Position numbers and translations under genes: made by a program. From Pseudomonadota bacterium (GTDB taxonomy: Bacteria; Bdellovibrionota; Bacteriovoracia; Bacteriovoracales; Bacteriovoracaceae): a stretch of DNA of 64,000 bases. Positions 1 through 64,000 of this stretch are shown here, piece by piece. Numbering within the stretch: the stretch's first letter is position 1; each line of letters opens with the position of its first letter. The notes under the pieces were generated by a model. That model had not been told where the DNA came from and made no database searches. It saw nothing but the letters and a program-made list of their open reading frames with translations. The stretch spans positions 1 to 64,000 of the forward strand of contig JAIYBW010000006.1 of assembly GCA_027488375.1 (NCBI GenBank), written 5' to 3'.

Positions 1-58
1 GCTCACTTGCGGCGAAGGTAGTGCCAGGGGAACTTGGTGTCAGAATAGCAAGATGCAC
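1..58 (+). rRNA. rrf: 5S ribosomal RNA, 3' part (partial)
   Basis: The first ~58 bases match the 3' half of a bacterial 5S rRNA. They contain the loop E / helix IV-V pattern GGCGAAGGTAGTGC, then AGGGGAACTTGGTG, then an AGAATAG-type element leading to the closing strand GATGC. The 5' half lies before the window, so pairing of the terminal stem cannot be checked. A strong intrinsic terminator follows within 20 bases, as expected at the end of an rRNA operon. The 16S and 23S genes would lie upstream outside the window. The exact 3' end is uncertain by a few bases. Confidence 0.82.
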
Positions 59-72
59 CCTCCATTTTTATA

Positions 73-102
73 AAAAAAGCCCTCATAAAAGAGGGCTTTT
101 TT
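73..102 (+). terminator. Intrinsic terminator of the rRNA operon
   Basis: A 12-bp stem, AAAAAAGCCCTC (73-84) with GAGGGCTTTTTT (91-102), has a 6-base loop and ends in a U-tract. It sits directly after the 5S sequence. A similar GCCCTC/GAGGGC stem terminates the E1 gene at 56961. Confidence 0.9.
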
Positions 103-157
103 ATTTTGGGGATGTCTTTTTATTTTTGCCCCTACAATGGTCCGACATTTCAATAGC

Positions 158-186
158 TTGCACTTTACAACAGCGCTCCTTACAAT
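158..186 (+). promoter_or_regulatory. Sigma70-type promoter of ftsK, leaderless arrangement
   Basis: The -35 box TTGCAC (158-163) is separated by exactly 17 bases from the -10 box TACAAT (181-186). Transcription would begin about 7 bases after the -10, which is at the A of the ftsK ATG (193). GGAG at 187-190 is only two bases from the ATG, too close for a normal Shine-Dalgarno. The start may therefore be used leaderlessly. Confidence 0.65.
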
Positions 187-192
187 GGAGTT

Positions 193-2523
193 ATGCAAAA
201 AAAAATCATTAAAATTCAACTCTACTCTCTTTTTATCTTAACCACTCTTAATCTCATTTATTTTTATTATCGAGATGCACTTCCTGATAACTACTACGAA
301 ATTACCTCCACAAATTCTTCAATTAATTTTTTTACCTATTATCTTTTCACATTATTAGCAAATTTTGGTTATTGGTGTGGAATATGGATCACATTATCCT
401 TTGTAGTTTTTGCCATTCTCAATTCATTTGTTTTGAATAAAAAGACTGATTTCAAAAATCAAATTGTTATATTGGCCCTCTTGCCATTCACCTTTTTTCT
501 AACTTATCTCATTCTTCCTGAGGCCGTTGGGGAAGGTCTTTTCTTTCTTATCAAAGAAAACCTTTCGACACTAAGTATCCTATTTTCAATTTTCCTTTTT
601 GGAGCGAGTTTTTATTATCTTGTGTCGGAAAAACATTTCTTTAAGACTTGCCGCTCACTTTCAAAAACATTCAATGAAATCCTGAACACTTTAAAAGAAT
701 TTGATTACGAAAAATTCACAAAAACTGATTGGAAAAAATCATTACAATCTTTATTAGAAAAACCAAAGTTATGGATCCATCAATTTAGATCATCAGAAGC
801 AGTTCAAATTCCTGCGTCTGTACCAAAAAAATTTAAAATGCCTATTGAGCCAGTGATCGAAGAGTCAGAAATTGAAGCAGATGAAGCTATTGAACAAGAG
901 GTCGACGAGGTTGAAGCTTTTGAAGAACTTGAATTCAATGACTCTGAGATTGATGAGGAAGTCACTGAACTAGAAGAAGATGAAATACCTTTTGTTAATG
1001 TTAAAACCAAACAAGATGATAAGTTTTTTGAAAGTGAAGAGCTTATTGATTGTATTGCTATAAAAAATCAGCCCCATCAGTTTCATGATCCTGATAATAT
1101 TTATTTTGAAACAATCGCTCGTGCAATCGAAGAAAAACTTAAAGAGTTTCATATCACGGCCCACATTATAAATGTTCTTAAGGGCCCGGTTGTTGATACC
1201 TTTGAACTTGAACTCGGGGCTGGTGTTAAGGTAGCCGGTGTCATTAATCGAACTGATGATCTCTCTCTCGCTTTGAAAGGTGCACCCATCCGTATGGTCT
1301 ATCCAATGAAAGGGAGAACGACAATCGGTCTCGAAGTTCCTAGAAATCCAAGAGCTCTGATTTATCTTGATGAAGTGCTAAGCTCTCCGTCCTTTAAAAA
1401 CTCAACTCATCGATTACCAATCGCCATGGGAAGAGATGCTTATGGTGAAGCATCCTTCATTGATCTTGCATCAACACCACACTTTTTAGTTGCTGGTACA
1501 ACGGGATCAGGTAAATCCGTTTTTGTGAATACACTACTTGTTTCACTTATTATTAAGTTATCACCAAAAAAACTGCGTCTTATACTCATTGACCCTAAAC
1601 AACTTGAACTTGCTTTATACGCCAGTTTACCGCACTTAGTGATGCCAGTCGTAACAGATCCAGAAATTGCTTCCATATCACTGATGTGGGCGATTGAAGA
1701 AATGGAAAGAAGATATTCGATTCTAAAAGATTTTGGAGTTAAGAATATCGAAGGTTTTAACAAAAAAATCCAGATTGCTGGGCCAGAGTTAACTTGTAAA
1801 ATTAACAAGTATTATCCAGATGCGGAGACTCAAGATTTTGAACTCCCTTACATTGTTATTATTGTAGATGAGTTTGCAGATTTAAAACTTTCAAAATCTG
1901 GATCAGCGATTGAGACATCAATTTCAAGACTAGCAGCGAAGGCCAGAGCTTCTGGAATTCATATTGTACTTGCCACTCAACGTCCGTCTACCGATGTCAT
2001 CACAGGAGTTATTAAGGCGAATTTCCCAACCAGAGTGGCCTTCAGAGTGACGACGAATATGGATTCAAGAGTTATTCTTGATACTATGGGAGCAGAAAAG
2101 CTATTAGGGAAAGGGGACATGCTCTATAAACAAGGTATTGAAACCTTGCGTATGCACTCGGCCTACGTAGATGAAGAAGAGATTGATAAATTAGTTCAGA
2201 AATTAGCGAGTCTTCCGATTCAATATGACACAGGTGCTATGGAGTTCATCCAAAATAATGGAGTCTCTGATGACGATGTTGAAGGGATAACTACTGATGG
2301 CGAGGGTGGTGGTCTAAAAGATGAAAAATACGATGAGGCTGTGCGATGTGTTGCGACTCATCGATTGGCCAGTGCCTCCATGCTTCAGCGCCGCTTAGGT
2401 GTGGGTTATAATAGGGCCGCTAACTTAATTGAAGAGATGGAGCGTCATGGCGTGGTTGGACCTGCTCAAGGTTCAAAACCAAGAAAGGTTTTAATCCCGC
2501 CACCAAGTGATTCAACGCCTTAA
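193..2523 (+). CDS. ftsK: DNA translocase FtsK
   Basis: FtsK is a hexameric DNA pump that clears chromosome termini through the division septum and activates XerCD. The 776-residue protein has hydrophobic N-terminal membrane segments (about residues 8-150). A strongly acidic linker follows (about 215-275, almost all Glu/Asp). The RecA-like motor has Walker A GTTGSGKS (Lys441) and Walker B IIVDEFADL (about 555). The C-terminal winged-helix gamma domain (about 715-770) would read KOPS sites. Length is normal for short FtsK proteins. The gene stands alone between the rRNA operon and rpsB. Its ATG lies at the predicted transcription start of a good promoter and has no well-spaced ribosome-binding site. 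Confidence 0.95.
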   Translation: MQKKIIKIQLYSLFILTTLNLIYFYYRDALPDNYYEITSTNSSINFFTYYLFTLLANFGYWCGIWITLSFVVFAILNSFVLNKKTDFKNQIVILALLPFTFFLTYLILPEAVGEGLFFLIKENLSTLSILFSIFLFGASFYYLVSEKHFFKTCRSLSKTFNEILNTLKEFDYEKFTKTDWKKSLQSLLEKPKLWIHQFRSSEAVQIPASVPKKFKMPIEPVIEESEIEADEAIEQEVDEVEAFEELEFNDSEIDEEVTELEEDEIPFVNVKTKQDDKFFESEELIDCIAIKNQPHQFHDPDNIYFETIARAIEEKLKEFHITAHIINVLKGPVVDTFELELGAGVKVAGVINRTDDLSLALKGAPIRMVYPMKGRTTIGLEVPRNPRALIYLDEVLSSPSFKNSTHRLPIAMGRDAYGEASFIDLASTPHFLVAGTTGSGKSVFVNTLLVSLIIKLSPKKLRLILIDPKQLELALYASLPHLVMPVVTDPEIASISLMWAIEEMERRYSILKDFGVKNIEGFNKKIQIAGPELTCKINKYYPDAETQDFELPYIVIIVDEFADLKLSKSGSAIETSISRLAAKARASGIHIVLATQRPSTDVITGVIKANFPTRVAFRVTTNMDSRVILDTMGAEKLLGKGDMLYKQGIETLRMHSAYVDEEEIDKLVQKLASLPIQYDTGAMEFIQNNGVSDDDVEGITTDGEGGGLKDEKYDEAVRCVATHRLASASMLQRRLGVGYNRAANLIEEMERHGVVGPAQGSKPRKVLIPPPSDSTP

Positions 2524-2580
2524 TATTCTTGCGATAACTCTGATCGCATGCTATTAACTTCTGACCATTTATTTAACCAT

Positions 2581-2602
2581 CTCCTCTCTTTTTAGAGAGG
2601 AG
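2581..2602 (+). terminator. Perfect hairpin after ftsK, possible terminator
   Basis: CTCCTCTCT (2581-2589) pairs with AGAGAGGAG (2594-2602) across a 4-base loop. No U-tract follows on this strand, so it is a weak terminator candidate. It may instead stabilise the ftsK 3' end or belong to the rpsB leader region. Confidence 0.4.
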
Positions 2603-2609
2603 AAATCTA

Positions 2610-2674
2610 ATCACTTTAATTGGTTGGTCCAGCATAGTGCTGGCTAAAAGTGATTCGATAGAACCACCAAGGAG
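2610..2674 (+). promoter_or_regulatory. Structured rpsB leader (candidate S2-responsive RNA)
   Basis: Two nested stems precede rpsB. The outer one is ATCACTTT (2610-2617) with AAAGTGAT (2647-2654). The inner one is CCAGCA (2629-2634) with TGCTGG (2638-2643). TTGGT (2620-2624) between the stems can also pair with ACCAA (2666-2670), which touches the Shine-Dalgarno AAGGAG (2669-2674); this would form a pseudoknot. Autoregulatory S2 leader RNAs are known upstream of rpsB in other bacteria. That this one works the same way is inference. Confidence 0.5.
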
Positions 2675-2679
2675 TTCTC

Positions 2680-3474
2680 ATGTCTAAGTTATCAGTCAAG
2701 CAATTGCTTGAGGCCGGCGCCCACTTCGGTCACCAAACACACAAGTGGAATCCAAAGATGAAAAAATATGTTTACGGTGAACGTAACGGTATTTACATCA
2801 TCGATCTTCAACAAACTCTTCCTCTTGCTGAAAAAGCTTATGAGTTTTTGAAGAAAACTTCTCAGTCTGGAAAATCAGTTCTTTTCGTTGGAACAAAAAG
2901 ACAAGCTTCAGACATGGTTAAGAAAACAGCTGAAAACTGTGGCTCTTATCACGTAACTTCTCGTTGGTTAGGTGGAATGCTTACAAATTACAAAACTATC
3001 GCTCTTTCAATTGATAAACTACGTAAAGTAGAAAAAATGAAAGAAAATGGTGATTTCAAACTTCTTACTAAAAAAGAGCAATCTAATATTGAGAAAGAAG
3101 TTGAAAAACTTGAGAAGAACCTTGGTGGGATTAAGAATATGAGAAAGCTTCCAGGAGCTATTTTCATCATCGATCCAAACAATGAGCATATTGCTGTAAA
3201 AGAAGCAAACGTTCTTGGTATTCCAGTTGTTGCTGTTACAGATACAAACTGTGATCCTACAGGAATCGAGTATGTTGTTCCAGGTAACGACGATGCTCTT
3301 AAATCAATCACTCTTTTCTTGGACTACTTCTCAAACGCAATTGTTGAAGGTGGTGCAAAAGCTCGTAAAGATGATGGTTCAGATGCTAACCGTGATCTTG
3401 ATCTTGAAAGTGAAATCCTTGCTAAATATGAGAAGGATATCGATCTTCAAGGTGAAGAGGAAACTGAAGAATAA
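2680..3474 (+). CDS. rpsB: 30S ribosomal protein S2
   Basis: S2 is a late-assembling protein of the small ribosomal subunit and contacts S1 and 16S rRNA. The 264-residue product opens with the family pattern LLEAGAHFGHQTHKWNPKM. It carries the FVGTKRQA, TSRWLGGMLTN and DTNCDP blocks in the expected order. The C-terminus ends in an acidic tail. A clear AAGGAG lies 5 bases before the ATG. The gene heads the conserved rpsB-tsf-pyrH-frr cluster, and a structured leader upstream suggests feedback control. Confidence 0.98.
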   Translation: MSKLSVKQLLEAGAHFGHQTHKWNPKMKKYVYGERNGIYIIDLQQTLPLAEKAYEFLKKTSQSGKSVLFVGTKRQASDMVKKTAENCGSYHVTSRWLGGMLTNYKTIALSIDKLRKVEKMKENGDFKLLTKKEQSNIEKEVEKLEKNLGGIKNMRKLPGAIFIIDPNNEHIAVKEANVLGIPVVAVTDTNCDPTGIEYVVPGNDDALKSITLFLDYFSNAIVEGGAKARKDDGSDANRDLDLESEILAKYEKDIDLQGEEETEE

Positions 3475-3500
3475 TTTTGAATTAACTAAGGATTACGACC

Positions 3501-4421
3501 ATGGCCTATACAGCTACTGATGTTAAAAATTTACGTGAATCAACTGGTGCAGGAATGATGGACTGTAAAAAAGCTCTTGATGAGTGTGCTGGTGATTTTC
3601 AAAAAGCAGTTGATTACCTTCGTGCAAAAGGTCTAGCTGCAGCCGCTAAGAAGCAATCACGTGTTGCTGCTGAAGGTTTAGTTCAGACTATTGTTAAAGG
3701 GAAACTTGCTTCAGTTGTAGAAGTTAACTGTGAAACTGATTTCGTGGCAAAAAATGATGACTTTATTAGCTTTACTAATGCTTGTGCTAATATCGCAGTA
3801 GATGCCAACATTAATTCGGTAGAAGCTCTTCTCGCAGCTAAAACACCAAATGGTTTAACTGTTAAAGATAATATCTCTGAATTAACAATCAAGATCGGTG
3901 AAAAAATTGATGTTCGTCGTGTTCAAGTTGAAAAACTTGATGGTAACGGCATGATTGGTTCATACGTTCACTCAGGAAAAATTGGTGTTCTTTGTAAAGT
4001 TGAGACAGATAAAGATGTAAACAGTAATGAAGCATTTAAGGATCTTGTAAAAGACCTTTGTATGCAAATTGCTGCTGCTAATCCTCAGTTCCTTAATGCC
4101 AATGAAATTGATGAAAATTTCAAAGCTAAAGAAGCTGAAATTTATGCTGCTCAATTAAAAGAGCAAGGTAAGCCAGAAGCGATGATTCCAAATATTGTTA
4201 AAGGTAAACTTGCGAAGCTTGCTTCTGAAGTTTGTCTTTATGAGCAATCATTTGTTAAAGATCCGGATACAACAATTGGTAAACTAATTGAAGCAACTGC
4301 AAAAACAGTTGGTGCCACAATTAAGGTTGCTAAATTCACAAAGTTCAATCTTGGTGAAGGTATCCAGAAAAAAGAAGACAACTTCGCTGAGGAAGTTGCC
4401 AAGATGACTGGGCAAAATTAA
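3501..4421 (+). CDS. tsf: Translation elongation factor Ts
   Basis: EF-Ts is the nucleotide exchange factor that regenerates EF-Tu-GTP. The 306-residue protein begins with the UBA-like domain (LRESTGAGMMDCKKAL, about residues 10-26). The characteristic VNCETDFVAKN block follows at about 75-85, and then the two-part core domain. Length is normal. AAGGA lies 8 bases upstream of the ATG. It is 26 bases downstream of rpsB and probably cotranscribed. A long hairpin separates it from pyrH. Confidence 0.98.
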   Translation: MAYTATDVKNLRESTGAGMMDCKKALDECAGDFQKAVDYLRAKGLAAAAKKQSRVAAEGLVQTIVKGKLASVVEVNCETDFVAKNDDFISFTNACANIAVDANINSVEALLAAKTPNGLTVKDNISELTIKIGEKIDVRRVQVEKLDGNGMIGSYVHSGKIGVLCKVETDKDVNSNEAFKDLVKDLCMQIAAANPQFLNANEIDENFKAKEAEIYAAQLKEQGKPEAMIPNIVKGKLAKLASEVCLYEQSFVKDPDTTIGKLIEATAKTVGATIKVAKFTKFNLGEGIQKKEDNFAEEVAKMTGQN

Positions 4422-4441
4422 TTTTTTAAATTGTTTCAATG

Positions 4442-4469
4442 AAGAGGGGACTTTTAAAAGTCCCCTCTT
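4442..4469 (+). terminator. 28-base perfect palindrome between tsf and pyrH
   Basis: AAGAGGGGACTTTT (4442-4455) is followed directly by its reverse complement (4456-4469). As RNA it folds into a GC-rich stem with a small loop. Only a weak U-rich stretch follows (TTACTATTT). It may act as a partial terminator, letting rpsB-tsf be expressed more strongly than pyrH, or as an RNA processing site. Confidence 0.55.
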
Positions 4470-4487
4470 ACTATTTAAAGGTGTCGC

Positions 4488-5201
4488 ATGAAATATAATC
4501 GTGTTTTGATTAAGCTTTCTGGTGAAGCCCTTGCTGGTGATCAGGGAAATGGTATCTCTGGAGAGATTTTAAATAAAATAAGTTCTGAAATTGCGGCCCT
4601 ACATAAAACGGGATGCGAGATCGCCATTGTTGTTGGTGGAGGAAATATTCACCGTGGAGTTGCTGGAGCAACATCGGGTATGGATCGCGCCACTTCTGAT
4701 TATATGGGCATGATGGCAACAGTGATTAATTCGCTTGCTCTCCAAGATGCTCTTGAAAGAAAAAATGTCTACACTCGCGTACTCTCTGCGATTGCTATGC
4801 AGGAAGTTGCTGAACCTTATATTCGTCGCCGTGCTGTCCGCCACCTTGAGAAAAAACGTGTGGTGATTTTTGCTGCAGGAACGGGGAACCCATATTTTAC
4901 AACGGATACAACAGCTGCTTTAAGAGCGAATGAGATTCATGCTGATCTCATCATGAAGGCCACAAAAGTAGATGGGATTTATGATAAAGATCCTATGAAA
5001 TTTAAAGACGCAAAGAAATTCGAAAAGCTTTCTTATATTGAAGTCCTTAACAAAGAAATTAAAGTGATGGACTCTACTGCCATTACTCTTTGCATGGATA
5101 ATAGTATGGATATCGTTGTTTTTAATATGTTTGAAGAAGGTAATATCGCTAGAGTCGTTAATGGTGAAAACATCGGAACGCTTGTAACTAAAAAAATGTA
5201 A
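4488..5201 (+). CDS. pyrH: UMP kinase
   Basis: PyrH phosphorylates UMP to UDP with ATP in pyrimidine nucleotide synthesis. The 237-residue amino-acid-kinase-fold protein starts with the phosphate-binding strand [11 protein letters not shown]. It has the GGGNIHRG motif (about residues 49-56), the [17 protein letters not shown] segment, and the [10 protein letters not shown] motif. All are standard for bacterial UMP kinase. AAAGGTG precedes the ATG. Its stop codon overlaps the Shine-Dalgarno of frr (TAAGGAG), so the two genes are likely translationally coupled. Confidence 0.97.
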
Positions 5202-5213
5202 GGAGATCATTTT

Positions 5214-5771
5214 ATGATGAAAGAATTAAAACCAATCCTTGATGATCATATGAATAAGGCGATTAAATCGCTGCAAAACCAAATGTCAAAAGTCAGAACT
5301 GGCCGTGCAACAGCAGCCGTTCTGGACGGAATTATGGCAGACTATTATGGTACGGCCACTCCAATTAAAAATATGGGGCAGATTTCTACTCCTGAAGCGC
5401 GTCTCCTTCAAATTCAACCTTTTGATAAAACTCTCATCCCTGCTATTGAAAAAGCTATCCTTGGTGCCAACATTGGTCTTACTCCAGGAAACGATGGTAA
5501 TTTTATCAGAATCTCATTTCCTGCTTTAACAGAAGATAAACGTAAAGCTTTTGTAAAAGATGTAAAAAAAATGGGAGAGGACGCAAAGGTTGCGATTAGA
5601 AATGTAAGACGTGACCAAAACGACAAAGTGAAAGCTAACGAAAAAGATAAGAAAATTTCTGAAGACGAATCCAAAAAAATCCAAGAAGAAATTCAAAAGA
5701 TTACAGATAACTTTATTAAAGAAGTTGATAAAATTGTCGAAGCTAAAGAAAAAGAATTAATGACTGTCTAA
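5214..5771 (+). CDS. frr: Ribosome recycling factor
   Basis: RRF splits post-termination ribosomes together with EF-G. The 185-residue protein has the family's opening helix with KVRTGRATAAVLDGI (about residues 25-39). It also has the tip domain with PFDKTLIPAIEKAI, and the long C-terminal helices with VRRDQNDKVK. Two adjacent ATGs are possible; the first is spaced 7 bases from AAGGAGA. Length is normal. It is followed by uppS with one base between. Confidence 0.97.
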   Translation: MMKELKPILDDHMNKAIKSLQNQMSKVRTGRATAAVLDGIMADYYGTATPIKNMGQISTPEARLLQIQPFDKTLIPAIEKAILGANIGLTPGNDGNFIRISFPALTEDKRKAFVKDVKKMGEDAKVAIRNVRRDQNDKVKANEKDKKISEDESKKIQEEIQKITDNFIKEVDKIVEAKEKELMTV

Positions 5772-5772
5772 T

Positions 5773-6474
5773 ATGTCTGCAATTAAACATGTCGCTATTA
5801 TCATGGATGGAAATGGTCGCTGGGCAAAACAGCGCCTGAGACCTCGCATCTGGGGACATGTTCGCGGCTCATCTGTTGTAAGTGATATTGTACAAGCAGC
5901 AGATGACAACGGAATTAAATCATTAACTCTTTATGCCTTTTCGACTGAAAATTGGAACCGACCAAAAGATGAGGTTTTCTCCCTCTTTAAACTATTAAAA
6001 AAGTTTTTGCAGAAAGAGAAAAATAGAATCATCGCCAATAACATCAGTTTTAAAGTTATTGGGGAAATTCAAAATTTGCCTCAAGAAACGATATCTATGA
6101 TCAAAGAAGTTGAAGAATTAACAAGTCGTGCGACTGGTTTAAATTTAACATTTGCCTTTGGTTATGGAGGAAGAGCTGAAATCATACAGGCCTTCAATGC
6201 CTTTGCATTAAAGTATCCAGGTCAAACATTAAAAGAAAGCCAGTTAAATCAATATTTTTACCGCCCTGAAATTGGTGATGTGGATCTTATGATTCGTACT
6301 GGCGGTGAAAAAAGAATTTCAAATTTTCTCCTTTGGCAGATGGCCTACGCTGAACTGTATTTTACAGATACAAAATGGCCTGATTTTACACCAAAAGAAT
6401 TTAAAAATATTCTTCAAGAAGTCTCTAAAAGAGAGCGTCGTTTTGGGAATATTAATCAGGATTCAGATGTCTAA
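5773..6474 (+). CDS. uppS: Undecaprenyl diphosphate synthase
   Basis: This cis-prenyltransferase makes C55-PP, the lipid carrier for peptidoglycan and surface polysaccharides. The 233-residue protein shows the signature IMDGNGRWAKQR (about residues 9-20, catalytic Asp in DGNGRW), followed by GH and RGS. It also has STENWNRP, and the C-terminal IRTGGEKRISNFLLWQ and AYAELYF blocks. No ribosome-binding site is visible and only one base separates it from frr, so translation probably depends on coupling. Its last 8 bases overlap cdsA. Confidence 0.95.
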   Translation: MSAIKHVAIIMDGNGRWAKQRLRPRIWGHVRGSSVVSDIVQAADDNGIKSLTLYAFSTENWNRPKDEVFSLFKLLKKFLQKEKNRIIANNISFKVIGEIQNLPQETISMIKEVEELTSRATGLNLTFAFGYGGRAEIIQAFNAFALKYPGQTLKESQLNQYFYRPEIGDVDLMIRTGGEKRISNFLLWQMAYAELYFTDTKWPDFTPKEFKNILQEVSKRERRFGNINQDSDV

Positions 6475-7288
6475 TACAAAGATTCGAATTATTTCAGGTA
6501 TCGTTTTAATCTTTTTAGTCTTTGGTTGCCTCTATGCAGGAACTATTGCGTCGTTGATCCTTATGGGTCTTATTGGTGTATTTGTCATCGATGAATTGAT
6601 CGTTAACTTTTATCATCAACGTCGTTTTTCAAAAAGATATCTTCTGTCTCAATCACTCTACACCTTGGGATACTTCTTTTTTAATTTTTATCAAATTAGT
6701 AAATCGTCTTTTAATTTTTGGAATTCCCTCGGAATAGTGCTCAATTTGTTGTTAATGCTTTATCTCTTTCTCGTTTATAAAAAATCAGACTTGCTTATCA
6801 AAGTTTTTAGGGCCACTTCTTGGATTACTGGCTTTATCATACTTATTCCTCTTATTTCTTTAAGCTCGATAGTTCATATTAAAGATTGGCAATTATTCAT
6901 CATTGGTCTTTTGATTTTGAATTTTATGGTGGATACCGCGGCTTACTTTACTGGTAAGAAGTTTGGCCGTCATAAATTATGGGAGTCCGTAAGCCCGAAA
7001 AAGACAATTGAAGGGGCCATTGGTGGAGTCTTCTTTTCAGTACTTGCCACTTCATTTTATTGGAAAAAATATATTTCAGAAGTGACTCCATTAACTATTT
7101 TATTTTTTACACTAGTTGCTTGTAGTTCACAGCTTGGTGATTTAGTTCAATCAAAACTTAAAAGGCAGTTTGAAATCAAAGATAGTTCATCACTCATTCC
7201 TGGCCATGGTGGAGTTTACGATAGAGTGGATAGTCTATTATTCGTTGCACCTTTTTATGCCTTTTATTTAATGGCCAATTTTCAATAA
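6467..7288 (+). CDS. cdsA: Phosphatidate cytidylyltransferase
   Basis: CdsA makes CDP-diacylglycerol from phosphatidate and CTP at the inner membrane. The reading frame is open further upstream, but the ATG at 6467 (MSNTKIRIISGIVL) gives a 273-residue protein of normal length, starting before the first membrane helix. About seven hydrophobic segments are visible. The C-terminal signature holds the conserved KR...KD...PGHGG...DR.D pattern (about residues 230-262). The start overlaps the uppS stop region, so the genes are coupled. Its product is the substrate for the pssA product encoded downstream. Confidence 0.93.
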   Translation: MSNTKIRIISGIVLIFLVFGCLYAGTIASLILMGLIGVFVIDELIVNFYHQRRFSKRYLLSQSLYTLGYFFFNFYQISKSSFNFWNSLGIVLNLLLMLYLFLVYKKSDLLIKVFRATSWITGFIILIPLISLSSIVHIKDWQLFIIGLLILNFMVDTAAYFTGKKFGRHKLWESVSPKKTIEGAIGGVFFSVLATSFYWKKYISEVTPLTILFFTLVACSSQLGDLVQSKLKRQFEIKDSSSLIPGHGGVYDRVDSLLFVAPFYAFYLMANFQ

Positions 7289-7297
7289 GGATTAATC

Positions 7298-8848
7298 ATG
7301 CTTCAAGGTATTCTTATATTTGTAATTTTTCTTGGCCCTCTTATCTTCTTTCATGAATTAGGGCATTTCTTTTTTGCAAGATTCTTCGGCGTTAAAGTTG
7401 AAGTTTTTTCAATTGGTTTTGGACCTAAAGTTTTTAAGCATGTTAGGAATGGAACTGAATACGCACTGTCAATTATCCCGCTTGGTGGGTATGTAAAAAT
7501 GTTTGGCGATGATCCGTTTTCAGAAGTTCAACTTACTGAAGAGGAAAAGAAAGTTGCCTTCAACCATAAGTCTAAATGGGCCAGGTTCTGGATTGTATTT
7601 GGTGGACCTCTTGCAAATTTGATTTTGGCCTATTTTCTTTATGTTGGTCTTTTGACTGGTGGAGAGAAAGTTCCTGAAACTAAAGTGGGAGTTGTGACTG
7701 AGAAGTCTATACTTTATACAAAAGGCTTGAGGACTGGAGATATTTTAACTGGCATCAATGATGAAAAGGTCGTCAGTTTTGATGATTTTAACATCAAAGG
7801 TTCTAAGATTGAGACGGTTAAAGTTACTCGTCAAGGTCAAGAACTCCAACTAACTGTAGGTATGGGGCTTGAAGACTTTATTCACGAATTTGTAGGTTTA
7901 GTTTCTGTTGTTAAGCGGCCTGTCGTTATCAATAAGAATAATGAAAAGTTTTATATTTCTCTTACTCAAAAACCAATGGTCCCAACAGGTTCATTTGAAG
8001 AAATAGCGTCCTCTTTTAAGGGCTCTGCCTATTTGTATAGCTATACAAACGATGGGGATAAGATCATCCTCGATCACGCTAGTGAATCTGTCATTAATGC
8101 TACTCCTGGGGTTGATCTCGCTGATTTGCTTTTGAAAATGGAATTTTACCCAATCGACTTGAGTGTAAAAAATGTTGTCATGTCTTCTCCCGCTGATGGG
8201 GCAGGAATTAAAAAAGGTGATGTCCTTCTAAAATTAGATAATCAGCCTTTGAAAAGTTTTGAGGAGCTTCGACTTTATCTTCAAAAATTAGATGAAGGAA
8301 AGGCTGTTGAGATAACTTTTTTATCTAAGGGTGTTGAAGTTAAAAAGAATGTTATTCCTCAAGTTAAAGAAATTGATAAGAAAAAAACAAAGCTTATCGG
8401 ACTAGAAAGTGCTGTTGAGTATTTACCACCTAAACTGGTCATCGCAAAATCCGAAAGTTTTGGTGCTTCTTTAATCGGTGCTTTTTCTAGGACTTGGGAT
8501 GGGATTGTAAAAACTTTTGGTGGTTATAAAAAATTAATCACAAGAGAAGTATCACTTAATAATATTGGTGGTCCACTTGCCATTGGTAAGGTCGCAGCTG
8601 ATTCATTTAATATCAGTCTATCAATGTTTTTTAGATTGATGGCGATTATTTCAATTAATTTGGGAGTGATTAATTTATTTCCTATCCCAGTTCTTGATGG
8701 TGGTCATATTATGTTTCTCGTTTTTGAAACTATTAATAGAGGACCTCTTTCGAGGAGAAAACTAGAGATTGCTCAGAGATTTGGGCTCTCAATTTTATTC
8801 CTTTTATTATTTGTGGCCCTCTTTAACGATTTCTCAAGACTATTTTAA
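7298..8848 (+). CDS. rseP: RIP site-2 zinc metalloprotease, RseP family
   Basis: RseP cuts transmembrane anti-sigma factors and remnant signal peptides inside the inner membrane. The 516-residue protein has the zinc-binding HELGH in the first membrane helix (about residues 20-24). It has the GGYVKMFGDDP segment, two periplasmic PDZ-like regions (about 125-200 and 285-355), and the second zinc site NLFPIPVLDGGH near residue 470. It is somewhat longer than E. coli RseP (450), with extra sequence in the periplasmic part. AAGGA precedes the ATG. dxr, which commonly lies between cdsA and rseP, is absent here. Confidence 0.93.
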   Translation: MLQGILIFVIFLGPLIFFHELGHFFFARFFGVKVEVFSIGFGPKVFKHVRNGTEYALSIIPLGGYVKMFGDDPFSEVQLTEEEKKVAFNHKSKWARFWIVFGGPLANLILAYFLYVGLLTGGEKVPETKVGVVTEKSILYTKGLRTGDILTGINDEKVVSFDDFNIKGSKIETVKVTRQGQELQLTVGMGLEDFIHEFVGLVSVVKRPVVINKNNEKFYISLTQKPMVPTGSFEEIASSFKGSAYLYSYTNDGDKIILDHASESVINATPGVDLADLLLKMEFYPIDLSVKNVVMSSPADGAGIKKGDVLLKLDNQPLKSFEELRLYLQKLDEGKAVEITFLSKGVEVKKNVIPQVKEIDKKKTKLIGLESAVEYLPPKLVIAKSESFGASLIGAFSRTWDGIVKTFGGYKKLITREVSLNNIGGPLAIGKVAADSFNISLSMFFRLMAIISINLGVINLFPIPVLDGGHIMFLVFETINRGPLSRRKLEIAQRFGLSILFLLLFVALFNDFSRLF

Positions 8849-8850
8849 AT

Positions 8851-9477
8851 TTGGCTTATTTATATATTGATTCTACTTATGATATTTCGATTGGAGTTCT
8901 AGATGAAAATCTGGGATGGAGAGTTCTTGAAACTTTTAGCGGCGTAAAAGCTTCTAGTGTTCTTCAGAAAGAAACTCATAAAATCCTAAAAAATCTAGAT
9001 TTGGGTCTCAAGGACATTAAAAGTATAGTCACGATTGCTGGTCCTGGTTTTTATACTGGTTTAAGATTGTCTGAAGGTTTTGCAGACGTTTTTTCTTTTA
9101 GCGGTCTAAAGCATTACTCATTTTATTCTCATCATATACCTCAATTTTTAGGTCATACTTCGGGTGTATGGTTGACCAAGGCTTACCGTGGAGAATATTT
9201 TTTTCATACTTGGAATGAACAGCAGAGAAAAGATGAATTAATTCAATTGAAGGATTTAAAATCTTATTTAGAAAAAATTAAAGACGAAAAGCTTTTCATT
9301 CATTCTGAATCTGCTATTGATGACCACATTAAAGACTTTAATTATACTCTCATCTCAACTCGAGATTTGTTGAGCAAAAAACCTGAAATTATTTTTAAAG
9401 CCATTTTATCAACTTCCCTGAAAGTAGATTCTTTTTATTTTAGACCTGCTGAAGAAGAGTTTAAGGCCAATCCATGA
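8851..9477 (+). CDS. tsaB: TsaB-like tRNA threonylcarbamoyladenosine accessory protein
   Basis: TsaB is the non-catalytic partner of TsaD/TsaE in making the t6A37 base of ANN-decoding tRNAs. The 208-residue product has the ASKHA-fold start YLYIDSTYDISIGVL and the family's best-kept motif, GPGFYTGLRLSEG (about residues 68-80). The rest is poorly conserved, as is usual for TsaB. It starts with TTG, two bases after the rseP stop, without a clear ribosome-binding site. Its last 4 bases overlap the next gene (ATGA). It is slightly shorter than E. coli TsaB. Confidence 0.8.
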   Translation: MAYLYIDSTYDISIGVLDENLGWRVLETFSGVKASSVLQKETHKILKNLDLGLKDIKSIVTIAGPGFYTGLRLSEGFADVFSFSGLKHYSFYSHHIPQFLGHTSGVWLTKAYRGEYFFHTWNEQQRKDELIQLKDLKSYLEKIKDEKLFIHSESAIDDHIKDFNYTLISTRDLLSKKPEIIFKAILSTSLKVDSFYFRPAEEEFKANP

Positions 9478-10142
9478 GCCGAATGACTTTTGTTCCTCGA
9501 TTTTTGGTATGGATTTATATTGGTTTTGTTTTTATTTATGTTAGAAATTGGTTTCCTGCACTTCAGTTTATTTTCGTTATTTTTTCCCTCTTTGTTTTTT
9601 ATTTCTTTCGTAGATCATCAATTCCTTATCGTGAAACAATTAAAAATGATGGTGAAATATTTCTTTCACCAGTTCAGGGTGTTGTTAAGTCCATTAGACG
9701 GGATACGATGGCGTGGGATGAATTACCTGGGGCCCATGAAGTCCGTATTGCGATAAATTTTTTAGATCAAAAAGGTCTTTATCTTCCTACTGATGGTGAA
9801 GTTGGCTATTTAAAGGAAAATAAAGGTATCCCTATAAGTCGTCATGCTACTTCTCAAGAGTTTTATTTACCGCCGGCCGAGATGGCCCATACTGATTTAG
9901 TACTAAAATCTAAAAATGAAACAAAGACACTAATGCGATTTATTGATTGTAAATTTGGCTACCGTCCTAGCATCTGGTTGAAATCTGGTGATCGAGGGCG
10001 GGGAGCAGCATGTTTTGGCCATTACCCTTTTGGGGGAACTTTGATAATTTATTTACCAAAAGATAGTGATATTTTAGTTTTTGAAAATGAGAGCCTCGTT
10101 CCTGGCCAGTCCGTTATCGCAGCTCTTAAAGATTTAAATTGA
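9474..10142 (+). CDS. Phosphatidylserine decarboxylase-like protein lacking the catalytic triad
   Basis: The 222-residue protein follows the short (membrane-anchored) phosphatidylserine decarboxylase layout. It has two N-terminal membrane helices (about 8-45), then the beta-rich domain with FLSPVQGVV, INFLDQKGLYLPTDG and a C-terminal FGGTLIIYLP. The family's key residues seem to be missing. The Asp of the P-x-D-G motif is Gln68. The two His of the D-x-H-x-x-H motif are Lys100 and Tyr103. The Ser of the G-S self-cleavage site, source of the pyruvoyl cofactor, is Gly188. It sits directly before pssA, where Psd is often encoded. I read it as a decarboxylase-family protein that probably cannot form the pyruvoyl group. 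Confidence 0.75.
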   Translation: MSRMTFVPRFLVWIYIGFVFIYVRNWFPALQFIFVIFSLFVFYFFRRSSIPYRETIKNDGEIFLSPVQGVVKSIRRDTMAWDELPGAHEVRIAINFLDQKGLYLPTDGEVGYLKENKGIPISRHATSQEFYLPPAEMAHTDLVLKSKNETKTLMRFIDCKFGYRPSIWLKSGDRGRGAACFGHYPFGGTLIIYLPKDSDILVFENESLVPGQSVIAALKDLN

Positions 10143-10152
10143 AGGATATTAA

Positions 10153-10905
10153 ATGTTGATCGAAAACCGTCGTTGGGCTTTTTTTCTCCCTAATACTTTT
10201 ACTGCTCTTAATATGGCCTGTGGCTTTGCAGCTATCCTTCATGGATTTCAAGGTGATTTTTATAAAGCCTGCATGTTTATTGTTTTAGGAGCTGTTTTTG
10301 ATAGTGTTGATGGTCGAGTGGCAAGGATGACAAATACTCAATCTGCTTTTGGGGAGCAATTTGATTCCATGAGCGATCTTGTCTCTTTTGGTGTTTCTCC
10401 CGCTATTGTTTATTATTTTAGATTTCTTGCAAATTCCGGTAGACCAGGTATGGTCGCAGCCTTCTTTTTTATTCTTTGTGGGGCTTTGAGGCTTGCTCGA
10501 TTTAATGCCAATATTGATAAGAATAAGTCTGACTACTTTCAAGGTTTACCAATACCAGGTGGAGCGACGGCCGTAATAGCTCTGGTGCTTATCTCTCTTG
10601 GTCTTCCTGAAATTGTGGATTACAAACCATTTACTGTTGGTTACCTCATTTTTTACGCTGTTCTTATGATTTCTAATATTCCTTTCCCTAGTTTTAAAAA
10701 ATCCGAATGGGTGAAGACTAATAAAAAACAAGTTTTAATGGTTATTTTCATGATCCTTGCCACACTCTTCATTTATGAAGAAATCATGATCCCTATCATC
10801 ATTACTTTTTATGTGGTCGCTTCTTTAATTTATTTTCTAACTCATCGAAAAAAGTTTGAAGGCATTTTTGATTGGCAAGAAGAGCCAGATTCTGTTGAAA
10901 AGTGA
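10153..10905 (+). CDS. pssA: CDP-diacylglycerol--serine O-phosphatidyltransferase
   Basis: PssA joins CDP-diacylglycerol and serine to phosphatidylserine, the precursor of phosphatidylethanolamine. The 250-residue polytopic protein has the complete CDP-alcohol phosphotransferase motif. It runs DSVDGRVAR, eight residues, then G-x3-D-x3-D, at about residues 54-79. N-terminal FLPNTFTALNMACGF is typical of type II PssA. AAGGATA precedes the ATG. The gene follows the decarboxylase-like gene by 10 bases, and its TGA overlaps the GTG start of truA. Confidence 0.95.
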   Translation: MLIENRRWAFFLPNTFTALNMACGFAAILHGFQGDFYKACMFIVLGAVFDSVDGRVARMTNTQSAFGEQFDSMSDLVSFGVSPAIVYYFRFLANSGRPGMVAAFFFILCGALRLARFNANIDKNKSDYFQGLPIPGGATAVIALVLISLGLPEIVDYKPFTVGYLIFYAVLMISNIPFPSFKKSEWVKTNKKQVLMVIFMILATLFIYEEIMIPIIITFYVVASLIYFLTHRKKFEGIFDWQEEPDSVEK

Positions 10906-11669
10906 TTCACTACTACAAGCTTCTCTTACAGTACAAAGGTACACGCTATTTAGGTTGGCAAGTTCAGCCTGAATCTGCTGGCGTTACAATTCAGGGAGAG
11001 CTTAACAAAGCGCTTGAAATCGTTTCTAAGTGTCCTTCACAAAGTATGGGGGCCGGAAGGACTGATGCTGGAGTTCATGCTCTCGGACAAGTTGCAAAGG
11101 TTGGAATTGAGCTTCTTATTGATCCAAAAAATTTAGTCAAGGCCTTAAACGTTCACCTTCCAGACGACATAAGAGTTTTGGAAGCCGAACTCTCAAACTA
11201 TGAGTTTTTTCCGACTGTGCACGCCCATTCCAAGGAATATCATTATCGTTTTACGGCGCAGAGAGGTTTCAGTGCGTTTCAAAATGAGCTGATAGTGAAT
11301 CATCCCTTTGAGTTAGATCTCCATAAAATGCGCAAGGCCTGTGAAATCCTAGTTGGTGAGCATGATTTTTGTAATTATTTTTGTGAAGGAACAGACGTTT
11401 CAAGCACAGTGAGAAAGATTTTTGAAGCTGAGATTTTAGAAGTTCCCCAGGGAGACTGGGAAATGTTGCCGGCCCACTATGTTTTTAGAGTTGTGGGAAA
11501 TGGATTTTTAAAGCAAATGGTCAGGCTGTTAATGGGTGCCCTATGGAATGTGGGGCGTGGCAAAATAGAGCTCGATGAGTTTTCTAAATCTTTAACCTCC
11601 TTACCTATGAGGCGCCTAGGTCCGGTTGCGCCTCCTCATGGTCTTTATATGGTTCGCGTCAATTACTGA
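10902..11669 (+). CDS. truA: tRNA pseudouridine(38-40) synthase TruA
   Basis: TruA isomerises uridines 38-40 in tRNA anticodon arms. The 255-residue protein has the catalytic segment GAGRTDAGVHA with its Asp (about residues 51-61). It also has KEYHYRF and the C-terminal FLKQMVRLLMGAL motif. It starts with GTG inside the pssA stop (GTGA), a coupling overlap. It ends the long housekeeping run; tig has its own upstream gap. Confidence 0.95.
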   Translation: MIHYYKLLLQYKGTRYLGWQVQPESAGVTIQGELNKALEIVSKCPSQSMGAGRTDAGVHALGQVAKVGIELLIDPKNLVKALNVHLPDDIRVLEAELSNYEFFPTVHAHSKEYHYRFTAQRGFSAFQNELIVNHPFELDLHKMRKACEILVGEHDFCNYFCEGTDVSSTVRKIFEAEILEVPQGDWEMLPAHYVFRVVGNGFLKQMVRLLMGALWNVGRGKIELDEFSKSLTSLPMRRLGPVAPPHGLYMVRVNY

Positions 11670-11753
11670 TTTTCTCCCTCAATAAATTGACTTTTTTCCC
11701 CTTTATGTTAAAAAAAGTCTCTCTAAATTTTTCATTTTTAAAAGCGAGAATTT

Positions 11754-13037
11754 ATGTCTTACACGATTCAAGATGTTAATGGCTGTACTAAGAAATTTAT
11801 CTTCAACTTCGATAAAGTAGATCTTTCAAAAGAAATCAAAGCTGCTGTATTGGCAAAACAACAAAATTCAAATCTTAAAGGCTTCCGTAAAGGTAAAGCT
11901 CCACTTGAGATGGTTCAACAACTTTTTGGGCCACAAATTGAAAATGATGCTCTTTATCGTTTCATTTCAAATGAATATTTTGAAGCTGTTAAAAAAGAAA
12001 ATATTCGTGCTGTAGGATATCCTCAGTTTGGAAATACAAAATACGAAGCTGGGAAAACGGTTGCTTTTGAAGCTACAGTTGAAGTGATTCCAGATTTCGA
12101 ATTAAAAGATTACAAGTCTTATACATTTAAAAAAGAATCTGAAGCAGTAACTGATGAAGATTTTGAAACATTAAAGAAAAACTATCTTTCTTCAAAAGCA
12201 GAAGTTTCAGAAGTTAAAGATGCTGGCCATAAATTAGCGAAGGGTGATTTTGCTGTTTTCAATTTTGAAGGTGAGAAAGCGGATGGTTCAAAACCTGAAA
12301 ATATGAAAGCTCAAGAGTACATGCTTGAAATCGGTTCTGGTCAGTTTATTCCTGGTTTTGAGGATGGAATGATTGGCCTTAAAAAAGGTGAAAAGAAAGA
12401 TATTAAAGTTACTTTCCCTGCTGATTATCACGAAGCAGAACTTCAAAATGCCCCTGTTACTTTCCATGTTGAAGTTTTAGAACTTAAGCAAAAAAACTTT
12501 CCTGAATTTACTGATGAACTAGCGAAGCAATTTGGATTTGAATCTGTTGCTGACTTTACGACAAAAAACAAAGAAAGAATGATGACTCAAAAGAAGCGTG
12601 AAGTTCAAAGCAAGCTTCAGCAACAAATCCTTGAGAAATTGATTGAGGAAAATAAGTTTGAAGTTCCAAATGCATTAATTGAAGATCAAAAAGAAAGTGT
12701 TAAACAAGAGCTTTCTAAAACTCTTAAGCAACAGGGTTTTAATGATCAAATGATTGCTCTATATTTTGAGCGTTGGAATGATGATGTGACTAATAAAGCC
12801 AGCTTTCAGGTTCGCTCTGGGTTGATCCTTGATAAGCTCGCTCGTAAATATAATATTGAAGCAACTGAAGCTGATTTAGATGTTAAAATTGAAGAGATGG
12901 TTTCTCAGTCTGGTATGAAAAAAGATGAGATTTCTAATTTCTATAAATCTAATGAAAACATTAAGCGCAATCTTATGTACGCTATCCGTGAAGAGAAAAC
13001 ATTCACTGCGCTCGTTAAGGAAATGAAAGTTTCTTAA
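11754..13037 (+). CDS. tig: Trigger factor
   Basis: Trigger factor is the ribosome-bound chaperone and peptidyl-prolyl isomerase that meets nascent chains. The 427-residue protein has the ribosome-docking region with GFRKGKAPLEMV (about residues 43-54). An FKBP domain follows (about 150-245, with IPGFEDGMIGLKKGEKK), then the helical substrate-binding arms. The 84-base gap before it is AT-rich and contains TTGACT (11687-11692), a possible -35, but no convincing -10. clpP/clpX, frequent neighbours, are absent. The 3' end overlaps a convergent gene by 23 bases. Confidence 0.96.
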   Translation: MSYTIQDVNGCTKKFIFNFDKVDLSKEIKAAVLAKQQNSNLKGFRKGKAPLEMVQQLFGPQIENDALYRFISNEYFEAVKKENIRAVGYPQFGNTKYEAGKTVAFEATVEVIPDFELKDYKSYTFKKESEAVTDEDFETLKKNYLSSKAEVSEVKDAGHKLAKGDFAVFNFEGEKADGSKPENMKAQEYMLEIGSGQFIPGFEDGMIGLKKGEKKDIKVTFPADYHEAELQNAPVTFHVEVLELKQKNFPEFTDELAKQFGFESVADFTTKNKERMMTQKKREVQSKLQQQILEKLIEENKFEVPNALIEDQKESVKQELSKTLKQQGFNDQMIALYFERWNDDVTNKASFQVRSGLILDKLARKYNIEATEADLDVKIEEMVSQSGMKKDEISNFYKSNENIKRNLMYAIREEKTFTALVKEMKVS

Positions 13038-14136
13038 TTCTTTTACCACTTTTAGTGCTCCTCTTTTTAGGGGAGCACTTTTCCCACCATAGTCCGTTAA
13101 TAAGTTCTCGTCTGCAAATCCCATCCTGATAATAAATAGATGTTATGTTTTTTCTTTGAATCGTCTTGATGATGTTCCCATTTGGTATGAAGTCAAAGCT
13201 ACTTAGTTTTATTTTGCTTTTTTCTGCTGTATCTAATGTCTGACTAAGAAAAAGAAGTGATGAGAAGATCATGATTTTTTGACTTCGATAGAAGAAATAG
13301 GAAATTAAAATGACCCCTAGGTTGACTTCCCACAGAGGGAACGACGAGGTGATCTTGCTTGCAATATAAACACAGGATTGAAGAAATCTCATCAAAATCA
13401 TTCCCCACTCAAAGGACCAGTCTCCGAAAGGAAGGGCGAGAACACAGAGTAAGGGAAAGAGAAGGGTGAGAATAAAATTCAGAAACGGAGAGATGAAAAG
13501 TAATAGAGGTGAAATGAGACTTGATGAGAAATAAAAGATTAACATCTGGGAAAAGAAAAAATGTCGATTTAACCCCTTCTTTTTAAAAATGATTAGACTC
13601 AAAAAAAGATAACTAAAACCGAAGCTTAAAGGCGATTGGAAGATCGTGCCTGCTAAAATGTCGATGAGCATAGCGATCATGAAGCCTATTTTTACATTAA
13701 AGAGATGTTGACCTATTTTAAGATGGATCATTCTTTTTAAGGCCAGTTGTCCTGGAATAAAAAATGAAAGGCCTGACAATAAAAGCAAAAAACAAAGTTG
13801 AAATTTTCGAAAGGGAATAAGTAAAGTTAAGGGGACTAAGATGGCCGATAAGTGAAAGCCTGATGGACTAAAGACATGATTTAAACCCAAATTTTTGTAA
13901 TCCTCTTTAATCCATTTTGAAACGGGGGCAGAGCGGCCGGTTAAAAAAGATTCCCAAAGCTCTATTAGTTCTTGATCCTCCTGTTTGAGATTTTTCTTCC
14001 TGGCCTCAAAAGAGGGAATCTTCATCACTTTTTGAGCATGAAAATACTGTTCAAGTCTAAGTTGAGAGTCCCACTTAATGAAACTCATAAAAATAAAAAA
14101 GACGCTAAATATGCTAAGTGTTGAGTTGATGGCCAT
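13015..14136 (-). CDS. ComEC/Rec2-family membrane protein, channel domain only
   Basis: The 373-residue protein has one N-terminal membrane helix, a short soluble segment, then several hydrophobic helices. The segment around HVFSPSGFHLSAI (about residues 91-103) matches the Competence domain of ComEC (SGLHV region), preceded by a ComEC-like LTGRSAPVSKWIKEDYKNLG stretch. Full ComEC also has an OB-fold domain and a C-terminal metallo-beta-lactamase nuclease domain; neither is present. The last ~80 residues are short and polar. ComEC moves single-stranded DNA across the inner membrane in transformation, but a shortened form may not. Its 3' end overlaps tig and spans the tig terminator hairpin. 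Confidence 0.72.
   Translation of the reverse strand: MAINSTLSIFSVFFIFMSFIKWDSQLRLEQYFHAQKVMKIPSFEARKKNLKQEDQELIELWESFLTGRSAPVSKWIKEDYKNLGLNHVFSPSGFHLSAILVPLTLLIPFRKFQLCFLLLLSGLSFFIPGQLALKRMIHLKIGQHLFNVKIGFMIAMLIDILAGTIFQSPLSFGFSYLFLSLIIFKKKGLNRHFFFSQMLIFYFSSSLISPLLLFISPFLNFILTLLFPLLCVLALPFGDWSFEWGMILMRFLQSCVYIASKITSSFPLWEVNLGVILISYFFYRSQKIMIFSSLLFLSQTLDTAEKSKIKLSSFDFIPNGNIIKTIQRKNITSIYYQDGICRRELINGLWWEKCSPKKRSTKSGKRIKKLSFP
13054..13082 (+). terminator. tig: Intrinsic terminator of tig
   Basis: AGTGCTCC (13054-13061) pairs with GGAGCACT (13072-13079), followed by a short T-run. It lies 17 bases after the tig stop. It also falls inside the coding end of the convergent ComEC-like gene. Confidence 0.8.
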
Positions 14137-14261
14137 GTAGGACTCTTTGCAGGCCTTCGGTTAAGAATATTTGATCTTAAGTCTATGTTTTGATTAAGAA
14201 ATAGAACCAGTGCAGCACGATATCTGCTTGCTCATTCTTACTAAAAAAGATAATTAAGGCC

Positions 14262-15113
14262 ATGGAAGATTTTATCTTAAATAGCTTATCTCCCCAAATA
14301 AAGACCTGGTTAGATGAGGATGATCTGACTCGAAATTTTTATTATCAAAAATCACTAAGCTCACAAAAAGTAAAACTCTACATTAAGATCAAAAGCCCAC
14401 TCATACTAGCAGGTAGTGATTATTTTGTGGCCGTTTTCTCGACTCTGGGGTGCGATTCAAAAGTATTTGATTTCATACGTGGTTGGGATGGTAAATCATT
14501 TGGGGCCCAGGAAGTGATCGAAGTTCCGGAAGCAATCTCTTTTGGGATTGCTGTTACTGCAGAAAGACTGGCCCTCAATTTACTTCAGCATGCAAGTTCT
14601 ATCGCTACTTGGACTCATCAACATGTTCAATTAGCAAAATCGAGAAATATAAAATTACTTGATACAAGAAAAACAACTCCTGGCCTAAGAAGTCTTGAGA
14701 AGTATGCTGTAAGAGTTGGTGGTGGATTTAATCATCGTTTGGGGCAAACAGATACCTGGATGATTAAAGACAATCATAAGACCTGTCTCGGTGGAGTGGC
14801 TGGCGCCTATGAATTTTTTCAAAAGCAGGGTGCTCTTTATAATAATACCGTGGTTGAAATTCACGATTTAGAAGAACTTAAGCATGCTCAAGATTTAGGT
14901 TTAAAGTTTTTTATGTTAGATAATTTTAATCCTGATCAAATTCGAGAAGCCATTAAGTTTAAAAAAGATAAAGATCATTTTGAGGTTTCTGGCGGAGTTA
15001 AATTATCTAATCTTACTGATTATTTAATTGATGGGGTTGATGCCATTAGCATGGGCTCACTTATTTACTCGGCTCCACAGGTCGATATCTCGTTGAAGTT
15101 TAGGCCTGTATGA
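14262..15113 (+). CDS. nadC: Nicotinate-nucleotide pyrophosphorylase (quinolinate phosphoribosyltransferase)
   Basis: NadC converts quinolinate and PRPP to nicotinate mononucleotide in de novo NAD synthesis. The 283-residue protein has the signature LLDTRKTTPGLRSLEKYAVRVGGG (in part, about residues 130-152). It also has the HRLGQTDTWMIKDNH segment and the C-terminal VSGGV barrel strand. AAGG lies 6 bases before the ATG. It overlaps nadB by 4 bases (ATGA), so the two are made together. Confidence 0.95.
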   Translation: MEDFILNSLSPQIKTWLDEDDLTRNFYYQKSLSSQKVKLYIKIKSPLILAGSDYFVAVFSTLGCDSKVFDFIRGWDGKSFGAQEVIEVPEAISFGIAVTAERLALNLLQHASSIATWTHQHVQLAKSRNIKLLDTRKTTPGLRSLEKYAVRVGGGFNHRLGQTDTWMIKDNHKTCLGGVAGAYEFFQKQGALYNNTVVEIHDLEELKHAQDLGLKFFMLDNFNPDQIREAIKFKKDKDHFEVSGGVKLSNLTDYLIDGVDAISMGSLIYSAPQVDISLKFRPV

Positions 15114-16684
15114 AAGATTTTAATACTGACGTTCTCATCATTGGAACTGGTATTGCGGGATTAGCTTCTGCCATAAAGCTTGCAGAGAAAAAAATCAATG
15201 TCACGATCGTCACCAGAGAAAAAAAACCTGAGATGACCAATACCTTTTGGGCTCAAGGTGGAATTATCTATAGCCCAAAAGATTTGAATGATCAGGAAGA
15301 TTTGATGAAAGATATCATCAAAGCTTCCGCCTATACTTCTAATCCTGAAGCCGCAAAAATTTTATGCACCCGTTCGGCAGATATTATTGAAGAAATTCTT
15401 ATCCATAAATCTCATACTGAATTTGCGAAAGATGCTGAAGGTGAGCTCCTTTTTACAAAAGAGGCTGCTCATTCAAGAGATCGCATTATTTATCAGGGTG
15501 ATATGACGGGAAAAGCTATTCAGATTTCTCTTCTGAATTATCTTCATGATGAAACTCGTTTTCCTCATGTGAAATTTTTAACTTCACACACAGCGATCGA
15601 TTTAATCACACCCAATCATCATGGTGTCGCGATCACTCAACGATATGAAGAGAATCAGGTTTTAGGGGCGTATTTTCTTGATCAGCAAGAAAATAGAGTC
15701 AGAAAAATTTTGGCCAAGGCGACTATTCTTGCGACTGGTGGTATAGGAGCATTATATTTACACCACTCGAATGCAGAAGGTGCACGTGGGGATGGTCACG
15801 CCATGGCCCATCGAGCTGGCGCCTATGTGACGAACATGGAATTCATCCAGTTCCATCCGACAACTTTTTATAATAGATCTTCTCATCGGCGTTTTCTCAT
15901 CTCTGAAGCTCTTCGAGGTGAGGGAGGTCGTTTAATTAACTCTCGTGGTGAAGCTTTCATGAAAAAATATCATGAGGACGCTGAGCTTGCTCCTCGAGAT
16001 GTTGTGTCTAGGGCCATTCTTGAAGAGATGATTAAAGAGAAGGAAGATTGTGTTTATCTTGATATCACAAACAAAGATGAAACTTATTTAAAGAATAGAT
16101 TCCCAACGATCTTTTCATATTGCCTAGAGAATAAAGTGAATATGGCGACTGGGCCCATTCCAGTGGTTCCGGCCGCTCATTATACCTGTGGCGGGGTTAA
16201 AACAGACCTTAAAGGTCGAACGAATTTGAAAAGCTTGTATGCCGTAGGCGAAGTGGCCTGTACTGGACTTCATGGAGCTAATCGACTGGCTTCAACTTCA
16301 CTTCTTGAAGGGCTTACATTTGGTTACATTGCTGCTGAGGATATCCTTAATCAGATTTCGCAATTTCAAAACTACGATTTGAATCTGATAAAGGACTGGA
16401 CTTCGGGACGTGATGAAGTTGATCTTGCCTTGATTGCCCAAGATCAAATGACCTTAAAGCAAACAATGTGGAACTATGTAGGATTGTCTCGCTCTCAAAA
16501 TCGACTGGCCCGGGCCCGAGCAATGTTTATTGAGCTTCAAGATGAGATTTCAAAATTTTATAAGCATGCCCATTTACATGATGAGCTCATTGGTCTTCGT
16601 AATGGTGTAGAAGTTGCCTTTATGGTGCTGAATGCTTCTCTTCGAAATAAACAGTCTGTAGGATGCTTCTTTCTCAAAGAATAA
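15110..16684 (+). CDS. nadB: L-aspartate oxidase
   Basis: NadB oxidises L-aspartate to iminoaspartate, the first step to quinolinate. The 524-residue flavoprotein has the FAD-binding start VLIIGTGIAGLASAIKLAE. The family markers NTFWAQGGI, MEFIQFHPTTFYN and YTCGGVKTDLKGRT follow, and then LHGANRLASTSLLEGL. Its length matches NadB rather than succinate dehydrogenase flavoprotein. It is coupled to nadC. nadA, the next enzyme, is not in the window. The stop codon directly abuts the stop of mtgA on the other strand, with no base between. Confidence 0.95.
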   Translation: MKDFNTDVLIIGTGIAGLASAIKLAEKKINVTIVTREKKPEMTNTFWAQGGIIYSPKDLNDQEDLMKDIIKASAYTSNPEAAKILCTRSADIIEEILIHKSHTEFAKDAEGELLFTKEAAHSRDRIIYQGDMTGKAIQISLLNYLHDETRFPHVKFLTSHTAIDLITPNHHGVAITQRYEENQVLGAYFLDQQENRVRKILAKATILATGGIGALYLHHSNAEGARGDGHAMAHRAGAYVTNMEFIQFHPTTFYNRSSHRRFLISEALRGEGGRLINSRGEAFMKKYHEDAELAPRDVVSRAILEEMIKEKEDCVYLDITNKDETYLKNRFPTIFSYCLENKVNMATGPIPVVPAAHYTCGGVKTDLKGRTNLKSLYAVGEVACTGLHGANRLASTSLLEGLTFGYIAAEDILNQISQFQNYDLNLIKDWTSGRDEVDLALIAQDQMTLKQTMWNYVGLSRSQNRLARARAMFIELQDEISKFYKHAHLHDELIGLRNGVEVAFMVLNASLRNKQSVGCFFLKE

Positions 16685-17416
16685 TTACATCGTTGGCTTA
16701 AAGTAAGAGTTACCAAGTAAGGCCAGGTTGCGCTTTATAAAATTACGTCTTCGTAAGACAAAGTTTGTTGGACGCTTGGGATTCCATTTTCTTGGATTCG
16801 GAAGAATGGCCGCAAATAATTGGGCTTCCCCTTGGGCGAGATTTCGGGCAGATTTCTGAAAGTAGTGTTGAGCAGCAGCTTCTGCACCGTAAATGCCTGG
16901 GCCAAGTTCAATAACGTTCAAATAGACTTCTAGGATTCTGCGTTTATCCCAAATGTTTTCGATAAGAACGGTGAAGTAGGCCTCAAGTCCCTTTCTGATA
17001 AAAGTCCGCGATGGGTAGAGAAAGACATTTTTGGCCGTTTGTTGGCTGATGGTTGAAGCACCCATTTTAACTTTGCGTCTCTTATTGGCCTCAATGGCCT
17101 TAGCGATAGCTTCAAAATCAAATCCTGAATGGGAGAGAAATTTTGGGTCTTCTGAAGCAATAACTGCTTTTCTTAAATGAGGTGAAATCTCTTCTAAGCT
17201 CACCCAGTCTTTTTGAATAGAAACCCACTTACCATCTAAGGCATATTCACTGGCCCTGAGGAGGACTAGCGGAGTGATGTAAACGGGAAACCATTTAAGG
17301 ACGACAACAAAGAGAACACTCGCGATGAGAGAACCGAAAAACGATATGAGAGCGACCTTTTTAAGGCGCGGAAGTATATTTTTTGTTTTAGCGAAACCGT
17401 TTCTTATATAACCCAT
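16685..17416 (-). CDS. mtgA: Monofunctional biosynthetic peptidoglycan transglycosylase
   Basis: MtgA polymerises lipid II into glycan strands at the inner membrane. The 243-residue protein has one N-terminal membrane helix (about 22-44) and a GT51 domain. The catalytic Glu lies in ASEDPKFLSHSGFD. The other motifs are GASTISQQTAKNVFL, RKGLEAYFTVLIE and KRRILEVYLN. No transpeptidase domain follows, which separates it from class A PBPs. The gene is divergent from rimO. A TATACT (-10-like) lies 8 bases before its ATG. Confidence 0.94.
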   Translation of the reverse strand: MGYIRNGFAKTKNILPRLKKVALISFFGSLIASVLFVVVLKWFPVYITPLVLLRASEYALDGKWVSIQKDWVSLEEISPHLRKAVIASEDPKFLSHSGFDFEAIAKAIEANKRRKVKMGASTISQQTAKNVFLYPSRTFIRKGLEAYFTVLIENIWDKRRILEVYLNVIELGPGIYGAEAAAQHYFQKSARNLAQGEAQLFAAILPNPRKWNPKRPTNFVLRRRNFIKRNLALLGNSYFKPTM

Positions 17417-17529
17417 ATTAAATTAGTATAAGACAAAGTCTTGATCTGCCTTACCCGGTTAATCTTGCCTGTTGAAGATTCAAAATGTTTGTACCCATGG
17501 TGTACCTGAGACTTCCATAGAATTCCACA

Positions 17530-17607
17530 TTTTCTAGGGTTTTTGGTCCTATGTCTGGCATTTTTACATAGGTTGGATAGACATTTTCTTCTCTTTAACC
17601 TAGAAAA
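17530..17607 (+). promoter_or_regulatory. Candidate structured leader RNA upstream of rimO
   Basis: A perfect 9-bp outer stem, TTTTCTAGG (17530-17538) with CCTAGAAAA (17599-17607), encloses a perfect 7-bp hairpin. That inner hairpin is CCTATGT (17548-17554) with ACATAGG (17566-17572). ATGTCT (17551-17556) can instead pair with AGACAT (17579-17584), which excludes the inner hairpin. The element ends 36 bases before the rimO ATG. It matches no riboswitch class I know. That it is transcribed is inference. Confidence 0.4.
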
Positions 17608-17643
17608 CTACATCTTTTATTGATCACTAAATATGGGAAGATT

Positions 17644-19026
17644 ATGAATCTTGAGCCAAAAAAATTTAATGAAAAATCACTTTATTTCACTTCTCTAGGG
17701 TGTTCGAAAAATTTGGTCGACTCTCAGGTTATGCTGGGCCACTTAAAACTGGACGGTTTTACCATCGCTCAAGCGCCCGAGGATGCTGAAGTGATTATTG
17801 TTAATACCTGCTCTTTTGTTGAAGCGGCTAAAGTCGAATCAATTGAGACAGTTCTCGATCTTGCTTCCTATAAAGAAGATGGAAAATGCCAGGCGCTTGT
17901 TATGTCTGGATGTATGGCCCAGAGATACTCAAACGAACTCGAAGGTGAGATGCCTGAAGTTGATATGTTTATTGGGACAGGTGAGTATCATAAAATAGTT
18001 CCACTTCTCAAAGCGATGGAAGAGGGAAAACTTGAGAAAAAATCGTTTGTTGAAATCCCTCGCTATATTCATACTGAATTTGATCCAAGATTAAATACAT
18101 CACCGTTTTACATGGCCTGGTTAAAAATTTCTGAGGGATGTAATAGAAATTGTACCTTTTGTATTATCCCAACACTCAGAGGGAAGCTGCGCTCTAGAAC
18201 AATAGATTCCCTTGTAAAGGAAGCTGAGCAATTAGCAGCGACTGGAGTGAGAGAGCTTAATCTTATTTCTCAAGACTTCTCCGACTACGGAGTTGATTTA
18301 GAAGGGGGAGGAAAGCAAGAAGGGAAAAATCCAATGATCTATGATCTCCTTTCTCGTCTTGAAAAAGTAGAAGGGATTGATTGGGTTCGAGTTTTTTATT
18401 TTTATCCAGATGATCTCACTGAAGATGTCATGGATTTGATGGCAAGCTCAAAAAAAATTACTAAATATTTAGATATGCCAGTTCAGCATTTTGCTGATGG
18501 TGTTTTAAAAAGAATGAATCGCCGAGCGACTGAAGAGTTGATTCATCAAAAAATAACAACTTTAAGATCTAAAATTCCAGGAATTGTTCTTAGGACCTCG
18601 ATCATTGTGGGCTTTCCTGGTGAAACACAAGAGGATTTTGAAGCCCTTCTTAATGGCATCAAAAAGGCTCGCTTTAATCATCTTGGAGTTTTTAAATACT
18701 CAGATGAGGAAGGGACTCCAGCAGTGCGCTTGAAAAATAAAGTGCCTCAAGAAGTCATCGATGAAAGATTTGAACAGCTTTATGAAGCTCAAAAAGAAAT
18801 CGCCAGAGAGCTCAATCAAGAATATCTGGGTAAGGTTATTGAGGTTCTGGTCGAAGGTGCTCATGAAGAGACAGAGCTTCTTCTTCAGGGACGTCATGCT
18901 GGCCAAGCGCCAGATATTGATGGCAAAGTGATCATCAATGATGGAATGGCCAAAGCTGGTGAAATCGTTAAGGTCGAAATCACTGATGTTCTTGATTATG
19001 ATCTTGTAGGCAGAATCATCATCTAG
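17644..19026 (+). CDS. rimO: Ribosomal protein S12 methylthiotransferase RimO
   Basis: RimO is a radical SAM enzyme with two [4Fe-4S] clusters that methylthiolates an Asp of ribosomal protein S12. The 460-residue protein has the N-terminal MTTase domain starting FTSLGCSKNLVDSQVM. The radical SAM triad is Cys166, Cys170 and Cys173 (ISEGCNRNCTFCIIP), and a C-terminal TRAM domain follows. SLGCSKN and CSEGCN-type motifs favour RimO over MiaB. An in-frame TTG at 17620 is possible. I chose the ATG at 17644 because GGGAAG lies 4 bases upstream and the family start matches better. Confidence 0.94.
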   Translation: MNLEPKKFNEKSLYFTSLGCSKNLVDSQVMLGHLKLDGFTIAQAPEDAEVIIVNTCSFVEAAKVESIETVLDLASYKEDGKCQALVMSGCMAQRYSNELEGEMPEVDMFIGTGEYHKIVPLLKAMEEGKLEKKSFVEIPRYIHTEFDPRLNTSPFYMAWLKISEGCNRNCTFCIIPTLRGKLRSRTIDSLVKEAEQLAATGVRELNLISQDFSDYGVDLEGGGKQEGKNPMIYDLLSRLEKVEGIDWVRVFYFYPDDLTEDVMDLMASSKKITKYLDMPVQHFADGVLKRMNRRATEELIHQKITTLRSKIPGIVLRTSIIVGFPGETQEDFEALLNGIKKARFNHLGVFKYSDEEGTPAVRLKNKVPQEVIDERFEQLYEAQKEIARELNQEYLGKVIEVLVEGAHEETELLLQGRHAGQAPDIDGKVIINDGMAKAGEIVKVEITDVLDYDLVGRIII

Positions 19027-19046
19027 ATTTTTATTTTTTCCAGATT

Positions 19047-19052
19047 TATAAT
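19047..19052 (+). promoter_or_regulatory. -10 element (TATAAT) of the MBL-fold gene
   Basis: A perfect TATAAT ends exactly 6 bases before the ATG at 19059, with no Shine-Dalgarno between. The expected transcription start is the A of the ATG, suggesting a leaderless mRNA. The -35 region (TAGATT, 17 bases upstream) is weak. Confidence 0.5.
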
Positions 19053-19058
19053 ATTTGG

Positions 19059-20015
19059 ATGAAATTAAAAGTTTGGGGATCTCGAGGTTCTATACCTGCC
19101 CCTTTTACTCCACTAGAGCTTGAAGCTAAGGTTGAAAAGTACTTGAGTGACTTTTGTCGTTCACCTTTTTACGTTTCTCAAGACACCAAAGCTTTTATAG
19201 AGCACGAGAAAATTTCCAAGGGTAAAACTTTTGGCGGTAACACGACATGTGTTGAGCTGATTTCAAAAAATGGATCACTGATCATTGATGGGGGGTCTGG
19301 TTTAAGACTCAAAGGTAATGAGCTGATGGCGGGCCCTTGTGGCAAAGGTCAGGGAGAGGTTCATATTTACATGACTCATTTCCATTGGGATCATTTGATG
19401 GGCATTCCATTTTTTGTGCCTGTCTTTATTCCTGGAAATCAAATTCATTTTTATAGTGTTGATCCGATGCTAGAAGAAGTGATCAAACTAGCCTTCACTA
19501 AGCCCTATTTCCCTGTTCCATTTTCAGCTCTCGCTTCAAAAATTCATTTTCATCAATTGCCAGCAAGAGAAAGTACTCTCATTCAAGGCTTTGAAGTCAC
19601 TCCGTATAAGCTAGATCACCCTGATGCTTGTTGGGGGGCCAAAATTACTTGTGAAGGTAAAAGCTACGCTCATGTTGTAGATAATGAAGCCAAGAGGGTG
19701 AGTCGTAAGGATTTAGCTGAAGATCTTCCTCTTTACCAAGATATAGACCTCATGTATTTTGATGCTCAGTATGGATTTGATGATCTCCTGAAGAAAATTG
19801 ATTGGGGGCATAGCTCCTCATTTATCGGAATGGATATTGCCTTCAGAGAAAAAATTAAAAAAGTAGTTTTCACTCACCACGACCCTATGGCAAGTGATGA
19901 GCAAATTCTGAAACTTGTCCGAAATAATAAAGAGTACTTCAAGATGCAAAAGCCTTCGACCGATCATGATTTTGATTGGTGTTTTGCGTATGACGGGCTT
20001 GAAATTGAGATCTAA
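19059..20015 (+). CDS. MBL-fold metallo-hydrolase
   Basis: This 318-residue protein is a metallo-beta-lactamase-fold hydrolase of the cytoplasmic type found in PhnP and RNase Z relatives. It begins KLKVWGSRGSIPAP. The metal motif H-x-H-x-D-H is at His107, His109, Asp111 and His112. Later His residues (VDNE segment, FTHHDP) could complete the site. There is no signal peptide. The substrate cannot be read from the sequence; cyclic nucleotide or phosphodiester hydrolysis is a guess by family. The ATG lacks a ribosome-binding site and sits at the predicted transcription start. Confidence 0.82.
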   Translation: MKLKVWGSRGSIPAPFTPLELEAKVEKYLSDFCRSPFYVSQDTKAFIEHEKISKGKTFGGNTTCVELISKNGSLIIDGGSGLRLKGNELMAGPCGKGQGEVHIYMTHFHWDHLMGIPFFVPVFIPGNQIHFYSVDPMLEEVIKLAFTKPYFPVPFSALASKIHFHQLPARESTLIQGFEVTPYKLDHPDACWGAKITCEGKSYAHVVDNEAKRVSRKDLAEDLPLYQDIDLMYFDAQYGFDDLLKKIDWGHSSSFIGMDIAFREKIKKVVFTHHDPMASDEQILKLVRNNKEYFKMQKPSTDHDFDWCFAYDGLEIEI

Positions 20016-20018
20016 GTT

Positions 20019-20345
20019 CTATTGATCTTTAGTGCCTAATTTAATCGTCGTTAATTTAGACTCTAGTTCTTGAATTTCATCTTGAAGTTTATTGTTCTTG
20101 GCTTCATGGAGCTTATAGTGAAGAAGTCCATAGGCCTGTTTATCTTTTAAATCTTTAGTCAGAAGTTTAGTTTCCATTTGAGCTAAAGCAAGTTCAATTT
20201 CTTTAACCTGTGCTGAAAGTTCTTTAAAACGTAGATCAATTTGATCGTTAAGGTGATGAATAAGGGCTGCGGTTTGTGTCACTACGGCCTGGACAATAAC
20301 TTCATCCGGAGTTTTATTTTTACGATTGAAAAAACGAGAAAACAT
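20019..20345 (-). CDS. Small coiled-coil protein of unknown function
   Basis: I do not recognise a family. The 108-residue protein is highly charged and almost all helical. A basic N-terminus (RFFNRKNK) precedes a long amphipathic stretch with heptad-like Leu/Ile spacing (about residues 28-100), so a coiled coil is likely. No signal peptide or membrane helix is present. GAGGTGA lies 5 bases before the ATG, supporting a real gene. Three bases separate its stop from that of the convergent MBL gene. Confidence 0.7.
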   Translation of the reverse strand: MFSRFFNRKNKTPDEVIVQAVVTQTAALIHHLNDQIDLRFKELSAQVKEIELALAQMETKLLTKDLKDKQAYGLLHYKLHEAKNNKLQDEIQELESKLTTIKLGTKDQ

Positions 20346-20462
20346 AGCTCACCTCACTCTTCCATTTTAAATCTTTCTGGGCCTGAAAGAAATCAGGGCA
20401 ATATTGGCCCAGTAGTCACCTTCTTGGGATGGAATAAAATCTTGATATTTAAGGGAGTTAAC

Positions 20463-21287
20463 TTGAAAAATCAAATTATTGTACTCAGTTTTTTGTTGAG
20501 TTTTAATGCTTTTGCTCAGGTTCAACTTGAACCAACCTGGAAAACAAAAGGTAGGGACCTGATTAGCTCCCTGATAGGTGAGAAGTGGGGTGTTCAATTT
20601 TTTGGCCCTATCCCAGTCCCGCCTGAAAAAGAATTAAAACTTCCTGCAATCCCAAAAGAATTGAAGAAAGCGACAGATGTGGAGAGTTATACAAAACTTC
20701 AAAAAGATCCCACTGAATATGACCGCCTTCCAGATGAGAGGAAGCGTCAGTATAATCTAAAGTTTCTTCAGGAAATTATTTTTGTAACGAGAAAAATGGA
20801 TGCAAGTGAGGATGATCTTGCGAGCTGGCTCAATACTTTAGACCAAGGAGGCTCACGCGAGGGAGTTTACCAAGCCTTGGTTCTAGATGAGGTTTATGCG
20901 AGCTTAGAAAATAAAGAAGAAAAATCGAATGAACGATTACTCGATTTTACTCTGAAATTTAGCCAAAGGTTTCTCAATCAAACTTTTAAAAAAGAATCTA
21001 TTTCTAGTCTCAATTTATATTCAATAAAAAGAATAATGACTGAGAAATCGCTAGATCTTCTAGAACATTATGAAGTTAAAAACTTAGATGATCTTAATCA
21101 GTGGTATGCTATTTTTTCTTTTGAGCTTGCAAAAGATTATGGCCCTCTCCTTAAAACACCTTTGCGACAAGATCAACGATTTGAATATCACCTTCAGTGG
21201 GCTAAAAATATGCCGATTCAACACATAAAATCTGAATTTATTATTAAGTTACATTCTGTCATGAATGGTCTTCAATTGCTTGAGTGA
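20463..21287 (+). CDS. Secreted protein of unknown function
   Basis: The frame is open from further upstream, but the likely start is the TTG at 20463. AAGGGAG lies 5 bases before it, and the encoded N-terminus (KNQIIVLSFLLSFNAFAQ) is a good signal peptide with an A-x-A cleavage site near residue 16. The mature part is about 255 residues, helical and charged, without Cys pairs or a motif I recognise. Export to the periplasm is inferred from the signal peptide alone. The next gene starts 4 bases after its stop, so they probably form an operon. Confidence 0.7.
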   Translation: MKNQIIVLSFLLSFNAFAQVQLEPTWKTKGRDLISSLIGEKWGVQFFGPIPVPPEKELKLPAIPKELKKATDVESYTKLQKDPTEYDRLPDERKRQYNLKFLQEIIFVTRKMDASEDDLASWLNTLDQGGSREGVYQALVLDEVYASLENKEEKSNERLLDFTLKFSQRFLNQTFKKESISSLNLYSIKRIMTEKSLDLLEHYEVKNLDDLNQWYAIFSFELAKDYGPLLKTPLRQDQRFEYHLQWAKNMPIQHIKSEFIIKLHSVMNGLQLLE

Positions 21288-21291
21288 AAAA

Positions 21292-21930
21292 ATGAAAGAC
21301 TTTGAAATAAGAAGAGACCGGTTTGATTTTTTTGAAACATTTGAAAGCCCAATCCTCAATCTTACTGTAGAGTTGGAGGTTCCAAATTTTTTACCATACT
21401 GTAAGAAAGCAGAGATACCAGTATTCCATTTTTTCCTTTTTCATTTAATGAAATCATTAAATGAGCTGGATCATTTTAAATACCGAATTGTAGATGGCGG
21501 AGTTATTAAAAATGAAATCCTTCATGGTTCCTATACGGTTCTGAATCAGGATCAATTGTTTAATTATACTTCTTTTCAATATACTGAGAAATTAGAAGAT
21601 TTTGTAAAAGGGAGTTTAGCGGCCAAGGAAGTTTCTTCAAACTCGACATCATTATTAAATACAGAAGTGAAGAACGACAGAAAAAATTATGTTTTTATCA
21701 CATCCCTACCTTGGTTTAACTTTACATCAATTCAACATCCAATTCATCGATTTAAATCATCAGATGTTCCATCTATTGCTTGGGGAAAATTTAATGTTCT
21801 TAGTCTGACTCAATTAAAATTACCTTTTTCAATTCAGGTTCATCATGGATTCGTTGATGGTTTGCATATTCATCAATTGATGGAAAAAATCGCTGAGTGC
21901 ATTAGAGAAAGCATGGGCCAATCCTTTTAA
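21292..21930 (+). CDS. CAT-fold (chloramphenicol acetyltransferase-like) acyltransferase
   Basis: The 212-residue protein aligns along its length with class A chloramphenicol acetyltransferases. Shared blocks are the start with FFETFESPILN, the FFLFHLMKSLNEL helix, and SLPWFNFTSIQHP. The active-site motif HHGFVDG (catalytic His, HHxxxDG) is near the C-terminus. Length matches CAT trimers. The acceptor is unknown: the family also contains non-resistance acyltransferases, and sequence alone does not show chloramphenicol activity. An in-frame ATG at 21265 lies inside the previous gene; the ATG at 21292 fits CAT length better. The upstream gene encodes a secreted protein, which does not hint at a drug. 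Confidence 0.78.
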   Translation: MKDFEIRRDRFDFFETFESPILNLTVELEVPNFLPYCKKAEIPVFHFFLFHLMKSLNELDHFKYRIVDGGVIKNEILHGSYTVLNQDQLFNYTSFQYTEKLEDFVKGSLAAKEVSSNSTSLLNTEVKNDRKNYVFITSLPWFNFTSIQHPIHRFKSSDVPSIAWGKFNVLSLTQLKLPFSIQVHHGFVDGLHIHQLMEKIAECIRESMGQSF

Positions 21931-21934
21931 TTTA

Positions 21935-22885
21935 TTAGTCATAAAAAGGATTTTCAATTTCAAACAAAGATGAAAGTAATCTTTCCACTCCGAGCGCCAC
22001 TCCTGCACTTGGAGGTAAACCTTTATCCAGACTATTATAAAATTGCTGAGGTTCAGGAAGTTCGTAGCCATAAATTCGCTTTTTGGCAGCTGCTTGGTCC
22101 TTGAATCTTTTCTTTTGCTCATCGAGATCGGTTAATTCATTGAAGCAGTTACAAAGCTCGACTCCATTTATGTAGACTTCAAAGCGTTCGCAAACTCTGG
22201 TATCAGCTTTCTTTAGAGTCGAGAGCGCACTTAAGGGGGCCGGGAATTCATAGATGAGGAGAAGAGGATATTTTTTTAGGTGAGGCTCAATTTTATTGAG
22301 GTAAAGAAGGAAGAAGTAATCATCCCATTCACAATCAATTGATGGGACGGGAACATCGGGATAGTTTTTTGAAAGTGATTTAATTTCATTCTTATCAAGA
22401 TAATTCAAAATATCGATGCCAAGAAATTCATAAAATAAATCCTGCATCGTTTTGCGAGTCATAGATTGATCAATCAATTTTCTTCTCACTGGCAGTGAGG
22501 ATTTAAGACAAAAAGCGATGAGGCTTTCAACATCATCCATGATTTTTTCATAGCGGGCATTTTTGCGGTACCACTCTAGCATAATAAATTGTGAGCGATG
22601 TATAGGAGAATTTGGTTCATCACGAAAGCAATAGCTAAGACTAAAAATATTATCTAAATGTTCAGAGGGGTCAGATAAAAGTTGTTTTAGACAAAACTCA
22701 GGCGAGGTGTGCAAGAAATAAGGTGATTTTTTCCCTTTATTAACAGAGTAAAGTTGAAAAGGATGAATATGGACTTCCATTCCTGGATTTTCTACTGCGG
22801 GAGGAGTGAGGACATCCAAAAAACCTTGTTGGGTAAAGAAGTTTCGAATAAGCTGGAGGAGTTCAAACTGATAGCGAAGGCGCAT
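21935..22885 (-). CDS. epmA: EpmA/GenX-like lysyl-tRNA synthetase paralogue
   Basis: EpmA adds beta-lysine to elongation factor P. The 316-residue protein is a class II aminoacyl-tRNA synthetase catalytic core without the anticodon-binding domain. Motif 1 region is FLDVLTPPAVENPGMEVHI. Motif 2 is YCFRDEPNSPIHRSQFIMLEWY. The C-terminal motif 3 is AGVALGVERLL. VELCNCFNELTD corresponds to the EpmA-type FELTD region. efp and epmB are not in the window. GGTGA lies 7 bases before the ATG. Its start codon overlaps that of the Nudix gene on the opposite strand. Confidence 0.88.
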   Translation of the reverse strand: MRLRYQFELLQLIRNFFTQQGFLDVLTPPAVENPGMEVHIHPFQLYSVNKGKKSPYFLHTSPEFCLKQLLSDPSEHLDNIFSLSYCFRDEPNSPIHRSQFIMLEWYRKNARYEKIMDDVESLIAFCLKSSLPVRRKLIDQSMTRKTMQDLFYEFLGIDILNYLDKNEIKSLSKNYPDVPVPSIDCEWDDYFFLLYLNKIEPHLKKYPLLLIYEFPAPLSALSTLKKADTRVCERFEVYINGVELCNCFNELTDLDEQKKRFKDQAAAKKRIYGYELPEPQQFYNSLDKGLPPSAGVALGVERLLSSLFEIENPFYD

Positions 22886-23483
22886 GGATTTTCACCGTAT
22901 AAAAAATATTTTGCTTCAGCATACTCCCGACTCATCTGAGTGGAAAGGTGCTGTGCTATTTTTATGTAATGAAGATTATGTCTTTTTCATTAAGCGCTCT
23001 CAATCAATGCCAACTCATAGCGGACAAATTGCTTTCTTTGGTGGTCATAAACAAAAGGATGAAGTTCATCCCTTTGACGTGGCATCAAGAGAATATCAAG
23101 AAGAAACTCAACTTTCAAAAGACACGATTGAGTGTTTGGGGTTTCTCCCTGGTGTCATGACGGCAAGGATGCAACCTATCATTCCTGTTCTGGCAAAATT
23201 ACAAATTCCAACGGATGAATTCTTAGGTCAAATAAAAAGTAATGGAGAGTGGGATTTAAGTTTTGCTTATCCTTGGAAAGAACTCATGACCGAAGAAGCT
23301 TGGCAGTTCGCTTGGCGCCATGGTTACTCAAAGAGTGCTGTGATGTTTCATACTTTAAAAAGCTCTCACTCTGTAAGTTTGGAGCAAAATGTTAAAGACC
23401 ATCTTTTGTGGGGGGCAACGGCCCAGATGATTTGGAACTTCTTGAAGCTTTACTTTAACAAGTCAGTTAGTCCATACTTCTAG
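22884..23483 (+). CDS. Nudix hydrolase, CoA pyrophosphatase-like
   Basis: The 199-residue protein has an N-terminal segment with FFIKRSQSMPTHSGQIAFFGG, typical of the NudL/YeaB (coenzyme A diphosphatase) branch. The Nudix box continues with the REYQEET Mg-binding Glu residues (about 72-78). PGVMTARMQPIIPV resembles the NudL PFAM UPF0035-type region. It probably hydrolyses CoA or related nucleotide diphosphates, but specificity is inferred. GAAGG is 3 bases before the ATG. The start codon shares bases CATG with the divergent epmA-like start. Confidence 0.85.
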   Translation: MDFHRIKNILLQHTPDSSEWKGAVLFLCNEDYVFFIKRSQSMPTHSGQIAFFGGHKQKDEVHPFDVASREYQEETQLSKDTIECLGFLPGVMTARMQPIIPVLAKLQIPTDEFLGQIKSNGEWDLSFAYPWKELMTEEAWQFAWRHGYSKSAVMFHTLKSSHSVSLEQNVKDHLLWGATAQMIWNFLKLYFNKSVSPYF

Positions 23484-23501
23484 CCTCACTCAGGGGAATT
23501 T

Positions 23502-24572
23502 ATGGACAATATTTTATTACTCATCATTGGATTACTGGCAGTTGCTGTTGTTTTATTTTTTGTATTCAGAAAAAAAACACCAATTGCTCCACCAACTTTA
23601 GAAACTAAAAAAGAAGAAATTCCTGTCGCTGAAGTTATCGTTCCAAAAGTCTCTTGGTCTGAGCGACTTACCAAAGGTCTTGAAAAATCTCGTTCTGAAG
23701 TGTGGGGAAAGATTGGTCAGCTTTTTAGCTCTGCCACTCCTTCACTCGATGAAATTGAAGAGATTCTTTACACTGCGGATATTCCAACGGGTTTAGTTCA
23801 GGAACTTCTAGGAAAACTAGAACAAGAAGGAAAAGGTAAATCTCCGGAAGAGATTCAGAAACTTGTCTTTAGTTTTATGAAAAATAAAATGGACTCAATT
23901 CAACAATCGATTCATCCTCAAGTTTTTAATTATGACCAGAATCAAAAACAGACTAAGGTTTTTATGATTGTGGGTGTAAATGGTGCCGGAAAGACAACAA
24001 CGATTGGAAAGCTTGCGACAAAATTAAAGTCTCAAGGCGCCAGAGTTATTGTTGGCGCTTGCGACACTTTCAGGGCCGCAGCTGTTGATCAGCTTCAGGT
24101 TTGGTGTGATCGGGCCGGCGTGGATATGGTCAGGGCAAAAGATGGGGCCGATCCTAGTGGGGTAGCTTATGACACAGTCGCCAAAGCTTTCGCAGAGGGT
24201 TATGATTATTGCTTAATTGATACGGCCGGAAGACTCCATACAAATCAAAATTTAATGGATGAGCTGGCCAAAACAAAACGTGTCATGAGTAAAATTAATG
24301 AAAGTGCCCCTCATGAAGTTTTATTGGTCTTGGATGCGATTACTGGACAAAATGCACTAAAACAGGCGCAAGAATTTAACAAGGCGCTTCAACTCACTGG
24401 AATTATATTTACCAAATGCGATGGATCCGCAAAAGCGGGAAGTGCTGTTGGAATTGTTGATCATTTAAAGGTCCCTATTACCTATATTGGTGTTGGGGAG
24501 TCAGTTGAGGATTTAGCACTTTTTGATCTAGAGCTTTATCTAAAAACATTAGTGGGTCTAGAGACTCCTTAA
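23502..24572 (+). CDS. ftsY: Signal recognition particle receptor FtsY
   Basis: FtsY is the SRP receptor GTPase that delivers translating ribosomes to SecYEG. The 356-residue protein begins with a true membrane helix (about residues 3-21), then a Pro/Glu-rich linker (25-45) and the NG domain. G motifs are GVNGAGKTTTIGKLA, DTFRAAAVDQL, DTAGRLHTN and TKCDGSAKAG. The N-terminal helix replaces the acidic amphipathic A domain of E. coli FtsY, so the receptor is probably an integral membrane protein. AGGGGA precedes the ATG. Confidence 0.96.
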   Translation: MDNILLLIIGLLAVAVVLFFVFRKKTPIAPPTLETKKEEIPVAEVIVPKVSWSERLTKGLEKSRSEVWGKIGQLFSSATPSLDEIEEILYTADIPTGLVQELLGKLEQEGKGKSPEEIQKLVFSFMKNKMDSIQQSIHPQVFNYDQNQKQTKVFMIVGVNGAGKTTTIGKLATKLKSQGARVIVGACDTFRAAAVDQLQVWCDRAGVDMVRAKDGADPSGVAYDTVAKAFAEGYDYCLIDTAGRLHTNQNLMDELAKTKRVMSKINESAPHEVLLVLDAITGQNALKQAQEFNKALQLTGIIFTKCDGSAKAGSAVGIVDHLKVPITYIGVGESVEDLALFDLELYLKTLVGLETP

Positions 24573-24608
24573 GTTCTCGAAAAGACGATAGAAACTCCCT
24601 CTCATTCA

Positions 24609-24637
24609 TTGACTTTTATAGGGTCATCACCTACCTT
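24609..24637 (+). promoter_or_regulatory. Candidate promoter of zapA, leaderless arrangement
   Basis: TTGACT (24609-24614, -35) is followed after 17 bases by TACCTT (24632-24637, weak -10). The zapA ATG begins 6 bases later. This is the same spacing as at ftsK. There is no Shine-Dalgarno before the ATG. Confidence 0.45.
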
Positions 24638-24643
24638 ATTTCT

Positions 24644-24937
24644 ATGACTAAATTGAGTCAGGAAATTGAGTACAATGTATTAGGTTGTAAGGTGCGGCTA
24701 AGACCGGATCAAACTGATAACCGTCATGCTAAGACCGTGATCGACTTAGTTAATTCTGAAATTCAAGAATTAAAAACAAGTCGTCCGATGCTTCGAGATA
24801 CAGATCTTGCTGTTTTGGTGGCCCTTAAATTGGCCACGGAAAAATTGCAACTTGAAGATGAGTTTAAAGAAAGCATTCTAAAATTAGAGGGCTCCTTGGA
24901 AACGGCTTTGCAGGCATTAAATAGTGAAGTGAACTAA
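24644..24937 (+). CDS. zapA: Cell division protein ZapA
   Basis: ZapA promotes bundling of FtsZ filaments at midcell. The 97-residue protein matches ZapA in size and layout. The N-terminal beta part (IEYNVLGCKVRLRPDQ) leads into a DTDLAVLVALKLATEKLQ helix and a C-terminal coiled coil. The gene directly precedes 5-formyltetrahydrofolate cyclo-ligase, a common ZapA neighbour. In many proteobacteria the 6S RNA gene lies between the two; here only two bases do, so there is no room for it. Confidence 0.88.
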   Translation: MTKLSQEIEYNVLGCKVRLRPDQTDNRHAKTVIDLVNSEIQELKTSRPMLRDTDLAVLVALKLATEKLQLEDEFKESILKLEGSLETALQALNSEVN

Positions 24938-24939
24938 AC

Positions 24940-25488
24940 GTGAGTAAAGAAGTTCTCAGGAATCAGTTGCTTCAGCAACTTAATCTCCTGAATGAAGATC
25001 AAATTCAAAGTTTAAGCCTTGCCCTCACTAACCAAATCATCAAGTTTCTCAAACTCAACCCTGATCTCACCAGTCAAATTGGCTCGGCTTACTTGCCACT
25101 AAAAGCAGAGATTGCTCTCGTGTATCAAATGCTTTTGCAAGAGATTCCAGTGGCCTTGAGTTTTCCAGTGCTAGAAGGAACTCAGATGCTCTTTGCCATA
25201 CCGGATGGAATGCCAAGAGGTGGGGTGTGGTTAGATCGCCCTTATCACAAGGTTGTTCCAGACTGGATTTTGGTTCCTGGAATTGCCTTTGATTGGACTG
25301 GCGCAAGACTGGGAAGAGGGAAGGGGTACTATGATCGTTACCTTGGGACCTCAGAGGCTTTAAGAATTGGACTGGCCTGGAGTGAACAGATTAAAGAAAA
25401 AATTCCTGTGGAAAGTCACGACTGCCACATGGACTTTATAATAACAGAAAAATTTTGTTGGGATGTTTCTCAGCAAATTAAGTTTTAA
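24940..25488 (+). CDS. ygfA: 5-formyltetrahydrofolate cyclo-ligase
   Basis: This enzyme uses ATP to convert 5-formyl-THF to 5,10-methenyl-THF, returning a storage folate to one-carbon metabolism. The 182-residue protein has the family motif LVPGIAFDWTGARLGRGKGYYDRYL (in part, about residues 108-130), containing the ATP-binding glycine loop. It starts with GTG, two bases after zapA, and is followed by rny after 11 bases, so zapA-ygfA-rny is probably one transcript. Confidence 0.92.
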   Translation: MSKEVLRNQLLQQLNLLNEDQIQSLSLALTNQIIKFLKLNPDLTSQIGSAYLPLKAEIALVYQMLLQEIPVALSFPVLEGTQMLFAIPDGMPRGGVWLDRPYHKVVPDWILVPGIAFDWTGARLGRGKGYYDRYLGTSEALRIGLAWSEQIKEKIPVESHDCHMDFIITEKFCWDVSQQIKF

Positions 25489-25499
25489 GGGGATAAATA

Positions 25500-27053
25500 A
25501 TGGATCCAGTTATGATGGCAATTGTTGGAGCAGTGGCAGGAGCAGTGATTGCTTTTGTATTGCTGACTATTAAAAATTCTGCCGCTCAAAAATCGAAAGA
25601 AGGTGAAGCTCAGGATATTTTGAAAAAAGCTCAAGCTGAAGCTGAAGACTTACGTAAAAAAGCTCAGAATGATGCTAAAAATATTGTTCGTGAAGAGCGC
25701 AGTCAGCTTGAAAATGAAATGGAGAAAAAGAAAAAACATCTCACTGATTTTGAGAGAGGTTTAACCAAGAAAGAAGTCGCTTTAGAGCAAAAGACAGAGC
25801 AGATTCAAAAAGATCAAGATCGCATTAAGACTAAAGAAACAGATCTTGAAGCAAAAAATCAAAAGCTTGATGTTGAACTGAAAAAGAATACTGAAATTCA
25901 AGATGAGCTTGCTAACAAGCTTACTCAAGTTGCAGGACTCACAAAAGAGCAGGCCAAGGCAGAACTTATTGAAGCCATTGAGCAAGAAGCTAAAGTTGAT
26001 GCGGCCAAAAGAGTAAAGAGAGTTGAAGAAGAGGCCAATGAAGAATCTGAAAAACGCGCCAAGAGAATTGTAGGGATTGCGATCCAGAGATTTGCTGGAG
26101 AGTACGTTGCTGAGCAAACGATCTCTTCAGTAGAAATTGCTGATGATGGAGTTAAAGGGAGACTCATTGGACGTGAAGGTCGAAACATCCGCGCTTTCGA
26201 GCAGATTTGTGGTGTCGATCTGATTATTGATGACACTCCTGGAATTGTGACAATTTCTTCATTCAACGTTGTTCGTAAAGAAATCTCACGTATGACCATT
26301 GAGCGTCTCATAGCTGATGGTCGTATCCATCCTGCTAAGATTGAAGAGTTTTATGAAAAATGTAAGCATGAATTTGAATCTCGCCTGCGTGAGTTAGGTG
26401 AGAAAGCTCAGATGGAAATTGGGGTCCACGGGATTCATCCAGAAATTCTTAAACTCATCGGTGCCCTTAACTGGAGAACTTCTTATACTCAAAATCAATA
26501 CCAGCACGCTCTAGAAACAGCTTTCCTTGCTGGTAATATGGCCGCTGAATTAGGTCTCAACGTGAAGCAGGCCCGTCGTGCAGGTCTTATGCATGATATT
26601 GGTAAAGTTTTAGATGCTTCAGCTGAAGGATCTCATGCTGTGATTGGTGCTGATTTCGCTAAAAAATATGGAGAGTCTCCAGATATCGTTCATGCGATTC
26701 GTGCTCACCATGATGATGAAAAACCAGAATCAGTTCTTGCTCACCTTGTTGCGGCCGGAGATGCTCTCTCAGGAGCTCGTCCTGGAGCAAGAAAGGCATT
26801 AAAAGAGTCTTATGTCTCTCGACTTTCTGATATTGAAAAAATCGTCAATAGCTTTGAAGGTGTTCACCGCTCATATGCGATTTCTGCTGGACGTGAAGTT
26901 CGCGTGTTAGTGGAAAATGAAAAAGTTTCTGATGAGCAAACTATTATGCTCTCTCGAGATATTGCTCGCAAAATTGAGCAAGAGATGTCTTATCCAGGAA
27001 CAATTAAAGTTTCTGTGATTCGTGAGACACGTGCTGTTGGTATTGCTAAGTAA
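25500..27053 (+). CDS. rny: Ribonuclease Y
   Basis: RNase Y is a membrane-anchored endonuclease that starts mRNA decay in bacteria, often those without RNase E. The 517-residue protein has an N-terminal membrane helix (about 3-22) and a long charged coiled coil (about 30-190). A KH domain follows (GRLIGREGRNIRAFE, about 220-235). The HD domain has the metal residues HALETAFLAG and LMHDIGKVLD. Length is standard. AAGGGGA lies 7 bases before the ATG. Confidence 0.97.
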   Translation: MDPVMMAIVGAVAGAVIAFVLLTIKNSAAQKSKEGEAQDILKKAQAEAEDLRKKAQNDAKNIVREERSQLENEMEKKKKHLTDFERGLTKKEVALEQKTEQIQKDQDRIKTKETDLEAKNQKLDVELKKNTEIQDELANKLTQVAGLTKEQAKAELIEAIEQEAKVDAAKRVKRVEEEANEESEKRAKRIVGIAIQRFAGEYVAEQTISSVEIADDGVKGRLIGREGRNIRAFEQICGVDLIIDDTPGIVTISSFNVVRKEISRMTIERLIADGRIHPAKIEEFYEKCKHEFESRLRELGEKAQMEIGVHGIHPEILKLIGALNWRTSYTQNQYQHALETAFLAGNMAAELGLNVKQARRAGLMHDIGKVLDASAEGSHAVIGADFAKKYGESPDIVHAIRAHHDDEKPESVLAHLVAAGDALSGARPGARKALKESYVSRLSDIEKIVNSFEGVHRSYAISAGREVRVLVENEKVSDEQTIMLSRDIARKIEQEMSYPGTIKVSVIRETRAVGIAK

Positions 27054-27073
27054 TTTTTCAAAGGGGAGGATTC

Positions 27074-27754
27074 ATGGAAAAGTGTGCACTTGTCACTGGA
27101 TCCTCCTCTGGTCTTGGTTTAGAGATCACTCGCTATCTTGTTGAGTCTGGTTACACTGTTTTTGGTGGATCACGTTCAGGTACGGATTTTGAGCATGAAA
27201 ATTTTTACGATGTCGAGCTCGATATCACATCCGAAGAATCTGTTGAGGAATTCTTTGAAACAATCAGAGAGTTTTCGCCTCAACTAGATCTTGTCGTAAA
27301 CAATGCAGGCATTTGTGAAATGTCGTCTGTGGCCGAAACAACTCTCTCTCAATTTGAAGCTCACCTTGCCACAAATACCATTGGCCCTTTTCTCCTCTTT
27401 AAACATCTTGAGCCCTTTTTAATTAAAGATACGACTCATATTATTTCAATTCTCTCTACTGCTGCTCACTATGGTTATCCTAATGTGAGTGCTTATAATG
27501 CCTCTAAGTTTGGTCAATTAGGATTGTTAGAGAGTCTTAAAAAAGAGTGGAAAGATTACAAGCTTAGATTTACTAATCTTTTTCCAGGGGCCATCAATAC
27601 GCCTCTTTGGGATAAGATGGGCAGTCGTTTTTCTCGAGAAAAAATGCTTTCTCCTTCAGACTTCATGAATGTTTTTAGTTTTGTTGTAGAAGCTCCCCCT
27701 ACCTTGCAATTTCCAGAACTCACTTTTTTACATAAAGACGGATTCATTGAATGA
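27074..27754 (+). CDS. Short-chain dehydrogenase/reductase
   Basis: The 226-residue protein is a classical SDR. It has the NAD(P)-binding TGSSSGLG (about residues 8-15), the structural NNAG (about 76-79), and catalytic Ser and Y-x-x-x-K (YNASK, about 140). FPGAINTPL follows, as in typical SDRs. Substrate is unknown. AGGGGAGGA precedes the ATG. It starts the overlapping chain behind rny (27751, 28170, 28582, 29358), whose members have no shared obvious pathway. Confidence 0.9.
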   Translation: MEKCALVTGSSSGLGLEITRYLVESGYTVFGGSRSGTDFEHENFYDVELDITSEESVEEFFETIREFSPQLDLVVNNAGICEMSSVAETTLSQFEAHLATNTIGPFLLFKHLEPFLIKDTTHIISILSTAAHYGYPNVSAYNASKFGQLGLLESLKKEWKDYKLRFTNLFPGAINTPLWDKMGSRFSREKMLSPSDFMNVFSFVVEAPPTLQFPELTFLHKDGFIE

Positions 27755-28173
27755 GTTTTTTTTCTGTCTCTAAAAGAAAGATCGTCGAGATTATTGTTTT
27801 AATTGCTTTCGATGCCCTTTTTTACTTTTTGTGGGGAAGTTGGGACTTTGTCATTCTTTTTTCTTTTGGATTTGTATGGAATTGGGTAGCCGCTCAAGAG
27901 AGTGAGGTGAGTTATGGAAATACTCGTCGTTATCGCTTCTCAACCCTAAAGACCGTTTTTAATTTACAAAATTTAGCGTTAAAGCCTTTTCAAAAATTTC
28001 CTATCCCTGTGCATATTTTAGTAAAAATTTTACCGGCCGGTATATTTTGGAGTGCTGTGATTCTTTTTAATGAAAGTGATATGCCTTACTGGGCCGTGTT
28101 TTTAGGAAGTCTTGCTTTTGAGCTTATGAATCTAGAATCTTTATTTCTTAATTCTCGAGGGCCAAAAGCATGA
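27751..28173 (+). CDS. Small membrane protein of unknown function
   Basis: I recognise no family. The 140-residue protein has a basic start (SVSKRKI) and about four hydrophobic segments (about residues 12-28, 30-46, 88-104, 110-128). A basic loop between them contains RRYRFSTLKT. It overlaps both the SDR and the following Nudix gene by 4 bases (ATGA), so it is translated as part of that operon. An inner-membrane location is inferred from the helices and absence of a cleavable signal. Confidence 0.65.
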   Translation: MSFFSVSKRKIVEIIVLIAFDALFYFLWGSWDFVILFSFGFVWNWVAAQESEVSYGNTRRYRFSTLKTVFNLQNLALKPFQKFPIPVHILVKILPAGIFWSAVILFNESDMPYWAVFLGSLAFELMNLESLFLNSRGPKA

Positions 28174-28592
28174 AGCTCCTGCCAGTGGCCATAGCCATTT
28201 TTTTTGAAAATCTTGATGATGAACTAAAACTTTGGGTTCAAGTCCGTGAGGACACGGGACCCTTTCAAGGTCTTTTGGAATTCCCCGGTGGTGGGGTAGA
28301 GCCAGATGAAACTCCCTTAGAAGCAGTGGTGAGAGAAGTTGAAGAGGAAGTTGGCATTAAAATCAATCCAGAAGATGGAAAATTCATGGGGATTTATTCA
28401 AATCCACTCCAAGAGAAAACGATTTTATTATACGTATTTCTTTTTCCTAAAACACCTCTCTTAGAGTCCAAAGGTCAGTGGTTGTCTTTTACTGAGAACG
28501 AACGAAGTCAAATTTACAAAGGGCAAATTCCTGGGCCCAATCATCAAATTATTGATGATCTTTTTTTAGTAAGGTCTAATTATGACAAATAG
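28170..28592 (+). CDS. Nudix hydrolase, MutT-like
   Basis: The 140-residue protein has a complete Nudix box (G-x5-E-x7-REVEEEVGI, about residues 41-63). The preceding FQGLLEFPGGGVE is typical of MutT-type nucleotide triphosphate pyrophosphatases. It may clear oxidised nucleotides, but the substrate is not determined by the motif. The start overlaps the upstream gene by 4 bases, and its end overlaps the next by 11. It is much shorter than the Nudix protein at 22884 and is not a close copy of it. Confidence 0.85.
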   Translation: MKLLPVAIAIFFENLDDELKLWVQVREDTGPFQGLLEFPGGGVEPDETPLEAVVREVEEEVGIKINPEDGKFMGIYSNPLQEKTILLYVFLFPKTPLLESKGQWLSFTENERSQIYKGQIPGPNHQIIDDLFLVRSNYDK

Positions 28593-29361
28593 TATCACCC
28601 AGATTGTTGCTCATAGCTTTTTACTGGCCCTCGCCTTTGGAACTCAGCTTTTTTCACCTGTGGTGAGTACGAAGTTAACGGGAGTTGGGTTTTATAAATT
28701 AGGAACAAGTATAGTTTTAGGAAGCCTTGTTTTATTTGGTGGAGTTGCTTACTCCATGCAACCACAATTAAGTTCTTTTGGTCTTGGCTGTTATGTTTTT
28801 CTAGTGGTCAGTAATATGCTGACTCTTGGTTTGCATAAAGATCATAAAAACTGGGCCATGTGGACTCTTTATATTTTGCAGGTTTTTGTCTTTGTTACAT
28901 TCATCTTTTCAACTTATCTTCTAACTCCTGCATGGATTATGTTTTTCTTTTTCTCCGCACTTCTTTTGGGGATCAGTAATTTTGCGATGATCCTGGGGCA
29001 CTATTATTTAGTTGTCCCAAAGTTGAGTGAAGAGCCTCTCATTTATTGCTTATATATTTTTTGGACAGTTATCTTCTTAAGGCTTATTTTTTCGCTGAGT
29101 CTTTTTTTTACGGCCGCTCAGCCTTTTTTAGAAGAGGGGACTCACCTTGGTGATGGCTATACTTTTAATTGGCTCTTTATTTCCATGCGCTACCTATGGG
29201 GATATATTGCTCCTCTCATTTTGAGTTTTTTTACCTTTAGACTTTGTAAATTACGATCTATACAAAGTGCCACTGGCGTTCTTTACATTGTAGAGTTTTT
29301 TGTTATTGTGGGTGAGTTAATCTCAGTTTATCTTATGGCCAAACATGGTTTAGCATTATGA
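28582..29361 (+). CDS. Polytopic membrane protein of unknown function
   Basis: The 259-residue protein is very hydrophobic, with about seven or eight membrane helices. It has no transport or enzyme motif I can name. A conserved-looking segment, LGHYYLVVPKLSEEPL (about residues 134-149), lies between helices and could be a functional loop. It overlaps the upstream Nudix gene by 11 bases and the downstream zinc-ribbon gene by 4, so it belongs to the same operon. Confidence 0.65.
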   Translation: MTNSITQIVAHSFLLALAFGTQLFSPVVSTKLTGVGFYKLGTSIVLGSLVLFGGVAYSMQPQLSSFGLGCYVFLVVSNMLTLGLHKDHKNWAMWTLYILQVFVFVTFIFSTYLLTPAWIMFFFFSALLLGISNFAMILGHYYLVVPKLSEEPLIYCLYIFWTVIFLRLIFSLSLFFTAAQPFLEEGTHLGDGYTFNWLFISMRYLWGYIAPLILSFFTFRLCKLRSIQSATGVLYIVEFFVIVGELISVYLMAKHGLAL

Positions 29362-29810
29362 TGTCAGTTCAAATAACTTGTTCTCAATGTGGTTCTAGTA
29401 TTGAAGTTCATCCTGATATGAAGGCCGATAAGGTTCATTGTGAAATCTGTCAGCATGTCCAAGATGTAAAATTTAATGCAGATCACGAGGCCGGTGTTTT
29501 AAAAGAATGTCCAGTTTGCTCCCGTCAGGATTTTTATAAGCAAAAAGATTTTAATCGCAAAATTGGCGTGGCCCTTTTTATACTGGCCGCCATTTTGTCG
29601 ATCTGGACTTATGGTCTAAGTTTAGTGGCGCTGTATCTCGTGGATCTTTTTCTTTTTAGAAAGCTGGCCATGGTAGCAATTTGCTATAAGTGTAAAACCA
29701 ATTTTAGAAGTTTAACTAACATGTCGGAAATTCGTGACTATGATCATGAGATGAACGATCGGATTGTTTATTCAGATCATGATTTTAAAGGGAAACCTCT
29801 ATCTCACTGA
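29358..29810 (+). CDS. Zinc-ribbon membrane protein
   Basis: The 150-residue protein has two N-terminal Cys-x2-Cys pairs (CSQCG and CEICQ, about residues 9-35). A third pair follows (CPVCS, about 52-55), then two hydrophobic helices (about 70-105) and a final CYKCK pair. The pairs look like zinc ribbons on both sides of a membrane hairpin. Function is unknown. Its ATG overlaps the previous stop. It is the last gene of the chain; no clear hairpin terminator follows before the promoter at 29850. Confidence 0.7.
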   Translation: MMSVQITCSQCGSSIEVHPDMKADKVHCEICQHVQDVKFNADHEAGVLKECPVCSRQDFYKQKDFNRKIGVALFILAAILSIWTYGLSLVALYLVDLFLFRKLAMVAICYKCKTNFRSLTNMSEIRDYDHEMNDRIVYSDHDFKGKPLSH

Positions 29811-29849
29811 ATTTAAACAGTTATTTGTGTAGTTGGAATTTATTGTGTT

Positions 29850-29879
29850 TTGGTAATCTTAGCTTATTTGTGCTATAAT
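29850..29879 (+). promoter_or_regulatory. Extended -10 promoter upstream of the CNNM/CorC gene
   Basis: TTGGTA (29850-29855) is separated by 18 bases from a perfect TATAAT (29874-29879). The -10 is preceded by TG one base upstream, an extended -10. Transcription from about 29886 would give a leader of about 117 bases before the ATG at 30003. I see no named riboswitch in that leader, only a short AATCTTTAAGATT hairpin at about 29937-29949. Confidence 0.65.
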
Positions 29880-30002
29880 AGATTACGGATTTTTAATAAC
29901 TTAACAGGAGTCTCTCTCTATCGAACCCCCGGCGGAATCTTTAAGATTCAATTTTGCTCATCATCCTTATAATTTCATTTTTTCTTTCATTAGGTACCAG
30001 GT

Positions 30003-31337
30003 ATGAGTCCTGACCAAGAACTATTGGTTTTATTAGTTTCTCTAAGTCTTTCTGCTTTCTTTTCAGGATCCGAAGCTGCTTTGCTTTCTTTACCTCATGA
30101 GAAGGCCAAACAGATTGCTGATGAGCACGGGATTGATACGTGGGCCATGAAGCACTGGCTTCAAAAGCCCAATGATATTCTCACCACGATCTTAGTGGGG
30201 AATAACTTTGTTAACATCTTGATCGCTTCTCTTTCAGCTTCTATCTCTCAACGCTATTTTAACAACGATGCCCTGGCCATTAGTGTTGGTGTGACAACGA
30301 TTGCGATTCTCCTTTTTGGTGAAATTGCTCCAAAAACATTAGGTCGTGGGAGAGCTGAAAAAATAGCTCCTTTCAGTCTTATTGTTTTGATGGGCTTTTA
30401 TTATGCGCTTTTTCCCGTAGTCAAAGCGTTTATGTTTATCATCAAATTAGTTCTCGGTGAAAACGCGAATGTGAGAAGTCGACTTGTGACTAAAGATGAT
30501 ATTGAAGTCATGGTTGAGATGGCCGAAGAGGAAAAGACGATTGATTCAAAACAAATTGACCTTCTCAACTCTATTCTAGAATTTCCTTCCATTAAAGTTA
30601 AAGACATCATGGTTCCGAGAACGAGCATTGAAGGGATTAAAAAAACAAGTTCATTTGATTCTATTATTAATCTTGTGAGGGAAGTGGCCCATAGCCGTTA
30701 TCCTGTTTATCAAGAGGATCTTGATGAGGTTTTGGGGTTTTTGCACGTAAAAGATCTCGCTTTTGTGAATCCTGATGAGAGAAAAAACTTTGATGTGACA
30801 AAATACTTAAAGCCTCCATTTTTTGTCTATGAGCACATGAAAATTCAGGCGGTTTTTGATCATATGAACCGTAAGAAAGTACATCTCGCTCTAGTTAAAG
30901 ATGAGAATGGTCTCGTGGTTGGGATGTTAACTCTTGAAGACATCATGGAAGAAATTTTTGGAGAAATCCAAGATGAGCATGATGATGAAGAGGATGAAAT
31001 CCCTGGAGTGAAGAGTGAGGAGGGAGTGCTTGTCCCTTCAACTATTTCACTTCGTGATCTCTACAATGAATACGATATTAAAATCCCCCTAAATGATAAC
31101 TATTCAACACTGAATGGATTTTTGATGGAGCACTTGGGAAATAATTTTCCTAAGAAAGGTCACATGATTATCTGGGATGGTTTTTCCTTCGAATTAATCC
31201 GTGTGAAAAACTATGAAATTAAGGAAGTGAAAATCAAGTCCGTTAATGGAGACCATCTTAGGTCTTCGAACGGGGAAACTGAACTTTCCGGTGATAATAG
31301 TAAAGAAGAGCTCCATAAGGCCCTAAGTGCTAAATAG
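30003..31337 (+). CDS. CNNM/CorC (HlyC) family transporter with CBS domains
   Basis: The 444-residue protein combines a CNNM (DUF21) membrane domain (about residues 1-170, four hydrophobic segments, SAFFSGSEAALLSL and LLFGEIAPKTLGR). A pair of CBS domains follows (about 195-325, starting KVKDIMVPRTSI), and then a C-terminal CorC/HlyC domain (about 340-420). Family members export or control Mg2+ and Co2+ at the inner membrane. Older 'hemolysin' names are not supported by this layout. The gene has its own extended -10 promoter. Its C-terminal ~25 residues are polar and not part of the domain. Confidence 0.92.
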   Translation: MSPDQELLVLLVSLSLSAFFSGSEAALLSLPHEKAKQIADEHGIDTWAMKHWLQKPNDILTTILVGNNFVNILIASLSASISQRYFNNDALAISVGVTTIAILLFGEIAPKTLGRGRAEKIAPFSLIVLMGFYYALFPVVKAFMFIIKLVLGENANVRSRLVTKDDIEVMVEMAEEEKTIDSKQIDLLNSILEFPSIKVKDIMVPRTSIEGIKKTSSFDSIINLVREVAHSRYPVYQEDLDEVLGFLHVKDLAFVNPDERKNFDVTKYLKPPFFVYEHMKIQAVFDHMNRKKVHLALVKDENGLVVGMLTLEDIMEEIFGEIQDEHDDEEDEIPGVKSEEGVLVPSTISLRDLYNEYDIKIPLNDNYSTLNGFLMEHLGNNFPKKGHMIIWDGFSFELIRVKNYEIKEVKIKSVNGDHLRSSNGETELSGDNSKEELHKALSAK

Positions 31338-31368
31338 CAGGTGCATTAGACCATAAGAGTCAGGCAAC

Positions 31369-31426
31369 TTGTACCCCATACAAAATAGCTTGAAACAGCT
31401 GTAAACTATTTTGGATAGGGGTACAA
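31369..31426 (+). promoter_or_regulatory. Long RBS-sequestering inverted repeat
   Basis: TTGTACCCC (31369-31377) pairs perfectly with GGGGTACAA (31418-31426). Inside it, CAAAATAG (31381-31388) pairs perfectly with CTATTTTG (31406-31413). A small asymmetric internal loop separates the two stems. ACAGCTGT in the apical loop is itself palindromic. The 3' arm ends on the base before the ATG at 31427 and contains the only Shine-Dalgarno (AGGGG). As RNA it would hide the start; as DNA it could bind a dimeric regulator. Confidence 0.6.
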
Positions 31427-32122
31427 ATGAAAACCATGACCAAAACCATTCTCTTCGCTGTTCTTTTCCTCTCTGCCAGCATCTTAACCTTAAGAACAGT
31501 TAGTCAGCATAATGAAAATGTACTCAACGCGAATGAGACTCAGACGAGTCGATTAGAAGTGGATGAAGTTAATCCTGAGGGATTAGACAATATCAAAGCA
31601 GCCCTGCTTAACCCGAATAATTTAAATACAGAAAAAATTGATCTTTTGCTTAATGATTTAGTCAGAACAAAAATAGTTCAAGCTCATTATGGCCAAGGAC
31701 CAGTTCCAACTCTTCCTCTTTCTCCAATCCTTGCTATTTGGAGTGCCTTTGCTCTTTTAAGTATGATGGTGGTGGTGGCGAAGACCAAGAACAGCCATGA
31801 AATTTCACCCCTCTTTAAGCAGTCTATGGACTCTTTAGAGTATCCGGTCCTTATGGTTGATTCAGCTCTAAAAATCGTTTGGCAAAATAAAAGAAGTCAA
31901 AATCTCAATTATACTTCACAAAGATTAGAGCAGATTTTTGATGAGACCTTAGATGGTTCTGAAGTCATGTTTGAATCTAAAACTTATTCTGTTCTCGTCT
32001 CTGAGTTTAATCTCAAGGGAAATCAAAAAAATTATCTTGCTCACCTTATTCCAAGAGCAAAAATCAATTCAAACGAAGTTTCACGGAGCTTTGAATCTGA
32101 TTCCCCGGCCAATACTATTTAA
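31427..32122 (+). CDS. Membrane protein with a PAS-like cytoplasmic domain
   Basis: The 231-residue protein has an N-terminal membrane helix (about residues 6-22) and a ~75-residue periplasmic part. A second helix follows (about 102-120), then a cytoplasmic domain. That domain begins LEYPVLMVDSALKIVWQNKRSQNL, the usual first part of a PAS sensor fold. No kinase, cyclase or output domain follows. It may be a sensor partner; this is inference. The ribosome-binding site is buried in a strong hairpin directly before the ATG. The 3' end overlaps the convergent ferredoxin gene by 8 bases. Confidence 0.65.
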   Translation: MKTMTKTILFAVLFLSASILTLRTVSQHNENVLNANETQTSRLEVDEVNPEGLDNIKAALLNPNNLNTEKIDLLLNDLVRTKIVQAHYGQGPVPTLPLSPILAIWSAFALLSMMVVVAKTKNSHEISPLFKQSMDSLEYPVLMVDSALKIVWQNKRSQNLNYTSQRLEQIFDETLDGSEVMFESKTYSVLVSEFNLKGNQKNYLAHLIPRAKINSNEVSRSFESDSPANTI

Positions 32123-32432
32123 AAGGCTTAATTTTTACATCGCCTAGAACTTTGGCCCGGCAGGAAAGTCTGATTTCTTTGCCTTTAATTGAGTCTGGTC
32201 CATTCTTTTGGCTATACTCCTCACGGATAGCTTCCAGGGTATTTTTTTCAATCACACCAGCTGGCTGGAGATTTTCAGAACCAGAGAGAATTTCTATGCG
32301 GCAGGCGCCACAGGAGCCCGCTAAACAGCCATGTGGGAGCTCATGTCCACGATCGTAAAGTGAATCATAAAGAATTTCGGCTTCATTGACGTCAAATACC
32401 TTGTCTAGGCCTTCAATTGACACTCTGGGCAT
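32115..32432 (-). CDS. 2Fe-2S ferredoxin
   Basis: The 105-residue protein is a plant/adrenodoxin-type [2Fe-2S] ferredoxin. Cluster ligands are Cys36, Cys41, Cys44 and Cys91 (HGCLAGSCGAC, then RLSCRAKV). The fold starts RVSIEGLDKVFDV. It is a cytoplasmic electron carrier; the partner enzyme is not evident from neighbours. AAGGTGA precedes the ATG. It is divergent from leucine dehydrogenase and shares the 109-base intergenic region that contains a perfect palindrome. Confidence 0.88.
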   Translation of the reverse strand: MPRVSIEGLDKVFDVNEAEILYDSLYDRGHELPHGCLAGSCGACRIEILSGSENLQPAGVIEKNTLEAIREEYSQKNGPDSIKGKEIRLSCRAKVLGDVKIKPFK

Positions 32433-32506
32433 AGGATTTCACCTTGTCAAAATCATGAGGGTTTAAGAAACTTCTCAGCGTTAAAAACAAGTCTAACCCA
32501 AGTGCT

Positions 32507-32525
32507 AATTTTGGTCACCAAAATT
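32507..32525 (+). promoter_or_regulatory. Perfect palindrome, candidate operator of leucine dehydrogenase
   Basis: AATTTTGGT and ACCAAAATT form a 9-1-9 perfect inverted repeat centred at 32516. It ends 7 bases before the leucine dehydrogenase ribosome-binding site (AAGGAG, 32531-32536). The symmetry and length fit a dimeric repressor site. Which regulator binds is unknown. It could also fold as a small RNA hairpin in the leader. Confidence 0.5.
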
Positions 32526-32541
32526 GGACAAGGAGCTTTAA

Positions 32542-33654
32542 ATGTTAACTCTTGAGAAAATGTATTCTATGGGACACGAGCAAGTGGTTTATTTCCAGGA
32601 TAAGTCCTGTGGATTAAAGGCCATTATTGCGATTCATGATACGACTTTAGGACCTGCTTTAGGTGGAACTCGTATGTGGCAATATGCAAATGAGGAAGAA
32701 GCCCTCATAGATGTTCTTCGTCTTTCAAAAGGGATGACTTATAAAGCTGCTGTTTCTGGTTTAAATCTTGGTGGTGGTAAAGCCGTTATCATCGGTGATC
32801 CAAAAAAAGATAAATCAGAAGCTCTTTTCCGTGCATTTGGTCGCTTCATTGAATCCCTCAATGGTCGTTACATCACGGCCGAAGATGTGAACACAAGTGT
32901 AGATGATATCGAGCATATTTTTGCTGAAACAAATTACGTGACTGGAGTTGCTCAACAATACGGTGGATCAGGTAACCCTGCTCCTTATACAGCTCTTGGT
33001 GTATTCCGTGGAATTGAAGCTTCTGTCACTCAAGCTTATGGCAACAGAAGCCTTAAAGGCAAAACTGTGGCGATTCAAGGTGTGGGATCAGTGGGCTTTG
33101 AGCTCGCGAAACTTCTTAACGAAGCTGGGGCGAATCTCGTTTATACAGATGTGAATGAGAAAGGTATTCAGAAAATGAAAGAATCATTTTCGAATGCGAA
33201 GTTTGTCACTCCCAATGAAATCTTTGGTGCCGCTTGTGATATCTACGCTCCATGCGCCCTTGGTGCTTCAGTGAATGATGAAACCATCGCTCAAATGAAG
33301 TGCAAAATTATTGCAGGGGCAGCTAATAACCAACTTAAAGAAGACCGTCACGGCCTCATCGTGAAAGAGAAAGGCATCATCTACGCTCCAGATTATCTCA
33401 TCAATGCTGGTGGACTCATGAACGTTTCGATTGAGTTTGAAGGCTGGGCGGATTCTAAATCTCGTCGGATGATCGATACGATTTACGACAAGACTCTTGA
33501 AGTTTTCCGTATCTCTAACGAGCAAAATATCCCAGTTAATAAAGCTGCCGATGTCATGGCCGAGAAGAGAATCGAGTCAATCAAAAACATCAAAAATGCA
33601 TATCTTGGAAAAACTAATTTCAGAATGCCTGGCCAAAAAAATCGCCGAGGATAA
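32542..33654 (+). CDS. Leucine dehydrogenase (Leu/Val/Phe dehydrogenase family)
   Basis: The enzyme reversibly deaminates branched-chain amino acids to 2-oxoacids with NAD+, the first step of Leu/Val/Ile use. The 370-residue protein has GPALGGTRMW, and the catalytic lysines Lys68 (TYK) and Lys80 (LGGGK), the same numbers as in Bacillus leucine dehydrogenase. The NAD-binding GVGSVG follows at about 186-191. AAGGAG lies 5 bases before the ATG, and a palindromic candidate operator lies just upstream. A bidirectional terminator follows. It fits functionally with the fused E1 dehydrogenase at 54779. Confidence 0.93.
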   Translation: MLTLEKMYSMGHEQVVYFQDKSCGLKAIIAIHDTTLGPALGGTRMWQYANEEEALIDVLRLSKGMTYKAAVSGLNLGGGKAVIIGDPKKDKSEALFRAFGRFIESLNGRYITAEDVNTSVDDIEHIFAETNYVTGVAQQYGGSGNPAPYTALGVFRGIEASVTQAYGNRSLKGKTVAIQGVGSVGFELAKLLNEAGANLVYTDVNEKGIQKMKESFSNAKFVTPNEIFGAACDIYAPCALGASVNDETIAQMKCKIIAGAANNQLKEDRHGLIVKEKGIIYAPDYLINAGGLMNVSIEFEGWADSKSRRMIDTIYDKTLEVFRISNEQNIPVNKAADVMAEKRIESIKNIKNAYLGKTNFRMPGQKNRRG

Positions 33655-33660
33655 ATAAAA

Positions 33661-33687
33661 AAGGCTCCGTAAGGAGCCTTTTTTTAT
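33661..33687. terminator. Bidirectional terminator
   Basis: AAGGCTCC (33661-33668) pairs with GGAGCCTT (33673-33680) around GTAA, with A-rich sequence before and seven Ts after. It can terminate leucine dehydrogenase on the plus strand and the giant repeat gene on the minus strand. Confidence 0.92.
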
Positions 33688-36600
33688 TCAGTGGCTTGAA
33701 TCATAAGATAGGCACCACCAACAACACCAGAAGTTGAAGTTGAGTTATGAATACCAAAGTACCTATTCATATTCGTCAGAGTCAGATTTCCAGATCTTGA
33801 GATCCCGTAAGTTGTCGCAGGAGTGATTGTACTTCCAGTCACAGTAATAGGGGTCGTAGGAGCAGCCGTTCCAGAGTCACTATTAGCGTGATCCTGTAAA
33901 GCAATGGTTGTAGTTCCCGATCTAATAGCAGTCGTTTGAAGAGCAACTGTTGGATTAGACCAAGCCCCTGCTTCCCAAAGGAATCTAAAATCTGCAATTG
34001 GAGTAGTTGTCGTTGTCGCCTTACGTTGCGAGATCCTGAATGGAATCTCAGCTTTTCGTAAAAATTTTAGTTTTAACCAAAGTCCTGCTTTATATAAATA
34101 AACAATCCCTGTGCCTGTTGATTTAAGTCTTAATTCCAGAGTGTCTCCATCATTAAAGTTTGTAGCGTTGCTAGCGAAACTGACCTGTGACATTGTTGGT
34201 GTTGTTACTACCGTGGTTGTTTCCGCCCCCGTGATGAGTTGGTTGTTTAATTTATCATGAAGCCCAGCATAACCCATGAGTGTGGAACTAGAGGTTGACA
34301 TGACTGTTTCAAGAGTCCAAGAACTTCCTGGGGCAATAGCATCGTATTTTGAATCTGTTCTTAGCCAATGTGTATAATTATTTGTCGTTGTCGCTGTGGT
34401 CGTCGTTGTTTGACCATATGATGTTGCATTTCTAGATGTTGCTGCACCATTCGTAGTATCCTGTCGGGCATCACTAGTGAGATCTCCAGCAACAAGCGGG
34501 AAGTAAAGTTTTGTTTCAATGGCAGCAACTTGTTCAACAATCATTCTGGCTGAGTGCACTTTGACAGTGGAGTTATTCGTCGTCCTGCAAACTTTCACGC
34601 GGTAATTATTATTACCAGTAGTTGGTGTCCACGTAACACGGAACCGACGATATAAGATTGTTGTGCTCGAGCTGACTGTGATAATACTATCTAAAACTTC
34701 AGTCCCTGCGTTATTTACAAGAGAAATATTACAATTCACCCCAGAGGTGTTATCAACGACGATTTCAAAGTAATAAGTATTACTTTGGGCCAGATAATCT
34801 GCTGTGTTTAGGCTCGTTCTCGTTCGAGAAAAAATTAAGCCGGTTGTCGGGGTGGTTGCAGATGCAAGACCTCTATCCGTCATTTCAATCGGTACTTGGA
34901 TATTGATACCATTAGGATTGAAGTCTACGCTATTTCCTGGCACGCTCACTGGTGTGGCGAGTGTAAATGTTTTTGTTTCTGCTTTTGTGGAAGTTGCCCC
35001 GCAGGTTGAAACTCCGGATGAGTCTGTCGTCGTACAGGCCAGAAGTGTATTCGTTGAAGCCGTTCCCGAAAGATTAAAGGTTGGAATTATACCTTCAATC
35101 GTATTCGAAAAAGCATCTTTCAACACAATTTGAACCGGACAAATATCTGTATTGTTGGATTTACAATTTGGTCCTCCCACAATTGTTGAAGTGGCCACTG
35201 AAGCTGGACCTGGCTGAAAGACAACTGTTCCATCTGTTTTTATAATAGGAGCCGTTATCTCGAGGGTTTTAGTTTCAGCTTTAGTTGATTTCAAAGTACA
35301 TGTCGAAACACCACTTGAGTTCGTTGGAGAACAGGCCGTGGTTGTATTATTTGACCCATAGGCATTAAATGTTGGTGTTTGATTAATCACTGGATTATTG
35401 CCAGAGTCCTTCAGTGTAATTGTAATGGTTGAGGTGGCTGTTCCATCAGCAACCACTGGCCCTGTACCAGTGATGGTCGAGTTTTCTGGAACAGCTGAAC
35501 CAGATTGGAAGACAACAGTTCCACCAGACATAGAAATAGGTGCTGTAATTGAAAGCGTTTTCGTCTCAGAAGTCGTTGAGGCAAGGGTACACTGTGATAA
35601 ACCAGCAGTCGTTGTTTGTGAACATGTACCGTATGTATTGTTTGAACCAGAGGCTTCAAATGTTGGGACGATACCTGATATGGTGTTCATGAAAGCATCT
35701 TTCAGAGTGATCGTAATCGATGAGGTTGAAGTTCCATCTGGGTTGGTTGGACCCGTACCAGTAATTGAAGAATTGGCGACTGATGCTGGCCCAGCAATAA
35801 AGAGAATGGCTCCGCCAGATTTAGAAACAGGAGTTAAGATTTGTGGAATTTTACTTTCTGCTTTGGTTGATTTGAGTGAGCAAGATGAAACCCCACTGGC
35901 ATCAGTGGCAGTACAGCTACCATAGACGTTCGTTGTTCCTGTATTGGTGGCACTGAAAGTTGGAGTAGATCCCGAAACTACGTTTCCATAAAAATCTTTG
36001 ATCGTGATAGTGACTGAAGACTGGGCCACACCATCAGCGATAACGTTCGTTGTTCCTGAAATACTCGATTGGGCAGCTGCTGGAGCACCGGCTACAAAGA
36101 GAACTGATGATCCAGATTTAAGCACTGGGTTTGTGATTCTTAAAACTTTTGATTCAGCTTTAGTCGATGTCATGTAACAAGTTGAAACACCACCAGCGTC
36201 ACTCATCGAGCAATCAATGTAAGCGTTTGTCGTTTCTGTATCTGTGGCATCAAAAGTTGGTGTTTGACCTGCCACAGGATTATTACCGGAATCTTTGAGA
36301 GTGATCGTTACCGTAGAGGTCGCTGTTCCATCGGCGATTACAAGTGTAGTTCCTGAAATAGATGAATTGGCAGCGACTGGTAAAAGAGATGAGAAGGTGA
36401 CTGTATTAACACCAGTGACTGCAACAGGAGAAGTTAATTGAAGAGTTTTCACTTCGGCCGTTGTTGAGGCGAGACTACAAGTTGAAAGTCCTGTTGCATC
36501 CGTCGCCACACAGGCCCCATAAACGTTGGTATTACCCGTATTGGTCGCATTAAATATAGGAACAATCCCTGAGACAGGGTTTCCGAAAGCATCGTTAAGA

Positions 36601-39600
36601 GTAATTGAAATAAATGAAACCGAAACACCATCAGCACTGACTGGAGTGGTTCCTGAAATATCTGATTGGGCCGCATCTGGAGAGCCTGCAATGAAGGTGA
36701 CGGTGCTTCCGGCTTTTGTAATTGGGGTCGCAATTGAAAGTGTTTTTACTTCGGCTACTGTTGATTTGAGCGTACAAGATGAAACCCCCGAGGCATCCGA
36801 AATTCCACAGGCCCCATAGGTATTTGTTGAACTTGTATTAGTCGCTGTAAAAGTTGGAGTTGATCCGGCCACAGGGTTATCAAAGGCATCTTTAAGAGTG
36901 ATGGTCACAGCAGAAGTGGCCACCCCGTTGGCCACAATATTTGATGTCCCACTAATGGTTGAATAAGTGGCAAAAGCAGATCCAGCAGTGAAAGTGACAC
37001 TTCCACCCGTTTTAGAAACAGGAGTCACTATCGCGAGAGTTTTAATCTCAGCTTTGGTTGATTTTAAGGTACATGTTGAAACACCCGAAGTATCTGAAGG
37101 GCTACAGGCTCCATAAGTATTTTTTGTTCCCGTGTCGGTGGCGCTGAAAGTGGGTGTTTGTCCGGCCACTGGATTATTTCCAGAGTCTTTAAGAGTGATT
37201 GTAATGGTAGATGTCGCCGATCCATTCGCAATGACTGGTCCAGTACCTGTAATCGAAGAGTTTGCAGCAACTGGGAAACCAGCAGTAAAGACGGCATTTC
37301 CACCTGTTTTGGAAACAGGAGTGGCAATTGAAAGAGCTTTTGTTTCTGCCGTCAATGAGGCGAGAGTACAAGTTGAAACACCTGTTGCATTTGAGGCCGT
37401 ACAAGTTCCATAGATATTGTCATTACCCGTATTGGTTGCCGTGAAAGTTGGTGTCTGACCACTCACAGGGTTACTGAAAGCATCATTAAGAGTGATGGTG
37501 ATGGTTGATGTGGTCGTACCATCTGCAGCGGTTGGGCCTGTTCCTGTAATCGTTGATGTGGCAGCTACGGCAGTCCCAGCATTAAAGGTCACTGTTCCAT
37601 CAGCTTTAGTGACGGGAGAAGTAATAGTGAGTGTTTTAATCTCTGCTTTGGTTGACTTCAAGGTACATGTCGAAACACCAGATGTATTGGTCACACCGCA
37701 AGCCCCATAGGTATTTCCATTACCAGTATTGGTGGCGCTAAAAGTTGGAGTCTGGCCTGCAATAGGGTTACTAAAAGCATCCTTAATCGTGATGGTGATG
37801 GTTGAAGTATCAGTGTTGTTCGCCACAACAGGAGTTGTCCCTGTAATTGTTGAATGGGCAGAAGCAGGAACCCCTGGATTAAAAGTCACTGTACTACCAA
37901 GTCTACTTACTGGTGAAGTAATGGAGAGTGTTTTGACTTCGGCCACAGTTGAAGTCAGACTACATGTTGATTCACCGTTGGAGTCAGTGACCGAACACTC
38001 ACCATAATTATTTGTTGTTCCTGTGTTGGTTGCTGCAAAAGTTGGTGTGAGACCTTGAACAGGATTGTTGGCCGCATCTTTAAGAGTAATGGTGACAGTG
38101 GAAGCATCAGTCCCATCAGCAGTGACTGGGCCTGTTCCAGTTATTGATGAATTGGCCACAGATACAGCTCCAACATCAAAGACAACTGTTCCATCTGTCT
38201 TATTAATTGGACTTGTAATCGAGAGAGTTTTTGTTTCGGCCATGGTAGAGGCCAGGGTACAATTTGAAACCCCTGATGTGTCCGTAGGAGAACAAGCTCC
38301 ATAGATGTTGCTACTTCCAGAGTTGGTGGCACTGAAAGTTGGAGTCACAGACATGAGTGGGTTATTGAAAGCGTCGTTGAGTGTAATAATAATTGTGGAT
38401 GTCGTTGTTCCATCTGCTGTCACTGGACCCGAACCTATAATGGTTGAGTTTGTTGGATCAGCAGCACCAGCTTTGAAAGTGACTGTCGTTCCAGTTTTCG
38501 CAACCGGAGTTAGAATTTCAAGAGTTTTAACTTCAGCTTTAGTTGATTTGAGTGAGCAGCTAGATAAGCCTGTCGCTAAGCTAGCACTACAACCTCCATA
38601 GATGTTAGTCGAGTCAGTATCAGTGGCACTGAAGGTTGGAGTGGCCCCACTGACAGGGTTATTAAAAGCATCTCGTAAAATAATAGAGACATTTGAAGCA
38701 GCAACTCCGTTCGCCGTGATATTTGATGTTCCGCTAATGCTTGAATTCGCGGCTACGATCGCACCGGCCGTGAAGACAACTGTTCCATCAGTTTTTGTAA
38801 AAGGAGCTGTGATCGAGAGAGTTTTGGTTTCAGCTTTGGTTGATTTCAGAGTACAGGTTGAAATACCAGAGGTATTTGTTGGAGAACATGCACTATAGGT
38901 ATTAGCTGTTCCAGTATTGGTAGCACTAAAAGTCGGAGTTTCACCTGAGACAGGATTGTTGTTCGCATCTTTTAAAGTGATAGTCACTGTTGATGATGCC
39001 GAACCATCGGCCACGACAGGACCTGAACCCGTAATGGTAGAAGTTGCAGCAACAGCTCCTCCCGGAGTGAAAGTCACTGTACCATCTGCTTTAATAAAAG
39101 GAGTGGCGATTGAAAGAGTTTTCACTTCAGCAGTCAGTGAGGCAAGGGTACAAGTTGAAACACCGGAAGTATTAGAGGCAGAGCAGGTTCCATAGGTATT
39201 AGTGTTACCAGTATTAGTGGCACTAAATGTTGGAGTCACGCCTGAGACTAAATTATTATTTGTATCTTTGAGAGTAATGGTCACAGTTGAAGTTGCCGAA
39301 CCGTCGGCCACAACTGGAGTTGTCCCCGTAATCGTTGAGTTGGCCGCAACTGGAGCATCAGCTGTGAAGGTTGTGGTGCCACCCGCTTTCACCACTGGTG
39401 TTTCGATTTGTAGGGTCTTTATTTCAGCTTTGAGTGAAGCGAGTGTACAAGTTGATTCACCAGTAGCACTAGAGGCTGAACAAGTTCCGTAAACGTTTGT
39501 CGTAGCTGTATCAGTGGCGCTAAATGTAGGAGTTTGTCCGGACACAGGATTGTTGTTGGTATCTTTCAAAGTAATCGTCACAGTCGAAGTGGCCGTACCA

Positions 39601-42600
39601 TCAGCAATCACTGGGGTTGTTCCAGAAATGGATGAAGCTGAAGCTACAGGAGTGCCGGCAGTAAAGGTCACAGATCCACCGGCCTTAACAACTGGTGTTT
39701 CGATTTGAAGAGTTTTAATTTCTGCCTTGAGTGAACTTAAAGTACAAGTCGAAATACCACTTGTGTTTGTCGCTGAACAAGTACCATAAGTATTTGTCGT
39801 GCCAGTATCGTCCGCACTAAAGGTCGGTGTTTGTCCAGAGACTGGATTGTTGTTGGCATCTTTAAGATTGATGGTAATGGTTGAAGTCGCAGATCCATCG
39901 GCCACCACAAGAGTTGTTCCCGTAATGGTTGAGTTAGCGGCTACTGCAGAAGCGGAGGTGAAAACGACAGTTCCCCCAGTTTTGGCAACCGGAGTGAGAA
40001 GAGAAAGAGTTTTTGTTTCAGCGGAAGTTGAACTAAGTGTACAGGTCGAAACACCGGTTGCATTTGTTGAAGAACAAGTTCCATAAACGTTTGTTGTTCC
40101 TGTATCAGTAGCACTAAATGTTGGTGTTTGACCTGAGACCGGATTATTATTCGCGTCTTTAATCGTAATCGTTACAGTTGAGGTGGCAGAACCATCAGCG
40201 ATCACAGGTGATGTTCCAGTAATAGTTGAATTTGTGACATCAGGAGTTCCGGCCGTGAAGATGACACTTCCACCGGCTTTAACAACTGGTGTTTCAATTT
40301 GAAGAATTTTACTTTCAGCTTTTAGTGAAGCGAGAGTACAAGTCGAAATCCCAGAAGCATTCGATGCTGAACAGGTTCCATAAACGTTAGTTGTTCCCGC
40401 GTCAGTCGCACTAAAAGTAGGAGTTTGTCCTGAGACAGGGTTATTATTGCTATCTTTTAAGGTAATCGTAACAGTTGAGGTCGCTGTCCCATTGGCTATG
40501 GCCGGAGTCGTTCCTGTTATTGTTGAATTCGCTGCCACTGCCGAAGCTGAATTAAAGACAACTGTTCCATCGCTCTTCGCCACAGGTGTTACGATAGAAA
40601 GTGTTTTTGTTTCAGCTGCAGTTGAGCTTAATGTACAAGATGAAACACCACTTGCATTTGAAGCTGAGCAAGTTCCATAGACGTTCGTTGTCCCTGTATC
40701 AGTAGCGCTAAATGTAGGTGTTTGAGCAGCAACTGGATTATTATTGGCATCCTTAAGAGTAATGGTCACGGTTGAAGTGGCCGATCCATCGGCGATGACT
40801 GGTGATGTCCCAGTAATAGTTGAGTTTGTGGCATCTGGTGAGCCTGCCGAGAATGTGACGGTCGTTCCTATTTTTACAATTGGAGTAAGAAGATTAAGAG
40901 TCTTAACTTCAGCAGTTGTTGAAGTCAGAGTACAAGTTGAAACCCCTGAGGCATTAGTTGCAGAACAAGTTCCATAAGTATTACTTGTTCCTGTGTCAGT
41001 GGCACTAAATGTTGGAGTCTGCCCAGTCACAGGATTATTGCTTGAGTCTTTAAGCGTGATTGTAATAGTGGATGTGGCCGTTCCATTAGCGAGAACTGGC
41101 CCTGTTCCCGTGATGGAAGAATTCGCCGGATCAGCACTGGCCGAAGTGAAAATTACGTTTCCACCAGTTTTAATAATCGGTGTTGCGATAGCAAGAGTTT
41201 TAGTTTCTGCTGTTAATGAAGCTAAGGTACACGTCGCAACACCTGAAGCATTTGTAGGTGTACAAGTTCCGTAGTCATTATCATTTCCTGTATTTGTTGC
41301 ACCAAAAGTAGGATTCACTCCGACGACAGCATTATTCGTTGAGTCTTTTAAAGTAATTGTTATCGTTGATGAGGCCGTACCATTGGCCACAACTGGACTT
41401 GTTCCAGTAATGCTTGAGTTGGCCGGATCAGCCACTTGATTAGTAAATACAACAGTTCCATCAGCTTTAGAAACGGGAGTCACAATAGAGAGTGTTTTTG
41501 TTTCTGCTGTTAAAGAGGCAAGAGTACATGTTGAAATACCCAGAGAAGAAGTGGCGGAACAAGTCCCGTAGATATTGTCATTCCCATTGTCTGTTGCACT
41601 AAAAGTAGGAGTGGCACCAGGCACTGGAACATCAGAAGAATCTTTTAAAATAATAGTGATGCTTGATGTAGCGATACCATTGGCCACAACTGGACTTGAT
41701 CCATTAATAGATGAGTTGGCCGCACTTGGGACTGGAGCTGTGAAAACAACAGTACCATCATCTTTGGCCACTGGAGATACAATGGAAAGTGTTTTCGTTT
41801 CGGCCGTTAATGATTTGAGAGTACAAGTTGAAACACCTGATGCATTGGTCGCAGAACAAGCAGAATAAACGTTTGTTGTACCTGTATTAGTTGCAGCGAA
41901 AGTCGGAACAATTCCTGAAACACCAGTATTGTTTATATCTTTAAGAGTGATTGTGATGGTTGAAGTGGCAACTCCGTTGGCCACTACGGGTCCTGTTCCC
42001 GTGATACTTGAATTATCGGCAACGACAGAAACCGGATTGAAAACAACAGTCCCATCTGATTTTGAAAATGGAGTGACAAGTGAGAGAGTTTTTGTTTCTG
42101 CCGTTCCAGACTTGAGTGTACAGGTTGAAACACCTGTCACTCCGCTAATAGAACATGGGCCATAAACATTATTCGATCCCGAATTAGTGGCGGTGAAAGT
42201 TGGAAGAACGGCAGGTGATGGGTTGTTATATAAATCTTTAAGTGTCACAGTGATCGTTGAAGTCGAAATTCCATCGGCAATCACTGGACCAGAACCAGTG
42301 ATAGCCGAATTAGCAGCAACGGGTGTACCACCCATAAAGATTGCTGTGCCTCCAGTTTTTGAAACGGGAGTGAGTAAGTTGAGCGTTTTAACTTCAGCTT
42401 TAGTTGATTTCAAGCTACAGGTTGAGAGTCCTGCCGCGGATGTAGCCGAGCAAGTTCCATAAATATTTGTTGATCCAGTATCTGTCGCGCTAAAAGTTGG
42501 TGTTACACCTGCAATTGGATTATTGAAAGTATCTTTGATTGAGATTGAAACAGTTGCACTAGAAGTTCCATTGGCGACAGTTGGTCCACTGGCCGTGATG

Positions 42601-42995
42601 GATGAAGCTGTCGCATTCGATGACCCTGCTATGAATGTGACAAGAGCTGGAAGAGAACTACCGGGATATTTAACCGCGACTGTTTTCATTTCAGCTTTGG
42701 TAGATTTAATTGAACAAGTTGAATCTCCGTTAGCATCAGTACTTGAGCAAGCACTCACAACATTATTCGAACCAGTTATGGCAAGAGTGGGCACGACTCC
42801 TGCACTGGCCACACCATTTTGTTTTACGTTGACGGAAACAGTTGAGCTCGCCACACCATCAGCAAGAATATTTGAAGTTGCAGTGAGAGTTGTTACATAA
42901 GAATTTGAAGATGCGATAATACTCGACCCATCGTCAGTTTTCACCTGACACGCAGAAAGTATGATTAAGATCAGTAGGGAAACAAAATTCTTCAT
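33684..42995 (-). CDS. Giant Ig-like (Big_1-type) repeat lipoprotein
   Basis: The 3103-residue protein begins with a lipoprotein signal peptide ending LSAC (Cys16), followed by Gln, so outer-membrane sorting is expected. Residues ~28-2695 are 27 tandem domains of 94-100 residues, most exactly 99. The domains resemble bacterial Ig-like group 1 (invasin/intimin type): ADG..TSTITITLKD..NNPVSG..PTFSA, then a hairpin, then AETKTLSI. Every domain holds one C-x10-C pair in the same place. Residues ~2696-3103 are a non-repeated, Thr/Ser-rich, beta-rich tip with two related jelly-roll-like parts (ending MIVEQ and LMIQATE). No sortase, LPXTG or autotransporter barrel is present. A stalk-and-tip adhesin is the likely role. 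Confidence 0.85.
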   Translation of the reverse strand: MKNFVSLLILIILSACQVKTDDGSSIIASSNSYVTTLTATSNILADGVASSTVSVNVKQNGVASAGVVPTLAITGSNNVVSACSSTDANGDSTCSIKSTKAEMKTVAVKYPGSSLPALVTFIAGSSNATASSITASGPTVANGTSSATVSISIKDTFNNPIAGVTPTFSATDTGSTNIYGTCSATSAAGLSTCSLKSTKAEVKTLNLLTPVSKTGGTAIFMGGTPVAANSAITGSGPVIADGISTSTITVTLKDLYNNPSPAVLPTFTATNSGSNNVYGPCSISGVTGVSTCTLKSGTAETKTLSLVTPFSKSDGTVVFNPVSVVADNSSITGTGPVVANGVATSTITITLKDINNTGVSGIVPTFAATNTGTTNVYSACSATNASGVSTCTLKSLTAETKTLSIVSPVAKDDGTVVFTAPVPSAANSSINGSSPVVANGIATSSITIILKDSSDVPVPGATPTFSATDNGNDNIYGTCSATSSLGISTCTLASLTAETKTLSIVTPVSKADGTVVFTNQVADPANSSITGTSPVVANGTASSTITITLKDSTNNAVVGVNPTFGATNTGNDNDYGTCTPTNASGVATCTLASLTAETKTLAIATPIIKTGGNVIFTSASADPANSSITGTGPVLANGTATSTITITLKDSSNNPVTGQTPTFSATDTGTSNTYGTCSATNASGVSTCTLTSTTAEVKTLNLLTPIVKIGTTVTFSAGSPDATNSTITGTSPVIADGSATSTVTITLKDANNNPVAAQTPTFSATDTGTTNVYGTCSASNASGVSSCTLSSTAAETKTLSIVTPVAKSDGTVVFNSASAVAANSTITGTTPAIANGTATSTVTITLKDSNNNPVSGQTPTFSATDAGTTNVYGTCSASNASGISTCTLASLKAESKILQIETPVVKAGGSVIFTAGTPDVTNSTITGTSPVIADGSATSTVTITIKDANNNPVSGQTPTFSATDTGTTNVYGTCSSTNATGVSTCTLSSTSAETKTLSLLTPVAKTGGTVVFTSASAVAANSTITGTTLVVADGSATSTITINLKDANNNPVSGQTPTFSADDTGTTNTYGTCSATNTSGISTCTLSSLKAEIKTLQIETPVVKAGGSVTFTAGTPVASASSISGTTPVIADGTATSTVTITLKDTNNNPVSGQTPTFSATDTATTNVYGTCSASSATGESTCTLASLKAEIKTLQIETPVVKAGGTTTFTADAPVAANSTITGTTPVVADGSATSTVTITLKDTNNNLVSGVTPTFSATNTGNTNTYGTCSASNTSGVSTCTLASLTAEVKTLSIATPFIKADGTVTFTPGGAVAATSTITGSGPVVADGSASSTVTITLKDANNNPVSGETPTFSATNTGTANTYSACSPTNTSGISTCTLKSTKAETKTLSITAPFTKTDGTVVFTAGAIVAANSSISGTSNITANGVAASNVSIILRDAFNNPVSGATPTFSATDTDSTNIYGGCSASLATGLSSCSLKSTKAEVKTLEILTPVAKTGTTVTFKAGAADPTNSTIIGSGPVTADGTTTSTIIITLNDAFNNPLMSVTPTFSATNSGSSNIYGACSPTDTSGVSNCTLASTMAETKTLSITSPINKTDGTVVFDVGAVSVANSSITGTGPVTADGTDASTVTITLKDAANNPVQGLTPTFAATNTGTTNNYGECSVTDSNGESTCSLTSTVAEVKTLSITSPVSRLGSTVTFNPGVPASAHSTITGTTPVVANNTDTSTITITIKDAFSNPIAGQTPTFSATNTGNGNTYGACGVTNTSGVSTCTLKSTKAEIKTLTITSPVTKADGTVTFNAGTAVAATSTITGTGPTAADGTTTSTITITLNDAFSNPVSGQTPTFTATNTGNDNIYGTCTASNATGVSTCTLASLTAETKALSIATPVSKTGGNAVFTAGFPVAANSSITGTGPVIANGSATSTITITLKDSGNNPVAGQTPTFSATDTGTKNTYGACSPSDTSGVSTCTLKSTKAEIKTLAIVTPVSKTGGSVTFTAGSAFATYSTISGTSNIVANGVATSAVTITLKDAFDNPVAGSTPTFTATNTSSTNTYGACGISDASGVSSCTLKSTVAEVKTLSIATPITKAGSTVTFIAGSPDAAQSDISGTTPVSADGVSVSFISITLNDAFGNPVSGIVPIFNATNTGNTNVYGACVATDATGLSTCSLASTTAEVKTLQLTSPVAVTGVNTVTFSSLLPVAANSSISGTTLVIADGTATSTVTITLKDSGNNPVAGQTPTFDATDTETTNAYIDCSMSDAGGVSTCYMTSTKAESKVLRITNPVLKSGSSVLFVAGAPAAAQSSISGTTNVIADGVAQSSVTITIKDFYGNVVSGSTPTFSATNTGTTNVYGSCTATDASGVSSCSLKSTKAESKIPQILTPVSKSGGAILFIAGPASVANSSITGTGPTNPDGTSTSSITITLKDAFMNTISGIVPTFEASGSNNTYGTCSQTTTAGLSQCTLASTTSETKTLSITAPISMSGGTVVFQSGSAVPENSTITGTGPVVADGTATSTITITLKDSGNNPVINQTPTFNAYGSNNTTTACSPTNSSGVSTCTLKSTKAETKTLEITAPIIKTDGTVVFQPGPASVATSTIVGGPNCKSNNTDICPVQIVLKDAFSNTIEGIIPTFNLSGTASTNTLLACTTTDSSGVSTCGATSTKAETKTFTLATPVSVPGNSVDFNPNGINIQVPIEMTDRGLASATTPTTGLIFSRTRTSLNTADYLAQSNTYYFEIVVDNTSGVNCNISLVNNAGTEVLDSIITVSSSTTILYRRFRVTWTPTTGNNNYRVKVCRTTNNSTVKVHSARMIVEQVAAIETKLYFPLVAGDLTSDARQDTTNGAATSRNATSYGQTTTTTATTTNNYTHWLRTDSKYDAIAPGSSWTLETVMSTSSSTLMGYAGLHDKLNNQLITGAETTTVVTTPTMSQVSFASNATNFNDGDTLELRLKSTGTGIVYLYKAGLWLKLKFLRKAEIPFRISQRKATTTTTPIADFRFLWEAGAWSNPTVALQTTAIRSGTTTIALQDHANSDSGTAAPTTPITVTGSTITPATTYGISRSGNLTLTNMNRYFGIHNSTSTSGVVGGAYLMIQATE
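34911..42914 (-). repeat. 27 tandem ~297-bp repeats encoding Ig-like domains
   Basis: Unit boundaries counted on the protein give starts near 42605 (unit 2), 40826 (unit 8), 40529 (9), 40232 (10) and 39935 (11). Units 7-14 are the most alike; units 1 and 25-27 are the most diverged. Units 8-9 and 10-11 share paired tail sequences (SASAVAA, then KAGGS and FTAGTP), a sign of a ~594-bp two-unit duplication. Codons are in frame throughout, so copy number could change without breaking the gene. Confidence 0.9.
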
Positions 42996-43290
42996 GTTTT
43001 TATGGCCAATATTTTTAGCCCAATTCCTTTCACCATTTTACAGGTTCAAAAAACTATTGAACTCCCTGAAATCTTTGCCCTTTTATCTTAACACTCATCG
43101 GTATTTGGAGCTTCGAAACTGAGCAAAATGATGGGACTATTTTGAGAGTGAAATCTGGTTGATAAATGAACAAAAAAACAAGGCTTTATAGCGAGTAACA
43201 AGAGGAGTGAATTTTATTGGTTGATAGGTTTTATTTAGGGCCATTTTGGAGGGTAAAAAATTGCCAAAAAAAAGTGGCAGTTTTATTTAA
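42996..43290. other. 295-base intergenic region upstream of the giant gene
   Basis: This AT-rich stretch separates the two giant lipoprotein genes. It holds a hairpin terminator for the upstream gene (43262-43279) and should hold the giant gene's promoter. I see no strong -35/-10 pair and no clear Shine-Dalgarno before 42995. Two copies of GGTTGATA (near 43158 and 43219, plus strand) are the only repeat noticed. No small coding frame is convincing. Confidence 0.5.
43254..43279 (-). terminator. Intrinsic terminator of the SWM-repeat gene
   Basis: Read on the minus strand, TGCCA (43279-43275) pairs with TGGCA (43266-43262) across an 8-base T-rich loop, followed by ATTTTTT. It lies 12 bases after the stop of the upstream repeat gene. 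Confidence 0.7.
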
Positions 43291-46200
43291 TTAAGGGGTT
43301 AAACTCAAACCATAGCGATTGAAGATATAGCTCCCAATTTCATTAGTTAAATCTTTTGTAGGAACAGATGAATCAAAAAGAATCACCTCAGCAATTTCTC
43401 CGTCAAATTGGCAAAGTTTATAGTCAAATGAAGTCGGAGCGTTCCAGGTCCAGCCCATCGTGGCAGTAGTATCTCGAGTCCATGTCTCAGGAAAATTATA
43501 TAATAATCCTGGTACACCCCACCCAAGTGATGAAGAGAAAGGAGCAGCATAGGGTTGAGCACCTCCAGCTTGAATTTCGCCTTCATTCACAGAAAAAGAT
43601 GAATTAATGGTTCGGAAATTAATTCTAAATTGAGTTGATGATGTACCTCCAATCATAAGTTGAGTGACACCCTCGCTAAGTGAGCTTCTATAGGGAGCTC
43701 GATAAACAAAAATTCCACCTTTTGGAGAGGTTCTACTAACACCAAGGGAGAAGGATCCAGTTGCTACGCATTCGACGTAGCCTAGGCTCCTGCCATTAAA
43801 GCCGGTGGGATTGTAGGAGACACCAGAAGGAGAGGAATGAGTAAAGTGATAGTTTCCAATTTTATCTTGAATCACACTCACAACTTTAGCATTATCTGGA
43901 CCACTAAGAGTCAACTTCGAAGTATCAGAAAGATCATACCAGTGACTCATTTCTGGAATGGCCACAAAGACTCTTGAGAGATCGAGAGTTCCTAAATAAA
44001 GAGTCATTGGAGAATGATTACTAAGATCTTTAATGGTACCACTATTAAGATCAATGAAGGTAGAAGCAGCTATTCCGTCTAAATCCAAAGACGAAGTCGA
44101 AGGGCTATAAGAAAATGTTAATTGAGTTGTGCCTGAGCCTGCAGAATAATTAGCATACTGAGTTGCTGAACCAACTGTAAGGGGAATACGAGGCGTACCG
44201 GTCACGATCATGGATTCGGAAAAAGTTAAAACAAAATGAAGTGTTGGGTTTGTTCCTCCAGATTGATAGACACCAACCGCCGGTTTTGTGATTGATGTGA
44301 TCATTGACCCAGTGGTGTCGACTAAAACATTAGGGAAAGTATCAGCTAAAAAGTCTAAATCTGCGTCCACTCCAAATGCGTTCTTGATGGTACTTCCTGA
44401 GAACTGTCTAATTGTAATAACGCCCACACCGTCTGTATCTGAAAGTCCAGCCGTTGTGATTTGATAAGAGAAATATAAAGTATCTGACCCTGATCCAGAA
44501 GAATAGGTTGCCTGCAATGAGGTGTTACCACCGATGTCTAAATCAAGCTTCGGGGTGCCTGTAACTGTGACAGCATCGGAAAAATGAACAGCGAAACTAA
44601 TTGTCTGATTATAGAGAAAGGTTCCTGCAAGCGGACCTTCTACTCCTGTGATACTGGGAACAATACTATTGACTTGAACACCTGGAAGAGTAGGAGAAGT
44701 AAATGTGAGAGGGGACTGGTTATTTGAAAAAAGATCGATGATAGTTCCTCCATTAAGATCAATAGAAGTTGCAATCGATATTCCATCAGTATCAATCAGC
44801 CCAGTTTCGATAGTGTATTTAAATTTAAGCGTATTTGTATCTGAACCTGCAACGTAAGTCGCATAGACGGAGTCACCACCAATATTAAGATTTATTCTTG
44901 GCACGCCAGAGACTTTTACAGGTTCATTATATTGAAGGAAAAAATTGAGGTCTTGGTTAAGATTATAAGTCCCGCTATCTGGAGGTGTCACAGAGGAAAT
45001 CGAAGGGACAACTCCATCAATTTTGAGTAAATTAAAACTTTGAGCACTGAACTGAATATTTGCATTATCATAAAATTGATCCAAGATTGTTCCACCATTG
45101 AGATCAATCGATCCAGCTGTAATCGAAATTCCATCTGTGTCTAAATCTGTGCTAGAAACTGTGTATCGAAAATTCATCGTCCTTGTACCTGGGCTCGATA
45201 TGTAATTGGCATAGACGGTACTTGATCCTATTTGAAGAGGAAGTCGCGGATTGCCTGAGATATGTATTTCATGGTCAAAAGAGATCCGAAAATCGATGAC
45301 ATCTCCTAGTTTGTAATTTCCATCTATAGACTCGATCGTCATAATCCTCGGTGTAATCCCATCGACACGAATGGCGGAAGCATTAGGTGAGCCTAGGTCA
45401 AGATTCAACCTAGCTCCACCTCTTGTAATATCTCCTCCATTAAGATCAATTGTTGTGGCTAGAGTTATTCCGTCATAATCAACGTCGTTAAGTGCCACTG
45501 TATAGCGAAACACGAGTGCGGTTGTTCCAGAACCCGACACATAGTTGGCGTAGTAGGTGTTTCCTCCCACATCGAGAGTTAATCGAGGTGTTCCTGTTAC
45601 AATAACACTTCTTTGATAGTTGATGATAAAATCGAGTGAGCTATTAGTTTTATAAACGCCAGCTGATGGCAGTGAGACACTGCTCACTGAGGCCCTTGCA
45701 TCGACGAGAGTTCCTGATCTTGCTGATTCCCCTGGCCATGTGGTTGAGGTCAGTGGATTTCCAGCAAGGTCTGTGATGGTTCCCATGTCTGGGTCAGAAT
45801 AATTAAGATTAATTGAAATTCCATCACTGTCATAATCATCATCCGGGACAGTAAATTCAAACACGAGGGAACTCGTAGAGTTGCCTGAAGTGTAAATAGC
45901 CTGACGAGATATAGCTCCAACACCAAAAGAGATATAATAACTATGATCAGCAATCACCGCTTCCGAAAAAACAGTATGAAAGGTAATCTTCCCTCCTGCT
46001 CTAAAAGTACCTGTACCCGAAACAAGAGATGAAATCGTTGGGGCAATGGAATCCACTTTGACATTTGGAGTTAGTGTTGAGTGATTAAGACCTGCAGCGT
46101 CTCCAAAAATATCTCGAATACTTCCCAGATTGAGATCAATAGCACCAATTTCAATCCCATTATGATCTTCTCGAGCGCCAGTCACAGTGTATGAAAAAAG

Positions 46201-47166
46201 AATGGTGTTCGTTCCTGAACCTGAAACATATGTAGCATAATCACTGCTAGTTCCGATTTGAAGGGGAATACGAACCGAGCTCCCAACAATCACGTCAGTT
46301 GAAAAATTAAGTTTAAACCAAAGAATCTGGCCTAATTTATAGTAACCATTTGTTGGTGTATCAATGGATTCCAGAACAGGATCAAGACCATCAACAGTGA
46401 TTCCAGAAGTATTTACATCACCAGGATCTAAAGTTAGATCTGCATTAACTGTCCCGGACAAATCAGTAATTGTACTGCCATTAAGTGAAATGCTTGTTGC
46501 AAGTGTGAGTCCGTCCGTATCAAAGTCTCCAGCTTCAATGGTGTATTGAAATAAAATCGTTGTTCCTGAAACACTGACATAATTGGCATAAACCGTGCCG
46601 GATTCTAAAGTAATTTCAAGACTTGGAGGAGGGCCAAAACCCACGAAAACGTCCTGATCATATTCCACATTGAAGTCTATTTTTTTTCCTGTCCTGAGCC
46701 CCGAGTTATTCGTTGTTACCGATCGAATATTCGGTCCTAGTCCAGGGGTTGAAACAATTATTTGGGATGTATCCCCAGAGGTAAAATCAAGACTTGCATC
46801 TCGGGATCGCTTATCAATAATGGATCCACCGTTGAGATCTATCGCTCCAATTCTTATACCGTCAGAATCTTGATCACCGGGCCTGACAGTGTAGGAGAAA
46901 GTCAGCTCTTTTGAATCAGAACCAGAAGTATAACTGGCACACACGTCACCTGAATCAAGAGTGATGGTTAAACAAGGAGTTCCTGAGACGATAACAATAC
47001 GATTAAAGTTAACTGTAATCGTAATAGCATCTGACTCACGGTAAGTTCCAATTGTTGGTGATTCAACGGTGCGAACGGCCGGGGTCTCTGAAACAAGACC
47101 AACGTCGGACTTATACCCACAAGCAGTGAGTAAAATGAATAGTAGAAATACCAGACTAAAGTTCAT
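43291..47166 (-). CDS. SWM-type repeat lipoprotein with C-terminal lectin-like domain
   Basis: The ~1291-residue protein has a lipoprotein signal peptide (MNFSLVFLLFILLTAC, Cys16). Nine tandem ~110-116-residue beta domains follow (about residues 25-1060). Their pattern is GTY..G..I.F.V.F, VTGTPRL.L, YA.YVSGSGT, and DTDGI...IDLNGGTI. This resembles the SWM/flagellar-associated repeat family. Residues ~1065-1291 look like a concanavalin A-like/LamG domain (start SHWYDLSD, end FDGEIAEVILFD...YIFNRYGL). A GTG at 47190 is in frame, but AAGGAGA lies after it and a candidate promoter starts transcription near 47188, so the ATG at 47166 is preferred. Its neighbours suggest a surface role. Confidence 0.8.
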   Translation of the reverse strand: MNFSLVFLLFILLTACGYKSDVGLVSETPAVRTVESPTIGTYRESDAITITVNFNRIVIVSGTPCLTITLDSGDVCASYTSGSDSKELTFSYTVRPGDQDSDGIRIGAIDLNGGSIIDKRSRDASLDFTSGDTSQIIVSTPGLGPNIRSVTTNNSGLRTGKKIDFNVEYDQDVFVGFGPPPSLEITLESGTVYANYVSVSGTTILFQYTIEAGDFDTDGLTLATSISLNGSTITDLSGTVNADLTLDPGDVNTSGITVDGLDPVLESIDTPTNGYYKLGQILWFKLNFSTDVIVGSSVRIPLQIGTSSDYATYVSGSGTNTILFSYTVTGAREDHNGIEIGAIDLNLGSIRDIFGDAAGLNHSTLTPNVKVDSIAPTISSLVSGTGTFRAGGKITFHTVFSEAVIADHSYYISFGVGAISRQAIYTSGNSTSSLVFEFTVPDDDYDSDGISINLNYSDPDMGTITDLAGNPLTSTTWPGESARSGTLVDARASVSSVSLPSAGVYKTNSSLDFIINYQRSVIVTGTPRLTLDVGGNTYYANYVSGSGTTALVFRYTVALNDVDYDGITLATTIDLNGGDITRGGARLNLDLGSPNASAIRVDGITPRIMTIESIDGNYKLGDVIDFRISFDHEIHISGNPRLPLQIGSSTVYANYISSPGTRTMNFRYTVSSTDLDTDGISITAGSIDLNGGTILDQFYDNANIQFSAQSFNLLKIDGVVPSISSVTPPDSGTYNLNQDLNFFLQYNEPVKVSGVPRINLNIGGDSVYATYVAGSDTNTLKFKYTIETGLIDTDGISIATSIDLNGGTIIDLFSNNQSPLTFTSPTLPGVQVNSIVPSITGVEGPLAGTFLYNQTISFAVHFSDAVTVTGTPKLDLDIGGNTSLQATYSSGSGSDTLYFSYQITTAGLSDTDGVGVITIRQFSGSTIKNAFGVDADLDFLADTFPNVLVDTTGSMITSITKPAVGVYQSGGTNPTLHFVLTFSESMIVTGTPRIPLTVGSATQYANYSAGSGTTQLTFSYSPSTSSLDLDGIAASTFIDLNSGTIKDLSNHSPMTLYLGTLDLSRVFVAIPEMSHWYDLSDTSKLTLSGPDNAKVVSVIQDKIGNYHFTHSSPSGVSYNPTGFNGRSLGYVECVATGSFSLGVSRTSPKGGIFVYRAPYRSSLSEGVTQLMIGGTSSTQFRINFRTINSSFSVNEGEIQAGGAQPYAAPFSSSLGWGVPGLLYNFPETWTRDTTATMGWTWNAPTSFDYKLCQFDGEIAEVILFDSSVPTKDLTNEIGSYIFNRYGLSLTP
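43960..47094 (-). repeat. Nine tandem ~340-bp units encoding SWM-type domains
   Basis: The protein-level repeats are more diverged than those of the neighbouring giant gene and vary in length. Unit ends are marked by a VDG..P.I.S(I/V) linker. Unit 4 is the most divergent. No nucleotide-level near-identity was noticed, so the array looks old. Confidence 0.8.
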
Positions 47167-47194
47167 CGATGTGCTTTTTCTCCTTGGCACAATT

Positions 47195-47223
47195 GGTATA
47201 ATTTTACTTCAATTTGATGGTTA
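47195..47223 (-). promoter_or_regulatory. Candidate promoter of the SWM-repeat gene
   Basis: On the minus strand TAACCA (47223-47218, -35) and TATACC (47200-47195, -10) are 17 bases apart. The expected transcription start is near 47188. That would leave a ~20-base leader with AAGGAGA before the ATG at 47166. Confidence 0.45.
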
Positions 47224-47328
47224 ATTTTGAGAGGTAAACATTACCGATCTAATATTGAGAATTTGTCAGATTCACTAGGCAAATTTCGCCGTTGTGCGAG
47301 TAAGAGCGCCAGATTTTAAAGCTATGTC

Positions 47329-47334
47329 TAAAAT
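47329..47334 (+). promoter_or_regulatory. -10-like element of the lipoprotein gene at 47341
   Basis: TAAAAT matches the -10 consensus at 5 of 6 positions and ends exactly 6 bases before the ATG. There is no Shine-Dalgarno. The -35 region is not recognisable. It fits the leaderless spacing seen at 193, 19059, 24644 and 60688. Confidence 0.4.
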
Positions 47335-47340
47335 AATTCT

Positions 47341-48060
47341 ATGAAGCGACTTTTGCTTATTTATTTTTTATTAACATTTGGAGGTTGTGCTACTCAGTAC
47401 ATCCTGCCAGGAAATCGTTTTGCGACCCCTGAGACGCAAGGGGGATTTCTTAATAACCAATTTGAGTTTCAACAGACTCCAGGTAATCAACTCACGGCTG
47501 ATCTCTCTCAAGGATCAGTTGAAGATGGAGTTTTGACTCAACAAATCTCTCGCTCGGGTTTTGCCTACGCCACTTCACTCTTTGATTCCTTTGATTTTTT
47601 TTGGACCCACACAGGGGCGAGTCTTTCACTCTTTGGAGCGAAATTTCAGTTTTTAGGTGGATCAAAGTCCAGTAAAGCCACGGGAAATAAAATGGCCTTA
47701 AGTCTGGCGACCGGTGGAAATACTCATCAAATTGAAGGCTCAACCCAAGTGGAGTTTGAGTTGAAAGGGTCTGAGGTCCAACTTCTCTATGGTTATAGAT
47801 TTAGTGAACTCATCTTGCTTTATTCAAACCTTTCATACTCAACTTATAATTTTAAAGGTGAAGTCATTTCGACAGATATTACGATTAATGGTCTAGAGCC
47901 TAGTTATGATACTAAAATCTATGCTCTTTATCAGGGGCTCGAATTTGATCTCTGGTCATTTTTTGGAAAGGTCGAGTGTGGCTATCAACAAATCCAAACC
48001 TCTTTTACAAAAGATGAGGCCCATTTTATCTACGGCTATTCTATGGGTTTTGTGTGGTAG
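47341..48060 (+). CDS. Putative outer-membrane beta-barrel lipoprotein
   Basis: The 239-residue protein has an N-terminal export signal ending FGGC (Cys16), a borderline lipobox. Alternating polar/hydrophobic beta strands then fill the last ~150 residues. It ends in Trp (GFVW), as outer-membrane barrels often do. I recognise no named family. It is divergent from the SWM-repeat lipoprotein and 55 bases before another outer-membrane protein. The ATG has no ribosome-binding site and follows TAAAAT by 6 bases. Confidence 0.65.
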   Translation: MKRLLLIYFLLTFGGCATQYILPGNRFATPETQGGFLNNQFEFQQTPGNQLTADLSQGSVEDGVLTQQISRSGFAYATSLFDSFDFFWTHTGASLSLFGAKFQFLGGSKSSKATGNKMALSLATGGNTHQIEGSTQVEFELKGSEVQLLYGYRFSELILLYSNLSYSTYNFKGEVISTDITINGLEPSYDTKIYALYQGLEFDLWSFFGKVECGYQQIQTSFTKDEAHFIYGYSMGFVW

Positions 48061-48115
48061 TGAAGTCAGATTTGCCGATCTATTGTTCACTCGAGAATTG
48101 TCCTAAAATAGAGGT

Positions 48116-49219
48116 GTGAAAACGCTTCGAAGTCTTCTCACTATTTTCATTTTTATCTTTGCTCTTCCAGTTAGGGCCGAATTAGATTTTGAAGATCACG
48201 CATTTCCAGAATTCATCACATCGGCGCGAGCTCTCGCCATGGGGAATGCTTATATCAATAAAGTCGATGATGCCTGGTCAGCTTTTTATAATCCTGCCGG
48301 TCTTGGAACAGTTCGAAAACCACAATTTCATCTTGGTAATCTTCACTTAGAAGTGAGCAGTGGTCTTTCTCATGCCATTGGTGAAGGACCAGCTTCGAAT
48401 ATTCCAAGTCAGTTCATGCGCTCCTTTGATCCGGAAGAGTTGAAAGGAATTCTTTCTGAAACAAAAGGTGAGCTGGCCCATGCTCGTGCTAATTTCTTTC
48501 CTAATTTTACGATCAGAGGTTTGACTCTTGGTTATCTCGTCTCTCAGAGAAATCGCTCTATCATTGAAGATGATGGCACGGATACTTTTGAACTTTTAGA
48601 GCGTCGTGATCATGGTCCAGTGATGAGTTTAAGTGGTTCACTTTTTGGTGGTATCATTAAATTTGGGGCAACTGGAGTCTACCTTATCAGAAGAGATTTA
48701 GATTTAGATTTTGGTCCCACTGATCCCGTAACTGTGCCAACCTCCTCCTATCAGTCAGGAAAAAGCTTGCAGATTACGGCCGGAACAAAAGTGACTTTAC
48801 CTGTTGCCCTTTTACCTTCTTTTTCAGCGGTTCTCAGAAATGCCACGGCCAATGATTGGGAAGATGTGAGTAATAACGGTGGCCCAGATAAAATTAAACA
48901 GACTGTTGATTTAGGTTTTTCAATTACGCCTCAGGTGGGAAAAATTTCTAGAGTCCATCTAGAAGCCAACCTGAAAGACGCGAATAATTCTTATGATACA
49001 GATATTAAACGTAGACTTGCGGCGGGTATGGAGTTTGATATTCACCGCCGGCTTTTTATTCGGGCCGGCTGGGGTGATGGATGGGGATCTGGGGGCCTCG
49101 GGGTTAAAACCCGCACTTTTATCCTAGATTTAACAACTTACGCAATTGATCGCTCCCTTGATGGCTTTCGGGAGGATGAAGACCGTCGTTGGGTTCTAGG
49201 ACTTTCATCAGGTTTTTAA
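48116..49219 (+). CDS. Outer-membrane beta-barrel protein, PorV/FadL-like
   Basis: The 367-residue protein has a signal peptide (about residues 1-21, cut after PVRA). The mature part contains ARALAMGNAYINKVDDAWSA followed by FYNPAGLG, the hallmark of PorV/UPF0164 and FadL-like barrels. It ends with Phe (SSGF). Such barrels import hydrophobic compounds or act as secretion shuttles. Which applies here is unknown. It starts with GTG, with GAGG very close upstream. It is probably expressed with the lipoprotein before it. Confidence 0.78.
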   Translation: MKTLRSLLTIFIFIFALPVRAELDFEDHAFPEFITSARALAMGNAYINKVDDAWSAFYNPAGLGTVRKPQFHLGNLHLEVSSGLSHAIGEGPASNIPSQFMRSFDPEELKGILSETKGELAHARANFFPNFTIRGLTLGYLVSQRNRSIIEDDGTDTFELLERRDHGPVMSLSGSLFGGIIKFGATGVYLIRRDLDLDFGPTDPVTVPTSSYQSGKSLQITAGTKVTLPVALLPSFSAVLRNATANDWEDVSNNGGPDKIKQTVDLGFSITPQVGKISRVHLEANLKDANNSYDTDIKRRLAAGMEFDIHRRLFIRAGWGDGWGSGGLGVKTRTFILDLTTYAIDRSLDGFREDEDRRWVLGLSSGF

Positions 49220-49275
49220 TTCAAACGTTCTTTTCTTTAATTCAATGATTTGCTAAAACCCTTTCATCTTTTAAC

Positions 49276-49311
49276 GAAGGTTCGATTCCTTCCTCTCATG
49301 TTTTTTGAGAG
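49276..49311 (+). other. tRNA T-arm-like hairpin plus second hairpin
   Basis: GAAGG-TTCGATT-CCTTC (49276-49292) is a perfect 5-bp stem with a 7-base loop and contains GGTTCGATTCC, the consensus tRNA T-arm sequence. CTCTCA (49293-49298) and TGAGAG (49306-49311) form a second hairpin right after. No D-arm, anticodon arm or matching 5' acceptor strand is present upstream, so it is not a full tRNA. It lies 25 bases before the start of the radical SAM gene. Confidence 0.4.
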
Positions 49312-49335
49312 ACATAAACCCTGAAAGGAGCCTCC

Positions 49336-52053
49336 ATGGCGTCTCACAATCCCTACGCATCTTTTTTAGATAAAGTTGAAAAACCGGCCCGTTATATTGG
49401 TGGAGAACATTTCATCATCCGTAAAAATTGGGAAGAGACTCTTTCTCGAGTTGCTTTATGTTTTCCTGATACCTATGAAATTGGGATGAGTCACTTGGGA
49501 CTCAAAATTCTTTATGAAGAAATCAATCAACATCCAGGTATGCTGGCCGAGCGTTGTTTCGCTCCATGGGTGGATATGGAAAAAGAAATCCGCAGCCGCG
49601 GATTGCCTTTAGTAACGCTGGAAAATTTTAAACCACTTAAAGATTTTCATATCGTCGGTTTTTCTCTTCAGTATGAAATGAGTTACAGCAATATCCTCAA
49701 CATGCTTGATCTTGGTGGCATCTCGATCTGGACGAAAGATAGAAAAGAGGATGAGCCTTTTATCATTTGTGGGGGGCCATGTGCCACTCACCCTGAGCCT
49801 CTAGCTCCGTTTATGGATTTCGTGGTGATTGGTGATGGTGAAAAACTTTTTGCTCGCATCACTCATTTTATTGGTGAAGCACGGGCCCAAGGTTTAAAAC
49901 GTGATGAGATTCTTTTTGAGCTCGCAAAATGGAAAGGAATTTACGTTCCGAAGTTTTATGAGACTTCGATTGATCCCATGACACAAATGGAAGTGGTCAC
50001 AGGAGTAAGACCAGAGTTTAATGGTGTTATTCCTGATAGAGTTCAGCGCTACTTTGTGGATAACCTCACTAATTATCCATTCCCAACGAAATCTCCTATT
50101 CCTCACATGACGGCCATTTTTGATCGCTTCTCTGTGGAGCTCGCTCGCGGCTGTACAGAAGGGTGTCGCTTTTGTCAGGCGGGGATGATTTATCGTCCTG
50201 TCCGAGAAAGAAATCCAGAAAATGTCGTACAGATGATGATGGATGGTCTTAAGAATGGTGGATTTGATGAGGCCTCACTCACGTGCTTATCTACTGCTGA
50301 TTATTCAGCGGTGACTCCACTTGTGATTGAACTTTTAGATAAACTTCATAAAGAAAATGCCACTCTCGGCATATCGTCACTCAGGGCCTATGGTTTAGAT
50401 AACCGCATCCTTGATAAACTGGCCGAAGTTAAAAATACCTCTCTGACTTTCGCTCCCGAAGCTGGATCACAAAGAATGAGAGATGTGATTAATAAAAATA
50501 TCTCAGAAGAAGATCTTCTTAAAACGGCAGAAAATGTTTTCTCTCGTGGTTGGACGAAGATGAAGCTTTACTTCATGATTGGTCTTCCAACGGAAGAAGA
50601 TGAAGATGTTATTGCGATTATGGAGACGGCCGGTAAGGCCCGTGCAAAAGCTCAAGATTGTGGTGTCCGCAATCCGACTGTGACTGTTTCCGTTTCGTCG
50701 TTTGTCCCTAAGCCCCACACACCATTTCAGTGGGCGAGTATGATTACTCACCCTGAAATCGTTCGAAAGCAAAATCTTCTCAAGGATTATGCTGAAAAAT
50801 ACCGCCTTAATTTCAGAAAACATTTTTCTAAAATTTCACATCTTGAAGGTATTGTGGCCCGAGGCGATCGTCGTGTGGCACAAATTATTTACAATGCCTG
50901 GTCTCAAGGGGCCCGCTTTGATGGTTGGGACGAGACTTTTAACTATGATCTTTGGATTAAATGTGTCGAAGAATCTGGAATTAACACGGAAGCTTTCTTA
51001 GGAACTATTCCGATGAATGGAAAGCTTGCTTGGGATCACATTGATGTTGGTCTTACTGATAGATTTTTAGAAATAGAATGGAAGAAGGCGACTCACAATA
51101 GACTTTCTCCTCCTTGTGGAAAAGTCTATGGGATGATTGTTCACCATTCAAATCTCGAGAGTTTGGAAAAGACCTTTGATATCGATAAGAAAAAACTCGT
51201 TTGTTACCACTGTGGAGTGGCCTGCGATCTCAAAGGGATGGTTGAGGAACGAAGAGATTTTCTCCAAGGCATGAAAGCGATCAAAGATGATCCTTATATT
51301 CAGCCTGAAGTGCTCAAAAAAGATATTGTGGAACTGAGAGAGAAAAGAAACCAGGCCGTAGGCTTTAAGTATCGAATCGAATTTTCAAAAATTGGGGCGA
51401 TTACTTTCATTTCTCACCTCGACCTTCAAAAAGTCATGGCAAGGATTTTTAAGCGCGCCGGATTAGAGACGCTTCACTCAGAGGGCTACAATATTCGACC
51501 GCTTCTTTCATTTGGGCCTGCTTTAACATTAGGGATTAGTTCGCTGACTGAATATTTTGATGTTCGGGTTCCGGTGGAGTGGGAAAATTTCGAAGAAATT
51601 TTAAAGCAACTTAAACTTCACTCTGAGCCAGGTATTTATTTTAAGAAGATTTCAGTCATTAACAGCAAGACTCCTTCGATTCAAGATGCGGCCAAATCTT
51701 TTAAATACTTTGTTCCGGTAAAAAATAGTGATGTGGCCCAAGGAGTGGTGGATCAGCTACGCTCGCAAGATTCCATTTTGATCAAATCATTCTCTAAAAA
51801 AGATGAAGTCTTTATTGATAAAGATATTAGACCGATGATTTTAGATCTTCGTGCCGGAGAACTTGATCTTGAAAATGATCTTTTAGACGTGATTGATGAG
51901 GTTTCTCCCTGTCGTATGCCAGGAGTTTTTGTCACAACCGCAGTCAAGCAAGGTGCAGGAGTTAGGCCTTCAGAACTGATTGATGTACTTACGACTCAAG
52001 GTCTTTTTGTTGAGCGACCGATTAAAATTGGCATTGAATTAAACGATTACTAA
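49336..52053 (+). CDS. Radical SAM protein fused to a DUF2344 domain (TIGR03960 + TIGR03936)
   Basis: The 905-residue protein joins two halves. The N-terminal half (about 1-620) has a B12-binding-like region (PDTYEIGMSHLGLKILYEE and ICGGPCATHPEP). Its radical SAM core has the cluster cysteines Cys273, Cys277 and Cys280 (CTEGCRFC). An extra Cys cluster, CYHCGVAC, lies near residue 622. The C-terminal part (about 670-900) is the DUF2344/TIGR03936 domain (KYRIEFSKIGAITFISHLDL). These are fused or adjacent in many bacteria, often near RNase E/G or rplU, but their reaction is not established. AAAGGAG precedes the ATG. Confidence 0.88.
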   Translation: MASHNPYASFLDKVEKPARYIGGEHFIIRKNWEETLSRVALCFPDTYEIGMSHLGLKILYEEINQHPGMLAERCFAPWVDMEKEIRSRGLPLVTLENFKPLKDFHIVGFSLQYEMSYSNILNMLDLGGISIWTKDRKEDEPFIICGGPCATHPEPLAPFMDFVVIGDGEKLFARITHFIGEARAQGLKRDEILFELAKWKGIYVPKFYETSIDPMTQMEVVTGVRPEFNGVIPDRVQRYFVDNLTNYPFPTKSPIPHMTAIFDRFSVELARGCTEGCRFCQAGMIYRPVRERNPENVVQMMMDGLKNGGFDEASLTCLSTADYSAVTPLVIELLDKLHKENATLGISSLRAYGLDNRILDKLAEVKNTSLTFAPEAGSQRMRDVINKNISEEDLLKTAENVFSRGWTKMKLYFMIGLPTEEDEDVIAIMETAGKARAKAQDCGVRNPTVTVSVSSFVPKPHTPFQWASMITHPEIVRKQNLLKDYAEKYRLNFRKHFSKISHLEGIVARGDRRVAQIIYNAWSQGARFDGWDETFNYDLWIKCVEESGINTEAFLGTIPMNGKLAWDHIDVGLTDRFLEIEWKKATHNRLSPPCGKVYGMIVHHSNLESLEKTFDIDKKKLVCYHCGVACDLKGMVEERRDFLQGMKAIKDDPYIQPEVLKKDIVELREKRNQAVGFKYRIEFSKIGAITFISHLDLQKVMARIFKRAGLETLHSEGYNIRPLLSFGPALTLGISSLTEYFDVRVPVEWENFEEILKQLKLHSEPGIYFKKISVINSKTPSIQDAAKSFKYFVPVKNSDVAQGVVDQLRSQDSILIKSFSKKDEVFIDKDIRPMILDLRAGELDLENDLLDVIDEVSPCRMPGVFVTTAVKQGAGVRPSELIDVLTTQGLFVERPIKIGIELNDY

Positions 52054-52060
52054 TTTCAAG

Positions 52061-52094
52061 GGGTGGTGTAAAAATTACACCACCCTGTCTTTTT
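52061..52094 (+). terminator. Intrinsic terminator of the radical SAM gene
   Basis: GGGTGGTGTAA (52061-52071) pairs with TTACACCACCC (52075-52085), an 11-bp stem, followed by a U-rich run. It is 7 bases after the stop codon. Confidence 0.9.
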
Positions 52095-52202
52095 AAAAGC
52101 CTAAAATCAAAAATCATCTGACAAACTTTCACAGTCCACTTGTCACCTTGTTTCTTCTCTAAGATAAAGAGTGGGTTTGCATCAAACAAAGGATGGAGTC
52201 CC

Positions 52203-53939
52203 ATGATGTCTAAAAAAGCACTATTAGCTTTAGTCTTACCTCTTTCTTTTTCTTCGGCATTTGCTCGAGTTCAAGTCATTCCTAAGCCTGAACTTGATCA
52301 CAAGGCGATGTCTCAAAATAAGTCTCAATATGTCTTAAAAAATGCGAAGGGTACTCTCTTAGAAAAGTCATTTTTAAGCATGACCCCAGAGAATTGGTTT
52401 AATCTTTCCCCAATTGATGGAGCAGAAGGGGTGAGAACTGAAGAAACTTATATAAGTTACGGCATGCCTGAATCTGAGGACATTATTGTCGCCGTTATTG
52501 ATTCTGGGGTGGATGTTAACCATGAAGATCTTCAGGCTAAAATTTGGATAAATAGTGATGAAGTGGCCAATAATGGCCTTGATGATGATAGCAATGGTTA
52601 TGTTGATGATGTCTTTGGCTGGAATTTTATTGGTGGATCTCAGGGAATGGCGTCGATTGAGGCCGATGAAACTCTCGCTAATAAAATTAGACTGATCAAA
52701 GGGAACCCTGAAGCACAAATTGATGCTGATTCTCTCGAAGTGACGAGAGAGCTTGTGCGGATGAAAAAGTTGAAAGTGCAGGTTGAGGATCTTGGGGAAA
52801 CTCTCTCTTCGGCCCAAGCAAGTTACCTTGCTAAATTAACTAAAGTGGTTGGTGAAAATGTAAATAATGCTAAAAAAGTCGTTGAGAGCTATGAACAACG
52901 CTTAATGACTTATAAAGCAGCTGAAAAAGTTTTAAAAGAAGCCGGTGTTGCTGAAATTTCTCTTGATGCTGTTCGTGCCCTCGAAACTTCAAATCCAGAA
53001 GTTTTGAAAGCTAAAAATGATATGCTTTCACTCCTATCAAATGGGATTGATCTCAATCGTATCAATAGAGTTCTTGGCTATTATGGTGATCAGTTAAAAT
53101 ATCTTTATAATGAGAATTTTAATCCACGTAAAATCGTTGGAGATAATTACAGTAATCAAACGGAAAAAATCTACGGAAACAATGATGTCATTGGTCCAGA
53201 CTCATCTCACGGAACTCACGTGGCGGGTATTATTGCAGCCACAAGAGATAATAATCTTGGCATCAAAGGTGTTGCCACAAGTGTAAAAATTATGGCGATT
53301 CGAGTTGTTCCAAATGGTGATGAGAGAGACAAAGATGTTGCGAATGGAATCCGTTATGCTGTTGATAATGGCGCTAAAATTATCAATATGAGTTTTGGAA
53401 AGGCTTATTCACCATTTAAAAAAGTGGTCGATGAGGCGGTTAAGTATGCTGAGTCGAAGGGTGTACTTTTAGTTCACGCGGCCGGAAACTCTAATCAAAA
53501 TAATGATACGGAAGCTAATTTTCCAAATCGCTATGCAAAAGCTGATCAAACTGAATTCAATAATTGGCTTGAGATTGGTGCCTCTGGTTTTGAGAAAGGT
53601 CTGAATTTACCAGCTGATTTTTCTAACTATGGTAAGAAAAGTGTCGATCTTTTCTCTCCAGGAGTCGATATCCTTTCTACCACTCCAGATAACACTTACG
53701 ATACTTACTCTGGAACTTCCATGGCCGCTCCAGCGGCGGCGGGAGTTGCGGCCCTGGTCATGAGTTATGAGAAAAATTTAACAGCATCAGATCTAAGATC
53801 ATTGCTTTTAGATACGTCTCGCCGTTACCCAAAACTGATGGTTAATCTTCCTGGAACTGAAAACCCTGTTCTTTTCAGTTCTTTATCTCGAACTGGAACC
53901 ATCATCGATGTGTTCGAAGCTGTAAAAGCTATTAAATAG
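52203..53939 (+). CDS. Secreted subtilase-family (S8) serine protease with large insertion
   Basis: The 578-residue protein has a signal peptide (about 1-21, SSAFA). The subtilisin triad is Asp100 (VAVIDSGVD), His336 (SSHGTHVAG) and Ser506 (SGTSMAAP). Asn of the oxyanion hole fits HAAGNSNQN. A 236-residue gap between Asp and His is far larger than in subtilisin. The inserted part (about 135-320) is charged and largely helical, probably a coiled coil. A short pro-region precedes the domain. TTG at 52140 is in frame, but the ATG at 52203 has GGA/GGAG signals and gives a proper signal peptide. For a predator or saprophyte this would be an exported digestive or processing protease. Confidence 0.9.
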   Translation: MMSKKALLALVLPLSFSSAFARVQVIPKPELDHKAMSQNKSQYVLKNAKGTLLEKSFLSMTPENWFNLSPIDGAEGVRTEETYISYGMPESEDIIVAVIDSGVDVNHEDLQAKIWINSDEVANNGLDDDSNGYVDDVFGWNFIGGSQGMASIEADETLANKIRLIKGNPEAQIDADSLEVTRELVRMKKLKVQVEDLGETLSSAQASYLAKLTKVVGENVNNAKKVVESYEQRLMTYKAAEKVLKEAGVAEISLDAVRALETSNPEVLKAKNDMLSLLSNGIDLNRINRVLGYYGDQLKYLYNENFNPRKIVGDNYSNQTEKIYGNNDVIGPDSSHGTHVAGIIAATRDNNLGIKGVATSVKIMAIRVVPNGDERDKDVANGIRYAVDNGAKIINMSFGKAYSPFKKVVDEAVKYAESKGVLLVHAAGNSNQNNDTEANFPNRYAKADQTEFNNWLEIGASGFEKGLNLPADFSNYGKKSVDLFSPGVDILSTTPDNTYDTYSGTSMAAPAAAGVAALVMSYEKNLTASDLRSLLLDTSRRYPKLMVNLPGTENPVLFSSLSRTGTIIDVFEAVKAIK

Positions 53940-53954
53940 TCATTTCAAGATCTT

Positions 53955-53980
53955 AGGGCCCCTTAATGGGGCCCTTTTTT
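53955..53980 (+). terminator. Intrinsic terminator of the protease gene
   Basis: AGGGCCCC (53955-53962) pairs with GGGGCCCT (53968-53975) around TTAAT, followed by six Ts. Confidence 0.92.
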
Positions 53981-54031
53981 ATTATACTTAAAACCAATTT
54001 TTTTACGTTTTTGAGTCGATAAGACTCTTCA

Positions 54032-54700
54032 ATGGATCGGTTGATCTGGGTCTTATTTATTTTCCTCATGGCATGCGCTGATGTTCCCGTTCGGCTTCCG
54101 GCGACTATTTCAACTGAGCTTTATGGAGATGTAGATCACTCTTATAGTGTTGTGAAAACTTTTCCAAAAGATCAGGAGCAGGATTTAGATCAATCTTTTT
54201 ACCTAGAGCTAAGAAATAAAGAGAGGCAGTTTGTTGATGTTAATTTTGATCAGATCATCGTTAAATCTCCTGCAGAGAGCCTGAATTTTTCTCTACAACG
54301 GCTTGGACGAGGTCGTTATGAAATTAAAATTAACCAAGAAAATCTTGAATTTAAAAATTTACGATTCGAAGTTCAAAATAAAGAAATTAAACACTCCCTT
54401 AATCGTTTATCGCGTCCTTCAAAAAAACATTCTCAACTTAAAATCATAGCAAACCCTGAATACTCTCTTTTACTAGAGCTGAATCTTAGAGATTTGAAGG
54501 GAAATCCTCTTGATCTTAACTACTATCCAGAAGTGATGGTTGAAGGTGAAGCCGTCATGAGTGACATTCGACGGATAAAAAAAGGTACCTGGCACATACA
54601 GATGACTTATTCAGAAGGTAACCACATTCTCTATTTTTCAGTTCGGGCCAATGGGGTCAAGCTCGAGCGACTTTTGCGTTTTCAACACGTCGAAAAATAA
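54032..54700 (+). CDS. Putative lipoprotein of unknown function
   Basis: The 222-residue protein has a short lipoprotein signal (FIFLMAC, Cys15). A mixed beta-rich, charged mature part follows, with no family I recognise. Two similar stretches (around FYLELRNKERQFVDVN and LLLELNLRDLKGNPLDLN) suggest two related beta-sandwich domains. It has no clear Shine-Dalgarno. It lies alone between the protease terminator and the E1 gene. Confidence 0.65.
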   Translation: MDRLIWVLFIFLMACADVPVRLPATISTELYGDVDHSYSVVKTFPKDQEQDLDQSFYLELRNKERQFVDVNFDQIIVKSPAESLNFSLQRLGRGRYEIKINQENLEFKNLRFEVQNKEIKHSLNRLSRPSKKHSQLKIIANPEYSLLLELNLRDLKGNPLDLNYYPEVMVEGEAVMSDIRRIKKGTWHIQMTYSEGNHILYFSVRANGVKLERLLRFQHVEK

Positions 54701-54778
54701 TGCCCTGGGGCCTGTGGGAAGCTAGATTTTCTCCTCGGGCTTCGCTATGATGGGGCGAATCTTGAAAGGAAAATGACT

Positions 54779-56953
54779 ATGCGCACGAATTCTTCTGAAA
54801 CTAAGGCGACTCAAGTGAAATCAAAATCGAATCCAAAGTATGATCGAAAGCTTGAAATGATGAGTAAGCATAAACTTACCAAAGCTGATCTCACTTGGTT
54901 TTTAAAAAATATTTATCTCTCTCGAAAAACGGATGATGCTGAAATTTTGATGAAGAAACAAAACAAAGCTTTCTTTCAAATTTCTGGAGCTGGCCATGAA
55001 GGAATTCTTTCAGCCACTGCCAAAGTTTTAAAACCTAAGCATGATTATTTTGTTCCCTATTACCGAGATCGCGCTCTTTGTATTGGGCTTGGTGTGACTC
55101 CTTACGAGATGCTTTGTCAGGCCAATGGTAATACGGGAGATACGGCTTCTCATGGTCGTCAAATGCCGGCCCACTGGGGAAATGTAAAACTTAATATTGT
55201 TTCGAAGTCTTCTTGCACGGGAACTCAGTTTCTTCAGGCCTGTGGTTTAGCTGAAGCTGGACTCCATCTGAATAAAATGAATCTTAAAGATTCACCGATC
55301 TATCATGAGAAAGAAATTGTTTATACTTCTTGTGGTGACGGAACTGTGGCCCAAGGAGAATTCTGGGAAGGTTTAACAACGGCTTGCGTGAATAAACTGC
55401 CGGTTCTTTTTATGGTGGAAGATAATGGTTACGCCATTTCAACTCCTGTTTGGATGAATACTCCGGGGGGATCAATTTCAAAAGCCTTAGAGAACTTTCC
55501 TGGACTTAAAATATTTGTTTGTGATGGAAACTGCCCTGTGGAATCGTTTGATACGATGGTTGAAGTCGAAAAATACTTAAGAGCAGGTCATGGGCCTGTG
55601 CTTGTACATGCTGCTGTGACTCGACCTTATTCTCACTCGCTCTCGGATGATCACTCTTATTACAGAACCAAAGAAGATCTTGCGAATGAAGCGGCGACAG
55701 ACGTTTTCAATTCTTTTCCAAAGTTCTTAACGGAGACAGGTCTCTTCACAACTGATGAAGTCAAAACGATTTTAGATGAAGTCACTAAAGAAGTTCGTGA
55801 AGCCATGACGAAGGCCCTAGAAACGGCTTGGCCTAGTAAATCAACCTACGCAGATCATCTTTATTCACCAGATGTTGATCCTGCTTCATCTCAATTTGAA
55901 ACTGCTCCTCAATTTTCTGGCAAAGAAGATATTCCTCTGGCTACGGCCATTAACATGACTTTGAAATCAGAGATTAAAAAGAATCCTTTGATGATGGTTT
56001 TTGGTGAAGATGTCGCCGATTTTTCAGAAGTTGAAAAATACGATAATCCGGATCTTAAAGGTAAGGGGGGAGTTTTCAAAGTCACTCACGGTGTTCAGAA
56101 AGCTGGTAAACCAGGGCAGGTTTTTAATTCACCACTGGCCGAGGCGAATATAATTGGACGTGCAATTGGAATGGCCCTCAGAGGCCTTAAGCCTGTGGTT
56201 GAAATTCAATTTTTTGATTATATCTGGACTGCTTACATGCAGTTAAAAAATGAAATGGCGACCACTCGTTACCGCTCAGGTGGTGATTATAAATGCCCTA
56301 TGGTGGTGAGAGTTCCAATTGGGGGCTATCTACGTGGGGGGGCCATGTATCACTCCCAGTCGGGTGAATCTCTCTTTACTCACAATCCAGGAATTAGAGT
56401 TGTTTATCCATCTAACGCTCTTGATGCCATGGGGTTACTCAGAACGGCCATCCGTTGTGATGATCCGGTGATGTTTCTTGAGCATAAGCATCTTTATTAT
56501 CAAGGCTATAACCGCTCGGCCGATCCGGGTGAAGATTTTATGATTCCTTTTGGAAAGGCCCGTGTTGTGAAGGAAGGAAAGCATGCCACGATTGTGGCCT
56601 GGGGTGCTCTCGTTCAAAAATCAGTGGAAGCGGCCAAAGAACTTGAAAAAGAAGGTTACTCTATAGAAATTCTCGATCCGAGAACACTGGCCCCTTTTGA
56701 TTTTGAAGCTGTGAAAAAGAGTCTTTCTAAAACTCATCGCCTGCTTATTTGTCATGAAGAACATAAAACTTCTGGCTTTGCTGGAGAAATTGCGGCCTGG
56801 GTGAATGAGAACTGTTTTGAACTCTTAGATGCGCCCATCTTGAGAGTGGCTTCGGCCGATACTCATGTGGCCTATTGCCCTGATCTTGAAGAAGTGATTC
56901 TGCCTCAGACTTCTCACGTGCTTGAGACACTTAAAAAACTCTTAAATTACTAG
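54779..56953 (+). CDS. Branched-chain 2-oxoacid dehydrogenase E1, fused alpha and beta subunits
   Basis: E1 decarboxylates branched-chain 2-oxoacids with thiamine diphosphate and passes the acyl group to the E2 lipoyl domain. The ~724-residue protein carries the alpha part (about residues 45-365). It includes the ThDP motif GDGTVAQGEFW...VEDNGYAIS and the phosphorylation-loop-like HSLSDDHSYYR. The beta part (about 385-720) includes FGEDVADF, FNSPLAEANIIG and HEEHKTSGFAGE. Fused E1 forms exist in several phyla. Its ATG at 54779 is 8 bases from AAAGGA; the ATG at 54773 is too close. E2 and E3 genes are not nearby. It pairs logically with the leucine dehydrogenase. Confidence 0.9.
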   Translation: MRTNSSETKATQVKSKSNPKYDRKLEMMSKHKLTKADLTWFLKNIYLSRKTDDAEILMKKQNKAFFQISGAGHEGILSATAKVLKPKHDYFVPYYRDRALCIGLGVTPYEMLCQANGNTGDTASHGRQMPAHWGNVKLNIVSKSSCTGTQFLQACGLAEAGLHLNKMNLKDSPIYHEKEIVYTSCGDGTVAQGEFWEGLTTACVNKLPVLFMVEDNGYAISTPVWMNTPGGSISKALENFPGLKIFVCDGNCPVESFDTMVEVEKYLRAGHGPVLVHAAVTRPYSHSLSDDHSYYRTKEDLANEAATDVFNSFPKFLTETGLFTTDEVKTILDEVTKEVREAMTKALETAWPSKSTYADHLYSPDVDPASSQFETAPQFSGKEDIPLATAINMTLKSEIKKNPLMMVFGEDVADFSEVEKYDNPDLKGKGGVFKVTHGVQKAGKPGQVFNSPLAEANIIGRAIGMALRGLKPVVEIQFFDYIWTAYMQLKNEMATTRYRSGGDYKCPMVVRVPIGGYLRGGAMYHSQSGESLFTHNPGIRVVYPSNALDAMGLLRTAIRCDDPVMFLEHKHLYYQGYNRSADPGEDFMIPFGKARVVKEGKHATIVAWGALVQKSVEAAKELEKEGYSIEILDPRTLAPFDFEAVKKSLSKTHRLLICHEEHKTSGFAGEIAAWVNENCFELLDAPILRVASADTHVAYCPDLEEVILPQTSHVLETLKKLLNY

Positions 56954-56958
56954 TCATA

Positions 56959-56990
56959 AAAAAGCCCTCTTTTCGAGGGCTTTTTTTATC
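56959..56990. terminator. Bidirectional terminator
   Basis: AAAGCCCTC (56961-56969) pairs with GAGGGCTTT (56975-56983), with A-rich sequence before and T-rich after. It serves the E1 gene and the convergent TIGR03545-like gene, whose stop is at 56991. Confidence 0.92.
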
Positions 56991-58877
56991 TTAAAATTTA
57001 AAACCTTTTAAAAGTTTCTTCCCTTGTTCCTCTAACCCTTTAGTTCCACCTTTCTTTAACTTTTCGATCTCGGTCTTAATTCGACCTTCATTCTTTTTAT
57101 AAAGATCCGCGACACCATTTAATGAATTGAGATTGCTTTGATTAGATCCTAAGGCACTCATGAGTTCATTTTTAGGTTTATTAATTTTCTCATCAATCAG
57201 GCCCTGAATCTTACCTTGAGCTTCAGAAACTTTATTTCCAATCTCACGCTTAAGTCCTGCTCCAATTTCATCACCAAGGTTAGAAGAAATGGCCATGTTC
57301 AAGTTTTTAAAACTTCCTGTCGCTGTTCCATCAATATTGATAACGGGAATCGCATTCAGAATATTACTTAACATTTCCTGGGCGATTTTTGTTTTACTCT
57401 CAACAATAAACTGCGGTGACTTGAGTTCAGAGACCCAACTCATGTTAAGTTCTTTTTCTTTGAGTTCCGCTTTCATGGTGGTTGAACCAATCGCAGACTT
57501 AAAACCAAACTTCATCTTCTCATCATTCACAAACATTTTTTCTGGAACAACGAAGGATCCAACTTTAAGGAGAGCCGTTTGTTTGGGAACATCTTGAGTG
57601 AAATCAGCTTTAATCATGGCCTCAACACCCATGACTTTAATTCCAGGGAAGTTTCCTTTCACATCTAACACAATCGGTTTTCCAATAGTTTTAGGAGATG
57701 TTGTGACGTTGGTGAGCTCTCCAGAAAGATTACCTGAGTAAGTATTTTCAGTTCCTTTAGAACTGATCGCCGCCCGTTTAAGCCAAAAGAGCGGGTATCC
57801 CTTGGTGATAGGGAAGTTATAGCTTTTCCCTTGAGATCTTTTAGGCGGGATGACTTCTTCTTTGTCTTTTTTCTCAGGAAGGTACTGCTCAGCGAGGGCC
57901 TGATATTTTCTTGCCTTGGCGATATGCTCAGCAAATTCTCCCGCAAAAAGATGCATGGCCATGTCTTTAAAATCAATTTGAGGAATGGCAAAGCGGTCTT
58001 TTAAACTCTCAATATCCTCTTTTACAAGATTTTCGATTTCTGAAGGATATTTAGCAACGGCACTGACTTCAGTTTGTAATTGCTTAGAAGCGGATTGAAT
58101 TTCATTGTACTGCTTATTTACATCCTTAAGCAGATCACCAAGTTTTTGAGCTCCTTTCGCCTGCTCAAGAAAATTTTTCTCTTTAGAGATTTTTTGAATT
58201 TCAGCTTCTATGCCTCTAATCTTTGTCGTATCAGAAAGAGTTTTAATCTTTCCATCCCAGAATTCTTTCTTGGAATTTACATCTGAGAGCATGGACTTGA
58301 GTCGAGCTTCACTTTTAAGTTCTTCACGAATAGTTTCAATTTGAGATTGAATGTCTCCCCCTTCAAGAAGGGAAACGACGTCTCCAAGAACATTCTTTCC
58401 ATATTTATTCTTGATTTGAGAAATGACTTCGAGTTGAATTTCATCAATCTTACTCGGTTTGGCCGGCTCAGGTGGGAGAACTTTTCCAGGTCTTTGACGA
58501 GGCTTAGAAATCTGAATGTTATTGATGCTGGCATCTTCCACCACAAATTTCATCCGAAGAAGTGCATCCCAAAGATACTTAAAATGAATATTCTCAATTT
58601 CAAGCGTATTGTGAGTCGGCATTTGGGCATCAGTCACCTGAAGTCCATTTAGATCAAAAGAGCCCTTGATGAAACTGGTTCTCACTGAAGCGACATTCAC
58701 TTCGGCGCCGTTGGCCAGAGTTCCTACATACTCAAAACCCGCTTTGAGATGATGGTCAAAGTAGTAAGAAAAATAGCCAAAGGTGAGCCCTGATAAAATC
58801 GCCACGGGAATGATGGCTTCAAATCGGATAGGGCCTTTCTTTTTATTCACTTTAGTTTGTTCTTTATTTTCGCTCAT
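56991..58877 (-). CDS. TIGR03545-like inner-membrane/periplasmic protein
   Basis: The 628-residue protein has a basic start, one membrane helix (about 20-42), then a long extracytoplasmic part. That part contains an AsmA-like N-terminal stretch, with VNVASVRTSF and LEIENIHFKYL. A Pro-rich linker follows, then coiled-coil segments (about 175-300) and a beta-rich C-terminal half with a helical tail. The layout and its partner match the uncharacterised TIGR03545 family, which occurs next to TIGR03546 members, as here. The gene starts 9 bases after the partner's stop, and AAGGTGG overlaps that stop. Function is unknown; AsmA-like folds hint at lipid handling in the envelope (inference). Confidence 0.75.
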   Translation of the reverse strand: MSENKEQTKVNKKKGPIRFEAIIPVAILSGLTFGYFSYYFDHHLKAGFEYVGTLANGAEVNVASVRTSFIKGSFDLNGLQVTDAQMPTHNTLEIENIHFKYLWDALLRMKFVVEDASINNIQISKPRQRPGKVLPPEPAKPSKIDEIQLEVISQIKNKYGKNVLGDVVSLLEGGDIQSQIETIREELKSEARLKSMLSDVNSKKEFWDGKIKTLSDTTKIRGIEAEIQKISKEKNFLEQAKGAQKLGDLLKDVNKQYNEIQSASKQLQTEVSAVAKYPSEIENLVKEDIESLKDRFAIPQIDFKDMAMHLFAGEFAEHIAKARKYQALAEQYLPEKKDKEEVIPPKRSQGKSYNFPITKGYPLFWLKRAAISSKGTENTYSGNLSGELTNVTTSPKTIGKPIVLDVKGNFPGIKVMGVEAMIKADFTQDVPKQTALLKVGSFVVPEKMFVNDEKMKFGFKSAIGSTTMKAELKEKELNMSWVSELKSPQFIVESKTKIAQEMLSNILNAIPVINIDGTATGSFKNLNMAISSNLGDEIGAGLKREIGNKVSEAQGKIQGLIDEKINKPKNELMSALGSNQSNLNSLNGVADLYKKNEGRIKTEIEKLKKGGTKGLEEQGKKLLKGFKF

Positions 58878-58886
58878 ACTTCCACC

Positions 58887-59414
58887 TTAATTCCACTTGT
58901 ATTGATCGTACTTGTAGTACCACTGATAAAACTTTGTCGCTTCAATGGCTTTCCAAAGTTTTGTCTCTTTAAATCTCGCCACTACAGTTGCTCTATATTT
59001 CACAATAAAAATTCGACTCATGATAAAGACAAAAGGGGAGAGGATGAATGTGATGACAGCAGAACCCATCACAATTGAGTTATTAAAACGAGTGAAGGGG
59101 ATGAGAGGCATATTATAGAGAGTGGTATAAAAACCTTGAAGGGAAGGAAGCTCGAGCATTTTTGAACCGACCGCATGGAAGGCCGGATCAAGTATGAAGG
59201 CCACGAACTTAAAAAAGAAAGCCATTACAAGGGCCGCTCCAATTTGAATTCTAAAAAAGAAAAGGATAAGAAAAATAATAAGACTATGGAGAGATAGTGA
59301 AGGGGTCATCCCTAAGATAAAGCCACAGGTCATCCCCATCGCGAGAGAAATTGTCCCCGTGTCCGAGTTAAGTAACTTAATGAAACTGAATAGTTGTTTG
59401 AGAATTAATCCCAT
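58887..59414 (-). CDS. TIGR03546-like (DUF2062-related) membrane protein
   Basis: The 175-residue protein has about four hydrophobic segments. It carries the DUF2062-type pattern GTISLAMGMTCGFILGMTPS near the N-terminus, followed by helices and a basic C-terminus. It matches the uncharacterised TIGR03546 family that pairs with TIGR03545. An upstream in-frame ATG would add 7 residues; the ATG at 59414 has AAGGGAGA 4 bases before it and is preferred. It is the first gene of the two-gene operon. Confidence 0.75.
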   Translation of the reverse strand: MGLILKQLFSFIKLLNSDTGTISLAMGMTCGFILGMTPSLSLHSLIIFLILFFFRIQIGAALVMAFFFKFVAFILDPAFHAVGSKMLELPSLQGFYTTLYNMPLIPFTRFNNSIVMGSAVITFILSPFVFIMSRIFIVKYRATVVARFKETKLWKAIEATKFYQWYYKYDQYKWN

Positions 59415-59550
59415 AGAATCTCCCTTAAAAAACAATGGCTTATTTTAGAGGTGGGGCCCCTTTTAGGCCATAGAATATAATCTTTTCATAGATGACACTA
59501 CGCAGCTTACTTTTGGCATATACTCCCTTCACTTTGACCAGGAGCTGTAC

Positions 59551-60060
59551 TTGAAAAAACTTATCTTCTCTTTGCTTTGTATGGTGAGCCTTCACTCTGA
59601 GGCCCAGGATTTATCCCAAGAGCATGAAAAGATTTGTTCTCGAGCTGACGTGGTTAAACTTATGGGCCCTAAGGGATCCTGCCGCATGCTTATTGTTTCT
59701 GAAAATAAAACTGAGACTCAAGGTGTTTGTCAGGGAATTTTCGGCCGCTCAATGCTCTGCCGTGTAACTTACCTGATCTCTGATGAGGCCACTGGAATGC
59801 AGCTTATCTGTGGACAGAATTTACAAAAACCAGAAGTCCAGCAAGTCGTTGCGGCGAAAGCCGATATCTACAAAGTTTCTGCGATTGTGACTCAAGAGGA
59901 TGGAACCCAAACAATAGTTAACGATGAAAATATTAATACGACTTTAGAATCAAATTTAATGACGGTAATACTTTCTAAAAAAGAAGAAGAGTCGAAAGGG
60001 CAGATCTTTTTAAATCTAAAAACTGGTCCCGTAGCCTTAACTCAAGTTCAGTGCTTGTAA
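59551..60060 (+). CDS. Small secreted protein of unknown function
   Basis: The 169-residue protein begins with TTG, and AGGAG lies 6 bases before it. The start encodes a good signal peptide (KKLIFSLLCMVSLHSEAQ, cut near residue 18). The mature part has five Cys (at CSRAD, GSCRM, GVCQG, MLCRV, LICGQ) plus a final Cys-Leu, suggesting disulfides in the periplasm. I recognise no family. One base separates its stop from the convergent flavin reductase gene. Confidence 0.65.
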   Translation: MKKLIFSLLCMVSLHSEAQDLSQEHEKICSRADVVKLMGPKGSCRMLIVSENKTETQGVCQGIFGRSMLCRVTYLISDEATGMQLICGQNLQKPEVQQVVAAKADIYKVSAIVTQEDGTQTIVNDENINTTLESNLMTVILSKKEEESKGQIFLNLKTGPVALTQVQCL

Positions 60061-60061
60061 C

Positions 60062-60688
60062 TTATTTTTGAATTTGAGCTTTCGTCAGGCGCTCCACTTC
60101 AAACGGAGCGTTGGTTTTAAACCAATCATTTCCAGCTCCCCGTCCAACTGCTTTTAAAAGATCTGTGGCGATTTTTCCCTCCCTCATAATGCTTTCATCA
60201 ACATGGATGAGTTTTACTTCACCAGTGATGAGGGAGCCGGATCCAGGAGCTTTTCCGTAGCAAAGCATATCTCTAAAGACGCATTCAAATTGTATGGGAG
60301 ATTCCTTAAGGCGTCTCGCCTTCACAAGCTGTGAATCGATGGGAGTGAGACCCGCAAATTTAAATTCATCTTCTCCAAATGGAAGTTCCGTGGAAGAGAG
60401 ATTGACCTTCTCATAATTATCTTCAGTGCAAAAATTTACGACAAACTCTTTTTCGCGCAAAATATTTTTAAGGGTATCTTTAAAATCTCCTGTGGAGGTT
60501 CTAATCATAGGACAAAAAGCAATAATCATGGGGCTAGCGGAAACAGCGGTAAAAAATGAAAAAGGGGCGAGATTATTCGAGCCATCGCTGTTGAGAGTCG
60601 AAACCACGGCAATAGGGCGAGGGAGAATCGATCCAATCAGGAATTTATAATTATCGGCAAAGGCACCATTTGTTTGATATGTTTTCAT
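60062..60688 (-). CDS. Flavin reductase-like (FMN-binding split barrel) protein
   Basis: The 208-residue protein belongs to the flavin reductase/DIM6-NTAB family. It starts with FLIGSILPRPIAVVSTLNSDG, then NLAPFSFFTAVSASP, the FMN-binding region. REKEFVVNFCTEDNYEKVNLSS follows. Members reduce flavins with NAD(P)H or bind FMN as oxygenase partners. The partner is unknown, though homogentisate oxygenation genes lie 1.8 kb away. The ATG has no ribosome-binding site and is 6 bases from a TATGAT. Confidence 0.85.
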   Translation of the reverse strand: MKTYQTNGAFADNYKFLIGSILPRPIAVVSTLNSDGSNNLAPFSFFTAVSASPMIIAFCPMIRTSTGDFKDTLKNILREKEFVVNFCTEDNYEKVNLSSTELPFGEDEFKFAGLTPIDSQLVKARRLKESPIQFECVFRDMLCYGKAPGSGSLITGEVKLIHVDESIMREGKIATDLLKAVGRGAGNDWFKTNAPFEVERLTKAQIQK

Positions 60689-60694
60689 AACGAA

Positions 60695-60723
60695 ATCATA
60701 TAAGAAGTCAGACCATGTTTAAA
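60695..60723 (-). promoter_or_regulatory. Promoter of the flavin reductase-like gene, leaderless arrangement
   Basis: On the minus strand TTTAAA (60723-60718) and TATGAT (60700-60695) are 17 bases apart, and the ATG begins 6 bases after the -10. On the plus strand TATAAG (60699-60704), with TTGATA (60674-60679), is a possible promoter for the divergent MBL gene. The two thus overlap in a 26-base gap. Confidence 0.5.
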
Positions 60724-61608
60724 ATACTAATTCTCTTCACTTTCACTTTCCTCTCGCTGAGTCAGGCCATGGCGCGAGTGGATGTTCGATGGTTTACGGT
60801 GGCCTCCGTGGTGATTGAGGATGAAGAGACTCAAGTGATGTTTGATCCGATGTTTACTCGGGCCACCATTTGGAATTGGCTTAATCTTTCAAAACTCAAG
60901 GCGGATGAACCTTTGGTGGCGTCAGTTTTAAAAGAGCATAAGTTAAATAAGATCAAAGGAATTTTTGCCAGTCATGCTCATTATGATCACTCCGTGGATG
61001 CTCCCATTGTGGCGAAGCTCACTGGGGGAGTCTTTTATGTTGACACCAATACCAAGATCATTGCTGAAGCCTATAAAAATCCCAGCATAAAAACTCTAGA
61101 GGTTGAAAATCTTAAATCCATTCAAATTGGTAAATTTAAAATCACCGTGATGAAAAGAACTCATGCCCATATCAGGACCTTAGGAATCAATTTTTTGAAA
61201 GGTCCTGTGAATAAGGATTTTGATTTTAATTTTTATGACTACCAAATGGGCGATACGTGGTTTTATCTCATTGAGCATCCAGAGGGAAAAATCCTTCTCG
61301 ATCAGGGCTCAGAACCCTTTTTGACAACGGTTCAAAATTTTACCGATAAAGTGGATGTTGTCATTCAAGGTGTGGCCAACCGGCCCAGTGATGAAGCCAC
61401 GTCTGAAGGGTATGTGAAACAATTGTCCCCCAAAGTCTTTATTGCGACTCATTTTGATAATTTTATTTTTAGTTTTGATCCGAAGGGGAGTTTTTCTTAC
61501 TTACCTGGAGTGCGCTTAGATGATGTGGTGGAGCGATTAAAAAAAGATCATCCTGATAAAAAAATTATTGCTCCAGAATACGGGAAGAGGATTCAACTCT
61601 TCCCGTAA
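60715..61608 (+). CDS. Secreted MBL-fold metallo-hydrolase
   Basis: The 297-residue protein has a signal peptide (about 1-20, AMA) and a metallo-beta-lactamase fold with H-x-H-x-D-H at His87, His89, Asp91 and His92 (ASHAHYDH). LLDQGSE and ATHFDNF further on give likely metal ligands. It resembles the UlaG/NAPE-PLD-like hydrolase branch more than beta-lactamases, so a periplasmic hydrolase acting on an ester or phosphodiester is possible. It is not a close paralogue of the cytoplasmic MBL protein at 19059. It is divergent from the flavin reductase gene. Confidence 0.8.
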   Translation: MFKILILFTFTFLSLSQAMARVDVRWFTVASVVIEDEETQVMFDPMFTRATIWNWLNLSKLKADEPLVASVLKEHKLNKIKGIFASHAHYDHSVDAPIVAKLTGGVFYVDTNTKIIAEAYKNPSIKTLEVENLKSIQIGKFKITVMKRTHAHIRTLGINFLKGPVNKDFDFNFYDYQMGDTWFYLIEHPEGKILLDQGSEPFLTTVQNFTDKVDVVIQGVANRPSDEATSEGYVKQLSPKVFIATHFDNFIFSFDPKGSFSYLPGVRLDDVVERLKKDHPDKKIIAPEYGKRIQLFP

Positions 61609-61615
61609 CGATTAA

Positions 61616-62389
61616 TTAAAAATCAAAAGATAATTTTGCTGAACTTCGAGAAACATCCATGATGCGAGAATATTCTGCACCCAGTTTAAGTAAGGCAAGT
61701 TGGATATTGGCCCCAAGAGCAAGATAAGATCCAGAATTTGTCACCGAATCTTTCTCTGTTAGGTTATATCCAAGAACATCTCCCGTTGCTTCAAGATCAG
61801 TTTCAGCTGAAACACTTCCCACTTTTACGTAGGGAGTAAAAATAAGAATGGATTTACTTAGACCAACCCACATGATGCGAGTTTGTGAGGAGAGATCAAC
61901 CGTAGAGACCGGATTTGTTTGGTCAAAAGTAAAATCTGATTTGGCCATGTTGTAACCAAAAGCAAGATCAAGAGGAAGACCAAAAAATCTCCCAGCATTC
62001 CAGCCAACTTCATAAGAAGTATTTTTTACTGTGATATCAGTTAACTCTTGCTCGGGTAGAAGATTCACTTCAGCGAAGATATCAAAAGGGATATGGACTC
62101 GGGCCATAGCTCCGGCGTGGTAGAGATTTTCGACATCACTGGCACTGCCACCAGAACTTTCAACCACATCAGCGAGATCTGGAGTGGCTGTACTACCAGC
62201 AAGGACACCTATTTCAACACCCCAAAGTCCATCAGTTTCAGGAGCAGAGACACCTGTATGAGCAAAGTTCGCAGAAAATTCGCGCGCAACGTTTTCAACA
62301 TCAGATTTTGTAAGGCCACTAAATTGTGGGCCACCGGCGAGAGCGCTCAGAGATAAAAAAGAGAACGCCAGAGGGATAAATTTCTTCAT
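61616..62389 (-). CDS. Outer-membrane beta-barrel protein
   Basis: The 257-residue protein has a signal peptide (about 1-18, SALA). A short helical N-terminus follows, then regular amphipathic beta strands ending in Phe (LSFDF), the outer-membrane barrel signature. Gly-rich loops and 8-12 strands are consistent with a small barrel. I recognise no specific family. AAAGGAAG precedes the ATG. Seven bases separate its stop from the convergent MBL gene. Confidence 0.7.
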   Translation of the reverse strand: MKKFIPLAFSFLSLSALAGGPQFSGLTKSDVENVAREFSANFAHTGVSAPETDGLWGVEIGVLAGSTATPDLADVVESSGGSASDVENLYHAGAMARVHIPFDIFAEVNLLPEQELTDITVKNTSYEVGWNAGRFFGLPLDLAFGYNMAKSDFTFDQTNPVSTVDLSSQTRIMWVGLSKSILIFTPYVKVGSVSAETDLEATGDVLGYNLTEKDSVTNSGSYLALGANIQLALLKLGAEYSRIMDVSRSSAKLSFDF

Positions 62390-62471
62390 AAGACTTCCTT
62401 TGAGATGAAGGTATTTCCCTATTTTCTCTCGGAAGCCTGGCCAGGAAAAGAAAAAAAATAAATTAGTCGGA

Positions 62472-63563
62472 TTAGCCCATCCAGCTTTTCCAGTAATCCT
62501 TATTCTCTAGACGAGAGAAATCATCACTCATCTCAAGAGGAAAACGGGTATCAATCATGACGGCAAATTCATCGGTCCATTCTTTTTCATCGGCCTTGGC
62601 AAAAGCTTTAGGGTGAGGACCATGATTGATGCCTTGAGGATGATAAGTTATGGCCCCAGCATCGATATTATCCCGAGAAAAGAAATTTCCTTGGTGATAA
62701 AAAAGCACTTCATCGTAATCAATATTTGAGTGATAGAAGGGAACTTTTAAAACACCTTCAGAGGTATGCTCAAGAGGGCGGGCCACAAAAGAGCACACCA
62801 CAAAGTTATGGCACACAAAAGTGGTATGGCCTGATGGGGGAATATGGTACTTATGAGAATTCACCGGGCAGTAGTCATAGATTGAAACTTTCCAAGGATA
62901 AAGGGAGCCTTTCCATCCAGCGGCATCAAGAGGATTGAAGGGATAAGTCACGATTGTTTTTTTTCCACGGTACTTAATGGTGACTTTATACTCAGAAAGA
63001 TTTTGTTCTGAACCAAGGGCCGCTTCAGGAACAAATTTAGCTGTTTGATCATAAAGGGCATTCGGGCCCAAAATTCCACGAGTTGGTTCTTCAAATTCAG
63101 ATTTCGATTCAACTTTTAAAATTTTACAAGGCTTTGTGAGGTAGGTTTTATACGTCGTTCCTCTCGGAATGATAATGTAGTCACCTTTTACAAAAGGAAT
63201 ATGGCCATAGACGGTTTCGATTTTTCCTTCACCTTCATGAATGAAATACATCTCATCATGATCAGCATTTCGATAGAAACTCTCATAGGCTTTTGAGCGT
63301 GTTCCAAGATAAATTTCCACATCATGATTAAAGAGAACTTTAACCATTTGGTTATTTAATTTTGAATCTTCAAAAATAGGGGGAAGGTTTCGAGGTTTTA
63401 AATCACCTTCGATATTGCTCCATTTTGTCGGTTGATTTTTTCGGTATAAATGAGAAACACGACCAAAAAATCCTTTGCGACCATGTTCTTCTTCAAAATG
63501 CCCAGCTGGAATTTTAACGTGAGCTTGTTTGGTATAGAGGCCTGAAGCCTTAAAGTTTTCCAT
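62472..63563 (-). CDS. hmgA: Homogentisate 1,2-dioxygenase
   Basis: This iron enzyme opens the homogentisate ring to maleylacetoacetate in Tyr/Phe breakdown. The 363-residue protein is shorter than human HGD (445) but in the bacterial range. It keeps the C-terminal iron site with a His in FYHSN, the Glu in DYDEVLFY, and the His of INHGPHPKA. GDYIIIPRGTTY marks the N-terminal cupin. AAGGA lies 5 bases before the ATG. It follows the fumarylacetoacetase-family gene by 8 bases, giving the operon order expected for the pathway. Confidence 0.93.
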   Translation of the reverse strand: MENFKASGLYTKQAHVKIPAGHFEEEHGRKGFFGRVSHLYRKNQPTKWSNIEGDLKPRNLPPIFEDSKLNNQMVKVLFNHDVEIYLGTRSKAYESFYRNADHDEMYFIHEGEGKIETVYGHIPFVKGDYIIIPRGTTYKTYLTKPCKILKVESKSEFEEPTRGILGPNALYDQTAKFVPEAALGSEQNLSEYKVTIKYRGKKTIVTYPFNPLDAAGWKGSLYPWKVSIYDYCPVNSHKYHIPPSGHTTFVCHNFVVCSFVARPLEHTSEGVLKVPFYHSNIDYDEVLFYHQGNFFSRDNIDAGAITYHPQGINHGPHPKAFAKADEKEWTDEFAVMIDTRFPLEMSDDFSRLENKDYWKSWMG

Positions 63564-63571
63564 AAAATTCC

Positions 63572-64000
63572 TTAGGGTTTCGAATGAGGTGTTCCCACAA
63601 TATTTTTTAGTTTTCCAATATGTTCAATTTCTAGTTCTAACAAATCACCAGGTTTGATCCATTTATCTAACTCGAGACCACAACCTGTTCCCACTGTTCC
63701 TGAACCTAAAAAATCAGTGGCACGAATCCACTCTTCCATGGAAAGATGCTCGATCATTTCTCCCCAGGTATAGTGAGAGTCCCCTGATTGGCCTTTAGAC
63801 CAAAGCTCTCCATTGACGGCCGCGGTCATGGTGAGGTTCGGTTCTTCATAATTAAACTCATCAAAGGTCACAATGACTGGCCCCATGACCGAGCACCAGT
63901 CTTTGCCTTTCGCTGGCCCAAGACGGATACTCATTTCTTTTCTTTGAATATCACGGGCCGATATATCATTGAGAATCGTGAAACCAAAAATATGCTTATG
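63572..64000 (-). CDS. Fumarylacetoacetate hydrolase family protein (5' end outside the window)
   Basis: Reading into the window edge gives HKHIFGFTILNDISARDIQ before the first internal Met, so the gene continues beyond 64000 and is not truncated at that Met. The visible 142 residues hold the FAH-family core ILNDISARDIQ, KGKDWCSVMGPVIV, LTMTAAVNGEL and the final GDLLELEIEHIGKLKN. The enzyme would split fumarylacetoacetate to fumarate and acetoacetate, the last step after homogentisate dioxygenase. The family also holds other C-C hydrolases; the operon supports the tyrosine pathway. Confidence 0.88.
   Translation of the reverse strand, partial: HKHIFGFTILNDISARDIQRKEMSIRLGPAKGKDWCSVMGPVIVTFDEFNYEEPNLTMTAAVNGELWSKGQSGDSHYTWGEMIEHLSMEEWIRATDFLGSGTVGTGCGLELDKWIKPGDLLELEIEHIGKLKNIVGTPHSKP

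Follow-up and report, generated by a model that had tools for sequence, protein, structure and literature searches.

A psd-like gene lies between tsaB and pssA

The window, that is, the whole stretch of 64,000 nucleotides analysed here, carries an intact gene for a homologue of short-form phosphatidylserine decarboxylase (Psd), hereafter pseudo-Psd or PSDL (Table 1). Its start codon shares a 4-nt overlap (ATGA) with the end of a tsaB-like gene, and pssA starts 10 nt downstream of its stop codon. The product of pssA scored 136.9 bits against TIGR00473 (cut-off, 107), and its CDP-alcohol phosphatidyltransferase motif is intact. The TsaB protein of the window is itself divergent (24.3 bits against PF00814, for a cut-off of 24.8) and evolves at about the same rate as the pseudo-Psd.

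Table 1. Genes and sequence features at the PSDL locus (positions in the window; residue numbers are those of PSDL).
Feature	Position	Strand	Basis
tsaB-like gene, invariant upstream neighbour of PSDL	8851..9477	+	
Pseudo-Psd (PSDL), homologue of short-form Psd that lacks catalytic residues; 222 aa, start codon ATG at 9474, stop codon at 10142	9474..10142	+	
Hydrophobic hairpin at the N terminus, formed by the helices 9-25 and 28-44	9498..9605	+	AlphaFold secondary structure
S65-P-V-Q68-G69, former SPADG loop, Gln68 at the site of E. coli Asp90	9666..9680	+	
D98-Q-K100-G101-L-Y103-L-P105, former D-x-H-x-N-R loop, Lys100 at the site of E. coli His144	9765..9788	+	
G172-D173-R174-G175-R176, clade-specific signature of the pseudo-Psds	9987..10001	+	
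P185-F-G187-G188-T189, former F-G-S self-cleavage site	10026..10040	+	
pssA, CDP-diacylglycerol--serine O-phosphatidyltransferase, invariant downstream neighbour of PSDL	10153..10905	+	

An alignment search detected PSDL in 114 of 129 Bacteriovoracaceae genomes, representing 40 of 48 genera, and in 67 of the 73 genomes of high quality. According to the named records, the carrier group is the Bacteriovoracaceae, with Bacteriovorax, Halobacteriovorax and related MAGs. The order tsaB-PSDL-pssA was found in all loci for which flanks were available (32/32). Furthermore, two genomes that had been scored negative (G026 and G028) carry a divergent homologue of about 192 aa in the same slot (HMM E-values of 1e-12 and 7e-6, respectively), and true retention is therefore above this tally. 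The copy of G028 (L115:2247-2828, minus strand) has diverged extremely and no longer contains the FGG motif, in a cluster that is fast-evolving as a whole. A sequence error, a frameshift or a chance ORF was rejected as an explanation for PSDL, as the same residues are gone from 92 distinct proteins of many genera.

We also observed that other genera of the Bacteriovoracaceae (L062:5177-6148, L064, L074, L075 and L114) carry a gene of about 320-375 aa, with an apparently secreted product, between pssA and truA. This gene is absent in the window genus, and other families have asd at this position.

PSDL is a remote homologue of Psd

The homology of PSDL to Psd is real but remote. Against PF02666, the window protein reached 19.2 bits over residues 38-215, just below the 22-bit cut-off, and four of its homologues (G033, G030, G004 and G032) scored above it. 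The NCBIfam short-form Psd model NF003678 gave an E-value of 7.5e-14, below its curated cut-off, and TIGR00164 (archaetidylserine decarboxylase) an E-value of 6.4e-7. Comparison by hhalign of 92 PSDL homologues with the canonical short Psds of the same phylum produced an alignment of 205 columns (E-value, 5e-25), and the profile match to the long-form Psd of the same genome was weak (E-value, 1.8e-4). A sequence search of the PDB with the window protein returned no meaningful match.

AlphaFold, supplied with an alignment of 31 homologues, predicted a structure of two N-terminal helices followed by an all-beta domain (pLDDT 89.3, pTM 0.85). Foldseek related this model to E. coli Psd and PsiD structures of the PDB (6l06, 7cnx and 8x4q) with a probability of 1.00 and a TM-score of about 0.45. 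By E-value, its best match was EIIA-Glc (3our_B), a regulator without catalytic function that belongs to the same general class of folds. The two helices form a hydrophobic hairpin (maximum 17-residue Kyte-Doolittle value of 2.40, compared to 2.31-2.81 in canonical short Psds), the predicted counterpart of the membrane anchor present in canonical short Psds. An earlier note, made from the sequence alone, had described the protein as a Psd homologue that keeps the family framework and membrane anchors; the profile matches, the Psd-type fold and the hairpin confirm this description.

Catalytic residues of Psd are missing from PSDL

Upon alignment to canonical short Psds, the sites of E. coli D90, H144, H147 and S254 correspond to Gln68, Lys100, Tyr103 and Gly188 of PSDL, in agreement with the four substitutions named in the earlier note. 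That note had compared the segment of Lys100 and Tyr103 to D-x-H-x-x-H. Both residues were placed correctly, but this segment is that of long-form Psd, whereas the short form has D/N-x-H-x-N-R, in which the supposed second His is an Arg. The site of E. coli D142 is Asp98 in PSDL, and 32 of the 92 homologues have Asp there.

Gly188 occupies the site of the self-cleavage Ser in 92 of 92 distinct homologues, which upholds the statement that PSDL lacks the Ser from which the pyruvoyl group forms. The H144 site is His in only 4 homologues and another residue in 88/92; likewise, Asp persists at the D90 site in only 4 homologues and is replaced in 88/92, most commonly by Asn. Asn alone at the D90 site is not telling, because the otherwise canonical Psd of L205 reads SPANG.

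Studies of E. coli Psd have shown that maturation proceeds mainly via D90/D142-H144-S254, that the most important residues are H144 and S254, D90 and H147 each being dispensable on its own, and that H144 mutants have no decarboxylase activity, although slow self-cleavage persists without H144 (PMC7952604). The register of the alignment also bears on the cleavage site: canonical short Psds (F-G-S-R) place the Ser on Gly188, and the long Psd of the same genome (F-G-G-S-T) places it on Thr189. Position 189 is Thr in 54/92 homologues and Ser in 10/92 (64 in total), and the remaining 28 have Lys, Ile, Glu or other residues.

The FGG(T/S) motif, which lines up with FGGS in the long Psd, together with the slow cleavage of E. 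coli Psd without H144, would suit a PSDL that is still an enzyme, in which Thr189 or Ser189 cleaves after Gly188 to leave a 2-oxobutanoyl or pyruvoyl group and new residues replace the triad. Homologues from genus g5 (L026:1489-2157, L142:293-961 and L143:269-937) would suit it as well, as they combine Asp68 with Ser189 in FGGS, as in long Psd, and two of them have His103; these g5 proteins possibly contain a shifted triad. However, persisting catalysis appears very improbable for PSDL, given that 28/92 homologues have neither Ser nor Thr at position 189 whereas Gly188 is invariant, that the window protein lacks Asp68 and has no His at 100 or 103, and that the residue equivalent to H144, essential for decarboxylation in E. 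coli, is lost in 88/92. In either register, the sequence of the window PSDL contains no catalytic triad, no Asp or His accompanying Thr189.

PSDL has conserved a new signature around the former active site

Conserved columns of PSDL are partly common to canonical Psd (R46, P66, G69, P105, G172, G182 and G187) and partly specific to the pseudo-Psd clade (D173, G188, G101, G175, E109, R174, P185 and P165), with Asp173 invariant in 92/92 homologues. Several of these residues map to loops that make up the active site in true Psds, and conservation within PSDL is highest in the loops surrounding the former active site. A pocket in which a new signature (G-D-R-G...P-F-G-G) has become fixed is more in keeping with a binding role than with decay.

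PSDL could also perform another job at the membrane, for instance as a phospholipid carrier or as a scaffold of the cdsA-rseP-tsaB-pssA cluster, unrelated to the activity of PssA, and the best E-value obtained by Foldseek, that of EIIA-Glc, is compatible with such a role. We consider this quite unlikely, since PSDL is always joined to pssA and since the conservation of the former active-site loops suggests that a ligand pocket was kept.

Pairwise dN/dS ratios ranged from 0.06 to 0.11 for PSDL and from 0.04 to 0.10 for tsaB, and were below 0.04 for pssA; dS was saturated in most of these pairs, but the one close pair (dS of 0.22) gave 0.086. These ratios and the family-wide occurrence of the gene corroborate the earlier view that it is intact, adjoins pssA and is retained rather than decaying. 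Judged by sequence comparison and the predicted fold, PSDL is a Psd-like pseudoenzyme that has been maintained under purifying selection. PSDL does diverge faster than pssA (median distance, 1.31 vs 0.39), and the highly divergent copies of G026 and G028 would also suit a slowly decaying, functionless relic that persists solely because of its operon position. Such a relic is nevertheless improbable in the extreme, considering the low dN/dS ratios, the ORFs intact through most of the family, the invariant new residues, and the outright absence of the gene from related lineages.

PSDL occupies the slot of a canonical short psd

Outside the Bacteriovoracaceae, we observed the order cdsA-rseP-tsaB-psd-pssA in L206 and tsaB-psd-pssA-asd in L205, with a canonical short psd in L206 and a canonical psd in L205; in L207, tsaB and psd are separated by one additional gene. 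The psds found in this slot in these related families encode HVNR and FGSR motifs, and further families have the order psd-pssA-asd with a canonical psd. Because related families have a canonical short Psd in the same slot, PSDL and the native short Psd are, on the evidence of gene order, positional orthologues. We also considered, and rejected, that Bdellovibrio-type and other families have a Psd relative ahead of pssA, as the ORFs of about 220 aa found there (L118 and L123) encode unrelated membrane proteins.

Related lineages that have a long Psd often show tsaB immediately upstream of pssA and no gene in the interval (L121, L211 and L215), and the retention of PSDL is therefore not trivial. 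Going by these gene contents, the short gene is absent elsewhere in the phylum where the long one exists, and the Bacteriovoracaceae kept theirs after the loss of its catalytic residues. As for the order of events, that is, whether the long form was gained before or after the loss of the residues, we infer that the native Psd most likely ceased to be catalytic once the reaction was carried out by the long form.

A long-form Psd is encoded elsewhere in the genome

What makes phosphatidylethanolamine (PE) in this organism had been called an open question, and a genome search for a second canonical psd had been suggested. This search found a long-form Psd (G000:C5:431994-432608, minus strand) of 309 aa with intact VDYHRYH and FGGST motifs, which matched E. 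coli Psd structures at 1.6e-23. With DYHRYH and FGGS encoded in the same genome, the question no longer stands at the gene level: PE is presumably formed by the long-form Psd, whose presence and intact motifs predict the activity. A loss of PE synthesis was rejected on the same grounds. By table count, a strong PF02666 copy is present in 75 of the 77 Bacteriovoracaceae genomes that are at least 90% complete. The long Psd of this family (L001:1483-2412, minus strand, and other Bacteriovoracaceae) reads Glu-Ala-Arg-Tyr where E. coli has A-D90-G, and the D90 equivalent is Glu in the aligned family members and in f12 relatives.

This Glu at the D90 site is one of several observations compatible with PSDL being a prozyme-like partner, which would form a hetero-oligomer with the long-form Psd and speed its maturation or activity. 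Pyruvoyl enzymes provide a precedent in the catalytically dead AdoMetDC prozyme, which plays this part for AdoMetDC in trypanosomes (PMC5201418), and the genes for PSDL and the long Psd co-occur through the family. Furthermore, in a distance correlation across 15 genomes, the highest partial r of PSDL was with the long Psd (0.43), barely above tsaB (0.41) and followed by PssA (0.22), values that do not separate the partners. Nevertheless, we regard a prozyme-like role as unlikely. Glu-type long Psds occur in f12 genomes (L041, L049, L116 and L121) with tsaB directly before pssA, and this class of enzyme therefore needs no PSDL. Moreover, PSDL stays with pssA and was not seen beside the long psd.

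Discussion

Our analysis indicates that PSDL is a pseudoenzyme variant of the known Psd family and not a decarboxylase. It resembles short-form Psd (PF02666; NF003678 / PRK05305) in its length, its N-terminal membrane hairpin followed by F-R, its SP-x-x-G loop, its all-beta domain, its C-terminal G-x-(T/S) motif and its place between tsaB and pssA. In contrast, it lacks the self-cleavage Ser, the catalytic His and the Asp of the SPADG loop, displays the new conserved G-D-R-G and Gly188, and scores below curated cut-offs. The long-form Psd of the same genome (nearest model, NF001941 / PRK00723) belongs to the same superfamily and, unlike PSDL, keeps D-x-H-x-x-H and G-S. Archaetidylserine decarboxylases (TIGR00164) constitute a related short Psd subgroup, but are active pyruvoyl enzymes with the residues that PSDL lacks. 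Another parallel, the AdoMetDC prozyme of trypanosomatids (PMC5201418, PMC6221367), is likewise a dead relative of a pyruvoyl decarboxylase kept beside an active copy. However, it differs in fold and pathway and is a gene-duplicate activator in eukaryotes, whereas the dead copy described here is the native positional gene, for which an activating role is only hypothetical. Among open-licence papers, we found none joining "phosphatidylserine decarboxylase" and "pseudoenzyme".

We tentatively propose an explanation that we regard as plausible yet short of probable, namely that a native short Psd turned into a pseudoenzyme that serves as a membrane partner of PssA and holds phosphatidylserine or an anionic phospholipid, PE being made by the long Psd. 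Sequence comparison shows a short-form psd inherited in the ancestral slot cdsA-rseP-tsaB-psd-pssA-truA, whose product lost the residues for self-cleavage and decarboxylation and became a maintained pseudoenzyme; the long-form Psd, encoded elsewhere, would make PE. PSDL retains the Psd fold, the membrane hairpin and the former active-site loops, and has a new conserved G-D-R-G signature. Most likely located at the inner membrane beside PssA, it may hold phosphatidylserine or another anionic phospholipid, unreacted, in the former active site, and this binding may regulate PssA or pass its product on. A possible role of PSDL as a lipid-binding partner or regulator of PssA fits the evidence, with the proviso that adjacency to pssA is by itself no proof of interaction because it was inherited from the canonical psd. 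The very divergent G028 copy, devoid of FGG, also speaks against it.

How bacteria match phosphatidylserine synthesis to decarboxylation is poorly understood. It is possible, though rather doubtful, that PSDL detects phosphatidylserine through its dead active site and adjusts the activity of PssA by product feedback, thereby controlling the balance between phosphatidylserine and PE family-wide. If true, this would represent, in bacterial phospholipid synthesis, a counterpart of the prozyme principle. Our observations also carry a warning for annotation, as several PSDL homologues score above the Pfam cut-off and might be labelled decarboxylases, while the candidate enzyme lies elsewhere in the genome. 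A dead decarboxylase kept beside the synthase in most of a predatory family is a testable candidate for a regulatory or hand-over subunit.
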